Below, piece after piece: positions 1 to 64,000 of a stretch of 64,000 nucleotides of DNA. Position 1 is the first letter of the stretch. Each line of letters begins with the position of its first letter. The position numbers and the translations under genes are program-made. The notes under the pieces were generated by a model. It saw nothing but the letters and a program-made list of their open reading frames with translations, was not told the DNA's origin and ran no database searches. This stretch comes from Antedon mediterranea (lineage: Eukaryota; Echinodermata; Crinoidea; Comatulida; Antedonidae), in the NCBI RefSeq assembly GCF_964355755.1, contig NC_092679.1, positions 23,870,432 to 23,934,431 of the forward strand, read 5' to 3'.

Positions 1-55
1 TCATTAAAACGCCGTATAACAGTTTTTACACTAAGTTTTATTGTTATTATTTCAG

Positions 56-1365
56 TACGTCTGACAACGTTCACATTTGGACCAAATTTATTTATTATTC
101 ATGGACTGCATTCAAATCTTTATTTATCTATGGACCGAAAGGGGAGGATATCGGCAAGAAACGTAAGCCAGGTTTAAATTTTCAATTACTGTATTTCTAA
201 ATATCTCTCATTTTTCATGTTTCAGTTTATTGCTTGTGATCCTTCTCTGGTTGAAGAAAGTTCTTTGTAAACTTAAGCTCTGTCTACTCTATTAAACATT
301 ATGTGACAAAAACATGTAATGTGCCCATATATGAACATGATGATGTCATATCACTACCATATTTTTTGTCTAACTAATTTGATAGTGTAGACAAAGCTTT
401 ATACTTGTTTGTCGACACGCGCAACATGGAACTAAATGTAGTGTATCAATTACATTTAAAGATGTATTGTCCCTTGAAACACAAAAAATTTAAGTCAAAA
501 TATTCAAATTTAATTTGGCCATATCAAAGTAATATTAAAGTTATTCACTTTAAGTCGAAAATTCGAGCCAAAAACAACTAGTTTACGTAATTAACAGGTA
601 AATTAGTTTGATAGAAATCGTCGCTAGCGAAAGTAAACAAAGGATTTCAAACCACAAGTATGCATGCATGATATGCTAATTAAGATTGTTTACAACTTGT
701 AACGGTTGAGAAGGTGTTTTCACAGATAGCTAGGAAGTTTTATGATTATGCATACAGAGTAGCCACACAGGCGCGTTGCATTACGGGATATGGAATATCT
801 AGAACTTTGACTGGAAGACAAAGTTATTTTTCGAACAAAAACGTCTGTATTTCAGTTAAATGATTTTTTTTGTCGATTAATTTTTGGTGAAAGTTAATAA
901 ATATTATGATACTTCATTGACCCACTTTTTTCGAAATCTTTTTTTTTTTTTTTTTTTTAATTAGTCAAAGGGACAATACATCTAAGGGAGGGCGTCGATT
1001 CAAAGTTATATTTCCTCTATAGACAGGCAATACATTCATGATAATAACTTGACGGGGTATCATTGCATATTATAGTATATCCTAATTTGTTGGGTTTTTT
1101 TTCATTTCAGAATACTGAGCCGACAGTGCTGATTGAAAACAATTTCGACATACTGTGGAGAGAACATCATAACGAACGCTCTTGCTTCGTGTCATTCCAG
1201 TCGTATGAACAATTTAGGGTTAGCATAAAACATAGCGACATGCTGAATCCCAATCGTACACAAATAGTGAATCGATCACGTTTTCTGGCCATAAGAAAAC
1301 ATGGCCGGACTACATCATCTGACAACCAGAATATAAACATAGAATTCTTAAAGCTAGTTAGATAG
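56..1365 (+). CDS. FGF-family growth factor, last two coding exons (partial)
   Basis: Two exons encode the C-terminal part of a fibroblast growth factor beta-trefoil. Exon A (56-162) follows a TTATTATTTCAG acceptor and ends at AAC before GTAAGC. Exon B (1111-1365) follows TTTCATTTCAG and ends in TAG. Exon A reads ...HGLHSNLYLSMDRKGRISARN, matching the FGF 'G..S..YL.M..KG.L' core. Exon B holds TVLIENNFDILW (the FGF 'E..xENNY' strand), RFLAIRKHGR (the 'YLAL.K.GR' strand) and ends IEFLKLVR, where FGFs have HFLP or HFMK. Exon A is 107 nt and enters after one codon base and leaves in phase 0; known FGF middle exons are about 104 nt with the same phases. An unusual insertion of about 30 residues lies between the ENN and RFLAIRKHGR strands. 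The N-terminal exon with any signal peptide is off the left edge. The family call is good; the subfamily is not assigned. Confidence 0.72.
274..401. mobile_element. MITE family 1, copy 1
   Basis: Short inverted-repeat element in the FGF intron. The left end resembles AAGCTCTGTCTAC and the right end GTGTAGACAAAGCTTT, its reverse complement. The interior has the family hallmarks: TGTGCCCATATATG, a GATGATGTCATATCACTACCATAT stretch described here only by position (about 340-363), and TTTTTTGTCTAACTA. Five further copies occur in this window. Confidence 0.75.
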
Positions 1366-1613
1366 ATTTTAAATATAGGCCTATACTGATAAGTCATAGC
1401 ATTAGCCACTTTGCTGAGTGTGACCTTTTAAGTTTCAAAATCATGGTATCTGTGAATTTAATCCATCTTGAATAATTAGAGAACTTTCGATTTTCGTCGT
1501 CCAACAGTAGGATCTAACTATACGTTACTCCTTTCAACTCAATGTGCGCATGTGCAGGTATTGTGACGCGCATCATAAAGAAAGGATTCTACTGTAGGTC
1601 CATGTCACGTATG

Positions 1614-2305
1614 TACGGTGGCTGATTTCCGCCAAAGAAAACAATTATTTTATAATAATACGGCGTTATAACGCAGTATTAGGGCGTTATAACGCCGTAT
1701 TAGGGCGTTATAACGCCCTAAATTACGGCGTTATAACGCCCTAATTACGGCGTTATAACGCCCTAAATATACAATCTTTTCACACGTACTTGCGCATGCG
1801 TAGTACATCAATAAACTTCTCGGCGCATTCACAGATTTTAGAAAGTCACGTGGTACATTACTGGCCATCTTTGTGTCCAACTACGCCTATGTAGTGTATG
1901 GAGTCGAGTCATGTGCAATAACATTCACAAGGTTTTAATATTAAAACAATCAATTTGTTTAAAGTTTTTTTGTTAAGATAACGCAATCATAAAGTTACTA
2001 CAAAGATGATTTTTAACAACAAAATGTAAAAACAATGCATTACTATAGAGAATCGCTGTACAAAATAAAGGCGTAGAGCGTGTATGGAGCGCACAAAATG
2101 TTTTAAATCATCAAAATAATGTTATTTTATTTTAACAAAAACCCTTAAACAAATTGATTCAATCCATTCAAAGTCGTAACTCTTTGTGGCTCTGGGTTTG
2201 TTGATGTACTACGCATGCACTTGTGAACGGATTGTATAATTAGGGCGTTTTAACGCCGTATTATTATAAAATAATTTTTTTCTTTGGCGGAAATCAGCCA
2301 CCGTA
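1614..2305. mobile_element. Foldback (long inverted repeat) transposon A, 692 bp
   Basis: The left end TACGGTGGCTGATTTCCGCC is repeated in reverse complement at 2286-2305. The flanks carry a candidate 6-bp target duplication, CGTATG, at 1608-1613 and 2306-2311. The arms continue inward: ACGGCGTTATAACGC units at 1659-1765, GCGCATGCGTAGTACATCAA near 1790 against its inverse near 2203, and CAATCAATTTGTTTAA near 1948 against its inverse near 2145. The left arm holds five tandem GCGTTATAACGC palindromes where the right arm has one. There is no coding capacity, so it is non-autonomous. The superfamily is not recognised. Confidence 0.8.
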
Positions 2306-2311
2306 CGTATG

Positions 2312-3185
2312 ACATATTTGGTCGCCTAACAAAATGTATTGTTGTTAATTTTTGTATACGCACCATCGTGAAAAATGTTTGTAAGATAATTGTAGGAATC
2401 GCAATCAATATCATCATTATTTATATGACCAGCATTTCTTTCAGTAATTTTGGCTGTATTACTGAATTGAATCCATTAACTTATTACGGACACTGAAACT
2501 AAAATCTGATTCTGATAATCTACTCGCCAATAACAATACGGTGGTCTCCGAATGTTGGTGAATGGCTAGTTTTGACAATAACAATGTACTACGATGGTCT
2601 CCCCGTATGTTATTATTAATAACAAATAATAACAAAAATTATGGTCTAGTCTTGGACAATGATTCAAGATGGATTTAATTTAATACAAGTTTTTGTAGTT
2701 AACAGTAGGTGTGTTATGAAGTAGACAATGAAAATTCTGTATTCGTTGAATGGTGAGAATATTTCATTTGTTAGGAGATCAATGACTGCTCTATCTAACT
2801 CAGCCCGCCTCATTAAATAGAGCATTCAATCATTCAATCATTCAACTCATACAATATTTCCACCATCCAAACCAACTCATTAATATAATGTATTAACATT
2901 TAATTTATGTTGTTTTTCTTGTTCTCATTCAGAACTCTTTTTTTAAACTGATATTTTTAAATTGTTATAACCTAACTATTCGATAAAAATTATAGTAAAA
3001 TATCTATCAAATAATTGTATAAAATATATTTACATTTTCTAAGCTACGGTAGAGGTGATTAAGATTATATAGCCAGTGCTACGTAAACATTACCTAATTT
3101 GTCTATATGGACAATAATTTTTGCTGTGGGTTCGTTTTATTAGAATATACCGTTTTACCATAATTGTACATGTTTATTTAAATTT
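2312..3185. other. Non-coding AT-rich stretch
   Basis: No splice-supported exon or recognisable motif on either strand. It includes a short CATTCAATCATTCAATCATT run near 2824. Confidence 0.5.
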
Positions 3186-3562
3186 TTACTCGGGGTACCC
3201 GAGTCTAGGACTTACTCATTTTCTCCTCTTCTTCCATCTGGACGATTTTTAAAGTACTACTCCTCCCTTATTAGTTGTAGTATTGAGCTGGGATTTGGCA
3301 TGAATATACTACAGGGACAAAATCTATAGAGCCGGATTTTTAAATTTCAGACCGGATGCAGCCATATGACGTCTCGTAGATGGTACCATATAGCCGTATT
3401 TGGTACTGGTGTATGTGACGTCACATCTCGTCTTATGACGTCATTGCAGCTTCATTTGCTGTGCCCCGAGTATCGCACATTCGTGCTTTTTTGTTAATTA
3501 ATTTGTTTAATTAAGAAGCCACAATGTGTGACACACACCACAGCGTTATGTAGTTACATGCG

Positions 3563-3632
3563 GCTTTTTGGCGTAGTGGTTATCACGTTTGCTTAACACG
3601 CAGAAGGTACCTGGTTCGAGCCCGGGCGAAAC
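3563..3632 (+). tRNA. tRNA-Val(AAC)-like sequence, probably repeat-borne
   Basis: GGCGTAGTGGTTATCACG supplies a D-arm with an A-box-like core. The anticodon arm TTTGC-TTAACAC-GCAGA gives anticodon AAC (Val). The T arm is CCTGG-TTCGAGC-CCGGG. The acceptor stem is poor: GCTTTTT against GCGAAAC pairs badly. Three such sequences lie in tandem repeat units, each followed by a T-run. They look like tRNA pseudogenes or the heads of a tRNA-derived SINE rather than working tRNA genes. Confidence 0.45.
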
Positions 3633-3849
3633 CTTTTTTTTTAAACTTTATGGTGAAAAGTACTGTATACGCAATATGTTAATTATACACAGTATATCTT
3701 ATTTTTATTATTTGTTTAAATACTTATTTTGTGTAATCGGTAATTATCACTTTTACACATGTTTATTTTGCTTTGTGCTTATTACCATATTTATTTGTAA
3801 TTTAAATGGATTAAAAAACTTTCTGTTACCCACATTTTTAGTGTAAGTG

Positions 3850-3918
3850 GTTTCGTAGTGTAGTGGTTGTCAAATCTGCTTAACACGCAGAAGGTCCCGG
3901 TTCGAGCCCTGGTGAAAC
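3850..3918 (+). tRNA. tRNA-Val(AAC)-like sequence, best-preserved copy
   Basis: The acceptor arms GTTTCGT and GTGAAAC form seven pairs, two of them G-U. The anticodon arm TCTGC-TTAACAC-GCAGA has a perfect 5-bp stem and anticodon AAC. The T arm CCCGG-TTCGAGC-CCTGG has one mismatch. It is one base shorter than a typical animal tRNA-Val. GTGTAGTGG in the D arm matches the family. It could be a degraded or still-working tRNA-Val; the repeat context favours a pseudogene. Confidence 0.5.
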
Positions 3919-4419
3919 CTATTTTTCTTTAACTTTATGGTGAAATAACTGTATACGTAATATGATATAGAGTATATCTCGTTTTATTACTCAGGGTACC
4001 TGTTACTCGGGGTACCTGAGTCTAGGACGCTCTCATCTTTTCCTCTTCTTCTTCCATCCGGACACTATTGAGCAAAATGTGCGATTTATAAAGTACTACT
4101 CCTCCCTTATTCGTTGTAGTATTGAGCTCGGATTTAGCATGGATATACTACAGGGACATGTACTCAAAGCTATGGAGCCAGATTTTTTAATTTCAAACCG
4201 GATGCAGCCATATCACGTCTCGAAGATGGTACCGTATAGCCGTATTTGGTAGCGCGGTTATTGATGTGTATGTGACGTTACATCCGGTCTTATGACGTCA
4301 TTAAAGCTTCTTTCGCTGTACCCCGAGTATTGCACATTCGTGCTTGTTTGTTAATTAATTTGTTTAATTAAGAAGCCACAATGTTTGACACACACCACAG
4401 CGTTGTGTAGTTATATGCG

Positions 4420-4489
4420 GCTTCTTGGCGTAGTGGTTATCACGTCTACTTAACACGCAGAAGGTCCCCGGTTCAAGCCCGGACAAAAC
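4420..4489 (+). tRNA. tRNA-Val(AAC)-like sequence in the second repeat unit
   Basis: It has the same GGCGTAGTGGTTATCACG D arm and CTTAACACGCAGAAGG anticodon region as the copy at 3563-3632. The T arm is CCCCGGTTCAAGCCCGG. The acceptor stem does not pair cleanly and a T-run follows. Treated as a repeat-borne pseudogene. Confidence 0.4.
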
Positions 4490-4824
4490 TTTTTTTTTAA
4501 ACTTTATGGTGAAAAGTACTGTATACGCAATATGATATACAATATATCTTATTTTTATTATTTCTTGAAATACTTATTTTGTGTAATCGGTAATTATCAC
4601 TTTTACACATGTTTATTTTGCTTTGTGCTTATTACCATATTTGTAATTCAGCTTAAATGGATTAAAAAACTTTGTGTAACCCACATTTTTGGTGTGACCG
4701 ATTTGAGCTGGGATTTTGCATGAATATACTACAGGGGCATGTCCTCAAATCTATAGATTTTTTTTAATTTCAAACCGGATGCAGCCATATCACGTCTCGA
4801 AGATGGTATTTGGTAGCGAGGTTA

Positions 4825-4918
4825 TTATATATATATATATAGGTATTTATTCATAAAAAAACACATAAATAGTACAAACAGAAGGCAGCCCAACGGCTTA
4901 AAAATTCTGCAAACAATT
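4825..4918 (-). mobile_element. LINE 3'-end fragment inserted in the third repeat unit
   Basis: Where the second unit reads GGTTATTGATGTGTATGTG (near 4256), the third has about 94 extra bases between GGTTATT and ATTGATGTG. On the minus strand the extra sequence runs through GCCGTTGGGCTGCCTTCTGT and ends in ATGAATAAATACC plus a TA repeat. That layout resembles the 3' end and tail of a 5'-truncated non-LTR element. The class is inferred from form, not from a known consensus. Confidence 0.5.
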
Positions 4919-4987
4919 GATGTGTATGTGCGACGTTACATCCGGTCTTATGACGTCATTACAGCTTCTTTTGCTCATTCGTGCTTA

Positions 4988-6606
4988 TTATAACATGGAT
5001 TAAAGAATAGAAGGATATGCATCGACGGTGACATCAAACGATTTTACAACGCGCTTGCCTATACTAAAGCACTGTTGCCAATCAAACAAACACGCTCATT
5101 GAACTCCGTGTCTCTAACCGCGGCCCTCTCTAAAACGCTGCGAATCAACTGTTACATTTTTTTAGACCAAAACGTAACCATGATCGTATGCGCAGTCTGA
5201 ATGTTCTATTGACATGTCTACGTCGATGATTAATTGACAACAAAAATATATTGCTGAATAATTCTGTTTTAGTTTCATCACAATCGGACTATGAAAAGTT
5301 CACTTTCTTACGACTGGTAATTTTAAGTAGTTGGTAATATTAATAAAATATGCAATTTTTATATTTGAATTATCATTATTTGCCTGCCATCTTCTGTCAT
5401 TAAAGATTGCGTTAATCTATAGAATATTAAATTATGCACTTGACCATGTATGTTGTTAGCGTGGCCGGTGTTCACCCATACAACAATCGTGTTTTTAATA
5501 TATGGCTAAGCAGTGGTTTCTTCATAAATCTCCTTAAATCGATGTGATTATATTTAAATTGTAGTGCCTGGTGATTGGCTAGTGATAATGTCATCATCCA
5601 CATCACATCCAATCACCGGGTCTAATTGAATGAAAACTGCGATCCCTGATCCGGGATTGGCTGGCTATGTATAGTTGCGATTCGTTACCTAGCGGTCGTT
5701 TTGAAAAGTACACGCAGGGCAAACTTAATCACGAACAAACGAAGTACCTATTATTATTCACACAAGAAGTAAGACAACGGTGAGTATATAGATCATGATT
5801 ACACGTTGTATCTACCTAGGCAGTATCAATGTCGGCAAATCATATGGTTTACTAGTAAGCCTAGAAGACCTAGGCCTAGTATCCTTGCTGATTTTGTAAT
5901 TTTACATGTGATGTAGGCTGAGACAACAAATAAATAGTTATTGTCTCAGATGTAGGGCTACTACAGGTCATAAAATGCTACTTTAATGTCATAAAAACAT
6001 TAGCGTAGATCAATCGCGGCAGAAACCTATACTAATTACAATTATAGCATCTACAATTCTAAGCCAATAACAATATAGTATTGTTTTTATCTGGTATATT
6101 GATGAAGTAGGCCTACACTAGGGTCTTCACAATAACATACAATGTAATTTAACAACTGTTTTCAATAAACATTATACTCAGTGGCGTGAGGCAGAGGCCT
6201 GAAGCCACTTGTTTAGGAAACCTAAGTGGCCCTCCAAGTTTCAAAGATCGAGGCCTCGGACGTTTTTAGCATTTTCGACATATTTTATGCCTGTTCCTCT
6301 GGGCCCCAAGCTTCGGTTTAGCCAGTGAGCGCACATAGCCGTTACGCCACTGATTATTATACTGTTCAAAAATGTATGAATACATACAGTGCAACAAAGA
6401 ACGCGCGAAAGAAGCGTAGTCAACAAGGTTAAATGTCGTTGCACATGTGCAGTAACAATATATTAGGCACGCGACCGTTTCGTTGTTACCATGCGGTTAA
6501 TTAAACTGTAACATTGTGGGGCGGTCCGCGGTCTGTCGGCGAGAGTCAAGGAACCCTTGATCTCACGTTGATGCATATCCTTCTATTCTTTAATCCATGG
6601 TTATAA
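4988..6606. mobile_element. TA-flanked inverted-repeat DNA element, 1.6 kb
   Basis: The right end on the minus strand reads TTATAACCATGGATTAAAG and continues AATAGAAGGATATGCATC. The left end (4988-5024) matches over about 37 bases with one base missing. TA dinucleotides flank both ends (4986-4987 and 6607-6608), as Tc1/mariner-type targets do. Subterminal sequence also matches in inverted form, with an ACCGCGG... block near 5117 and its inverse near 6527. No transposase is readable. A CCAAT-like and TATA-like stretch and a CAACG|GTGAGTATA donor-like site lie at about 5650-5790. Classification as mariner-like rests only on the TA flank. Confidence 0.6.
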
Positions 6607-6608
6607 TA

Positions 6609-9437
6609 AGGATTACATTTGATTATATTTACGTTTTCTCTCCCTGCTAACGACACCGAGTATGTTATATATTTTTTCGGGGTGTAGCAGGATGAGACAG
6701 AAGAAGATCAACCTAGGTAAATTTAGAAACCTGTCCCAACCTCTCTATATGCTATGTCACGTACCAACATTCAGTAGTGACAGACGGGTTTGTTGGATAA
6801 ACACATCATAATAAATATGGCACGTTAACAGACTTCGTTTGGTGATTCAAATAATATAATACATGCACTAATAATCAGAAAGAACAATGAACAATTATGT
6901 AAGCTTACCAAAGGATACTGCTAAATTCCAAGTGTACATCTTGTTCTTGTATTTGTAAAACACAACAGAAAAGAAACAGCACCTGCTTAACAATATGCTA
7001 ATGATTTTACTCAAGCGAATTGACAAAAATAGGTGGCAGCAAACTTATTTTATGCAGGTATATAAACAAAATAGCATAAAATAGAATTCACCGCAGACTA
7101 GAGAGGGATTTGGAAGATGGAAACATTGATACGCAAGCGTCAAATAAGCTGACGCTTTTGATTCGTGCGCGAACACATTCAAATAGTGGATGGAAAACAG
7201 GTCTCTCCTGTTTTCACTGCTGCTGTATGTATAATATTTATTCGTTTTCAATAGGCCTATTGGAATAAAAATACATGTAAAATGATAATCTGTTTTACTG
7301 CAATGTATTATTATTATCTATATACTTTGGTTTTTTTTTATTAACATTTTCTTTTACAAATTTATATTAATGAAAACTTAACAAATTGTATATTAAAATA
7401 ATTCCACGTCAACCATGTAAACATTTCTGTAAACAAGTATAAAAATGTATTAATATTTTGTTATTATTGTTAAAACAGCAAAAAAGACAATGCTCTGCAT
7501 TGTTCAAATGCTAAAATACAAATTAAAAATATATTACACATAAATTGTTATAGGTAAATTTACATTTATGATAAAAATAATGGTTTAGTTTACTTTACTG
7601 GTATTTCAGGTGAACGAAAAGCATTCAATGGGCACGTAGGCCTACTGTAGTTAGTTCAATATCTACAGGCTCTTCATTCATGCTTAGCTATGTCGAAACA
7701 TAAAATATCGTAGACTTGCCCCAAGTCGGTATTCATTGTCTTTTTTTTTTATTTATTTGTTTTTATTTCGATTTTTGTCATCCAAACTCAAGTAATACAC
7801 GTATGAAACGCCATATGTGCAAATATATATATTTTTAACAATTTTAAGACAAAACTCCGTCTGGAGCACAGACTAAAAATATCGTCATGTACTGTGATAT
7901 TTGTTTGCTCCAAGGACTTATTCTTGTTTAGAATAAAACCCTTTAACTAACCCGCAGTACCACCACGTCCCCACCACGTCCCGCACCTTCCTCCTGCACC
8001 ATGTACATATTCTCCACGGCGCGCGCTGTATGCTAAGGGGACGTGGATCTGATCGTGTCCCAGCCACAGATAAACCCTTTGATCATCTCAGGAGGTCAGC
8101 ATCATGTTGTTACCTTTGATACAATTGTATTATATCTTTCTTAGGGTATACATTTCAATGAATTTAAGAAGGACTAGCATTCTCTGTTATAGTTAGGCCT
8201 ACTGCAAAATAATGGATGTTATCATGAGGTGGATGGAGGAAAAATAGTATTTCCATGAGTTGAAATATTGACCTTTGTATTCATTAGGAGATTTAGGTTG
8301 TTAAATTGTTTTGTAAAACGCCACAGTCGAATATTGCAGAACAGTTGGTTAGATGATACACTTAAATACATTGATTGACAAAACAGGCAACATTATAATT
8401 TATCGACTATGGCCAACCTAAACATACGTACATTGCCGTTAAGCGTCGCAGCTCTTTATATTAGAAGGGAAGAGTGACATTAAACTCTTTCCTGATTACA
8501 GAAATGTACTGTAGGCCTAACATATAAGGACAGAAACAAGTTACACGTTACGCTATTTCATCATATATTAGAATAAGTAAACACAATGCTGAAACACGTG
8601 TAATAAAACCTTCCTTTGTGGATATAACATTCAAGAGTTTGCTGGTGATTGAACAAAACAGCGATTGAGCCTGTCTACAGCTGATTGTACGGCGGCGGTT
8701 TTTCAAACGTCGTTAATGAAGCTTTACTGCAATAGAGAAATGAATGAATTATAATAACGTTCTTGTAGAATGAATTCGTATTACCCGGCGTCGTCACAAT
8801 TCAGACGATCATACAGTAGTCAGCCTAACACGCACATAAAGCAATCAATAAAGTACACTTCACGGTTTGGTGAATACAGATAATGGACGTCAATATGGTT
8901 TTACAAATTCTCTTAGACACGCGGGGCACTCAACGACTACTTTTAAGTATTCAGCCTCTTATTAACTTATGTCGGCAACAGAAGACGGTTGTTCTAGCAA
9001 CAAATGAGGTTTCAACTTTACTTTATTATCTAGCAATGTGCTTTATATGTTCGTACGTTTGTGTGTATATGTTTGTTCCACTTTTCTTTGTAAAGCTTGT
9101 ACCAACAGACCACTTAAAAAAAATTTGTAACGTAAAAAAAAAACTTTAAAAAAATCGAGTTATCTGTATCTTTAATGTGGGCTAAAATATTAAACAGCAT
9201 GCCCTCTGTCGCTAACATATTTCACTACAAATACTTGATGAACAAGTCCACAAGTCCTAACCATACTGTATGTAGATCATACATATAGCCCTCCCTCTAT
9301 TGGCCAGAATAAAATCACAAGATTACCAACGCGCAGCGCAGAGAAAGTATTATAATGAATATTCATGAGTTGTTCAGCTAATATGACACCTCTCTTAATC
9401 TGTACAATGTTCACAACCTCTTGTCTTTCTGCGTGTC
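6609..9437. other. Non-coding stretch downstream of the K2P gene
   Basis: No supported exon. It holds one copy of a dispersed repeat (7965-8145). The minus-strand AATAAA at 9022-9027, about 410 bases past the K2P stop, is the nearest candidate polyadenylation signal. Short open frames here, such as 8883-9149, have no splice sites or family features. Confidence 0.5.
7965..8145. repeat. Dispersed repeat of unknown type, copy 1
   Basis: It shares an ordered set of blocks with 59900-60045: CATGTACATAT, CGCGCTGTATGCTAAGGGG, ACGTGGATCTGATCGTGTC and CAGATAAACCCTTTGATC. The GC content is higher than the surroundings. The family is not recognised; it may be SINE-like or a conserved transcribed element. 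Confidence 0.55.
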
Positions 9438-10114
9438 CTATAATTGGTCAGTTATTACCGTCGTTCCGTCTGGAGTTTGGTTATATATTGTTGATCTATA
9501 CGACGAAGGTAATGATTCCATAATACCATTAGTGTCATCGTGTATATGATTGTTATCTTCGTCTCGTTGCTTAAATTTATCACTGGCACGAAGCACCTGC
9601 TGTTTAAGTTTCTGAGAAAGATTTCCAAATGTTTTTGCATTTCTAGTTTCCATATCACCAATACCTTTCAAAGTTATCATTAAAATACTAAGACCAAATA
9701 TCAAGTAAACGACTGCCATGCACTTGTAGGTAGCTCTAATAACTACCGACATTTCAGGGTTGTTACATATTACATAATCACCAAATCCTATAGTGGTCAG
9801 TGAGATAAGACAGAAATACTGTGCTTCAAAGAACGTCCAGCCTTCTATCAGCATAAACAGTAATGAAGGAAGAATGATCGTAAGTGTATACATGAGGCAT
9901 CCTACTGCGAAATAGGCTGTGAATGTACGCGCACGATTGCTTGATACCACCAAAGAAAAGTTAGACACAATCAAATTGGTTAAACGTTTCCATTTCTCCA
10001 CAAAACACTTGCCAATGACGTTCAGTACCCATCCTGTCAGTGGTATTCCGATGAGGGCGTATAATATACAGAACATTCTGCCCCAAAGTGTTTTAGGAGA
10101 CAGGTTTCCATAAC
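9438..10114 (-). CDS. K2P channel exon 2 (filter 1 to C-terminus)
   Basis: Codes the end of the first filter (GYGN), TM2, TM3, the second pore with GFGDY, TM4 and the C-terminal tail. The frame is open upstream of the acceptor to an ATG at 10169, but those residues lie before the CTATAG acceptor and are intronic. The final residues TVITDQL do not form a clear class I PDZ ligand. Confidence 0.93.
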
Positions 10115-13100
10115 CTATAGCAACAAAATTAAACAAAATGTCTTTAATGAAAACTTCTCTAAAAACCACACCATTATTTATATACTTTTACTATACAAAC
10201 TCTGTCTACACTATCAAACTAGTTTGACTAAAAAAAGTGTGATGTGCCCAAATACGGTAGTGATATGACATCATCATGTCCATATATGGGCACCTCGCAT
10301 GTTTTTGTCACAAAAATTGATAGTGTAGACACGACATTAGAAATGAATAAGGTTAGCCTTTTGAAATGATTAGTTTCTTCGATTTGCCACAATTAAAAAA
10401 TATGCAGTATTTTCTCGAAAGGCTGAAATGTAATTTTGCACGTTTTTTTTTATTTAGAAAAAAAAATCGTAATTTAACATTAAAATGAATATAAACGGAT
10501 TGCAGGTAATAACGTAATTATTTGTTCCAAGATCAAATTCAGTGTAAGTTAAGTTTCACACATTTGAGTGACAGTTTTAAACAACATTTTAACATTTACA
10601 TATTTTTTTCAGAACTCTTACATTATCATTGTGTAATGTTTGTCAATAATTATATAACTAATACAGTTAAAACGATTCGTATCAAAAATTTATATCCCCG
10701 ATGTAAAACTGAGTTTTTTCATTTGTCCTTATGAATCAATTTTCAATTATTGCTAAGTGACTTGCATCAATGCTAATGTGACACTATATAGAAGCATGGT
10801 GTATATTACAATTTACGTTGTCATGTTCTATAATAAATGTAACTGGCATCAATAGTCTTGCAATTTGGCTATTAAATTAATCCAACATTCGCCTTATATT
10901 CAAATAACAGTAGAATAATTGAGAGGGAAAAGGATATAAAGTGAATCTTCTCATCTGCCTATTCAAATAAAATGTTTGAGATGTATTGTCTATCAAAAAC
11001 ATGAAAAATGAAGATTAATAAAAAAAGAATTTTAATTTGAATACCACCTACCATTTATTGTAAACATGTATTGGTCAACAAAGTATCTAAATTTTAAACA
11101 TATTTCACTATTTATCATCTTCTTAAAGTAATATATTTCTGGTTTTTATTGTTCTAATGATGTTAATAATAACTTCTTATTCTTCAATGTTTTGTAAGGG
11201 TCTCTGCTTAAAAGCTTTGTTTATGTTGAGTTCACTTTTCCATAACTGTTGATGACATCTTTGTATATCCTTATGTTGAAGTTTTATGGAATAACAATTT
11301 ATTTTGATTTGATTTAATTTGATGTTATATTAATGATTCATCAACATGATGAGGCCTATTACAGATTGTAGGCTGATAAAACATTCCTAATTATCCAAAT
11401 TAATTTCTTCTCTATTTACAATTTACATAAGAGAAATGCCAACTTGTTTTTGGAATGTTTCGTCATTATAGACATTCAGCAAATGATACGACTCGGAAGT
11501 TGTTTGCCGGCTTATTCATTAATTTAATGAAATTATTTTGATCATTGGTAAGTGCATCCCGTTATTATACAATTATTACTAATAATATATTTTCTACAAA
11601 TGATTACCGTTCATTCATAATGTCCAATACATCAGATAACCTATTGTACTTGAGTTATGTAAAGCTCTCTGCTCTCGTTTGACTGTAATACGACCGATAA
11701 AGAGAGGTTACATAAATTAATCAAAATTTCTAGGCGAACATTAATATTATAAGCGGCGTATGTTTTCATAATTATTGATTAGTTTAGCACTCATAATTCT
11801 ATTTCATTCATTCTAATGATATAGGTGACATGCGTTGCTTGCGTTTTCTAAATTGTTTTGTCTCAAGACTATAATGTATTAGACCTGCTGTAGACTATAA
11901 TGTATTAGACGGGTGTGTAGAAAGCGACGACCTCGAATTGGACGACCCCAACGACCCGGGCTACCTCGAATTGGACGACCTAGAATTGGACGACCCATAA
12001 CACGAAACCGACGACCCCTATAATAGCCTAGCCTAGCCTAGGCCTAAGTATGGTATAACATCCCGAAGCCGAACATAACCAAAGATCTTTAAACCATACC
12101 TTATATAATACTCGCAAGCAATCAATGGATTGAAAAAATACAGAAATATCGCCATTTGATACTGAATGTGTCGACACGAACAAACGAACAGATATGGAAC
12201 GCCAAGAGTGCATCATTAAAACTGCATTCGACTCGATTAGCACACGAAATATCATAAACATGGCAAACCAGGCCCCTTTTTTCAGCGGCAGGTAAGGTTT
12301 GACCATGGAGGTACTCCATGGTTTGACCAGCTCCATGGTTTGGTAAAAATATTTTTATACCTCCATGGTTTGACCGTATACAATGCATGTGTGAAATGTA
12401 AAGCTTTTTTATGGCCCTCCCCATGCAGGATTAGGCCAAGTTGAGCCGCCGACAAGTTGAGGCGCCGCCAGAAAAACGTTATTTTCTATGAAACGCCAAA
12501 TGCTTACTTTCGCCGGTGCTCGTTTCTATTTAATAGAAGTTCTATTTATATTAATTATTAGATATAACGATGTATATTCCAAAGTTTATATATCACGGTT
12601 TTTAGTATATATTATTAAATATTATAATTAAAGAGAAATAATTATGAATATCTGACTTGTAGATTCCAAAATATAAGGCCTAAAACATGACCGAAAATGA
12701 TCGTTTTTAGCCAAAAATGACGTAAACATGTTGCCCCCTCAGGCGGCAGTTGAAGTAAAATAATTGCATAAAATCACCGTTTTTTAGTAAAATATTTTGT
12801 GTATTAACATTGTAAAATTCAATAAAATATGATATTAAAAGATAGTAAATAAAAAATAATAATTATTTAACCTCATTCGAAGAATATCAATACTCTATTA
12901 GTCCTGAGAGACAACGTGATTTTACGTGGTAGGCATACACGCGAGAAAAATATTATGGAGTGCACTGCATTTTTACCTTGAAAGATTAAAAACAAATAAA
13001 TTATTAAATATGACTACTTTCCTTTGCTGTTTCAAACCAACAAAATTGTAGTATGTAATTATTATTTATTTTCATGACACAATAAACCTAAAGACCATGA

Positions 13101-16100
13101 ACTTATGTAGGGCCTACTAGGACACCACTCTATCACTACGCGAAATGTCGTAAAAGACGCACAGGCCGTTTCATAGAAATTACCGGCGGCTCAACTTGTC
13201 GGCGGCCCAACCGGTCATATCCCCATGCGGATGTTACGCTGCTTGGTAGGCCTATAGTGTTCGTTATAAGAAGACGAGATGTAATTATACGTCCATGGTT
13301 TAACCATGTATTGTATAATATTTATTTCTTTTTAATTTATTTTTAATATGTCGAATGCAGTTTTAATGATGCACTCTTGGCGTTCCATATCTTTTCGTTT
13401 GTTCGTGTCGACACAATCAGTATCAAATGGCGATATTTCTTTATTTTTTCAATCAATTGCTTGCTTGCGAGTATTATATAATAAGGTATAGTTTAAAGAT
13501 CTTTGGCTATTTTCGGCTTCGGGATGTTATACCACACTTAGGCCTAGGCTAGGCTAGGCTATAGGGGTCGTCGGTTTCGTGTTATGGGTCGTTCAATTCG
13601 AGGTCGTTCAATTCGAGGTCGCCTGGGTCGTTGGGGTCGTCCAATTCGAGGTCGTCGCTTTCTACACACCCTGTATTAGACCTGCTGTAGACTATAATGT
13701 ATTAGACCTGCTGTAGACTATAATGTATTAGACCTGCTGTAGACTATAATGTATTAGACCTGCTGTAGACTATAATGTATTAGACCTGCTGTAGACTATA
13801 ATGTATTAGACCTGCTGTAGACTAAAATGTATTAGACCTGCTGTAGACTATAATGTATTAGACCTGCTGTAGACTATAATGTATTAGACCTGCTGTAGAC
13901 TATAATGTATTAGACCTGCTGTAGACTATAATGTATTAGACCTGCTGTAGACTATAATGTATTAGACCTGCTGTAGACTATAATGTATTAGACCTGCTGT
14001 AGACTATAATGTATTAGACCTGCTGTAGACTATAATGTATTAGACCTGCTGTAGACTATAATGTATTAGACCTGCTGTAGACTATAATGTATTAGACCTG
14101 CTGTAGACTATAATGTATTAGACCTGCTGTAGACTATAATGTATTAGACCTGCTGTAGACTATAATGTATTAGACCTGCTGTAGACTATAATGTATTAGA
14201 CCTGCTGTAGACTATAATGTATTAGACCTGCTGTAGACTATAATGTATTAGACCTGCTGTAGACTATAATGTATTAGACCTGCTGTAGACTATAATGTAT
14301 TAGACCTGCTGTAGACTATACTGTATTAGACCTGCTGTAGACTATAATGTATTAGACCTGCTGTAGACTATAATGTATTAGACCTGCTGTAGACTATAAT
14401 GTATTAGACCTGCTGTAGACTATAATGTATTAGACCTGCTGTAGACTATAATGTATTAGACCTGCTATAGACTATAATGTATTAGACCTGCTATAGACTA
14501 TAATGTATTAGACCTGCTGTAGACTATAATGTATTAGACCTGCTGTAGACTATAATGTATTAGACCTGCTGTAGACTATAATGTATTAGACCTGCTGTAG
14601 ACTATAATGTATTAGACCTGCTGTAGACTATAATGTATTAGACCTGCTGTAGACTATAATGTATTAGACCTGCTGTAGACTATAATGTATTAGACCTGCT
14701 GTAGACTATAATGTATTAGACCTGCTGTAGACTATAATGTATTAGACCTGCTGTAGACTATAATGTATTAGACCTGCTGTAGACTATAATGTATTAGACC
14801 TGCTGTAGACTATAATGTATTAGACCTGCTGTAGACTATAATGTATTAGACCTGCTGTAGACTATAATGTATTAGACCTGCTGTAGACTATAATGTATTA
14901 GACCTGCTGTAGACTATAATGTATTAGACCTGCTGTATACTATAATGTATTAGACCTGCTGTATACTATAATGTATTAGACCTGCTGTAGACTATAATGT
15001 ATTAGACCTGCTGTAGACTATAATGTATTAGACCTGCTGTAGACTATAATGTATTAGACCTGCTGTATACTATAATGTATTAGACCTGCTGTAGACTATA
15101 ATGTATTAGACCTGCTGTAGACTATAATGTATTAGACCTGCTGTAGACTATAATGTATTAGACCTGCTGTATACTATAATGTATTAGACCTGCTGTAGAC
15201 TATAATGTATTAGACCTGCTGTAGACTATAATGTATTAGACCTGCTGTAGACTATAATGTATTAGACCTGCTGTAGACTATAATGTATTAGACCTGCTGT
15301 AGACTATAATGTATTAGACCTGCTATAGACTATAATGTATTAGACCTGCTGTAGACTATAATGTATTAGACCTGCTGTAGACTATAATGTATTAGACCTG
15401 CTGTAGACTATAATGTATTAGACCTGCTGTAGACTATAATGTATTAGACCAGCTGTAGACTATAATGTATTAGACCTGCTGTAGACTATAATGCATTAGA
15501 CCTGCTGTAGACTATAATGTATTAGACCAGCTGTAGACTATAATGTATTAGACCTGCTGTAGACTATAATGTATTAGACCTGCTGTAGACTATAATGTAT
15601 TAGACCTGCTGTAGACTATAATGTATTAGACCTGCTGTAGACTATAATGTATTAGACCTGCTGTAGACTATAATGTATTAGACCTGCTGTAGACTATAAT
15701 GTATTAGACCTGCTGTAGACTATAATGTATTAGACCTGCTGTAGACTATAATGTATTAGACCTGCTGTAGACTATAATGTATTAGACCTGCTGTAGACTA
15801 TAATGTATTAGACCTGCTGTAGACTATAATGTATTAGACCTGCTGTAGACTATAATGTATTAGACCTGCTGTAGACTATAATGTATTAGACCTGCTGTAG
15901 ACTATAATGTATTAGACCTGCTGTAGACTATAATGTATTAGACCTGCTGTAGACTATAATGTATTAGACCTGCTGTAGACTATAATGTATTAGACCTGCT
16001 GTAGACTATAATGTATTAGACCTGCTGTAGACTATAATGTATTAGACCTGCTGTAGACTATAATGTATTAGACCTGCTGTAGACTATAATGTATTAGACC

Positions 16101-19100
16101 TGCTGTAGACTATAATGTATTAGACCTGCTGTAGACTATAATGTATTAGACCTGCTGTAGACTATAATGTATTAGACCTGCTGTAGACTATAATGTATTA
16201 GACCTGCTGTAGACTATAATGTATTAGACCTGCTGTAGACTATAATGTATTAGACCTGCTGTAGACTATAATGTATTAGACCTGCTGTAGACTATAATGT
16301 ATTAGACCTGCTGTAGACTATAATGTATTAGACCTCCTGTAGACTATAATGTATTAGACCTGCTGTAGACTATAATGTATTAGACCTGCTGTATACTATA
16401 ATGTATTAGACCTGCTGTATACTATAATGTATTAGACCTGCTGTAGACTATAATGTATTAGACCTGCTGTAGACTATAATGTATTAGACCTGCTGTAGAC
16501 TATAATGTATTAGACCTGCTGTAGACTATACTGTATTAGACCTGCTGTAGACTATAATGTATTAGACCTGCTGTAGACTATAATGTATTAGACCTGCTAT
16601 AGACTATAATGTATTAGACCTGCTGTATACTATAATGTATTAGACCTGCTGTAGACTATAATGTATTAGACCTGCTATAGACTATAATGTATTAGACCTG
16701 CTGTAGACTATAATGTATTAGACCTGCTGTAGACTATAATGTATTAGACCTGCTATAGACTATAATGTATTAGACCTGCTGTAGACTATAATGTATTAGA
16801 CCTGCTGTAGACTATAATGTATTAGACCTGCTGTAGACTATAATGTATTAGACCTGCTGTAGACTATAATGTATTAGACCTGCTGTAGACTATAATGTAT
16901 TAGACCTGCTGTAGACTATAATGTATTAGACCTGCTGTAGACTATAATGTATTAGACCTGCTGTATACTATAATGTATTAGACCTGCTGTAGACTATAAT
17001 GTATTAGACCTGCTGTAGACTATAATGTATTAGACCTGCTGTAGACTATAATGTATTAGACCTGCTGTATACTATAATGTATTAGACCTGCTGTAGACTA
17101 TAATGTATTAGACCTGCTATAGACTATAATGTATTAGACCTGCTGTAGACTATAATGTATTAGACCTGCTGTAGACTATAATGTATTAGACCTGCTGTAG
17201 ACTATAATGTATTAGACCTGCTATAGACTATAATGTATTAGACCTGCTGTAGACTATAATGTATTAGACCTGCTGTAGACTATAATGTATTAGACCTGCT
17301 GTAGACTATAATGTATTAGACCTGCTGTAGACTATAATGTATTAGACCAGCTGTAGACTATAATGTATTAGACCTGCTGTAGACTATAATGCATTAGACC
17401 TGCTGTAGACTATAATGTATTAGACCAGCTGTAGACTATAATGTATTAGACCTGCTGTAGACTATAATGTATTAGACCTGCTGTAGACTATAATGTATTA
17501 GACCTGCTGTAGACTATAATGTATTAGACCTGCTGTAGACTATAATGTATTAGACCTGCTGTAGACTATAATGTATTAGACCTGCTGTAGACTATAATGT
17601 ATTAGACCTGCTGTAGACTATAATGTATTAGACCTGCTGTAGACTATAATGTATTAGACCTGCTGTAGACTATAATGTATTAGACCTGCTGTAGACTATA
17701 ATGTATTAGACCTGCTGTAGACTATAATGTATTAGACCTGCTGTAGACTATAATGTATTAGACCAGCTGTAGACTATAATGTATTAGACCTGCTGTAGAC
17801 TATAATGTATTAGACCTGCTGTAGACTATAATGTATTAGACCTGCTGTAGACTATAATGTATTAGACCTGCTGTAGACTATAATGTATTAGACCTGCTGT
17901 AGACTATAATGTATTAGACCTGCTGTAGACTATAATGTATTAGACCTGCTGTAGACTATAATGTATTAGACCTGCTGTAGACTATAATGTATTAGACCTG
18001 CTGTAGACTATAATGTATTAGACCTGCTGTAGACTATAATGTATTAGACCTGCTGTAGACTATAATGTATTAGACCTGCTGTAGACTATAATGTATTAGA
18101 CCTGCTGTAGACTATAATGTATTAGACCTGCTGTAGACTATAATGTATTAGACCTGCTGTAGACTATAATGTATTAGACCTGCTGTAGACTATAATGTAT
18201 TAGACCTGCTGTAGACTATAATGTATTAGACCTGCTGTAGACTATAATGTATTAGACCTCCTGTAGACTATAATGTATTAGACCTGCTGTAGACTATAAT
18301 GTATTAGACCTGCTGTAGACTATAATGTATTAGACCTGCTGTAGACTATAATGTATTAGACCTGCTGTAGACTATAATGTATTAGACCTGCTGTAGACTA
18401 TAATGTATTAGACCTGCTGTAGACTATAATGTATTAGACCTGCTGTAGACTATACTGTATTAGACCTGCTGTAGACTATAATGTATTAGACCTGCTGTAG
18501 ACTATAATGTATTAGACCTGCTGTAGACTATAATGTATTAGACCTGCTGTAGACTATAATGTATTAGACCTGCTGTAGACTATAATGTATTAGACCTGCT
18601 GTAGACTATAATGTATTAGACCTGCTGTAGACTATAATGTATTAGACCTGCTGTAGACTATAATGTATTAGACCTGCTGTAGACTATAATGTATTAGACC
18701 TGCTGTAGACTATAATGTATTAGACCTGCTGTAGACTATAATGTATTAGACCTGCTGTAGACTATAATGTATTAGACCTGCTGTAGACTATAATGTATTA
18801 GACCTGCTGTAGACTATAATGTATTAGACCTGCTGTAGACTATAATGTATTAGACCTGCTGTAGACTATAATGTATTAGACCTGCTGTAGACTATAATGT
18901 ATTAGACCTGCTGTAGACTATAATGTATTAGACCTGCTGTAGACTATAATGTATTAGACCTGCTGTAGACTATAATGTATTAGACCTGCTGTAGACTATA
19001 ATGTATTAGACCTGCTGTAGACTATAATGTATTAGACCTGCTGTAGACTATAATGTATTAGACCTGCTGTAGACTATAATGTATTAGACCTGCTGTAGAC

Positions 19101-22100
19101 TATAATGTATTAGACCTGCTGTAGACTATAATGTATTAGACCTGCTGTAGACTATAATGTATTAGACCTGCTGTAGACTATAATGTATTAGACCTGCTGT
19201 AGACTATAATGTATTAGACCTGCTGTAGACTATAATGTATTAGACCTGCTGTAGACTATAATGTATTAGACCTGCTGTAGACTATAATGTATTAGACCTG
19301 CTGTAGACTATAATGTATTAGACCTGCTGTAGACTATAATGTATTAGACCTGCTGTAGACTATAATGTATTAGACCTGCTGTAGACTATAATGTATTAGA
19401 CCTGCTGTAGACTATAATGTATTAGACCTGCTGTAGACTATAATGTATTAGACCTGCTGTAGACTATAATGTATTAGACCTGCTGTAGACTATAATGTAT
19501 TAGACCTGCTGTAGACTATAATGTATTAGACCTGCTGTAGACTATAATGTATTAGACCTGCTGTAGACTATAATGTATTAGACCTGCTGTAGACTATAAT
19601 GTATTAGACCTGCTGTAGACTATAATGTATTAGACCTGCTGTAGACTATAATGTATTAGACCTGCTGTAGACTATAATGTATTAGACCTGCTGTAGACTA
19701 TAATGTATTAGACCTGCTGTATACTATAATGTATTAGACCTGCTGTATACTATAATGTATTAGACCTGCTGTAGACTATAATGTATTAGACCTGCTGTAG
19801 ACTATAATGTATTAGACCTGCTGTAGACTATAATGTATTAGACCTGCTGTATACTATAATGTATTAGACCTGCTGTAGACTATAATGTATTAGACCTGCT
19901 GTAGACTATAATGTATTAGACCTGCTATAGACTATAATGTATTAGACCTGCTGTATACTATAATGTATTAGACCTGCTGTAGACTATAATGTATTAGACC
20001 TGCTATAGACTATAATGTATTAGACCTGCTGTAGACTATAATGTATTAGACCTGCTGTAGACTATAATGTATTAGACCTGCTATAGACTATAATGTATTA
20101 GACCTGCTGTAGACTATAATGTATTAGACCTGCTGTAGACTATAATGTATTAGACCTGCTGTAGACTATAATGTATTAGACCTGCTGTAGACTATAATGT
20201 ATTAGACCAGCTGTAGACTATAATGTATTAGACCTGCTGTAGACTATAATGTATTAGACCTGCTGTAGACTATAATGTATTAGACCAGCTGTAGACTATA
20301 ATGTATTAGACCTGCTGTAGACTATAATGTATTAGACCTGCTGTAGACTATAATGTATTAGACCTGCTGTAGACTATAATGTATTAGACCTGCTGTAGAC
20401 TATAATGTATTAGACCTGCTGTAGACTATAATGTATTAGACCTGCTGTAGACTATAATGTATTAGACCTGCTGTAGACTATAATGTATTAGACCTGCTGT
20501 AGACTATAATGTATTAGACCTGCTGTAGACTATAATGTATTAGACCTGCTGTAGACTATAATGTATTAGACCTGCTGTAGACTATAATGTATTAGACCAG
20601 CTGTAGACTATAATGTATTAGACCTGCTGTAGACTATAATGTATTAGACCTGCTGTAGACTATAATGTATTAGACCAGCTGTAGACTATAATGTATTAGA
20701 CCTGCTGTAGACTATAATGTATTAGACCTGCTGTAGACTATAATGTATTAGACCTGCTGTAGACTATAATGTATTAGACCTGCTGTATACTATAAAACAT
20801 TAGAATATTTATTACACGAGCACATTGTAAAGCAATGTTGTATCAACGAGGTTCACCTGGTGAAAATAAAAGATAAAGAAAATATAGAAATATTAAACTA
20901 AGGTATAATACCAGGGGCCCTATTTACCTGATAAATAATTAATTTGAAGAAAAATAGTACAGTCAGCCAAAAACTTGTTTATAAGACAAGATGTCTTGTA
21001 AAATGTTTTTTTTTTACTTTTTTAAAAGCGAAATCATTATTTTTGGTTATTTTTTTGTCGGTGAAATTGAATGACTTTAAATTGACTCAGCGTCAACGAA
21101 AGCCTCGTTTAGTATACTTTGAGGCAAAATTCAGAGCCTCATTTTGGCCTCGTTTGTAATCTACAATTTTCTAGACATCTTCTGTTCAAATTATTTCTTA
21201 AATGATACAATTTATCCTGGTTTATAACTTTTGAAATACAATAATTTTCTCAATCAGAAGAAGAAAAATTATTTTCATCTTCAATTTCACAACACAAGTT
21301 TGTGCTTTAAAAAAATATTTATTTAGTTTATATTCCTATCCTTAAAATCAATAATTAAAGTAGAAACTCACGGAAGAGGAATAATAATAATCTGCGTCTT
21401 TTAATTGATGCAAGGCATTAACAAAAGTCGAGTCATTTAGTTATCTATTATTAATATGTATTTGATGTATTACTGTATATTATTATTTTCTCGTAAATCC
21501 TCTTGATCGTTAACTATCATTGACCAAATCTAAACAGCAGCCTGGAGGCGGGTGATAAACATTGTGAATCGCTGAAAGGATCAGTTCTATAAATTGCCGT
21601 CCTACATCGTGTCATCTCCGCTTTGATTACGTGTTATCGAGTCGTTATGTGGAGGTTCTAAAACAGGCAGGGTATGAATCCGATAACAGGCAGGGTATGA
21701 ATCCGATAACAGGCAGGGTATGAATCCGATAACAGGCAGGGTATGAATCCGATAACAGGCAGGGTATGAATCCGATAACAGGCAGGGTATGAATCCGATA
21801 ACAGGCAGGGTATGAATCCGATAACAGGCAGGGTATGAATCCGATAACAGGCAGGGTATGAATCCGATACGAAGTTGGAAGAGGAGAATTTGCTCAGGGC
21901 TCACTTTTTCCTGATCGGCCACTTCTTTATTTCACTCATTATAATAAAGTTTGTGTAGTCAGTATAGTCAAATATTACTAATAATATTTTTTGTAAAATC
22001 TCTAAGCGCCTCCTAACCCAACACACTAACATTTCATCAATATTTGGTTCGTATATTTGAATAAATTTCAATGATCTAGTTGACAGATTTACTAGTTTTT

Positions 22101-22889
22101 AATGGGTACTGGAATATATCTTTGTTGAATGTACGTGTGCATGTTTAATTTTATAGCATGACATTAGGTAACAAATTTCCAGCCTATACTATTATCTCCA
22201 TAAAAAGCTAGGCGAGGAATGAGGCTGGTTGGATAATTTTACTTACTGAATACTACAGAGCTTTCTAACGACAACCAAAGAAATATTCTACACATCGTTA
22301 TGTAATCTTATGCTAAATATCATCTAATTTTCAATTTTATTTTATCAGAATTCTCTTCTATTGCTTACCTTTAAACCAAATTGTTTTGTTTTAGGTTTAC
22401 TACGAGACAAGTTCTTAATTGGCCTAAACTGTTTTATTGTTATTTGTTGCCATCGATGAAATAAATGAGATACTTTATAGCCACTATAGTCATTTGAAAT
22501 TCTAGATAGATATGCGAACATGAATATATGCAAATAACGAACAACTTACCAATAGTTGTAACGACCGTTGACGCAAAAAAGAACGAGTTAAATATATCCC
22601 ATTGCATATACTCGGATGGTGCCAGCTTGGAACTGTTTACATCTTTGTCATATTTTAAGTCATGGAAGACACCGTTCTCTGTCGCTGTAATCACTTCCTT
22701 TATCAATTCCTTCAACTCCCCACTTTCAATGCATGTGTGTGATTGCTTAAACTCGGTAAAAAAAGTCACCAAGTCATTTCGTACTTGTGTTTCATTGTCT
22801 GCTTCCAATAGATGAAACACAAGAGCTCCGAACCATAGATATAAAACAAAGCAAAATGTTAATATCAACAAACGTTTTAACAGCGTCAT
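9438..22889 (-). CDS. Two-pore-domain (K2P) potassium channel, complete, 338 aa, two coding exons
   Basis: Background potassium-selective leak channel of the plasma membrane. Exon 1 (22889-22550, 340 nt) starts at the first ATG after an in-frame TAA at 22925-22923 and ends TTACAACTATTG before GTAAGT. Exon 2 (10114-9438, 677 nt) starts after TTGTTGCTATAG and ends at TAG. The phase-1 join restores glycine 114. Layout: TM1 about 5-28; extracellular cap about 30-90 with Cys53 and N-glycosylation sequons NET (32) and NSS (85); first filter TTIGYG at 111-116; TM2 about 127-148; TM3 about 178-204; second filter TTIGFGDY at 220-227; TM4 about 246-267; and a 70-residue polar tail. GYGNLSPKT and EGWTFFEAQYF resemble the TALK/TASK-2 group (KCNK5/16/17), but orthology is not proven. 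The 12,435-nt intron (22549-10115) carries two minisatellites and nested transposons. Confidence 0.93.
10200..10332. mobile_element. MITE family 1, copy 2
   Basis: Starts CTCTGTCTACACTATCAAAC and ends ATTGATAGTGTAGACA, its inverse. The interior has GTGTGATGTGCCCAAATACG and CATCATCATGTCCATATATG. It lies within the K2P intron about 30 bases upstream of the exon 2 open frame. Confidence 0.8.
10333..11865. other. K2P intron sequence without recognised features
   Basis: AT-rich; no exon with matching splice sites on either strand and no clear repeat. Confidence 0.5.
11866..11910. repeat. Stranded left end of the 26-bp minisatellite
   Basis: About 1.7 monomers (ACTATAATGTATTAGAC, then CTGCTGTAGACTATAATG and so on) sit just left of the foldback element at 11911. 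The array then continues at 13672. This shows the transposon jumped into an existing array near its edge. Confidence 0.9.
11911..13671. mobile_element. Foldback transposon B, 1.76 kb, inserted in the minisatellite
   Basis: The ends are GGGTGTGTAGAAAGCGACGA and its reverse complement at 13652-13671. The arms run about 320 bp each (11911-12233 and 13349-13671) with high identity. They include three subterminal copies of CTCGAATTGGACGACC, a GCCTAGCCTAGGCCTAAG block and a TATGGAACGCCAAGAGTGCA block. The sequence TGTATTAGAC flanks both ends (11901-11910 and 13672-13681), consistent with a 9-10 bp target duplication. Because every monomer contains it, the exact length is uncertain. A TCCATGGTTTGACC motif repeats at 12303-12375 and near 13291. 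There is no transposase. The long arms and target size suggest Mutator-like or foldback type, which is inference. Confidence 0.85.
12427..13219. mobile_element. Element nested inside foldback transposon B, 793 bp
   Basis: Flanked by 9-bp direct repeats TCCCCATGC at 12418-12426 and 13220-13228. Near the ends, GTTGAGCCGCCGACAAGTTG (about 12440) is matched in reverse complement by the GGCGGCTCAACTTGTCGGCGG block at about 13185-13205, and TTCTATGAAACG (about 12483) by CGTTTCATAGAA (about 13168). The interior is AT-rich and non-coding. This is a second, later insertion into transposon B. Confidence 0.75.
13672..20794. repeat. 26-bp minisatellite array, about 274 copies
   Basis: The monomer contains CTGCTGTAGACTATAATG followed by TATTAGAC, with a strict 26-bp period over 7.1 kb. 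Most copies are identical. Single-base variants recur: CTGTATAC for CTGTAGAC, CTATAGAC, ACCAGCTG for ACCTGCTG, GCATTAG for GTATTAG, ACCTCCTG and TATACTG. Variants appear in the same order in separate blocks. For example, adjacent CTGTATAC pairs occur near 14935, 16391 and 19722, and ACCAGCTG pairs three monomers apart occur near 15450, 17347, 20207 and 20595. That points to block-scale amplification. The whole array lies inside the K2P intron. Confidence 0.98.
20795..21661. other. K2P intron sequence between the two minisatellites
   Basis: AT-rich with no supported exon. The 71-codon open frame at 20944-21159 has no start context, splice sites or family motif. Confidence 0.5.
21662..21868. 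repeat. 23-bp minisatellite, nine copies
   Basis: Unit AACAGGCAGGGTATGAATCC plus GAT, repeated nine times with essentially no divergence. The minus strand is open across the array and gives a 23-residue protein repeat. This is expected for any stop-free 23-bp unit read in three frames and is not evidence of coding. Confidence 0.97.
21869..22549. other. K2P intron sequence next to exon 1
   Basis: No recognised element. It ends at the exon 1 donor, 22549-22544 on the minus strand. Confidence 0.5.
22550..22889 (-). CDS. K2P channel exon 1 (TM1, cap and start of filter 1)
   Basis: Codes residues 1-113 plus the first base of Gly114. The donor ATTG|GTAAGT is strong. The open frame continues past the donor, but the read-through sequence has no channel features. 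The hydrophobic run LLILTFCFVLYLWFGALVF is TM1. The stretch from STVVTTI to the exon end is the rising half of the first pore loop. Confidence 0.92.
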
Positions 22890-22925
22890 GTCGAATTTTG
22901 ATTGATCATATGAATTGCCGGATTA

Positions 22926-23892
22926 CCCACAAGACAAGTAAGCGGAAACATTAAAGTTAACAACATTTTATTGTTTTTATAGATGATTTTCTTCAGTGAC
23001 ATTAGCTGAAAAAATAGAAAAAAACACATCATATTGTTGCTATATTTGAATTATAATGTTATAAGCAGTGTATATAATAATATTGCAATAATAGGCTACT
23101 GGTCTGTTGAAGTATAGTCTTTCTAAGTAGGCATGCTTGGAGGCCGAGACAATAACCCACAGCGAGCGAAGAAAAAAACTAAAAAAAGACGTAATATTTA
23201 ATATCAATGTTTATATTGTTTCTTTAGCAGCAAGCAAGCAGAGTTTAATGCTGTTTACCCGATTATTATATAGTATAGATTTCTCTAGTATCATATAGGA
23301 ATATTTGGTAATACAAGATCACTAACCTTACATCATGATACGGGCACGTCATTGTATGAGATGTTACTAATATTCCTATGATGTGCAAATATTGTAGTAT
23401 GTGGAGATACAGCACTGAGACTCGTGTATATTGCTCACTTACATTAACTATCTGTATGTAGCAGCCATTAAAGTAGATCCATAAGACAACACTTTTTTAA
23501 GCTCGAATAAGTGATTAACTGCATCTGAGAAGAAGAATAAATATTGACGTAAATTATCAAAATAAAAGCACTTGATTGTTGAATGAAGCCTTCCAGTATA
23601 ATCACCTTGTTTATATTATAACTTATTAATGTCCGTGAAGATCAGCTTGAGTATTGTTCGTAACGACGTGCTGTATAAAGATGAGTATGTTCTAAACACA
23701 TGGTTAACAAAGAATCAAGGTCTAATAACTCCACATAACAATAACAACACAGTAGATGTTGGACCTTTGTATAACAGAAGATGTAAACTCGAATATTGCT
23801 GTTTAAGCTTACACACTTACTACACTGTGGATTATAAAAATGAATAATACACGTATAGTATTCTACGTAAAGTGCATGATACAATTACTCAG
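22926..23892. other. 5' flank of the K2P gene
   Basis: Likely holds the promoter and any non-coding 5' exon of the minus-strand channel gene, but no TATA-type or initiator site stands out. A short dispersed repeat (AGTATCATATAGGAATATT, near 23288) recurs as AGTATCATAGGAATATTGG near 39698. Confidence 0.4.
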
Positions 23893-24076
23893 TAAAGCTT
23901 GGTTCCCACTAGAACGTAACGCAAGGACGTAAACGCAACGCAAGCGTTTTAACCAATGACAAGCGAAGTTATAGACAGTTAGCAATCACAAGCCAATAAG
24001 CCATCGCTTGTGATTGGTCAATTCACTTGTATTGCGTTACGTCCTTGTGTTGCGTCGCTAGTGGGAACCACGCTTA
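23893..24076 (+). mobile_element. MITE family 2, copy 1
   Basis: Starts AAAGCTTGGTTCCCACTAG and ends CTAGTGGGAACCACGCTTA. The interior carries paired inverted blocks: CGTAACGCAAGGACGTAAACG, ACCAATGACAAGCGAAG, and CACAAGC...GCTTGTG around ATTGG. It is highly similar to the copies at 25032-25202 and 43308-43491. Confidence 0.85.
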
Positions 24077-25031
24077 AGTTTAGACCAGCACGTTTGCTGT
24101 GTATTAGATAATAAAAAATGAAATTAAGTAAAATGATAGTTATATAGCTTATGTTGTTATTGTAATATACAGAGTCCCTTGTCATTCTGATGTTTACAAT
24201 GTTTTATTATTATTATTATCATTGTTATACTGGGTAGCCTCTTCAGTCAAAGACTGTGCTTCCAGAGGGCCCATAGTGTATAGTACTATGATGAGTTTGT
24301 GACAGTGGCTGTGTGTGAACAAGTAGGCCTACACATGGCTTCGATGGATACGTTTCGTCTTCGATGTGTATCAACAAGAACCTCTCTAATTATACATATT
24401 CGGAAACTTTCTTTCTATCTACTTCAGTCAAAATCGGTACGGATCGATATCATCATTTGTGCCCCGGAGGCACGTATTACGTAATTTTAAATATCACTTA
24501 GAGAGACAGTATAGATTATTTTCATCAATATTATTGTTTCCAAGACTTGCTTCACGGCTATGCTCCATTACCGCTGTCCGCCGATACAATTATTACATGT
24601 GGTGCTGGAAAAATTAAGCAACTAAAGTAAAAGTGAATACATTGAAACTTCTGTAAATAATCTACAAAACATGTTCATTTGCAATATACATAATTAAAGA
24701 TAGTTTTCATTGGTACTTTGACCAATCACGATGCAATGTATCATAATACATCCCGTCGTGATTGGTCAAATTACGTCGCGATCCACTTACGTACGTCCAA
24801 TCTAGACTTAGGCTAGCCCTTCCGCAGGGAAAAGTCAAGTTATCAACGGATGTAGGCTTACATTTTCTTCTCAATTTTACCAACAACATTATAATACGAT
24901 ATAATACTCATCTCACTCGTATTAAGTTGCCATACGCAAACAATATACAAACAGCAAACAGTAAAATTAATGATTACGCGCTTACTTTGAACATGATTAG
25001 GCCTATACCGTTCTTGTTTTCTCAGCAAAGT
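24077..25031. other. Non-coding stretch with a hairpin
   Basis: TTTGACCAATCACGA (24717-24731) is perfectly inverted at 24756-24770 around ATGTATCATAATACAT. The sequence resembles the inner ATTGG/CCAAT part of MITE family 2 and may be a solo core. Nothing else is recognised. Confidence 0.5.
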
Positions 25032-25202
25032 TACTAGCGACGCAACGCAAGGACGAAACGCAACGAAAGTGAATTGACCAATCAAAAGCGATGGCTTATT
25101 CGCTTGTGATTGCTAACTGTCTATAACTTCGCTTGTCATTGGTTAAAACGCTTGCGTTGCGTTTACGTCCTTGCGTTACGTTCTAGTGGGAACCAAGCTT
25201 TA
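25032..25202 (-). mobile_element. MITE family 2, copy 2 (reverse orientation)
   Basis: Runs from CTAGCGACGCAACGCAAGGA to TTCTAGTGGGAACCAAGCTT. It is the reverse complement of copy 1 with few changes. The left terminal GGGAACC part is missing. Confidence 0.82.
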
Positions 25203-28200
25203 GTATGCTACTTAAATTGCAGGAAACGCAATTATGCTAGCTCACAATTAGCGCCTTTGGGTGTATCGTGTAAGTGTTCTCTGCAATATAACAACATTAA
25301 GTATATGTCATCAACTATGAGGCACAAACTACTGTACATCAGTTGTGTCTGGGGAGGCCTACGGAGTCTAAATGCATCTTACATATTAATTTATAAAATT
25401 TAAATAATATAATCACTACATTACTTACAAATTGTGTGCGAAAACAAGAAAAAACTACAATTGACAATTGAATACGGTTTATAATCCGAAAAGACTTGTT
25501 CCACCACCGAACACCACAGACGATTTTCATTTCGGATTAATATGTAACATTCACGTTTTATAATTGTATCGTGTAACTGTATTGCATTGTATACTAAATG
25601 TTGAATAAATACGATCGAGTCTCAAACATAAGATATGAAATTACAAGGTAAGGAGGTCTCATTCCAACAGAGGCCTACAGCAAAACGTTAAATCTAACAA
25701 TCGGCTTACAGATGTAATGAGAGATAATGTATTCATGTATCTGTATAGTTTACGATTTTATTAGTGACTTTTTGTACGAAATATGAAAATATAAATTATT
25801 TATATGAATAAAAAACGAAAGCATCTGATTGACACTATAGGCTACGAAAAGAATATTTAAAGGCCCCAGTAAGGTGACATTTTACCTCACTTTCAACTTC
25901 AACAAATGGCAATGAATCAATTGGCAATCGAATGTAAAAAGGTGATAACACTTAATTAAAGTGTTTAACTCATTAATAATTACATTATTAATCACGCACT
26001 TATAGCTTTTTATTTATTTATTTTTTAAATTTATTTCTAAACATATTTCTACTGGATGACAATATCAACGTTGTCCCATAAAGGGGACATTGTTGTTTGA
26101 TTGTGGTTTCGGTAAAACAAGAGAACACCCCCTCTCCACAAAGTCAGCACAATCGTAAATGATTTTTTTGGTAACGATATTCCTAATTGGTGTCCACCCA
26201 TAATTTAATTCTATCCGCAGACTAAAGGAGAAAGAGGAATTAGTACCCCACAATAACATTCATTATAATCAATCAAGCAGGAACAGCTCATACCAATTCC
26301 ATAATAATAAGATTTCGTAAACATCTTCTTGTTTACACTAATATTCGCATGTGTTTAAATTATCATTTCTCATCTGTCGCAGCCGACGAATGCTAATTCA
26401 AGTCTCATAATATCTATTTAGGCAAACACTTCATAGTGTAACGATAATTATTCAGTCTTTGAAAAGCTATGGTGATTATGAAGCTGCTAATGCATTCTGA
26501 ATTATTGAAAATAAGATTAAATTATATCTAAAATGCGTAATATAATAATAAAATTTTAATAACCACTGATGCGTGAATAAATTAAACTAAACGAAAACTG
26601 ATGATGTGTTTGTTTTTCTACCTGTCTTTATGGTATTGTAACATTAATAATTAAATTCAATTATATTGATTAAATTATCATCGGTGTCTAAAACTGATGT
26701 TTGCCGCTGGTGCGTCACTAAATCATTTGTAGGCAAGCTGTGTACATTTATAGCGCTTGATATACAAACAATTATAATGTGTAAAATAATAAAAGTACTT
26801 CTGAACACATTTTTCGTTACTGAAATAAGTCTAATTTCGACAATTTCGGCTATTTCTCCCTATACTACTCTAGGCAGTTGAAAACGTTGAGAGATGTCAG
26901 CAATTTCTTCCATGTGTTGTTATTTCGTAACTGTATCTTTTACTTTAAAGATATATTTCCCCAAAAAACATGAAAATGTACCATTTTGCCGAATAAGGTT
27001 CCTCACTTCCGTAGACTGTTCAATTAGTAACAAAAATAATCACCATTGACAATTTTTAATCATTTGAGTCATTTAAAGTTATTTTCAGCTAAATATTCCA
27101 TCTCCATAAAAGAATCAATATGATGAGACATTAAAATGGCATTATTCAATCAACAATGTAAATATTATTGGTACATGGGGAAAATTATATAGATTGAATG
27201 TTTTTGTGAATTTTGAATGTAAACTTAAACAAAAGCTATTTCAGGTAATGTATTGACCATGTGACCATGAATAAATGAATACGGAATGATTGCTTTGATC
27301 TTTAAAAGTAGGCCTACTCCATATAAAACAGTATACTACGTGAAAATACTGGTATTCTAAACAGGTTTTATCACTAAAAAATATATAACACAATACACTT
27401 AATATGTACATATAGACACTGACGCATAACCATGAATATTGATTTTACTTTCTTACTTTGCGGTTGTACCATAAGTATGGAATATTCACTTAAAGAAAAT
27501 TAACTTAATGGAAAAAGGCTTTAAGGAAATAACATGTCAAGGTCTGTATGAAAAAAGGCATACTTGGAAAGTCAGTACTGTTGGGTGTCGAAAGAAACTC
27601 CTGGATTGAGAGGAAGAAGGAAGCAAATATAAAAAGATATACAGAACTGTCATTGTAAAATTTTAATAATAAGAACTTATTTCTCTATTTTGTTTTCAGC
27701 ATTCAACTTTTGTTTATGTTTTCTGCTTGCAGAAACATTACCCGCGATAAAAGAGCTTTCTTAAGTCAAGTTAAACACATATATAGTTCGTGGATTAGTT
27801 TTTAAGATCTTTGTTATGTTTAGGGGCCTACTGTTTTATGTTGATAGGAAGTCCGAAAGAAAGAGAAATAAAAGTATAACATTGTTTGATGTACACCTCT
27901 ATTACAAGATCGCGTTGGTTCGAAAGTTACCGATTGAATAAAGTTATCTTATTTACACGCTAAAAACATTACAATTGACTCTTTAGACATTTTCTGGGGG
28001 TTTTTTTTGACCATTTTATGACCAATATTTAGCTTATAGCCAATAATTGATTAAGAAATCAATTGTCTCTAACATGAAGAATAGATCTTTAATTGGAATA
28101 TATGATAACCTTAAGCAACCTGATCAACATTATATACTAGGTCAATAACCTATCAGGCAAGTAGGACTCATAAGTTCAAAAACTTACCACCAGCTGAGGA

Positions 28201-28488
28201 ACATGGTATTGGATATGATACTGTAGTAAGAAAAACAACCTATCAAGTTTGTTATTAATAATTATATAACATCAACGCTGAAGATGGATAACTCTATAAC
28301 CATTGACTATTAATTAACCAGCATTGGATTACTAAGTATATACTTGCCATATAGTAGGCCTACTTGTTATTATCTTCGTCGACTGCTATATTGTTATCTT
28401 TTCTGCGACTGGTGTTGTTTTGACAGATTTCTATGAGGAACCATGTCTTACAAGAAAGAATTCGCTAACGTTTGGATTGGAATTAATT
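25203..28488. other. Non-coding stretch, no features recognised
   Basis: AT-rich. Open frames here are short and lack splice-site or family support. Confidence 0.5.
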
Positions 28489-28548
28489 GAGGTCGGTTCG
28501 ACCCAGTTAAGTTGTTGCGAGGTCGGTTCGACCCAGTTAAGTTGTTGC
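28489..28548. repeat. Perfect 30-bp tandem duplication
   Basis: A unit beginning GAGGTCGGTTCGACCCAGTT occurs twice head to tail with no mismatch. The unit contains the near-palindrome GGTCGGTTCGACC. Confidence 0.9.
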
Positions 28549-29432
28549 GTGTTCCGTGTAGACGTAAGTCTAATATTAATCGAATACGTTCATGTATAAC
28601 ATGAATTAAACCTACATAAATAGAATTTACCTATTCCTAAATTACACAAAAAAAGCTACATTAACTTACTCCATTTCATGGAACGGAAGACGGCCGGCGA
28701 CGTTTTGTTGAAATGGAAATTCATGTACAAAATTACACGGTCCCTTTTCTGTGTAACAAACCAAGCTTTCTTTAGCTTTAGGCTGGAATAAATATCCAAA
28801 CTGAATTAATTATACCATAGGCATACGTTTTGGATTAGTTTAACTTATTAGTACTAGATGGCACGCTCGCTTCGCTCGCGTACCATCTAGGTCGTGCCCA
28901 CAGATGGTTCTCGAATACACAGTATTTCCAGCGAGAAAAAAATGGAGATTTCAAACAGTGTACGTACCGCAGGACTATAATACATATTGTCGTTTACAGA
29001 AACGAATAAATATACACAATGATTTATGTAGTCAACCAAAATTAGCACCCTGGGAATTACTTCCGAGAGAAAAACAAAATGAGTCAAATTTTTTTATTTG
29101 GACTCATTTAAACAAACCCAATTTGTGTTTTGTATGTAACATTAAGGGTTGAGGGATGGGGGAAGAAGATGGGTACAAAGAGGAAACATTTTAAAATATA
29201 TTCTTATCCACTCAGTAACGAAATATTGTTTTTAATGTTTTATAGGCCTATAAATAATATACCACTAAATACAGTAAAACATTTACGATTTAATACGGTA
29301 CTTTGTTAAAACTCTCACTGTCATAGTCGATTGAAATAGTAAAGTACACCACTACGACGTTTATATATTTTTAAATTATTAATTAATACAAACGTTGAGA
29401 AGCAACTGTCAGTAATAACATTTATTTATTTG
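28549..29432. other. Non-coding stretch
   Basis: Contains the short hairpin CGCTCGCTTCGCTCGCG near 28865, flanked by GATGGCA and its approximate inverse ACCATCT. The 82-codon frame at 28904-29152 has no supporting features. Confidence 0.45.
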
Positions 29433-29955
29433 TATATTATATGTTTATAATCTAACAGTAGGGCCTACCCACACTCACAGTAATAAAGTTTATTTGTATA
29501 TATTTTTATATTACATCTAACAGTACCAACACTCACAGTAAGAAATTTGCGATTCAAATTGTGATCAAAAGTGGTTAATACCTTAACAGTATTGTACAGC
29601 ATTGCAATACTATTTATGTTTATTCTCCAAGGGGGCCCATAAATCTAAATCTATACCTCTATGGTTAAACCAAATAATTTGGAATGTTTATTTCTATATT
29701 ATATGTTTAGGCCTATAATCTAACAGTAGGGCCTACCCACACTCACAGTAATAAAGTTTATTTGTATATATTTTTATATTACATCTAACAGTACCAACAC
29801 TCACAGTAAGAAATTTGCGATTCAAATTGCGATCAAAAGTGGTTAATACCTTAACAGTATTGTACAGCATTGCAATACTATTTATGTTTATTCTCCAAGG
29901 GGGCCCATAAATCTAAATCTATACCTGTATGGTTAAACCAAATAATTTGGAATGT
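29433..29955. repeat. Recent tandem duplication, about 261-bp unit
   Basis: The segment from TATATTATATGTTTATAATC to AATAATTTGGAATGTT occurs twice (about 29433-29693 and 29694-29955) with only a few differences. One difference is a GGCCTA insertion in the second copy, which turns TTTATAATC into TTTAGGCCTATAATC. Non-coding. Confidence 0.93.
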
Positions 29956-30462
29956 TCCATTCATCACAAATCAATACATTTGTAAAAACGTATATTAAAT
30001 GTATCAAAATAGTATTTTTTAAAGAAAATCGGCCTGTCTTCAACATTATGATGCTGTACTCGAACTGTTCAACCGGTTTTCAGCTATTAAAAACAATTAT
30101 CGTAGGAGGAGATAGGAAAATGCGAAGCCTCCTCGCATTTTTGTGGCGGGTATTTTTCAAGACGGACATCCATTAGACAGTGTATACCACGATCGGAAAA
30201 CACCCCTATTTGGGGCAAATCGTTGAACCTAAATTCGTTTTAATCGTCAATAACTAATTATCTAACTTAATTTAATTAGTAAACAGGGTTACATCAGGTG
30301 GTTAAAATCAGTACCGAAAGTACCAACCAACTTTATATACCACCGTGTAAAAATTCTAGAAGTAAGGCGCGATTTACCGAATTTTGCCCTTACGTAAATT
30401 TATATATAGATTAATAATTCGGAGCAATATGTTGACTTTAGTCGTGTAAATTGTTCTATCTA
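29956..30462. other. Non-coding stretch
   Basis: No exon recognised. A small hairpin, AAAATGCGA-AGCCTCC-TCGCATTTT, lies at 30117-30141. Confidence 0.45.
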
Positions 30463-30509
30463 AATTTGTACAGCCCATTCGTTTATTAAACGAATGGGCT
30501 GTACAAATT
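30463..30509. repeat. Perfect 47-bp palindrome
   Basis: Two 23-bp arms, centred on CATTCGTTTATTAAACGAATG, with a single T between them and no mismatch. Confidence 0.95.
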
Positions 30510-33500
30510 AAGGCCATGTTCAATAATGAAAACCAATGAAATAAAATTTATATGAATACATTTTTACAAAAATCATCTGAGAACTTATTAGTCCTGATCC
30601 CTATGTCAAAAAAAAATGTGCCTTCGTGTGCAAATCATGAGGAAAGTGTAAACATTGTGTTTTATAAATGTTTGAAGCATGCTGGTTATAAAAACCCATG
30701 TTGTTCTCAATTCACATTTTGACCTCTGACCTCAATTTGAATATGGTTATATCTTTACAAACTCAATTAATAATTAGTATGCAATATTGCTTTTCTTGTA
30801 TTAAAAGTAGTAGTATTATAGTTCAACGATATTTTATTCATGAAATAAATGATTCACAATGCCTTCAGCTTTTGGAAATTAAATCTATTTGCAATTAATT
30901 GACAGTCACTTTATGTTGAAAGTGCTAAGCTGCCATTGTGATAAAGACCCGGATTTATATATAACATACGCGCGCCAGTCCATTATTTTAACAAGTCATT
31001 TTAAACATGTTTATTTACATTATACAGTTTATATTTTGTCTTTTCTTTGTTGAGGTTTGGTTATTTTATTTAATTGTTTGTTGTTGATATATGTGTTCAC
31101 TCATAAGCCAGAATAGGCTGGTCTTGTAATTTAAACGGTAATCTCTTCTTTCTTGATCACATTTGCCGACAGAAGAAGAGATTACCTTCCTAAATGTACT
31201 TAACCTAACCCTCTAAATAATCTCTCTCAACTAATAAAAAAAAACACGCTATTGATACCTCGAACCCAGGGTTCCAGTGTCATAGAGTAAACCCTTTACC
31301 ACTCGACCAAACATTTTGGTTGGGATAGTCACGTCAATTGACTCTGATGGCATGGTTGTTCAGTCTAGTGTGACCGTATATTCAAATGAGGAAAATGTGA
31401 CCGAGGAAGAATAACTTACTAATTTAAACAAGAGTGTGATTAAATAAATAGAATATACGAAAATAAATATACGAACATATACGTGGTCTTTGATACAGGG
31501 AAGCCCCGGATTTAAAGTTGATATTATTTTATTGTAAAATATAAACCTTTGAAACAACATTGATAATAAAATATAATTATTTTCGAAAGCGGTGAGCACG
31601 GAGGTGTTACAAGACTTTATCGTAATAAGATAAGAAAACCTGACTCATTTATATGTACATTTTAGGCATTTTTCTCAAGAACAATCAATTTAGCATAGCA
31701 AAAAATACCGTTGAATGTTTTATTAAAAATATGGTAGTTACCGGCTGTGTACTTTGTTATCTTACAACTTCAGAAAGCCACCATGTTATTTCAGAGAGCT
31801 AATATTAGTTCACGCTGGTCTTTCTGCCAACATGACAAATGCAGCATGCATATAGGCAGACGCAATTCAGTCTCAGTTTATTTAGCATTTATACCTACAT
31901 AACTCTGTATAATCAGCTTGCATGCGAATTTTATTGTTATCCTATAAATCTTAATAAATCAAAAAATGAATCATTAATATTTACATATTTATAATCCTTG
32001 TTTGTTTTACGCAAAAAAGATAAAATAGTTATGATCAATAAAATTGTTTTTGTTTAGTTTTGCGTAAATATGTAAATTTTAAATTGATTTTTGGACACAG
32101 CTGGGGACAAACTGTAAATGTTAATTTTGATTTTGTGTCGCTAAAGTCGCTACAGTGTTTTACATTATTTTACTTGATAAAGAAAAAAAATTAACAAATC
32201 AGAAAACAAAAATACTAAATGATTGATAATGTTTACTAATGGTATCATACTAACGGTTACAATTATGATATTAATGAGGGGAAAACACAGAAAATAATAT
32301 AAAGAAAAGGTAAAAAATGTTTAGAAATTATATAATAAAACATTGAATAAATAAAGGTGGTGTTGAACCACAAAAGATAAAATTCAATTCACTTTTATTT
32401 CAGAACAAAGTCCATATCCATAACACATAACAATATTCTAAAAAATAAATGTAAGTAATTAAAAAAATCTATACCACATGTCGCACATAATAATGAAAAA
32501 TGGAAATAAAGTTAAGTGAATAACGGCAGAAAATGAAATACACAACTAATAACAATAAAATAATAAAAATATGAATAGATCTCATAACATATTCAAACAG
32601 CTACACATTTTGCTTCAATAAACGTTCGGTAAGATAATAATATAAACAAAGTACACGAAGGTTAAATGCTTTTGTAATTCCACAATTATCTTGAATCTTA
32701 AGTACAGAACACAAAACTACTTACAATCTCAATTTAAGTTTAGTTTTTATCTCAATTCTCTGGAGTGATGATTCGTTATGAAGTGTAATATGTGATATTC
32801 TGGTGTAAGTTGCACGTACTAGTGGCCATACCAATATCGACATGTAGAGATACATAAATTGATTCGATCCTGAAGGTTTACAAATGAGTGTTATAATAAG
32901 ATATTTCCTAGAAACAGCAACAACTTCATCTCCAACTATTTCCGGACTAATTACATTTTTTTTGTACCTTCTTATCTTATTGCATTTCAGTATCCTTTTA
33001 CGTATCACTTTCCATATATTGATCGTAACACATAAAGTACTGGTAAATTGTATATTTCGTAATTCTTCAATCTCCAACGTGTTATAGTTTAACACCTAAT
33101 GACAACTTGTAATTAGAATAATGGTTGAAGTATAAGATTGAGTACCAAGGGAGATGACATCAAATATTAGATTACTTTCAATTTTGCCTAAAAGGTATAT
33201 TGAATTCATTTCAATCATTACTAGAGCATTGCTAATTATTACTAACTAAAAAAAACCAAGTATATCAATCTATGTGTAGAAAATGTATAAAAACCTTCAA
33301 CAACGATCGTGTGACGTCATTCTATTAATTGTTCATTCAGTCTTATAAGATGAAATAAAATAATTGCTCACTTTTGCACATGTATCAGAAAAGATTAATT
33401 CCTTCCCGCGTTTATGACATTTTAAAGGATTTTTTGATGAATTTAATTATTTTGGACGAAGTGAGAGACTACTATTAAATTAGAAAACAATTACTACTAT

Positions 33501-33773
33501 TATGTTTAATAAAAATTCGACACAATAATCATGCGTGTCCAGAGATTAATATGGGCAAAGCCTAACACAGGAGATCATCGCCCAAAGCCCTGGATCAATA
33601 CATGTAAAAATGAACTTGCACTGATGAAGGGCTAGGGTTGCCCGAAAGCTCTGTTAACTTTTTACTTTATCGTTTTGATTTAGCTTTTTACTTTTTTTCT
33701 TATATCCCTTGAGATCCAGCCATTGATACCCACAGCATTGTCATTTTTTCAGTTATTTGCCTTTGGAAAATAA

Positions 33774-33809
<36 letters not shown>

Positions 33810-34638
33810 AAAGTGTAAGTTTGATTAAATCAGAAAAAATTGTTTCGTAATATTATTTCAACTATAACGGTAAACTTATTTTATAAACTAGAATGCATAC
33901 AGTAAACATGCATACAGTATAATATAACTGTCCCTATACATAAAACTCTCCCGCCCTCTCAAACCGAAATTAAAAATAACAATGGTGAGTTTTGAATAAA
34001 TGCATGACTGTGACCATTTCCATTGCAAAATGTAACTAAATGTACCCTAGATGAAATATAATGGATCAACTGTGCCAAGTTTGGCGAGATTCGGATAGTG
34101 TGGCCTACTGTAAATAGTTGTTGAAGAGTTGTGACCATGTCCTTCAAAATCGAACTCGAAATTTTATGTTCAAGTTTGGTGAGATTCGGATAAAAAAACT
34201 AAGTTGTTGACAAAGAAACAACTGGTAATCAAATATTTTTCCTGAGGTTACCCATTTGTATATTTCTATCGGTTGCTAACAGTGTCTCGTTAAACCTGTG
34301 ACATTTTAGTATAATGCTGAATAATTGGACTAATGTTACCCATGACGCTGACTGATAATTGATAATATCGATGATTTATGCATTTTATTCGAAGTATATC
34401 ACTGTTACTCACTACACGATTTTTCTAGCAAATCATATCATAACGATTTTTATTCATAATTCTTCGGCCGATACGCAAACTTCTCCGGCAGACAGGAAGC
34501 AGTGAGCAGTTCTATGATCTGCACAGCCCGTGTGTGAGCAGCATGTAAATGTGCTTACTTGTTATGTTTAAGTCTTAGGTAACGATCGATGATAAACAGA
34601 TAAACGTATATCTTTCTTACATAATACAAACAAAATTT
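30510..34638. other. Non-coding stretch with small repeats
   Basis: Holds the inverted repeat GGTAATCTCTTCTT (31137-31150) with its inverse at 31173-31186, an (AT)n microsatellite at about 33777-33805, and a minus-strand tRNA-like block near 31255-31310. The 124-codon minus-strand frame at 32721-33095 is the longest unexplained frame in the window; no family is recognised. Confidence 0.45.
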
Positions 34639-34859
34639 AAAATGTTTTCATTCTAGAACTATAGTACAACCATTTATGCTGCCTTTGACAAAAAGAATAT
34701 TTTCAAACGTCTGATCAATGACGTCATGATTAGTAAGAGCAATAGCATGACGATACACGCGATTTTATTGTTCTTATTTATCATGACGTCATTTGAGTAG
34801 GTCTAAATCAAAGGCAGCACATGTGGTTATCTATCATTTAGTTATAGAATGAGAACATT
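34639..34859. mobile_element. MITE-like imperfect palindrome, about 220 bp
   Basis: The left side AAATGTTTTCATTCTAGAAC...TGCTGCCTTTGA is matched in reverse by TCAAAGGCAGCA...GTTATAGAATGAGAACATTT. Centre blocks TCAATGACGTCATGATTA and ATCATGACGTCATTTGA are also inverted copies. No copy was seen elsewhere in the window. Confidence 0.6.
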
Positions 34860-34941
34860 TCTTAATTCCTTTTTTTATGCAAGGAAAATTAATTTATCTT
34901 GTTATCGTCGATCGTTATCGTCCTACAGTGTGTCCAGTCCG

Positions 34942-35049
34942 AATAAAACTACAATAAGTCTATAATTGTTGATGGATATTTAAAAATAATAAACAGAAAA
35001 CGTAAAAAAACGACGACATATATTATTATAGACTTATTGTAGTTTTATT
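34942..35049. repeat. Inverted repeat with perfect 23-bp arms
   Basis: The arm that starts AATAAAACTACAATAAGTCT (34942-34964) is exactly inverted at 35027-35049, with a 62-base AT-rich spacer. Confidence 0.92.
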
Positions 35050-36469
35050 GAACGTTAAGCGTGTCGTGTTATCAATTATGTTAGCACGGTAATCAAGTAC
35101 AAAATCGTGATTCAACATGTTCAAAAGCTATTGCATGCTTAAATAATAATAAGTAGGCTTTAATACATCAGTAGTGTTAGAAAAAAAATGAAACATTACA
35201 ATCAATAATAGTGAGAGCCATAACCATTAATGTCTAATTTTGAAATGGAAATACTGTATAATGCTTTGTCCTGAGCATACCATGGTACTTTCAAATCAGA
35301 CTTGCCATATAAAAACAAGATGCATTTATTCGCCTTGTTGATTAGTTTGATATATTTGTATATATACATAATATATATTGCCTTTTGGTAATTCTAGTAG
35401 TAAACAAGTAGTAGAATACAACACGCAAGATATCCTTCAAAAAAATTAAACAATATTGACAGTATAACTATTTTATCTACACTTTTTCCCTATTATAAAT
35501 ATTGGGGAAAAAAGTGTATGTTGATATTGTAATAATATTTGTTATGCTTATTTCACGGTGCTTCTTCTGATTTACCGCTAACGAAAAATATTTGGGTTTA
35601 TTATCAATGTTGTTTGCAATGGTTTATGCTTTATAATATACCGCTACCAATAGAAACTATAACTGGAGCTAACCTTTAAAAAAGAATTATACACACTAAC
35701 CTATTTTGTTCTTTCATTTCCGTTTTATTATCGTAATAATATCTGCGACGCGAAAAATGTATACGTTCAATAAATCAGTTGGTGAATATGATTCGCCGTG
35801 TAGAATTAAAACCGGCTTTATATTGCCGGCTTTATACATATTTTTCTGACCAGATATGCTGATGCTTTAGTGTTTTATCTAATTACAATAGTGTAAAAAA
35901 AATATGTATTGCTAGAATTAAAAATAAATTACTGTCATACGGGCTAAGAAATTATTTAAAGGTAATATTTCATCGTGAATAAAGAAATTGTTGAAATAGA
36001 GAGAAAGAGTACAATATTTATGTTAGCCCTTGTAAATCACTTTAATTCCTTTAGCTATACTTCACTATAACACACATACCTTCTTCTCCTTTTTTCTTTC
36101 TTAGTTTCCCATAACACGATCTCCTTTAGGCTACTTTCTTTGATTCACATAGCACTCCTTCTCTTTCTCATATCTTTTCTATAAATGCCTTTCCCTTCAT
36201 CATCCATCCAACAATTCATTTCTCATGCATGTGTCTCCTCCAATCAGCTTCTTCACTTTACTAACTTTTAAACCTCTCTCTACCAATCAGAAACATACAC
36301 ACAATCGTTCTTTGCTCTTCTCTGCAACACTGACTTCACATGGTAGCTCTAAAAACAAGTTCAATTAGTGAAAAATGAAAATAGAAAAGCACAATATACC
36401 GTATACACTCTATAACCTGTGGCGTTCTCATATACAGATATTGATTATGTGTGAATATTTGGTTGGCTT
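35050..36469. other. Non-coding stretch, nothing recognised
   Basis: AT-rich; a pyrimidine-rich section (about 36065-36260) has no gene features. Confidence 0.45.
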
Positions 36470-37316
36470 TATGGAACGCCGTTTACGCAACATTTCGATG
36501 ATATGAATTTTATGACGCGATATGTGAATGAAATGCATCGATATGAATTGAATGGCGTGATATATGAATGAAATGTTTTGAATTGAATGCTTTGAATTGA
36601 ATGTTTTGAATGAAATGTTTTGAATGAAATGTTTTGAATTGAATGTTTTGAATAAAATGTTTTGAATGAAATGTTTTGAATGAAATGTTTTGAATTAAAT
36701 GTTTTGAATGAAATGTTTGAATTGAATTGAAAAGTCAAACTATTGGCGGCGTATGTCATTCCCGCTCGCGATTTTTTTTCAACCTCTTAATAGGCCTAAG
36801 CATGGGTACCCTCATCTCCTTTCAACGCTGTCATCAATATGAATCCTTTACAGAGACTCCCTAACAGACCTGAAACATTGGAATACATATTTCCGAACCC
36901 AGGTCTGTTAGGATTCTCTGTAAAGGCAGCGTGGAAGAAAGGAGATGAGGGTACCCAGGCTTAGGCTTAAGAGGTTGAGAAAATAATCGCGAGCGAGAAT
37001 GACATACGCCACCAATAGTTTGACTTTTCAATTCAATTCAAACATTTCATTCAAAACATTTCATTCAAAACATTTCATTTAAAACATTTCATTCAAAACA
37101 TTTCATTCAAAACATTTCATTCAAAACATTTCATTCAAAACATTTCATTCAAAACATTTCATTCAAAACATTTCATTCAAAATATTCAATTCAAAGCATT
37201 CAATTCAAAACATTTCATTCATATATCGCACCATTTAATTCATATCGATGCATTTCATTCACATATCGCGTAATAAAATTCATATCATCGAAATGTTGCG
37301 TAAACGGCGTTCCATA
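36470..37316. mobile_element. Foldback transposon C, 847 bp, with minisatellite arms
   Basis: The ends are TATGGAACGCCGTTTACGC and its reverse complement. TGGCTT flanks both sides (36464-36469 and 37317-37322), a candidate target duplication. Each arm contains a 13-14 bp tandem motif (GAATGAAATGTTTT on the left, AAAACATTTCATTC on the right), then GTATGTCATTC...CTCGCGAT and GGGTACCCTCATCTCCTTTC with their inverses. The loop is at about 36873-36900. The tandem section is longer in the right arm. A minus-strand open frame (36469-36759) only reflects the repeat. Confidence 0.88.
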
Positions 37317-37983
37317 TGGCTTTACATTATTGTAAATTTTTAACATGTTACAATTACCCTTAAAACACCATGTAAAAGAATCTCCACACTGCAAACATAT
37401 CTCTCAGTTACAGTGTATACAGAAACCAGTTCCCAGTTGTGTACAGTGATCATAAACAATCTTGTAGTAGCTTCCTCTGATGAATAAATGAGTCCGGTTC
37501 GGCGACCTCAGAAAACTATCATGGAAAATGGATTCGGAATGGGTTTGGAATCCATACCTGTTTTGGATTTCGAATTTGAAGGGATCGATCAAGAAGTCAT
37601 TTGTTTTCTGAAATCGTACGATTTTGTTTCTTTGACCAATCGACAGTGAGAATGGAAGAGGTGAAGAGTGAAATTGTAATTTCACTCTTCCCTGTCATTC
37701 CATCTTCCTGAGATAACCGAACTTTACGTATAGACATAATTATACATTCATCACTTTCATGTTTGCCGATTTTAAAGTGTATATGCAATGTTACAACTGA
37801 TGTTGTTTCTATTTTCAACTTTGTATCATTGAACTACTGGCCAATATATACTCCACCAGAATAATCGGGATATACGATTACTAAAGTACAGTAATACTTA
37901 TTAATATCGCATATAAATTAATGGCAACCATTAACGTGTACATCCTGCATATATTTGTTTATTACAAATTAAAATCAGGTTCA
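37317..37983. other. Non-coding stretch
   Basis: Two overlapping minus-strand frames (37404-37685 and 37597-37818) have no splice or family support. A GAGTGAAATT/AATTTCACTC inverted pair lies at about 37665-37690. Confidence 0.4.
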
Positions 37984-38192
37984 GGCTTGGTTCCCACTAG
38001 CGACGCAACGTAACGCACCCCAACGCAACGTAACACACTCCAACGCAACGTAACACACCCCAACGCAATATAAGAAAATGCCCTTTAAAAAATTGTGTTT
38101 TACCCCGTATCCTGCGTGAAATCAAACCTGTGACGTTTACAGCACTTTGCGTCAATACGTCGCTGCGTTGCGTTCTAGTGAGAACCACGATC
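37984..38192 (+). mobile_element. MITE family 2, divergent copy with amplified subterminal repeat
   Basis: Starts GGCTTGGTTCCCACTAGCGA and ends TTCTAGTGAGAACCACGATC. The interior differs from the other copies: CAACGCAACGTAACACACCC is repeated about three times near the left end, and the ATTGG core is absent. Confidence 0.75.
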
Positions 38193-41100
38193 TAATGATA
38201 ACCTCACTTTCTTTCCGACAGCGTTGAAGCAGAACGAATTGTAAATTTAGTCCGTTATCTGTTAATACCCATGGTACTTATTATTAAGCCCCTTTATTTT
38301 AGTATGCTAGTGTTGAAAGATTTTACGCTCGCTGTCAGCAATAAAAATAAATGATACAACACAATGATTGCGATATGTATAATATATAAACAAAATATAC
38401 TTGATATATACTCCGAAGAAAATCAATATTATCCTCATTTATAAAGTTAAAGGTAAACCAAATTTAAAATCCAATGAAACAAGAAATAAAATAAGGCCAT
38501 ATAGGCCTACATGGCTGCAGTCGCGTGCTCAAATTTGAGTGTTTACCGACCATCCGACCGACCGACCAACCAACCGACCGACCGACATAGTGAGCTGTGG
38601 AGTCGCGTTTGCACGCGACTAAAAATAAGATACCATTCTTACCTAAAGAAGTTATTTCAATTGTTTAAAGAAAATGTTTGGCCTTACATCTGGACAATAG
38701 GGCCTAACTATCAAGTAAGTAAATAGTGTGCATAACTATGTCATTGACGACATCTTAAGGCCTAGCTCGAAGCATGCAACATTGTTCGTATTATAGGCCC
38801 TAGAATATGTTCGGTTATGTTACAATGATTTAGGAAAACCATTAACATGTCCATTGAGAATACGTGGCATTTCTCAACGTACTAAAATATTTAATGCATT
38901 TAAAAAAAAATGTATTCCTCACCGAAACAGCGTATGTAAAATATTGGAATTTTACTGTGAAAACGAGTTTTTTTTAAATCAAAAAGGATATGTACCGTAA
39001 CCAGCAGATACCCATACATTCCTAAATATCATGCCCGGGAAAGTAAATGCTAAGCTAACGACATGAAAAATAAAATTTTTTAAAATAATATGTCGTTTTG
39101 GAGATAAAATTAAGTATATCAAAATAATGTACTTACTGATTGATGATTGGTATACTGAGCTTAATTCACAACACCGTTGTTATGCGCATCTCCAATTAAC
39201 GTTAAACTGACAATGGAACTGAATGAGGCCTAACTGCATTTTAAACCCCATACGTCATCAGCCATCAATCTTTAATATCAAATCGTATAAGCCACTGAGA
39301 TCATTTTGCTATAATCTGATCGTATTCACACGTTTGAAACGCTATTCCTATTGGATACGATCACCGATATACCTAACGTAACTCCTACAATTTATCCACG
39401 GTTGTTGCGTTTTATCTTGTTCGTGTGTTTAATCACAGATTAAATAATAAATTTGACAATGCGTCGTGCGCATGACACTGCATCGTGCGCATCACATGTC
39501 AGCCAATAGGATTGATAGATGTTTATATTGTGCATGTATGTTGTTGTATGTGGAGTAATTAATAATTAGTATTTGGAGTACATATTTACCTCAATACAAT
39601 TAACATACCGTCATGAATAACCTTAGTTATGCAATAATTATTGACTTTGAATGAGCAAAGAAATACCATGATTGATTCTCCATACAACATTTGCCCAGTA
39701 TCATAGGAATATTGGTAATACAGCATCTTATGTGTATCATGATATTCATTTACTCTATAGATAAATCTAGCCGGGATCGATAATCAGGTGGAAGAAGCCA
39801 TAGGAAGGTTGTGCCCGAAGTATCAACGAGAGAGACGTTCTAAACTTCCCCTGCTTCCTTTTCAGAAAGCACATGCTGTAGGCCTGCAATGGTACTAATC
39901 TTACTTTACTATTTGACTCATATTCACAGAGCTTCTTACCCGTGTTACAAAATCAGAAGCATAATCATGAATTCACAGTTTTTCAGCACGCTACAATATG
40001 TGCCGTTTTGTTGTCGACGCGGGCTAATTTGCATATATCTAAACAGGCGGTACGGTTCGCACTACTGGAAAGTTGATTGTTATATGCAATAATGTTACCT
40101 ATTTGTGCCTCAGATCAAAACAAACCCCACAATTTCGATTTATATTCCATATGCAAATAACAAAATAAACGAATGAATATTTTGCATTTTATCTTCAAGG
40201 CACAAAACTTTCTTTAAACCAACAAATCGACAGAAATAATTACACATAGATACAACAAAATTACAATGAATTAATTAAATTATTCTCCAAAAAATTCGTC
40301 AAATTGAATGAGACTTTTCTAAATGGCTGTTTGTTTTAAACGTACATCACAATTTCCCTAAAACCAAAATACTATTTTTACATAAATTGATGAACATTCC
40401 GAAAGGCAGGAAGTCAGCTTATATATAGAGATCCTGTAAATCCTATAAACACAAGTCCTTAGGAATAAATCACGATATCTTTTATCTTTTCGATAATTTT
40501 AAATAAATATTTCTCTGATTGTATTAATATGTCATTTAAAACATAAATGTAACATTCTTGACAAGTTATCTCAAAAAACGTTATCCCAATAACTTTATTA
40601 ATGACAATAATGAAAAGCATGTTTTTCCCATCGTCAATATTAGCCTAAAAGGGGAATTGACATGACGAAGAGAAAACATTATCGTATTCGAAATGATACC
40701 AAACATTAAGGGCCATACTTCATTATTATTCGACAAATGTTTACCATGTGTCGTTCACATGATTTTTAATGTATTGGAGTATACATAGTAATGTTTATTT
40801 AGCTCTTATGTATGCATAACAATTAAATTTTAATATACTGTACATTTCAAATGATGGCTATATGATTCATGTATGGATGATATTGTTTGCTAACATCCTG
40901 GTGGGCAACCAGTCTGAAGGATCTAGTATATAAACGGAGAATACGGTAATATTGATGAGAAAAAAAAATCAGTGGTAGGCTGAGTTACGGTAACGAACTC
41001 AAGTTCTCTTACCACTATCACCACAGTTGCCAACTATATAAGGGAAATACGTTAATATCACAAATTAATAATGTCTTAATATTATTAACACTTTAACGTA

Positions 41101-41388
41101 CTTTTATAAACTTACGATAACGACGAAATTGTTAAATTAGAATAGAAAATCCTTTATTCTGTGGCTCTACAATTATGGAAACATGTTTATATTTTAAAAT
41201 AATAAAGTTATTAAATCTACGTTTTGCGGAACATCTGAGATAGATCAAATATAGGTATCCAAGATCGTTTATGCTATAAATGTCCGTTTGTAGTGTAGTG
41301 CTATCTGTATAACAATGTATTTTAAAAGGTACAAACACTTCTGAATCAGTCTCAATTGGTGTAGGTCGTGCATCAACTACAAAAGCTT
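38193..41388. other. Non-coding stretch with a (GACC)n microsatellite
   Basis: GACCGACCGACC-type repeats at about 38546-38586 are bracketed by AGTCGCGTGC (38519) and its inverse GCACGCGACT (38611). Otherwise AT-rich with no supported exon. Confidence 0.45.
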
Positions 41389-41512
41389 TAAAGCGCTGTC
41401 TACACTATAAAACTACTACCAAATATGGTAGTGATATAACATCATCATGTCCATATAATGGCACATCACATTTTATTGTCACATAATGTTTGTAAGTGTA
41501 GACAGAGCTTTA
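41389..41512. mobile_element. MITE family 1, copy 3
   Basis: Left end AAAGCGCTGTCTACACTATA, right end GTGTAGACAGAGCTTTA. The interior has GGTAGTGATATAACATCATC and GGCACATCACATTTTATTGT. Confidence 0.82.
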
Positions 41513-43190
41513 GATTGCTCTTTCTCTATTGCCTCAGAAAATGAATAATAATATACAAACTAATGACAGAAGAGTTTGTTCATTATACATTTACGACGTA
41601 AGAATGTGCTTTTTCTATCAACTCCTAATGAACTCCTGAGGAAACACAATACCAAGGTTATAAATTAAACGCTATACATCATATCTTTTGAATAATAAAT
41701 CAACTGGACTGCCATAACAAAATGAATAAAAGTAATGTAAACTGTCAATGAAACTGATCAAATAGACGTTAAACAAACCTTACATTTGTACTTTCACGTT
41801 AATGAAATTCATTTCGATATTCATTCAGTAAACATTTAAAGAAAATACTTTATGATATGATACAAGAAAAAAACCAATACAAATGGTATAAATACATTTC
41901 AAAGGGTATCTCAAGTTTTTATGTGGTTCATTTTCATCTTTTTTTAAAAATGGAAAAAAGTATTAAAATACTTTTTTCGTATTTTTTTGAAGATGAATAA
42001 ACGATAGGCCTATTTTATTTAAAAGAAAAAAATAATCGTATGACATTCGAAATTGGTAACAATACACGAGTGAGTGAGTAACTGACTGAACTATTTATTA
42101 TTAAGGATAATGTGTCATGCAACCAATTACATTCTGTAATTGAAAAGTGGATCTATGTTTATCATGCAATATGTTGTCATGTCTCATTACACCTAGTTCC
42201 GAGACTCTCACAAATATGGAAACTATGTTAGACGTACTTTAAACATGAGAAACATTCATTAAATTAATTAATTATATAGGCTAAGTAAGCATAGTTACTA
42301 AAGAGAGTTAGTCAGAAATACAAGAACTAACGTCGTGAATATTCATATATCAAGTAATAGCATATGAAATAAGTTTAAACTGAATAATTGTGGACTTTTT
42401 TTTTGGACTTGCTTATAGTGTTGAGATACTGAGACATGCTCTCAATACATCAACACTAACAACAAATGTACAAGTAATGAATGAAATTTTTTTGTAAAGA
42501 AAAAAAGAAAAAATAAGTAGAAGATTGGAACTATAAACCATGGATAAGAATGATATCCATGGATCAACCAAAACAGAATTGCACTTTAAATGAGTCGTGT
42601 AACAACCTGTTAGTAAGACAACCTAGTTTTCTTTCATTATTGGCAATTCTCATAATGTATACAAAACCGTTTTATTTTAAGTGTCGATAAAACAGATGAG
42701 TCACTATGCATATTATCTTTTTCAAATAAGTTTGTATTTTCGTAAATTATAGTTATTTCTGAGATAGCCGGACACTTTTGTGCGCATTTATTAATACACA
42801 CTATTGTATTACAATAATAAACGTTCCGGAGTGTATATGCGAATAAATACGGTACTTTTTTTATCTCATTATTGGAGGAAGCATTTCCTCCATGATCTCA
42901 TCGACACGCCCTATAGAATCAATTTACAGTAAACAACTTTTTGTTTACTGTAAACATTTTAACCTTCAGGTGGTGCAGCTGTTTATTGATCAGTTTTTGT
43001 TGTTGTTGAACTTCTCCAATATGCACAACCTGCTCTCCATTGTAGAATGATTTCACTACTAAATCCATCCTTAATCAAGAAAGATTGGTAATGAGTGTGT
43101 AGTTATTAATTGCATTTTAATATTTTCTAAAATTGATTCATTTTGTTGACGAGAGATTCACCGTTCATATAGCGGTAATTTGTCAGTATT
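41513..43190. other. Non-coding stretch, nothing recognised
   Basis: AT-rich with short direct and inverted runs such as CAGTAAACAACTTTTTGTTTACTG near 42935, given here only as a local hairpin. Confidence 0.4.
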
Positions 43191-43242
43191 ACTTACAATA
43201 CACGCTTATGCAAATTACTTACAATACACGCTTATGCAAATT
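43191..43242. repeat. Perfect 26-bp tandem duplication with octamer motifs
   Basis: ACTTACAATACACGCTTATG plus CAAATT occurs twice. Each copy contains ATGCAAAT (43208-43215 and 43234-43241), the consensus octamer bound by POU/Oct factors. Functional use is not shown. Confidence 0.85.
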
Positions 43243-43307
43243 ACACTTCAATTGACTACATAATAGAATACAATTTCATGCAAAAATAAGTGATTGAACT
43301 ACAAACT

Positions 43308-43491
43308 AAAGCTTGGTTCCCACTAGAATGTAACGCAAGGACGTAAACGCAACGCAGGCGTTTTAACCAATGACAAGCGAAGTTATAGACAGTTAGCAAT
43401 CACAAGCGAATAAGCCATCGCTTGTGATTGGTCAATTCACTTGCGTTGCGTTGCGTCCTTGCGTTGCGTCGCTAGTGGGAACAACGCTTAA
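43308..43491 (+). mobile_element. MITE family 2, copy 3
   Basis: Near-identical to the copy at 23893-24076, from AAAGCTTGGTTCCCACTAG to CTAGTGGGAACAACGCTTA. It abuts a family 1 MITE directly on its right. Confidence 0.88.
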
Positions 43492-43636
43492 AGCCGAGTC
43501 TGTCTACACTATCAAACATTATGAGATAAAAAATGTTATATGCCATATATGACACGATGACGTCATATCACTACCATATTTGGGCACATCAACGTTTTTT
43601 TGTCTAACTAGTTTGATAGTGTAGTACAGAGCTTTA
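43490..43636. mobile_element. MITE family 1, copy 4
   Basis: Starts AAAGCCGAGTCTGTCTACAC and ends TTTGATAGTGTAGTACAGAG plus CTTTA. The inner GATGACGTCATATCACTACC and GGGCACATCAACG blocks match the other copies. It shares its left boundary with the preceding family 2 element. Confidence 0.82.
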
Positions 43637-45537
43637 TAAACTATCTTTTTAAATTGTATTGATACAATACACCCACAGCTTTATATCAATTCCAGTATAT
43701 TTTGTAAAATGAATTAAAATAGCATAAATACTTTATTTTCATTAATTTAATGGCTTTCAGAAATATTACTTTAATAGAAAAAATGGTTTTTTTTTTTGTT
43801 TTGTATTAAAAAAAAATAATTCATTTTGAAGCTAATGTTTGTATATATTGTGTTTATACTTCGAACCGCCTATATGTATTATGTAAATAAATGCCATAGA
43901 CAAACAGTCTAGGAAAGAAGAAGTATTTCATTAAAAAAAATAACAATCTTGCTTTTCAACTGAAATTGGTTTCGTTTTATTCGTCATAAATATACAATAA
44001 AATAAATATGTAAATAAAGCATCTTTTTAACGCATTTCCTACTGTAGTATTTCCTACATTGTACTTAGTGTACCTACCTATATTGTACTTAGTGTACCTA
44101 CCGACATTGTACTTAGTGTACCTACCTACATTGTACTTAGTGTGCGTGCTAAAAACGTACGTCATTAATTGTTTTAAAATACCAACAAACCATATGGCCT
44201 TTTTCAAGAAAATCGATATATTGATGACGTCAAAAAACCTTATTTAAAATCTCAGCGTTTACTATACTTGTTGACTTGTTTCCCGTACACTTTATTACAA
44301 TTAATGAACACAATTATCTTATTGCTTAATGACTTCAATGTTTGTGTAAACTCGCTGTAACATACGATCCTCTTATTGTATACACACTATAAATGTTATT
44401 TCACGTTAGACTTACTTTTTTGATTAAAGAATTTTGCTTTGTAGTATAGAATGCAATCCTGACAAAGACTTAAAAGAAAAACAAACTTTACTTAGGTTGG
44501 TTGTAGTTATGTGAAGCAAGGCAATCTAAATTGCCCTGTTTCACGCCATTTGCTTTACGAAGGAGAAAAATGTTATTTTTGAACTCCACTCGATGCATTT
44601 TGTTACCATTTTTTCCCTTTTGATTGATATAATTGGGTTGCCTTAAGATTTGAAGTTCTAACATGAAATTGAAATATAGTAGTAAAAAAAAAATATTTCT
44701 AATCTAACTTTAATTGAAGATCATTCGTAATTTCTTCTTGCCCATATTCGATGAAGAAAATCATAAATTACAATTCTAATTAAGTTTAACTTAAACCAAA
44801 TCAAAACGATAATTACTGCAATTCTACGGAAACCATAAAAAAAATACTAATAATTTATTGACTTCACTTTTGTAACAGTGGCCGCAAATAATGAGACAGT
44901 TAACTTAAACTAACAAAAATTATCTTTAACTTTTGATAATGTACAACCGTGTATATTGTAAAAATGACACACAAAAATCAAATTATTTTAGCTGTTAGAA
45001 CACAATTATTGAACCAACCCTCTCGGTGACGTAAACCACGTTACAGACACATTATAGACATCAAGAAGTTTACAAATAACCAGCTCTACTTTGCTCCGAT
45101 AATTCTCGGAACATTTAGGTGACTGACTGGACAATTTTGACCAGTGAAGCCAACTTAATGAGGAAATAAGTAGCAGTATGGTTGGCAATGTTTTAATGAC
45201 TATAATATAATTCGGCAAGAATATTAAAGCACATCAGTAAAAGTTAATTTTTTTCCTTTGGTATCCGGTTACTTTGTCGAATCGCAATTCGCCACGTCCA
45301 CTTTGCCGACAAATGAAAATTAGTCAATAACGTTCAAGTGGCCACGTGTGTGAAACTCAGATTTCAGAATCTCCATTTTCAATGTGACTAATTAGTATGG
45401 ATATGTCCTGATAACAGAGTAAGATTAGCCAAAGTGGGACGGGGTTCAGAACAGTGGAGGCGCGAAAGAGTGGGTATTATACTAAAACAACTAAAAACAC
45501 AATACTGCTAAATACAACTAAAGGACGTGTCACAATC
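43637..45537. other. Non-coding stretch
   Basis: Only a 24-bp minisatellite at about 44053-44143 is recognised. Confidence 0.45.
44053..44143. repeat. 24-bp minisatellite, four copies
   Basis: ATTGTACTTAGTGTACCTAC recurs with a 24-bp period from 44058, 44082, 44106 and 44130. Because 24 is divisible by three it stays open in several frames on both strands; these frames are not genes. Confidence 0.9.
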
Positions 45538-45652
45538 TAAAGCTCTGTCTACACTATAAAACTAGTTTGACGAAAAAAGTGTGAGGTGCCCATACATGGG
45601 CACATCACATTTGTTTTGTCACATAAAGTTTGATTGTGTAGACAGAGCTTTA
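45538..45652. mobile_element. MITE family 1, copy 5 (most compact)
   Basis: 115 bp with well-matched ends: TAAAGCTCTGTCTACACTAT and its inverse ending GTAGACAGAGCTTTA. The inner GGTGCCCATACATGGGCACA is itself palindromic. Confidence 0.88.
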
Positions 45653-48600
45653 AGGCGTATTACAAAGAAATATACACACACGACCCTAACAAAACTTAAT
45701 TTTTACGATATGATCATTTTGAATAATTGTGTAAACATATGGCAACTACTACAAATCAATGCATACATTCTTTCTTTATTGAATATAAACGCAACACATT
45801 ATCGTAAATACATTTAATACAACTTTTCCTTTGATCCTCAAATGTTAACAAACCGTAAATATAATAATAATACCGTAAATAACACCATATCTTGTTAAGT
45901 ACTACCGAATAATTTTTCCAAAATAAAACATTTACATGCTGTTTGGGTCACCATTATATATAAATAGCTGAATAAAAGATACCAGGGTTACCAAGAGAAA
46001 GTGGCTTTCATCATGGTCAAACGTGCATGCAATCTATTATTTTATATAGGCACGGTTGCCCGTGAGCATAGCTACTTTATGGTGTAAATCGTGCGTTCAA
46101 TTCCTGGTTTTCTATTGACACTGGCGATCATCACTTAACAGCGCCGATAAATAATAACTCGAATGTGAACATACAAAAACGATTTAAGGAGAACGGTTGA
46201 CAGTTTCGATAGAAAACGAAGAATTCAACGTATAGAGGACCGCTTTGCTTTAAAAAAAAACCAGTACAGTCAACCGTACCGATAGAAAATAACAAATTAC
46301 ACTATTATGACAAACAAATTTTTAGGTGAAAATAATCTTCAATAACGAAGTAAGTTTGATTCCAACTACAGTACATACAGCATACTGCGTCTAACTCAAT
46401 AAATCCACATTTCTAAACAAAATGAAATTATTAAAACTATTACATCACACACACAATTATTACGATGTAATGGTATTTAATGGTAACTAGTATTTTAAAA
46501 ATTCTCAAAATGTTATAAATTATCAAATAGATCGACCGTTGAATTCTCAAAACGTCTCGTTATTTAGAGTTACACTCGGATTATTTTATCTTCTGGTAAA
46601 TAATAGGTAGTTTTTCTCGAAAAATAAATCTAATTTCGTTTATATGATATGATATAATTTGGTCCTCAAATAGTTAAAACCATTTAATAAAAACATTAAA
46701 AATTAATAAAAGGATATATAATATCGCAATTCCATTTAAAATCTAAAATCGAGATACAGTAATAATATACACTAGTATATATAGGGGCATTCCACAGTAA
46801 TTGCGATATCAGTTGAACAATTTCAAAAATTGTTTTATAGGCCTATCATCAAGTTGGACATTTTTAGAAAATAGATACATTGAATTATAATGAATCAAAA
46901 AAATAATAATTGATACTTCAGAATATATTTCATGTCAAAAGACTGAAAATGCAGATTTTATGTTAGACATTATAATATATTAGAATATTACCTACAGTAT
47001 GTTAGATGTACTTGATTTGTGATTGGTTTTAGAAAATTTCCTTTGAATTTCATAATCATAAAGTATTATTCCAAGTAATAAACACCTTCCTAATAGCATT
47101 TCAATATTTCCACATTAGTCATTTCTTTAGGAATACTTTATAACATAATTAATGTCGATATAATATTGAGTCTATCAATCAGGAATTCTTGACATAATTC
47201 ACTTCGTTACGGATGATACACAATGTTGTAATCAACCTATCTTTGTCCTGATGATGAAAATTAATGTTGAAATATTAGAACCATAAGGAATATTCCAGAC
47301 ATATGTCTGATGTTGACAACAAGTGGACTTTTCGGTGATATAATTAATGTTGAATTGAATTCATCAGGAAATATTTTTGACATAATTATGTATGTGTTTA
47401 GCAGACTAGTGGACCATACAAGACTGAACACAGTAAAAAAAGATGAATTTAAAATCTGCCATGTTCTTTTAAATTATACCAATTCGGTAACGTAACTTAT
47501 TGTTTATTTTACTGCAGTTACTGCAGTTACTACATTGTGTTTCCTCCATTATCTGTTACTGCAACTATAGCAAGAATTATTGGGCACATCATTATCAGTG
47601 ATTGCAGTAAAATCATGCTTACATAAATGAACCATAAGATCTTGACATCTCAATAAAATCTAAAGTCCATACCTTGTAATGGCATTACAAGAAGTCAGTA
47701 TAACATTTCCGTTTCCATCATTGACAGTTTGGATTGAATTTTTGAACTGTGACCTTTAAATAGGTCAGGTTGTCCTCTAAAGTATGTTAGCATTAGCATG
47801 TTATTTGGGCCTAGGCCTGTTAAAGTATTATCAGGAGCCTGCAGTGTATGATATATAGACTGTGCACCTGACTACTATCAATAACTGCTGCAGAGTTTAA
47901 TGGCCATTAAACATGGGTCAACAATAAATACAAAGTTGCTTTGAATGGAAAATCAAAATTCAATATAGGTAAAACATTTTAAGTATTTTACTTAAGTCAA
48001 TAAATATTAACAATTTCCTCAAAGTGCAATTCACTTTGATAGAATTCTTAAAATGTACTGTAAGGTTTTTAGAAAGTTTTTCCTTTTACTGAAGTGTTAT
48101 ATTGATGAATACGGCCTCTAGACTTAAAAAATAAGCTCCAGTGGCCATATTCCCTTAAATACCAATAATTTCACTTAATTCAGTGGATATTTAAGAATTT
48201 CCCTTAAGTAGGTTTTACAAAATGTCTGTATCCACCAAACACACTTTAGTGAGATATTTTCCTTAAGTATTCACTTAAGTCAATAAATAAGAATTTTTCT
48301 TAACCTAAGTGTGAATGGTAAATACAACCAAATGCAGAATTTAAACTCTCTTTGCAAAAAACCTTGACAATTTCTTCCATTGATAAACTTGACCAAGACT
48401 ATTTTTTTTTTATGTGTTTTTGATTATTGGTCACAGATGACAAATGTTTTCATTTATTTTTAACTGTGAAATTTGTGTTACATTTGACCGATTTCGATAG
48501 TGTTCGAACCCTTGCATTCAATGCTTCCATTAATTTTTAATATATGCCTCACTTTCTTTAAGCTTGAGAAGTTGTCTAGACTAATAACAGTATATTATTG

Positions 48601-48692
48601 GTACGTGGATGATATATCATTCGTGACACTTTGATTGCATCCCTTGAAATTAGTTAATACCGCATACAAATGAAACAAGAGATGAATGTAGA
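45653..48692. other. Non-coding stretch and FKBP3 3' flank
   Basis: No exon recognised. A minus-strand AATAAA at 48458-48453 lies about 235 bases past the FKBP3 stop and is a good candidate polyadenylation signal. A tRNA-like remnant may lie near 46050-46110. Confidence 0.45.
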
Positions 48693-51600
48693 TCAATTAA
48701 TTGCTTCAAGCTCCACCTCAAATGTTAGCCTAGAATTAGGCGGGATCCTGGAAACTTCAATTAAGGAAATCAATAATAAAAAAATATATATATAAAAAAA
48801 GGTTTCTCCTGCATTAGTATTCTAACAAGTTTTGGTTCAAGGTTCTAGCAAGAATTTGACTTAATATTAGTAAAAAAATAATATTTGGCAAAAATGGCGT
48901 TTCATACATAATACTTGAGCTGGAATTGCAATGCTGCCCAACATAAGAGAGACTTAGGCAAGTCAAATCATATAAAACCGTTTGGGGGCATTATTTCCCT
49001 ATGCTATAATACACAGTGCCTTCTTGTGTTGCAACAAGGCTAATTATTCATGGCGTTTTCAAAATTTCAATAGAAAATAATTTTAAAATAATTAAAATAT
49101 TAAAAAATAATTTATAAAAATGTTATTATTTTATTAATATTACTGTATTATTCATTGTTACTAAGTTTATTCAAAAAAATATTACAAGGCTAAATTAAAA
49201 CAATATTTAAAAAAAAATTTACGAAAAAGTAGAGTTTAGTCCCACAGGGCACGGAAAATGATAGTTTGGCCTTGTGCCAACCACCAGTATTACTTGCACT
49301 CACTAGGGTAAGTTTCAATTGTAGGTAACACGCCCTTTATTTACCTAAGTTTTCAGGCTATAACAACAAAATTGGCAATTATGGGATTTCACAAGAAAAT
49401 CAAATATGCATTATACAGTACAGAATAATTTGCAAAAATAATTTAAAAGAAGAACATTTGTTACAAATTAATTGATAGAATCAAAAAGGATACTTTCCTT
49501 CAATTCCCTTGGCACCGTACGCCCACTCTGGTTCAATCACAATCTCTGCTCGCTCACGGATTCCCATCGTTAACAACGCTTCATCCCACTATTAAAAAAA
49601 AACATTTCAACTAATTAATTGAATCATTCTCAGGAATAATAATAATATTTTGCTCTTCCCAATGATCTAAAATCCATCAATAATCAATATATTTTTAACA
49701 TTAAACTAAAAAGTATCTCATCTTTGATATTCCTATCTGATTTTATATATTGCGGTTTTATGATATTGTTGCTCTTTACTTTATATTACCTTTTTTACAT
49801 TTTATATGTCATTTTTTATTATATCTTTCACATTTCCATATGTCCTTCTTATGATCCTTGTTCACTTTCAAATCTCAGATTTCTTTTGCAATGGATTCCA
49901 TTGGAAATAAATTGACATGTCGATTTTGTCCTTGCATCCATTCACTTTGGTTTCATTCAATTTTAATATTCCAATTGTTGTATTTTTTCTTTGTTATGTA
50001 TTTTAAATGTATTAATTGTCCCAATTCACAAGAGTGGTCCCAAAAAACTAATCTGTAACTATCGTCCTATTTCGTTATTGCCTACTATGTCTAAGATTTT
50101 TGAGCGCATTGTGCATGATGGTTTGTCATCACATGTTGCTAATGCTTTAAGTCCTAGGCAGCATGGTTTTGTCTCTGGGAGATCATGTCAAACCAACCTC
50201 GCACTGCTTCTTGCTACATCATACGATGCAATTAACAGCAAGAAGCAGTGCGATGTGATTTACACTGATTTCTCTAAGGCTTTTGATTCCGTTTCCCATG
50301 ATTTGCTTATTTTTAAACTTTCAAAATTTGGTTTATCCGGTTCACTGTTAAGTTGGTTTAAAAGCTATTTAACTAATAGACAACAGCGTGTTGTCATTGG
50401 GGGAGAGACATCTGATTGGCTCCCTGTGTTATCGGGCGTTCCGCAGGGCTCGATCCTGGGCCCGCTTTTGTTTAATTTATTTATCAACGATCTTCCTTTA
50501 AAATTTAATCATTCCGAGTCTCTTTTATTTGCTGACGATCTGAAATTGTTTAAAGTGATTACCACTCCACAGGATGCTTTTTCACTTCAGGAGGATCTGG
50601 ATGGTCTCGTGGAATGGACGGAGAAGTGGGGGATAAAACTTAATGCTAATAAATGCAAATATTTATCTATAACACTTAAAAAAAGGCCTGTGCTCTTCAA
50701 TTATAATCTGAGTGGACATGATCTTGAGATGGTTTATGTATGGAAAGATTTAGGTATTTTTATTGATAGTAAATTAAATTTTTGTTCACATATTAATCAT
50801 GTGTTGTCAAAAGCTAATAGAATGATGGGCTTAATATGGAGAAATTGTAGGTTTATGAACGACGGCAGGGCACTTTTATCTTTATACAAATCTATTATAC
50901 GTCCTCACCTTGAATATTGTTCCGCAATTTTCAATTCAATTTCTCCATGTCAGGCCCGTCGAATCGACACTGTTCAACGGAAGTTTGTTCGATTCCTGTC
51001 TTATAACTGTGTTAATTTTGCCTTTTCCATTGATTCTGTCAGCAATCGTCGAACGATATCTGATATGGTTTTTTTATATAATATTTTAAATTCTAAATAT
51101 GACTGTTCATTAATTTCACTATTTAGTTTAAATGTTCCTGGTCGTACACGAAATAGACATTTATTGCATATTCCTTTTAGCCGTGTCGACTGTACTAAGA
51201 GGGGACTTTTTCATAGACTACCTTATACATTTAATAATCTAAATAGCAATCATATCGATATTTTTAATGATAGACTTGGTTATTTTAAGAGGACGATGAT
51301 GTGTTCACTTCTTGAACAGTCTGCATAACCTGTTTTAATTGAAATTTTTTATGGCATGCCAATCTATGTTTTCTATATATATATATATATATATTTTATC
51401 TGTATTTTATTGTTAACCGTTTTTGATGTTGTATTGTTTTATGTTTCAAACCTGTTAGTGGCGGTATTTATCGCTGTTGGTTTTGATTGAATAAAATAAA
51501 AAATAAAATAAAAATAAAAAGTATTGTTGAATGGATGCTAAATGAATAAATAAATAAATAAAAAGAATGAATGCAAAAACTCACCCCACGAATGACTTTT

Positions 51601-53553
51601 CCTGTTCCAACTTTAAACCGTAGTGCTTGTGCATTCTTCTTCTTTCGACCTACATTTAAAAATAAAGTATTATAAATTTTATTATTATATAATATGTTTT
51701 AATATTATTCTGATACATTTCAAATATATTTAGGTGAGTCTCTATGTTCATTCTAAACGTAGTTAGCTGTGCTGTTAAGTGTGGTTTTAAGTAGGACTCA
51801 AAGCAACGACATAAGAACAATGCACCAATCACAAGCGACAGTTTGGACGATCCATTGCATCTGATTGGTCAAATTACTTGTCTGGCCGTTACCTCCTTGC
51901 ATCCTAGTGTGAACAAAGTTTTAGGAGCTTATCGTACTAAGCCCTGGCATTTGTGTGGTGGTAGGGTGGCCAGTTCCTTTCCAGACCGCCTTTTCCTCAA
52001 CAAGGTACTCATTTTTAGATGAATGAACTGGTTGTTCTTATCTAACCAGGTCAAAGTCCACGGCAACTAATGTCTCGGGTGAAAAACACACCGATGAGAG
52101 GCCTGATTTTGTTTTGAGATGTTCCAAGTTGTTATGGTGCCTGTATCTATTACACTGGTATTAAACTGACCTATCATAGTAATCAAATAACACGCAAGTA
52201 TGTTTCTCCCGAAATTTCTCACGGCTCGCATATATGAAAACGGAGATCAAACTTGGTTACAAGTTGTAACAATTTATGAAGATGTGAAAAGGGTATTAGT
52301 TACCTGTTACTATATTGGTATCAAAGACCGTTCCATCGTCCAGTTTTCCTGTATACCAGACGTGTACAGTGTCTCCCTTGTGGGGTAAACTCCTGTCATC
52401 TCCTTTCTTCAATATACGTTTTTTGTATCTTGGAGGCTCTTTCTAAAAATTGAAATACAGTCAACACACCTGCCAACATTTGGGAATAAGATATAGGAAC
52501 ACAAAAAGTGTTTAAATGCAAACTTAAATAATTACTAAATTGTAATTCAACTGAAAATGAGATAATATAATATATCAATACTTTGGCCTCAGGAACTTTT
52601 TCAACAACAACTTTTTCTGTCACTTTCAGCTCTTCTGTTGCCTTGGTAACCTCTGCTACTTCCTCCTCTTCTTCATTACCACTTTTGAAAGCCTAAAAAA
52701 AAATATTTTCTTAAACCATCTTAAATCTAAACTCAATACCAGGGTTTCTTTCAATGAAATGTATAAAGCATGTGAACTGCAAATTTACCTTGGTTTCAAA
52801 GAGTTCATTGTATATAACTACAAGAGCTTCTTTTTTGAACGCTTTTGCAATATTTTTGGTGGCACCAAGCATCTTTTTCTCACCTAAAAACTATAGAAAG
52901 AAATGGAATTATAAATTAAATAAGATTAAGAAACCAATTGTTAAACAGTAGCAACAATGTAAAATTCGATCAAACAAGTATCCACAACGCATCATCAAGG
53001 CACAATGTAAAGCTACTGTAGATGATAGAAAAACAGGGCATTTAAATGCAGAATTTGACAGAGTTGATAGGCTATAGAATAAATTACTGTACTATTCTAT
53101 ATAATAATTAATAGTAATATGCAATGATTGATGATTGACTGCTGTGCTGGGATCAAACAAAAATTATCAAACATGTTTCATTAAAAAAAAAACAAGCAAA
53201 CAATGGCTAGTTTTAAAGTTACACTACAGTAAATTTAAAATCATAGTTGGTGTTGGTTGATAAGCAAAGACCCACAAAATCATAGAAGGACGAAACGACC
53301 TAGTTTATCACAGTCACCTAGCCACACCGAGTCGTAAAGTCCCACACATCAACTTTACCTATCAATTTTAGCCTACAATTCTGGGCCTAGGCCTAGCTAG
53401 GTTTAAACTAAAATGTCTCATATATAAACTAGATCTAACAAGGACCTTTCTTGCAGCATGTTCCTGAATAAAAATAATTATATCTTTTTTTCCAACATCA
53501 TCTGAGTTAATTTCATCAGAGGACCACTTTCGTTCAACATCTGCACAAGCCAT
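48693..53553 (-). CDS. FKBP3: FKBP3 (FKBP25) nuclear peptidyl-prolyl isomerase, complete, 224 aa, seven exons
   Basis: Peptidyl-prolyl cis-trans isomerase that, in known animals, is nuclear and binds nucleic acids and chromatin proteins. Exons on the minus strand: 53553-53446, 52890-52789, 52692-52582, 52442-52304, 51649-51585, 49588-49494 and 48747-48693. They sum to 675 nt and join in frame, giving 224 residues, the same length as human FKBP3. Residues 1-70 form the N-terminal helical domain (KKDIIIFIQEH, EKKMLGATKNIAKAF, YNELFETK). Residues 71-107 are a variable, acidic linker. Residues 108-224 are the FKBP fold, with KKGD, WYTGKLDDGTVFDTN, the GRKKKNA basic loop typical of FKBP25, FKVGTGKVIRGWDEALLTM, EPEWAYGAKG and IPPNSRLTFEVELEAI. 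The ATG has a good context (AAGCATGG). The exon 1 donor, AAAG|GTCCTT, is weak. Intron 5 contains an antisense retrotransposon. Confidence 0.95.
49717..51515 (+). mobile_element. 5'-truncated non-LTR retrotransposon (LINE)
   Basis: Lies in FKBP3 intron 5, antisense to the host gene. It covers an open reverse-transcriptase frame, a (TA)n run at about 51375-51394, a 3' UTR ending GGCGGTATTTATCGCTGTTG, and an AATAAAATAAA-type tail to about 51515. AAAAAGTAT flanks both ends (49708-49716 and 51516-51524) and may be the target duplication, though it overlaps the A-rich tail. The endonuclease half is absent. Confidence 0.85.
49991..51328 (+). CDS. LINE reverse transcriptase, N-terminally truncated, 445-codon open frame
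   Basis: Non-LTR reverse transcriptase. The RT domain starts at about residue 9 with IVPIHKSG, followed by NYRPISLLPTMSKIFERI, HGFVSGRSCQTNLA, the metal-binding YTDFSKAFDSVSH (first catalytic Asp), SGVPQGSILGPLLFNLFIND, LLFADDLKLF (FADD catalytic pair), then GIKLNANKCKYLSI and the thumb and C-terminal region with RPHLEYCSAIF. No stop or frameshift interrupts it, so the insertion is fairly young. The first residues before IVPIHKSG are not conserved; the ATG is just the first Met of the surviving frame. Motifs fit the Jockey/CR1 group; the exact clade needs a tree. The endonuclease domain expected upstream is missing. Confidence 0.93.
   Translation: MLCILNVLIVPIHKSGPKKLICNYRPISLLPTMSKIFERIVHDGLSSHVANALSPRQHGFVSGRSCQTNLALLLATSYDAINSKKQCDVIYTDFSKAFDSVSHDLLIFKLSKFGLSGSLLSWFKSYLTNRQQRVVIGGETSDWLPVLSGVPQGSILGPLLFNLFINDLPLKFNHSESLLFADDLKLFKVITTPQDAFSLQEDLDGLVEWTEKWGIKLNANKCKYLSITLKKRPVLFNYNLSGHDLEMVYVWKDLGIFIDSKLNFCSHINHVLSKANRMMGLIWRNCRFMNDGRALLSLYKSIIRPHLEYCSAIFNSISPCQARRIDTVQRKFVRFLSYNCVNFAFSIDSVSNRRTISDMVFLYNILNSKYDCSLISLFSLNVPGRTRNRHLLHIPFSRVDCTKRGLFHRLPYTFNNLNSNHIDIFNDRLGYFKRTMMCSLLEQSA
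51783..51926. mobile_element. Degenerate MITE family 2 relative
   Basis: In FKBP3 intron 4. ACCAATCACAAGCGACAGTT and CTGATTGGTCAAATTACTTG form the family core, followed by CCTCCTTGCATCCTAGTGTGAACAAAG. The ends are too worn to define. Confidence 0.5.
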
Positions 53554-54847
53554 GCTTCTTTTTTTAGAGAATGTTTAGTCTAGACGTGTTGTAGCTGTTT
53601 ATTGACAATTACGTGAACTTGATGTATGCGATGCTTGTTTATAAAACGCTTCTACGGCTGTGTGTGATAGGCTATAAAGTTTTGGGGTGAGTAAATAATT
53701 ACAAACGAACATATATTAAATACCCTGGATACAAACAACTTCCGGTATGACATTTCACTCTTTTTTGTTAGGTTTGTTTACATGTTTTGCTATATGATAA
53801 GCAAGTTATGCAAAATATCGTTTCTTTTAATAATGGCAAAGTATAATGATCAGGTTTTTCTACTAGACCTAGGCCTAGGCTAGGCTATTAATTATTATTG
53901 TATGCATGATGACGTTTTAGGCCAAGCTAGCCTAGTAGCTAGCCTAGCCTAGCCTAATAGGGCCCTAGCTAGTAGGCCTAGGCTAGTTAGTACAGCCAGC
54001 CGGGAAGCCTAGCCCTCCCTAGCTAGGCCTAGCTAGTAGCTAGGCCTACTAGCCTAGGCTAGACCTACTAGGCCTACTACTACTACTAGCCCTACTAGGC
54101 TATAGGCCTAGTAGTACTATTAGTAGGCTGGCGCACCCTGCTGGCCTATATTGTAGTGTAGAGTAGTACTACTAGTAGTAGGCTAGTCTAGGCCCTCTCT
54201 TCTACATGCTGAAGAAGGGCTAGCTAGGATAGGAAGGAGGCCTAGCCTATGACCTAACTAGGTCTATACTAGGCCTAGAGTAGTACTACTACTAAGTAAG
54301 CCTATTTATTAGTAGTATTAATTACTCCGCTAGGCTATAGAGACTAGGCTAGGCCAGGTCAGGAGAGAGCCTTCTTTTCTAGCTAGAGTAGATAGGGCCT
54401 AGCTAGGCTAGATAAATTAGATTAGAGTCTACTACTACAGGCCTACTTATATATAGGTCTGGTGTGCCTGGCTAGGCTAGGTCTGTTCTCTTTTCTAGGT
54501 ACATGCATACTACTATATTATTATTATATTTATCCAGCTTCCCAGACCGTTGACAGATGCTGCAGTCCTAGATAGAAAGCCCATCAGCTTTCATTAGAAA
54601 ACTTCATATTCATTTTTTTGTCTTTTATGACGTGTAAACTGACTTTGGGGTTGGGTCAACCGGCTCAGCTACAGTGATTAAGTTCACTTAGGTTGACCCT
54701 CGTCTACCCAATTTCATTTTTTTAAATATGTATAGGCCTATACTCAAATAGACCGAATAAATAATGAAATGAAATTAAATCCATGCCTTAGAATAATTAG
54801 TATAATTTTTTGTTTTTTTCAGCCACTGAATTCAAGATAAAAACACA
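53554..54847. promoter_or_regulatory. Shared head-to-head region between FKBP3 and AIDA
   Basis: The two start codons face away from each other, 1.3 kb apart. AIDA's start lies in an exon that opens at 54823 after TTTTTTTCAG, so a non-coding first exon must lie upstream. A strong donor-like GGG|GTGAGTAA at 53687, about 130 bases from the FKBP3 ATG, would put that exon next to FKBP3 and imply a bidirectional promoter. The first-exon placement is inference. Confidence 0.5.
53862..54500. repeat. CTAG/AGGCCT-rich low-complexity tract
   Basis: Dense overlapping copies of CTAG, TAGGCCTA, GCTAGGCTAG and CCTAGGCCTAG, mixed with ACTACTACTAG runs. The same short palindromes are sparse on either side. 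No period holds for long, so this is not a simple tandem array. If AIDA exon 1 ends at 53686, the tract lies in AIDA's first intron. Confidence 0.85.
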
Positions 54848-57800
54848 ATGTCTGATATTAGTAAATTAATATCAAATTGGAATGCATCTTTTACAAAAGG
54901 AACTGATTTTGATAGTTGGGGACAGGTAGTAGAGGCTGTGGATGAATATGACATGTTGGTATCATTTTATCTGTATATTTTCATTGTTAAAGCTTGGTTC
55001 ACACAACACAAGCAAGTTGATCAGGACTGTTCTATTACTTGAGATTGGACAAATCACTTTTCGCGTTTTTGATTATTTTGTATGTTTATGATTTTGTGAA
55101 TGGAAATAAAAAGAAAGAAAGAAAGTTTAATAATGAAGCCTAGGCATAGAGGACACCATATTGTGTTTCTCTTTTGAAATGTTTAACACAATTTCTTTAT
55201 TATTTAATCATTTTGTTCTTTATTTGTTTAGGCTTTCAAAACAATTACTCAAAGAAGCATCTCCAGATTCTATAATCTTTTCAGAAAAGCAAAAGGTTAG
55301 TTAGTGTAACTGTACACCTTGTTAATTGTGTGTATATTACTTTGGTTTAGATCAAAGCACACCCGCTGTTAATAATCAGTAGGTCTAGTATATAACTTCA
55401 CAAATACTTATCAATGTCAATGTGCTTTGTATATGGAGTTATTGTATATGAATAAATCAGTTGTAGCAAATGTAATCTCAGAATTCACTAAGATTCATAA
55501 ACTCTTGTTGAAAACTCTCTAATTCTGTATATTCTCTCTTTTTTTTTCGTTCAATAGAAAACTTTACTCAAAATATCTGGAAGTTTGAAATTACGTAAGG
55601 AAGCTATTAATGTAAGAATTTGATTTATTTCGATACCATAAAGGATCTTGTCAAAGGTCAAGCGCCTTCAGCCTGCCACGTTTCGATACCATACAGGAAG
55701 AACATACTCAAACAAAACCAAACAAAAACCACATTTGCATGGTTTCATGAATAGCCTAAATTCTTACATCACAGGTTCCTAACTAAGGGAGTGGAGCTGT
55801 AACATGCTTTCCTTCCAATCCCAAGTTCCATGGTTGAATCCTGACGTACTTCCAATCCTGACCTAGTGCCAGGGTTGTAACTTATGACTCTTTTAACTCC
55901 ACTCCCGAACCCTCTATTGAGTCTTGGTTTATAAGCATGTTGAATTATACAAATAGTTTATCCATCCTGTAATTGGCGAGTTACTCACTTTTAGATGCAT
56001 ACAAAAGGTTTTTGAAACAATCTAACAATTTTTTTTTTCTGGTATAAGGAATAATTTCTTTTTCTTTTTCAAGAATCCAAACAGTGCTAATGGAATATCA
56101 CTGGAGGATATGAAAAAAGTCCAAAAAAGTATGTATTGTCTATATTTAAACTGTTTTAAATAATTTTTTCTTATCCACACATACATAGTTTATACTGATG
56201 TTTTTTGGTTATAGCTCTTGCAGATATTATGTCAAGCAATCAGAAGGAATTTCCAATCCATGTACCTGCATCTACTACAAGGTAGAGTACTGTAATAATA
56301 GGTACTTTCCAATTTGTACCAGTCGACTACGACCCATGTGGACGTGAACTTCGCGCACGTTCACACAAAAGTCCCTATTGTCATTACAACTACTCCTCTC
56401 ATCATTAAATTACACTCTGTTATTATCAATGATGATAATAATAAGCACACCACTAATATCATACCACGCATAGATAAATCTAGGGTAATAGTTGGAGAGA
56501 GTGCACTCGTCCCATGGCTCCATACATTTTAAAGTTAAGTTTAGCACTTAATTTTACCCCCACCCCCACAATTACTGTTACAAAATCTTGATTACACCTC
56601 TGCCACCATCATTTATACTGTACATTATTGTTACCATCAATGCTATTGTATGCAAATATTATTCAATATATGTGCAGCTAAAAATACTAAGTAAGTAAGT
56701 ATAGCATAAAGGCCAATTTACACAGACGAGTGGTAACGGTAATAAAATCTATTTTATTCCTTATGACCATTTACACAAAACATAGAGAGAAGACGGACAG
56801 TTGCCGCTCAGGATAGATACAGATTCTACGTGGGACAAGCTACGCTGTTTTCCATTTACCGTTACAGCTCGTCTGTGTAAATTATTGCAAGAATTCTCTT
56901 CCAATTTTCATAGATGTTATCTTATCATTGTAGACCACCAAAAGTGAAAAAAGGATTTGATCTCGAGTTGGATGACAGCGAAAATGAAGATGAGGAATTT
57001 GAAGATGAGGATGACGACGAGGATGAACATCATCACAAATCTTCAATTTCAAAAACTGGCGGTGAAGGCACGCTTAAAGGTAACAAAGCTCAACATCTAG
57101 TTGGTTGCCACGGTGTAATAGTTCACACTGGTCTAGCCATGTATAAAACATACAGGACATAAAGCAACCCGCATATCAAACTTACCTAATTTACATGTGA
57201 ATGTCGAGTCAGTGACCGAGCGGTTAAGACAGGGTACTGCAATCGACAGCCATAATATCGGCACAGGTTCAAGGCTCTCAATGATCATAGTTCTTGTAGT
57301 ACAAGATAAGAAAAGTAAAAACTAGAGGTCCAGTGTAAGGATCTGGCTTGTGTACACTTAAAAAACCTAGTGCATCTTTTAGAAAAATCATGGTGGTGGG
57401 AGGATGGGTCAGTGGCCTGCCCTGGTCTTCTGGTCTATTTCAGTCGTTATCACTTCTTGGGGGTAACACATCGTGTTGTTGGAATTATTTTGTTGCCTCA
57501 AGAGAGACTATGATATTTCCCAATGGATGAAAGGAACTAATGACATGTGAATTGATGATATCTTTTCTCAATTTGATTTCCTTACACAGGATCTTTGCTA
57601 CGGATGATTCCTCCTGAAGCAGGTGCAACAAGGCTGACGGTGGCAATTGATAAAATTGGTTTTAAAGATGCTTTAGTTTACATAGATCCTTTTATTGTCA
57701 TTTCAGTTAAAGGTAATTTCTTATACTACTTTTTTTGTTTTTCCTTTGTATTCCCTCACAGCCTTTTATCATTTCTTCGGAATTTTAATCATATATCATT

Positions 57801-59143
57801 GAATTAAATTTTATTTCAATATATATCTTTCTTTGAAACAGAAATTACTGATTTTGTTCATTCTCTTTTTTGTGTTTTATTTTTCACTTGTTATGTTTAA
57901 AGACATAAAAAGAAAATCAATTAAAATCCTTTTTTTATAAAAAAATCTTACAATAATGAATAAATGTTTCGCAAGTACACAAAGTTTTGATACAGTTTTT
58001 AATCATTAACTCTTCCATACTGTAGATGTCAGTGGTGTAGCTGTGACTGCCGTCCAATCTACTCCAACATCAATTAAAAAAGAGGATCCTTACGTATTAT
58101 TTGGAGTTGATGTGGAAATTCAAAAATATATAGAAAAACTACCAAAAGGTATTATTATTATTATTTATTGCCAAAAACCAGTTACAAACAAACAAAACAC
58201 AGAAACTAAGGGAGTAGGCAGGAACCTAAAAGTGAACCTAATCACTATAACAAGAGTTCAGGTTCCGTACTCCCAAAGTAACAACAATTGTTTGATTGGC
58301 AATGGTAATGATTGTTGGCAATCTTGGTGGCAACAACTATGCCTGTTTTATGATAGGAGAAATTATTTGTGCGAATCCAACATTTTGCAAAGATGCTCAT
58401 GATTGTGTGACAATTCATTTCTGAGCTCTGATTGGTTGCGCAAATTTTCGCTTTGCTTTCTTAAAATTTAACGTTAAGAGTAGGTTCTTTTAAGATTAAA
58501 CTAATTAATTTTTTCAATCTTGAAAATGTTTGCAGTTAAGTTTTTGTAGAGACAACTAGCATATGTGTTTGGTTCTTCTTTATTTGCCTGTCTGTTTTCT
58601 ATTGGCAGAAATCTTGAATAAGCTAATAACATTTACATTTTATTTTATTTTGCAGGCTCAGCAATATTCTTTGAATTTAAACATTACAAGCCAAAGAAGC
58701 GCATTACAAGTACAAAATGTTTTGCTTTTCTTGAGATGGATGAGATTAAGGAGGGACCAATGGTAGTGGAATTGTAAGTTAAATTCATGTACCCCATTTA
58801 AACTAAACGAGTGTTATTGTGTTTTGTTTCTTTTTTTTTATATTTTTTAAATTCTTGTACATAATTTTGTGGCACTGTGGCTTGGTGGTTGACATGCTTG
58901 CTTAGCAATCCCATGGTCCAAATCTTGGAACTGTTCACTTCTATCTTAGCCTTGTATGAAACTGGAGAGCATTTTGGAAAGCATGGGTTTCCCATCCTGT
59001 AGTTGGCATATGCTATATTTGCTGAATACTCTATATTTCTTTTCAGATACAAAAAACCAACAGATTACAAAAGAAAGAAATTAAACCTTTTGACAAACAA
59101 GCCATTATATCTTCATCTATTCCTAACGTTACACACCGATTGA
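54848..59143 (+). CDS. AIDA: AIDA (axin interactor, dorsalization associated), complete, 317 aa, ten coding exons
   Basis: In vertebrates AIDA binds Axin, restrains JNK signalling and affects dorsoventral patterning; its C2 domain binds lipid membranes. Coding exons: 54848-54954, 55232-55295, 55558-55611, 56074-56128, 56215-56281, 56934-57079, 57590-57712, 58026-58148, 58656-58773 and 59047-59143. They total 954 nt and join in frame. Residues 1-115 are the N-terminal helical domain (GTDFDSWGQVVEAVDEYDML). Residues 125-150 are a highly acidic linker (NEDEEFEDEDDDEDEHHH), longer than in the human protein. Residues 166-317 are the Aida-type C2 domain: IDKIGFKDALVYIDPFIVIS, YVLFGVDVEIQKYIEKL, AIFFEFKHYKPKKRITSTKC, FLEMDEIKEGP, ELYKKPTDYKRKKLNLLT and KPLYLHL. 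The human protein is about 306 aa. The first donor (CAT|GTTGGT) is weak; it was chosen because only it keeps the frame and the EYDMLSKQL alignment. A MITE starts about 15 bases past the stop. Confidence 0.95.
56715..56883. mobile_element. MITE family 3, single copy, 169 bp
   Basis: In an AIDA intron (56282-56933). Perfect 16-bp ends AATTTACACAGACGAG and CTCGTCTGTGTAAATT, then inner inverted TGGTAACGGTAA and TTTACCGTTAC. Confidence 0.85.
57208..57278 (+). pseudogene. Degenerate tRNA-Ser/Leu-like sequence
   Basis: In an AIDA intron. GTGACCGAGCGGTTAAGACA matches the D-arm style of class II tRNAs, and CAGGTTCAAGGCTCT resembles a B box. Stems do not close, so this is a tRNA-derived SINE or pseudogene remnant. 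Confidence 0.4.
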
Positions 59144-59156
59144 TGAACCATTAAGC

Positions 59157-59300
59157 CTTAAATCTACACTATCAAACTTTTTGTGACAAAATAATGTGAT
59201 ATGGCCATATATGGTATGACGTCATAACAATACGATATTTTGGCATATCACTACCCTATTTGGACACACTTTTTTGTCAAACTAGTTTGTTAGTGTAGAT
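59157..59300. mobile_element. MITE family 1, copy 6, in the AIDA 3' UTR
   Basis: Starts CTTAAATCTACACTATCAAA and ends ACTAGTTTGTTAGTGTAGAT. The interior keeps ATGTGATATGGCCATATATG, TATGACGTCAT and CATATCACTACCCTATTTGG. It begins about 15 bases after the AIDA stop, so AIDA transcripts should carry a hairpin in the 3' UTR. Confidence 0.8.
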
Positions 59301-61208
59301 CCTTTGATGCCTTGAATCAACAGTATTCTTGAAACAGACAATGAAACCTGCAGAGGTAACGAAGGCAAACTTTTATTTTGTCATAATACTGTCATTGCTG
59401 AAAATGAACTTCAAATCGAAACAAGACAGATGTCTCAATTCCTGTACATGCAGGACTCACAGCTGTCAACTTGATACTAAACTACAATTTCTTGAGATAG
59501 ACTAATGAATTAGTACTGTATTTATTAAATAATGCATTATCATATGGGCTAATTAATAGTAACAATAACTTGGTATATTAATCCGTCGTATACATGGCTA
59601 CTTTTTACAATGGGCGTAGATCGTTCACTGGTATTTAACTGTATTCAAAGTTGATTAAATCTTTGTAGTTATTAATGCATTTTGAAACTGTACATTCCAT
59701 TCTGTATATATATTTGTCTTTTTATTAATTTTTTATGTATTTAGTGTAGAAATGTACTATTCGATCAAAATTTACTTTGTTGTTTAGAAACAATCTATAC
59801 TGTAGTTTGGCAATCTATCAACAGGACACTGAGCTCGCCTTGCCAAGATAGCTGTTAACAGTCCTTTGATCTTATGTATAACTGCGACAAACACCAACAA
59901 TACTGTACTATGTACATATCATTCTTCGCGGTGCGCACTGTATGTTAAGGGGCGTGGAACTGATTATGTCGCAGCCAAAGATAAACCCTTTGATCTCCGT
60001 AGTTCATCATCCTGTGGTTAGATTTCCTTGGTATGATTGTTATTCTATTTAAAAGGCTAAAATACTTGCAAAATCTAATTTGTCAACACCATTATTACAA
60101 CAATACGTTTTGTCATCATAATTGTTATGATTCATTAAGTAGATTTGTATTATACACGAAGGGGTTAGAGCTCCTATATAATACTGTAAAACCTCGAAAA
60201 GCTCCCTCTCTGGTTTGCAAAAGCAATCTCGGAAAGAAGCACCAATATGTATAACAGTGCCTACAGACCATACCTGTTGATTTTCAAGAAAATTGATATT
60301 ATATTATTATTATTATATTAGTGACGTTACAAATCTTAATATTTAACTCATTCATTAATTAGCTTGTTTAGCCGCATTTCAATGTAATTTGTTGTAGTAG
60401 GTATACATGTAATGTGTTCTGTATTAAAATATTAGTATAATACTGTAGTATAATAATGTACAGTTACATTCATTTTCATAAAAAGTTTTTAAATCAACTT
60501 CGGTTCCGTTGGGTTTTTCTATAACTCTAAAGCGTGGTTCCCACTAGCGACGCAACACAATGGGGAAGATGGTATTGTTAGTCATACGCGGTGAACACGC
60601 CAAAAATTAAATTTAAAAATTAAGTTTTTATTTTGTTAATCTTTATTAAAAAGTCAAATTATGTAAAGATACAATTTTCCGGTCGGGAATATAGAAGCTC
60701 CCTCCTTTAGTTTACAAAAGTATAAATCTCGAAATAAACCACCTGTGGAAAGAGAAGCTTATCCGTTGAAAAGAAGCCACCGTACCCAAGAGTACTAAAA
60801 AATGAGGAACACATTAAATAGTTTGTTTGCAAATGAGTGTGCACATTTTTTTAACAAAGAGTAAATTATATGTGCTACACTATTGCACAGTATTTAGATA
60901 GAATGATATAATTAAGTGGTGTATTGTGCCTCAAAATAATTATGAAAAATAAAGATGATTAAATGAAACTTTGAATAGACCATTTTGTGGTGGTTTTTCA
61001 CTTTTACCAAGAACAAAACAATTAATGTTTTCAATTATTAAAATGAGACAAAATAAACAGTTAAAGTTACCAAAACCCATGGGTTTCAGACAATGGTCAT
61101 TTTTTTTCAAAATTGTCCTTGCTCAGCCCCAATCATGGTGGGGGAAGTGAAGACTCTTATATCATGTTTCAAAATACTTCAGACCTTGCAGAAACCAAAA
61201 ACCAAAAT
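59301..61208. other. AIDA 3' flank, probably 3' UTR plus intergenic sequence
   Basis: Plus-strand AATAAA at 60948-60953 is the clearest polyadenylation-like signal, about 1.8 kb past the stop. A fragment of MITE family 2 lies at 60529-60560 (AAAGCGTGGTTCCCACTAGC). No further exon is seen. Confidence 0.45.
59900..60045. repeat. Dispersed repeat of unknown type, copy 2
   Basis: Same block order as 7965-8145: ATGTACATATC, GCGCACTGTATGTTAAGGGG, CGTGGAACTGATTATGTCGC and AGATAAACCCTTTGATCTCC, then TTACCTTTGATAC-like sequence. Roughly 70-80 percent similar by eye. Confidence 0.55.
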
Positions 61209-61476
61209 GATCAGTTAGCTCAGTCGCCTGAGCGTCGTGTTAGCAACACGTATGTCGTGGGTTCGATTCCCACGCTGGTCGGTGGAATAGAGTTAAGGCT
61301 ATGCGAGCCACTGTCTTTGGGGTTCACAGATCAAACGTCCCACTTTCCACCACACACCATGAGGCGACAACATCAATGCATCTGGTGATGTGGTGGGAAC
61401 GACCCCAAAAGGCTGTGGCAGGGCCTTAGTGCTGAGGCAGGGAGAGCACATTTACCATCTTTTTTTTTTTTTTTTT
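61209..61476 (+). mobile_element. tRNA-derived SINE, 268 bp
   Basis: The head (61209-61280) folds like a tRNA: GATCAGT pairs with GCTGGTC, TTAGCTCAGTCGCCTGAGCG holds an A box, the anticodon loop TTAGCAA reads AGC (Ala), and GTCGTGGGTTCGATTCCCAC is a clean T arm and B box. The roughly 180-base body (GTTAAGGCTATGCGAGCCAC...GGGCCTTAGTGCTGAGGCAG) is unrelated to tRNA, and an 18-base T run ends it. The A and B boxes suggest RNA polymerase III transcription. A 91-codon frame across it is spurious. Confidence 0.85.
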
Positions 61477-61776
61477 GGTTCTCGCTAACTGCTTTGATGT
61501 TTTGAATTTAATGCTTAGCGCCCTCAATTTAATTTAATGTATAAAAAAAGGAATTCATTCTCTTCGTTTCGCGTTTAGAAGAGAATTTATATCTCATCGT
61601 AGTTTGGTATGCCGTGCGTTTGTTATGCAAAGAGTGTACACATGTACAGTGGGGAAGATGCTATTGTTAGACATTTAGCAGCGTTACTAAAGTGCAATAG
61701 CTTTAAATTAAGCTAGAACAAGACAATAGCAATGGTGAAGACGATTATGATTTCAATATCATGTAATGTAAGATTA
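61477..61776. other. Non-coding stretch
   Basis: Nothing recognised apart from GGGGAAGATGCTATTGTTAG near 61650, which resembles GGGGAAGATGGTATTGTTAG near 60563. Confidence 0.4.
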
Positions 61777-61985
61777 TTAGGTTATATGCATGATATGCAT
61801 ATAACCTCTTGATTCTGTCAGAATCTTTATTTATTTATTTATTTATTTATTAGGTTATATGCATGATATGCATATAACCTCTTGATTCTGTCAGAATCTT
61901 TATTTATTTATTTATTTATTAGGTTATATGCATTATCATGCATATAACCTCTTGATTCTGTCAAAATCTTTATTTATTTATTTAT
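61777..61985. repeat. Three tandem palindrome-plus-(TTTA)n units
   Basis: Each unit has the near-perfect palindrome AGGTTATATGCAT-GAT-ATGCATATAACCT (third copy slightly changed), then CTTGATTCTGTCAGAATCTT and an ATTT tetranucleotide run. Units start near 61777, 61851 and 61919, about 70 bases each; length varies with the tetranucleotide run. Confidence 0.92.
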
Positions 61986-62589
61986 TCTTTCCTTAGCACT
62001 ATTTTGTCCGTGAATTATCTTGATATCAGTTTCATCTATCTAAGTCAATTTTTCAGAGTATATTCCTTATGGCCAGGAATCGATGTGGTTATATTTTCAC
62101 GATGCGTAATCAAAAATTACGCGGTCTACGCGCGATTTTACGAAATCACGTTTGTAATCACATCTTCACAAGCATGAATCACAATTAAACAAAATTTGGT
62201 ACTCATAAATTTCAGGTCATATTTCATCATATGGCAATACAATTACGTGCGTAGCGCATATAACGCTTGCGTACGCGCGCTTAAAATGTTCAAAATTGTC
62301 AAAATTTATTTTCGATGAAATTAGAGTACGTTTCAGGCAATTTTAAGCGTTTAAAAAATTGCCATGAGTGCGCAGATTTTTGCACGCGCACTGCGCGTTA
62401 TACGTTAATGCGCACTCTTTTTGTCCGATTTCGGTTGTACAACCTTTCTTTAATAATATCATCATATTTTATTCACTTTTCAACGCGTAATTGCCTTATA
62501 CGAGCACGTCAAAAGTGACAGGCTACGCACGTGTAAGTTAACAAAATGGTGAAAATATGCTAAATTTTAAAATTAATATAGATCGTCAG
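61979..62589. repeat. Direct repeat R, left copy, about 611 bp
   Basis: From TTTATTCTTTCCTTAGCACT to AAATTTTAAAATTAATATAG. The sequence contains CGCG-rich blocks (ATTACGCGGTCTACGCGCGA, GCGTACGCGCGCTTAAAATG) in otherwise AT-rich DNA. It matches 63390-64000 with the same length and few changes. Type unknown; probably a transposable element family. Confidence 0.9.
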
Positions 62590-63389
62590 AATGCTCGGGA
62601 ACACATATTTTTTATTTCATTTTCTTGAAGTGTATGTATCTTATGTATGATTTATTATTAAACTAAGGGAACAAAAGTTGATTAAGCCATAATTAATTGC
62701 ATATTAAATTAAAAAAAATTCATTTCGACAATCAAACAAATTATGACATTTTCTTAGGCCAAAATAACAAACTTAACATTAACTTTCTTCCTTCAAAAAT
62801 TCATATATTAAAGTTAAAAGTATGTAGTTTGACAGTGCATCATTTGTATACATTTTAAAGATGTCATCATGGTAAAAAATTATAATTCATTTCGGTATGT
62901 AATAATCTATTTGCATCAAAGTGGTTACTGCATAGTAAATACAAGGAGGAATTTTTCTACAACTTTTAGTCAGTTGTGTACGGCTCGGTGGTCTGTGCTC
63001 GTGTCTATGGCATTCAAGGTACCGAGATCGAGTCTCACCGTGGGAAACGAAATAAGTTTTTTTTTTTATTATCCATATTTTTTGTTCAAATTTATTTCTT
63101 AGTGTATAGATTATACACATGATTTATAATGAAATCTAGATAAAAATTAACTGATGTCTTTATTATTATGTAACAACAAATGTGGTTTATGACATTATAC
63201 GCATATGGATCATTGATCGGATTGTGATACCGGCTATGGTGTTCGCGTTAGCAAGGTCCTATCATATATTATAAATAATTAAAGATTCTGAGAAAATCAA
63301 TCAATCAATATATCTTTTAAAAATCAATTATCTTTATTTAAATCAATGCATATAACCTATAATTCGTCATAGTGACGAATTAAATCTAG
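62590..63389. other. Spacer between the R copies, with a tRNA-like SINE remnant
   Basis: CTCGGTGGTCTGTGCTCGTG (near 62984) and GTACCGAGATCGAGTCTCAC (near 63019) look like worn A-box and B-box regions, followed by a T run at 63057. The perfect hairpin AATTCGTCA-TAG-TGACGAATT lies at about 63360-63380. Confidence 0.4.
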
Positions 63390-64000
63390 TTTATTTATTC
63401 TTTCCTTAGCACTATTTGTCCGTCAATTATCTTGATATCAGTTTCATCTAACTAAGTCAATTTTTCAGAGTATATTCCTTATGGCCAGGAATCGATGTGG
63501 TTATGTTTTCACGGTGCGCAATCAAACATTACGCGGTCTACGCGCGATTTAACGAAATCACGTTTGTAATCATATCTTCACAAGCATGAATCACTTTTAA
63601 ACAAAATTTGGTACTCATAAATTTCAGGTCATATTTCATCATATGGCAATACAATTACGTGCGTAGCGCATATAACGCATGCGTACGCGCGCTTAAAATG
63701 TTCAAAATTGTCAGAATTTATTTTCGATGAAATTAGAGTACGTTTCAGGCAATTTTAGGCGTTTAAAAATTGCCATAAGTGCGCAGATTTTTGCACGCGC
63801 ACTGCGCGTCAAACGTTATTGCGCACTGTTTTTGTCCGATTACTGTTGTATAACCTTTCTTTAACAATATCATCATATTGTATTAACTTTTCAACGCCAA
63901 ACAGCGTTATACGAGTACGTCAAAAGTGACAGGCTACGCACGTGTAAGTTAACAAAATGGTGAAAATATGCTAAATTTTAAAATTAATATATATCGTTAG
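63390..64000. repeat. Direct repeat R, right copy, runs to window edge
   Basis: Co-linear with 61979-62589, with scattered substitutions such as CGGTGCGCAATCAAACATTA for CGATGCGTAATCAAAAATTA. It may continue beyond the window. Confidence 0.9.

Follow-up and report, generated by a model that had tools for sequence, protein, structure and literature searches.

A 26-bp minisatellite, split near one edge by a young foldback element, in the pore-motif intron of a predicted K2P channel gene of Antedon mediterranea

How does a tandem array of 7 kb come to lie in the intron of a channel gene, and does it do anything there? The start of an intronic array is hard to see once the array has become large, and a young transposon near its edge is a possible time marker. 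Both occur in the window, by which we mean the whole 64,000-nucleotide stretch of the Antedon mediterranea genome that was analysed. A sequence-only reading of this DNA had described about 274 nearly identical 26-bp monomers, ending at position 20794, in the only coding intron of a two-pore potassium (K2P) channel gene. We consider it probable that this array is a recent intronic minisatellite that has grown partly by blocks and has no dedicated function. What distinguishes it is the young transposon that divides it near one edge, which may help to time its growth.

What kind of gene carries the array? Two coding exons are predicted on the minus strand. Exon 1 (22550..22889, Met to TTIG) ends at the donor TTG/GTAAGT, exon 2 (9438..10114, YGNL to stop) follows the acceptor GCTATAG/GTTATGG, and between them lies a 12,435-bp GT-AG intron of phase 1 (10115..22549), 57% of which is main array. 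TTGCTATAG directly precedes exon 2, which opens with the remainder of a Gly codon followed by YGNL; the intron interrupts the first pore motif of the channel. The joined protein of 338 amino acids matches Pfam Ion_trans_2 in two stretches (1.2e-32), and its best solved relative is a KCNK2 channel (2.5e-42). With two pore loops and similarity to solved K2P channels, the host is, judged by its predicted protein, a TREK/TWIK-like K2P gene, and its pore-motif intron is probably old and tolerant of changes in size. In the same genome, nine of ten paralogous matches to the first exon end at that same intron site, residue 115-116, while the tenth continues to residue 132, and neighbouring paralogue exon pairs, paired by position, lie ~0.3 to ~12 kb apart. 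Their shared site and variable spacing indicate that the two exons form one gene of conserved structure whose intron tolerates size changes. We take the pore-motif intron site to be widely conserved among K2P genes, a view that the paralogues alone support here; a literature search on this intron returned, among the matches listed, none bearing on it by title.

The placement of the array in an intron of a K2P gene is thus borne out by the exons, the GT-AG boundaries, the phase and the Pfam match of the joined protein. Between the Met at 22889 and the stop, the reading frame contains no second coding intron, though there may be another exon farther upstream. It had also been supposed that each channel pre-mRNA must carry the array; from the gene structure, and with an intron position that recurs in paralogues, a full-length pre-mRNA would indeed do so. 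The same intron holds a second minisatellite of other sequence, nine perfect 23-bp copies at 21662..21869, which is itself confined to one locus (nine matches in the genome with 2 mismatches allowed). Twenty of the 28 K2P-like matches in the genome lie on the window's own contig. Farther along the window, at 54842-58180 on the plus strand, are candidate exons of Aida (axin interactor), with matches to Aida_N and Aida_C2, one of the two C2 pieces falling under the curated cut-off.

How uniform is the array? Tandem Repeats Finder (TRF) reports period 26, 274.0 copies, 98% matches, 0% indels and a score of 13,954 at 13672-20795, one base beyond the end first given for it, and cutting this stretch every 26 bases yields 274 monomers, each exactly 26 bp long and arranged head to tail. 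The count of near-identical monomers therefore stands. As many as 232 of the 274 are identical to the consensus TGTATTAGACCTGCTGTAGACTATAA and the remaining 42 carry one substitution each; these substitutions are of seven kinds, present in 14, 11, 9, 3, 2, 2 and 1 copies, and runs of 48 and of 30 identical monomers occur. Such an array is far beyond chance. A minisatellite is a homogeneous head-to-tail array with a unit of 10-100 bp; given its unit size and its homogeneity with signs of exchange, the K2P array is a minisatellite of the ordinary kind.

The variants also record how the array grew. Their order recurs at an offset of 73 monomers (~1.9 kb), the best ungapped self-match (score 27.4), and again at 128 monomers (~3.3 kb, score 26.7); no score above 16.0 arose in 200 shuffles of the variant order. 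Blocks of tens of monomers are duplicated inside the array, and these two self-matches point to growth partly via large blocks, beyond single-unit slippage. The array length is that of one assembly, and its variation between individuals, which the sequence-only reading thought likely, is a prediction. Long perfect tandem arrays can be mis-assembled, which could make the copy number an artefact. We think this very improbable: the variant pattern is irregular and the block copies are unlike in detail, whereas exact repeats should result from simple looping.

Does the monomer occur elsewhere? A search of the 354-Mb assembly with up to 3 mismatches found 274 forward and 0 reverse matches (the first 100 were listed, and all are at this locus), and backwards control patterns of the monomer found 0. 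The forward scan of the window likewise gave 274 matches, from 11879 to 20748. Since the genome count equals the window count, the array is confined to a single locus within the limits of this search, and the search of the genome that the sequence-only reading had suggested adds nothing beyond the window. A satellite DNA family, with its monomer at many loci, was considered for the array and rejected on the same counts.

The earlier description did miss one part of the array. Its main part begins at 13672 as described, yet a left remnant of 45 bp, or 1.7 monomers, lies at 11866..11910, beyond a 1,761-bp element, and matches the right-hand part over all 45 bp at 100% (blastn). The intervening sequence (11911..13671) is a putative non-autonomous MULE-like foldback element, recognised by its inverted arms, its dispersed family and its target-site duplications. 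Its left terminal inverted repeat of ~322 bp (11911..12232, plus strand) is 95-96% complementary to the right one (13350..13671, minus strand) and contains 15-bp subterminal repeats at 11926-11995; the longest stop-free frame of the element is at most 108 amino acids. The 10-bp target-site duplication TGTATTAGAC abuts both ends, its left copy at 11901..11910 and its right copy at 13672..13681, within the first monomer of the main array. As TGTATTAGAC is itself monomer sequence, an array or a seed of one was already present when the element arrived. The reverse possibility, that the array is part of the element, was rejected: at up to 3 mismatches the monomer is found nowhere else, so other copies of the element lack it.

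The element belongs to a young, dispersed family. Searching with 516 bp of its left end brought up 236 candidates; 40 were scored, most of them spanning the whole query. Two truncated matches were omitted and 38 copies were read. In six of the 38 only one end could be recognised, and these are excluded from the duplication and flank counts. Among the 32 two-ended copies, with the end pair of fewest duplication mismatches taken where several were possible, the 10-bp duplication is perfect in 28, has one mismatch in one and has no match in register in three, one of which (L030) looks like a 9-bp duplication. A duplication within the 8-10 bp range (PMC5225508) is thus combined with long terminal inverted repeats, and these two features, together with the 15-bp repeats inside the ends, are consistent with foldback elements of the MULE type (PMC5225508, PMC3169594). 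A MULE transposase is a candidate for the enzyme that moves the element; the genome contains 36 MULE-domain matches. The window copy differs from its two nearest relatives at 5 of 1,756 and 5 of 1,741 aligned bases, and only three substitutions are private to it, absent from the other 31 aligned copies, which argues that the insertion is young. The earlier view that so homogeneous an array reflects recent expansion or exchange is supported by the 232 identical monomers, the block duplications and this young insertion.

Two other structures of the window may be mentioned beside this element. A second foldback structure at 36470-37316 has arms of ~260 nt that are 95% complementary, each with 14-bp tandem repeats, and an open frame at 49967-51325 on the plus strand contains a predicted reverse transcriptase domain (RVT_1, 1e-35).

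How unusual is such an array in this genome, and did the element bring it about? Twenty 4-kb control pieces at round coordinates contain 33 arrays with a unit of at least 10 bp, which together cover 8,186 of 80,000 bases; two of the pieces have arrays of 1 kb or more. Similarly, in forty 1-kb pieces placed by a seeded random generator, 4,517 of 40,000 bases lie in arrays (1,000 of the 40,000 being N), and two pieces are array almost throughout. An array of at least 500 bp is present in 4 of these 60 pieces, which represent arbitrary genome positions rather than introns and, at 1-4 kb, are too short to hold a 7-kb array. Long tandem arrays are therefore common in the genome, contrary to the rarity that the first description implied, even though none of those sampled is known to reach 7 kb; the longest of them (L057), at least 4 kb, has a unit match of 83% and is far less homogeneous than the K2P array. 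Apart from its split by a transposon, the K2P array is one of many.

Against this background, a role of the element in starting the expansion can be weighed. The 322-bp inverted arms could stall replication or break, and repair could then amplify the adjacent seed; consistent with this, the element adjoins the array, its arms are 95-96% complementary, and a young insertion is found next to a homogeneous array. Yet the flanks of the 32 copies, the window's included, contain 24 arrays in 58,186 bp, or 4.12 per 10 kb, against 4.13 in the 4-kb controls, and show no enrichment. These flanks are uneven, those of L001-L007 reaching only ~260-290 bp, with L004, L005 and L007 likewise on one side. Copies lying within arrays number three of 32 (L001, L015 and L019), about as array coverage predicts. 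Within this sample, the element shows neither a preference for arrays nor a tendency to create them, and we regard a trigger by the element as improbable.

Did the array grow before or after the insertion? Had the array already numbered 276 monomers, a hit within 1.9 monomers of either edge would have had a probability of ~1.4% (the checked distance is 1.7 monomers), and on this ground we favour a short seed at the time of insertion and later growth on the right. This order is less sure than the core explanation, that of a recent minisatellite: the left part could have shrunk, and a left part once long and then lost is the main alternative to a short seed. Three insertions of the family into arrays are known, moreover, and one near-edge case among three carries less weight than the single-case 1.4%. 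A related reading is that the array was already long and the element happened to land by its left edge, with growth unrelated in time. In a genome with ~10-11% of sampled bases in tandem arrays, and with copies of the element, the window's included, inside arrays at about the chance expectation, this is a real if somewhat doubtful prospect; the same small chance of a landing so near the edge stands against it.

The age of the array bears on both readings. The three private changes in the 1,761 bp of the element would predict ~12 in the 7,124 bp of the array, where seven kinds of substitution are found in 42 copies. With counts this small, the variety of the array is compatible with an array older than the insertion but does not by itself demand one; if many of the 42 variants arose independently, the array could predate the insertion. 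It is quite possible, though we hold this with less than even confidence, that the locus preserves the datable birth of a variable-number tandem repeat (VNTR), in which a very young foldback insertion tagged a seed of two or three 26-bp copies, and one side alone then became about a hundredfold larger, partly by blocks. If so, seed, marker and expanded array are still legible at one place in a channel gene.

Could the array serve the gene? It might regulate splicing or transcription of the K2P gene, a role that has been proposed for the VNTR of human CACNA1C, which likewise lies in an ion-channel intron and is similar in unit and length (PMC13131567). On the sense strand, each consensus monomer contains AG followed directly by GT, and the array contains 272 copies of AATACA. 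On a rough matrix, the consensus acceptor scores 0.8, a value exceeded by only 22 of the 1,059 AG sites of the intron, and one variant monomer offers acceptors of 2.8 and 2.5, near the real acceptor at 3.1. The monomer donor scores only -3.0 on this matrix, against 4.1 for the real donor, and decoy or recursive splice sites in each monomer were rejected on the joint scores. Structure in the array RNA was rejected as well: ten monomers fold less well than 200 of 200 shuffles (z = +4). The array is single-locus and homogeneous, and within this one genome it carries no sign of selection. An effect of the array on the channel is possible, and we consider a function in splicing or transcription quite unlikely. 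Separately, at 20842-20872 on the minus strand, the sequence that immediately precedes the array in the sense direction contains TTTTATTTTCACCAG, which scores highest on the same rough matrix among the acceptors of the intron and runs directly into a good donor, GTGAAC. This site is ratchet-like and may be due to chance.

We propose the following course of events for a recent minisatellite grown partly by blocks. A seed of few 26-bp copies would have lain in the old, size-tolerant pore-motif intron of the K2P gene, where a MULE-like foldback element hit it ~1.7 monomers in from the left edge. Expansion to 274 copies would then have followed in the right-hand part, partly by block duplication through unequal exchange or replication-based copying, and exchange would hold the array homogeneous. 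No dedicated function is apparent; at most, the intron would be longer by 7 kb.

Finally, how does the locus compare with known systems? Long inverted repeats are common to the window element, Muta1 of Aedes (PMC5225508) and Tm1 of root-knot nematodes (PMC3169594). Target-site duplications are 8-9 bp in Muta1 and 9 bp in Tm1, whereas those of the window family are mostly 10 bp and its mobilising enzyme is only putatively of the MULE type; like Muta1, the window family has numerous non-autonomous copies and short tandem repeats in subterminal position (PMC5225508). For the array, the closest parallel is TRACT, an intronic VNTR of human CACNA1C with a 30-bp unit, whose length alleles have been associated with gene expression (PMC13131567). 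TRACT and the K2P array share an ion-channel intron, a unit of ~30 bp, kilobase length, and a main unit with one-base variants and perfect tracts (PMC13131567). They differ in that the K2P unit is 26 bp and apparently of other sequence, and in that the host is a predicted two-pore potassium channel. With minisatellites in general the K2P array shares its unit size, its homogeneity and its signs of block duplication; unlike them, it is broken near one edge by a transposable element.
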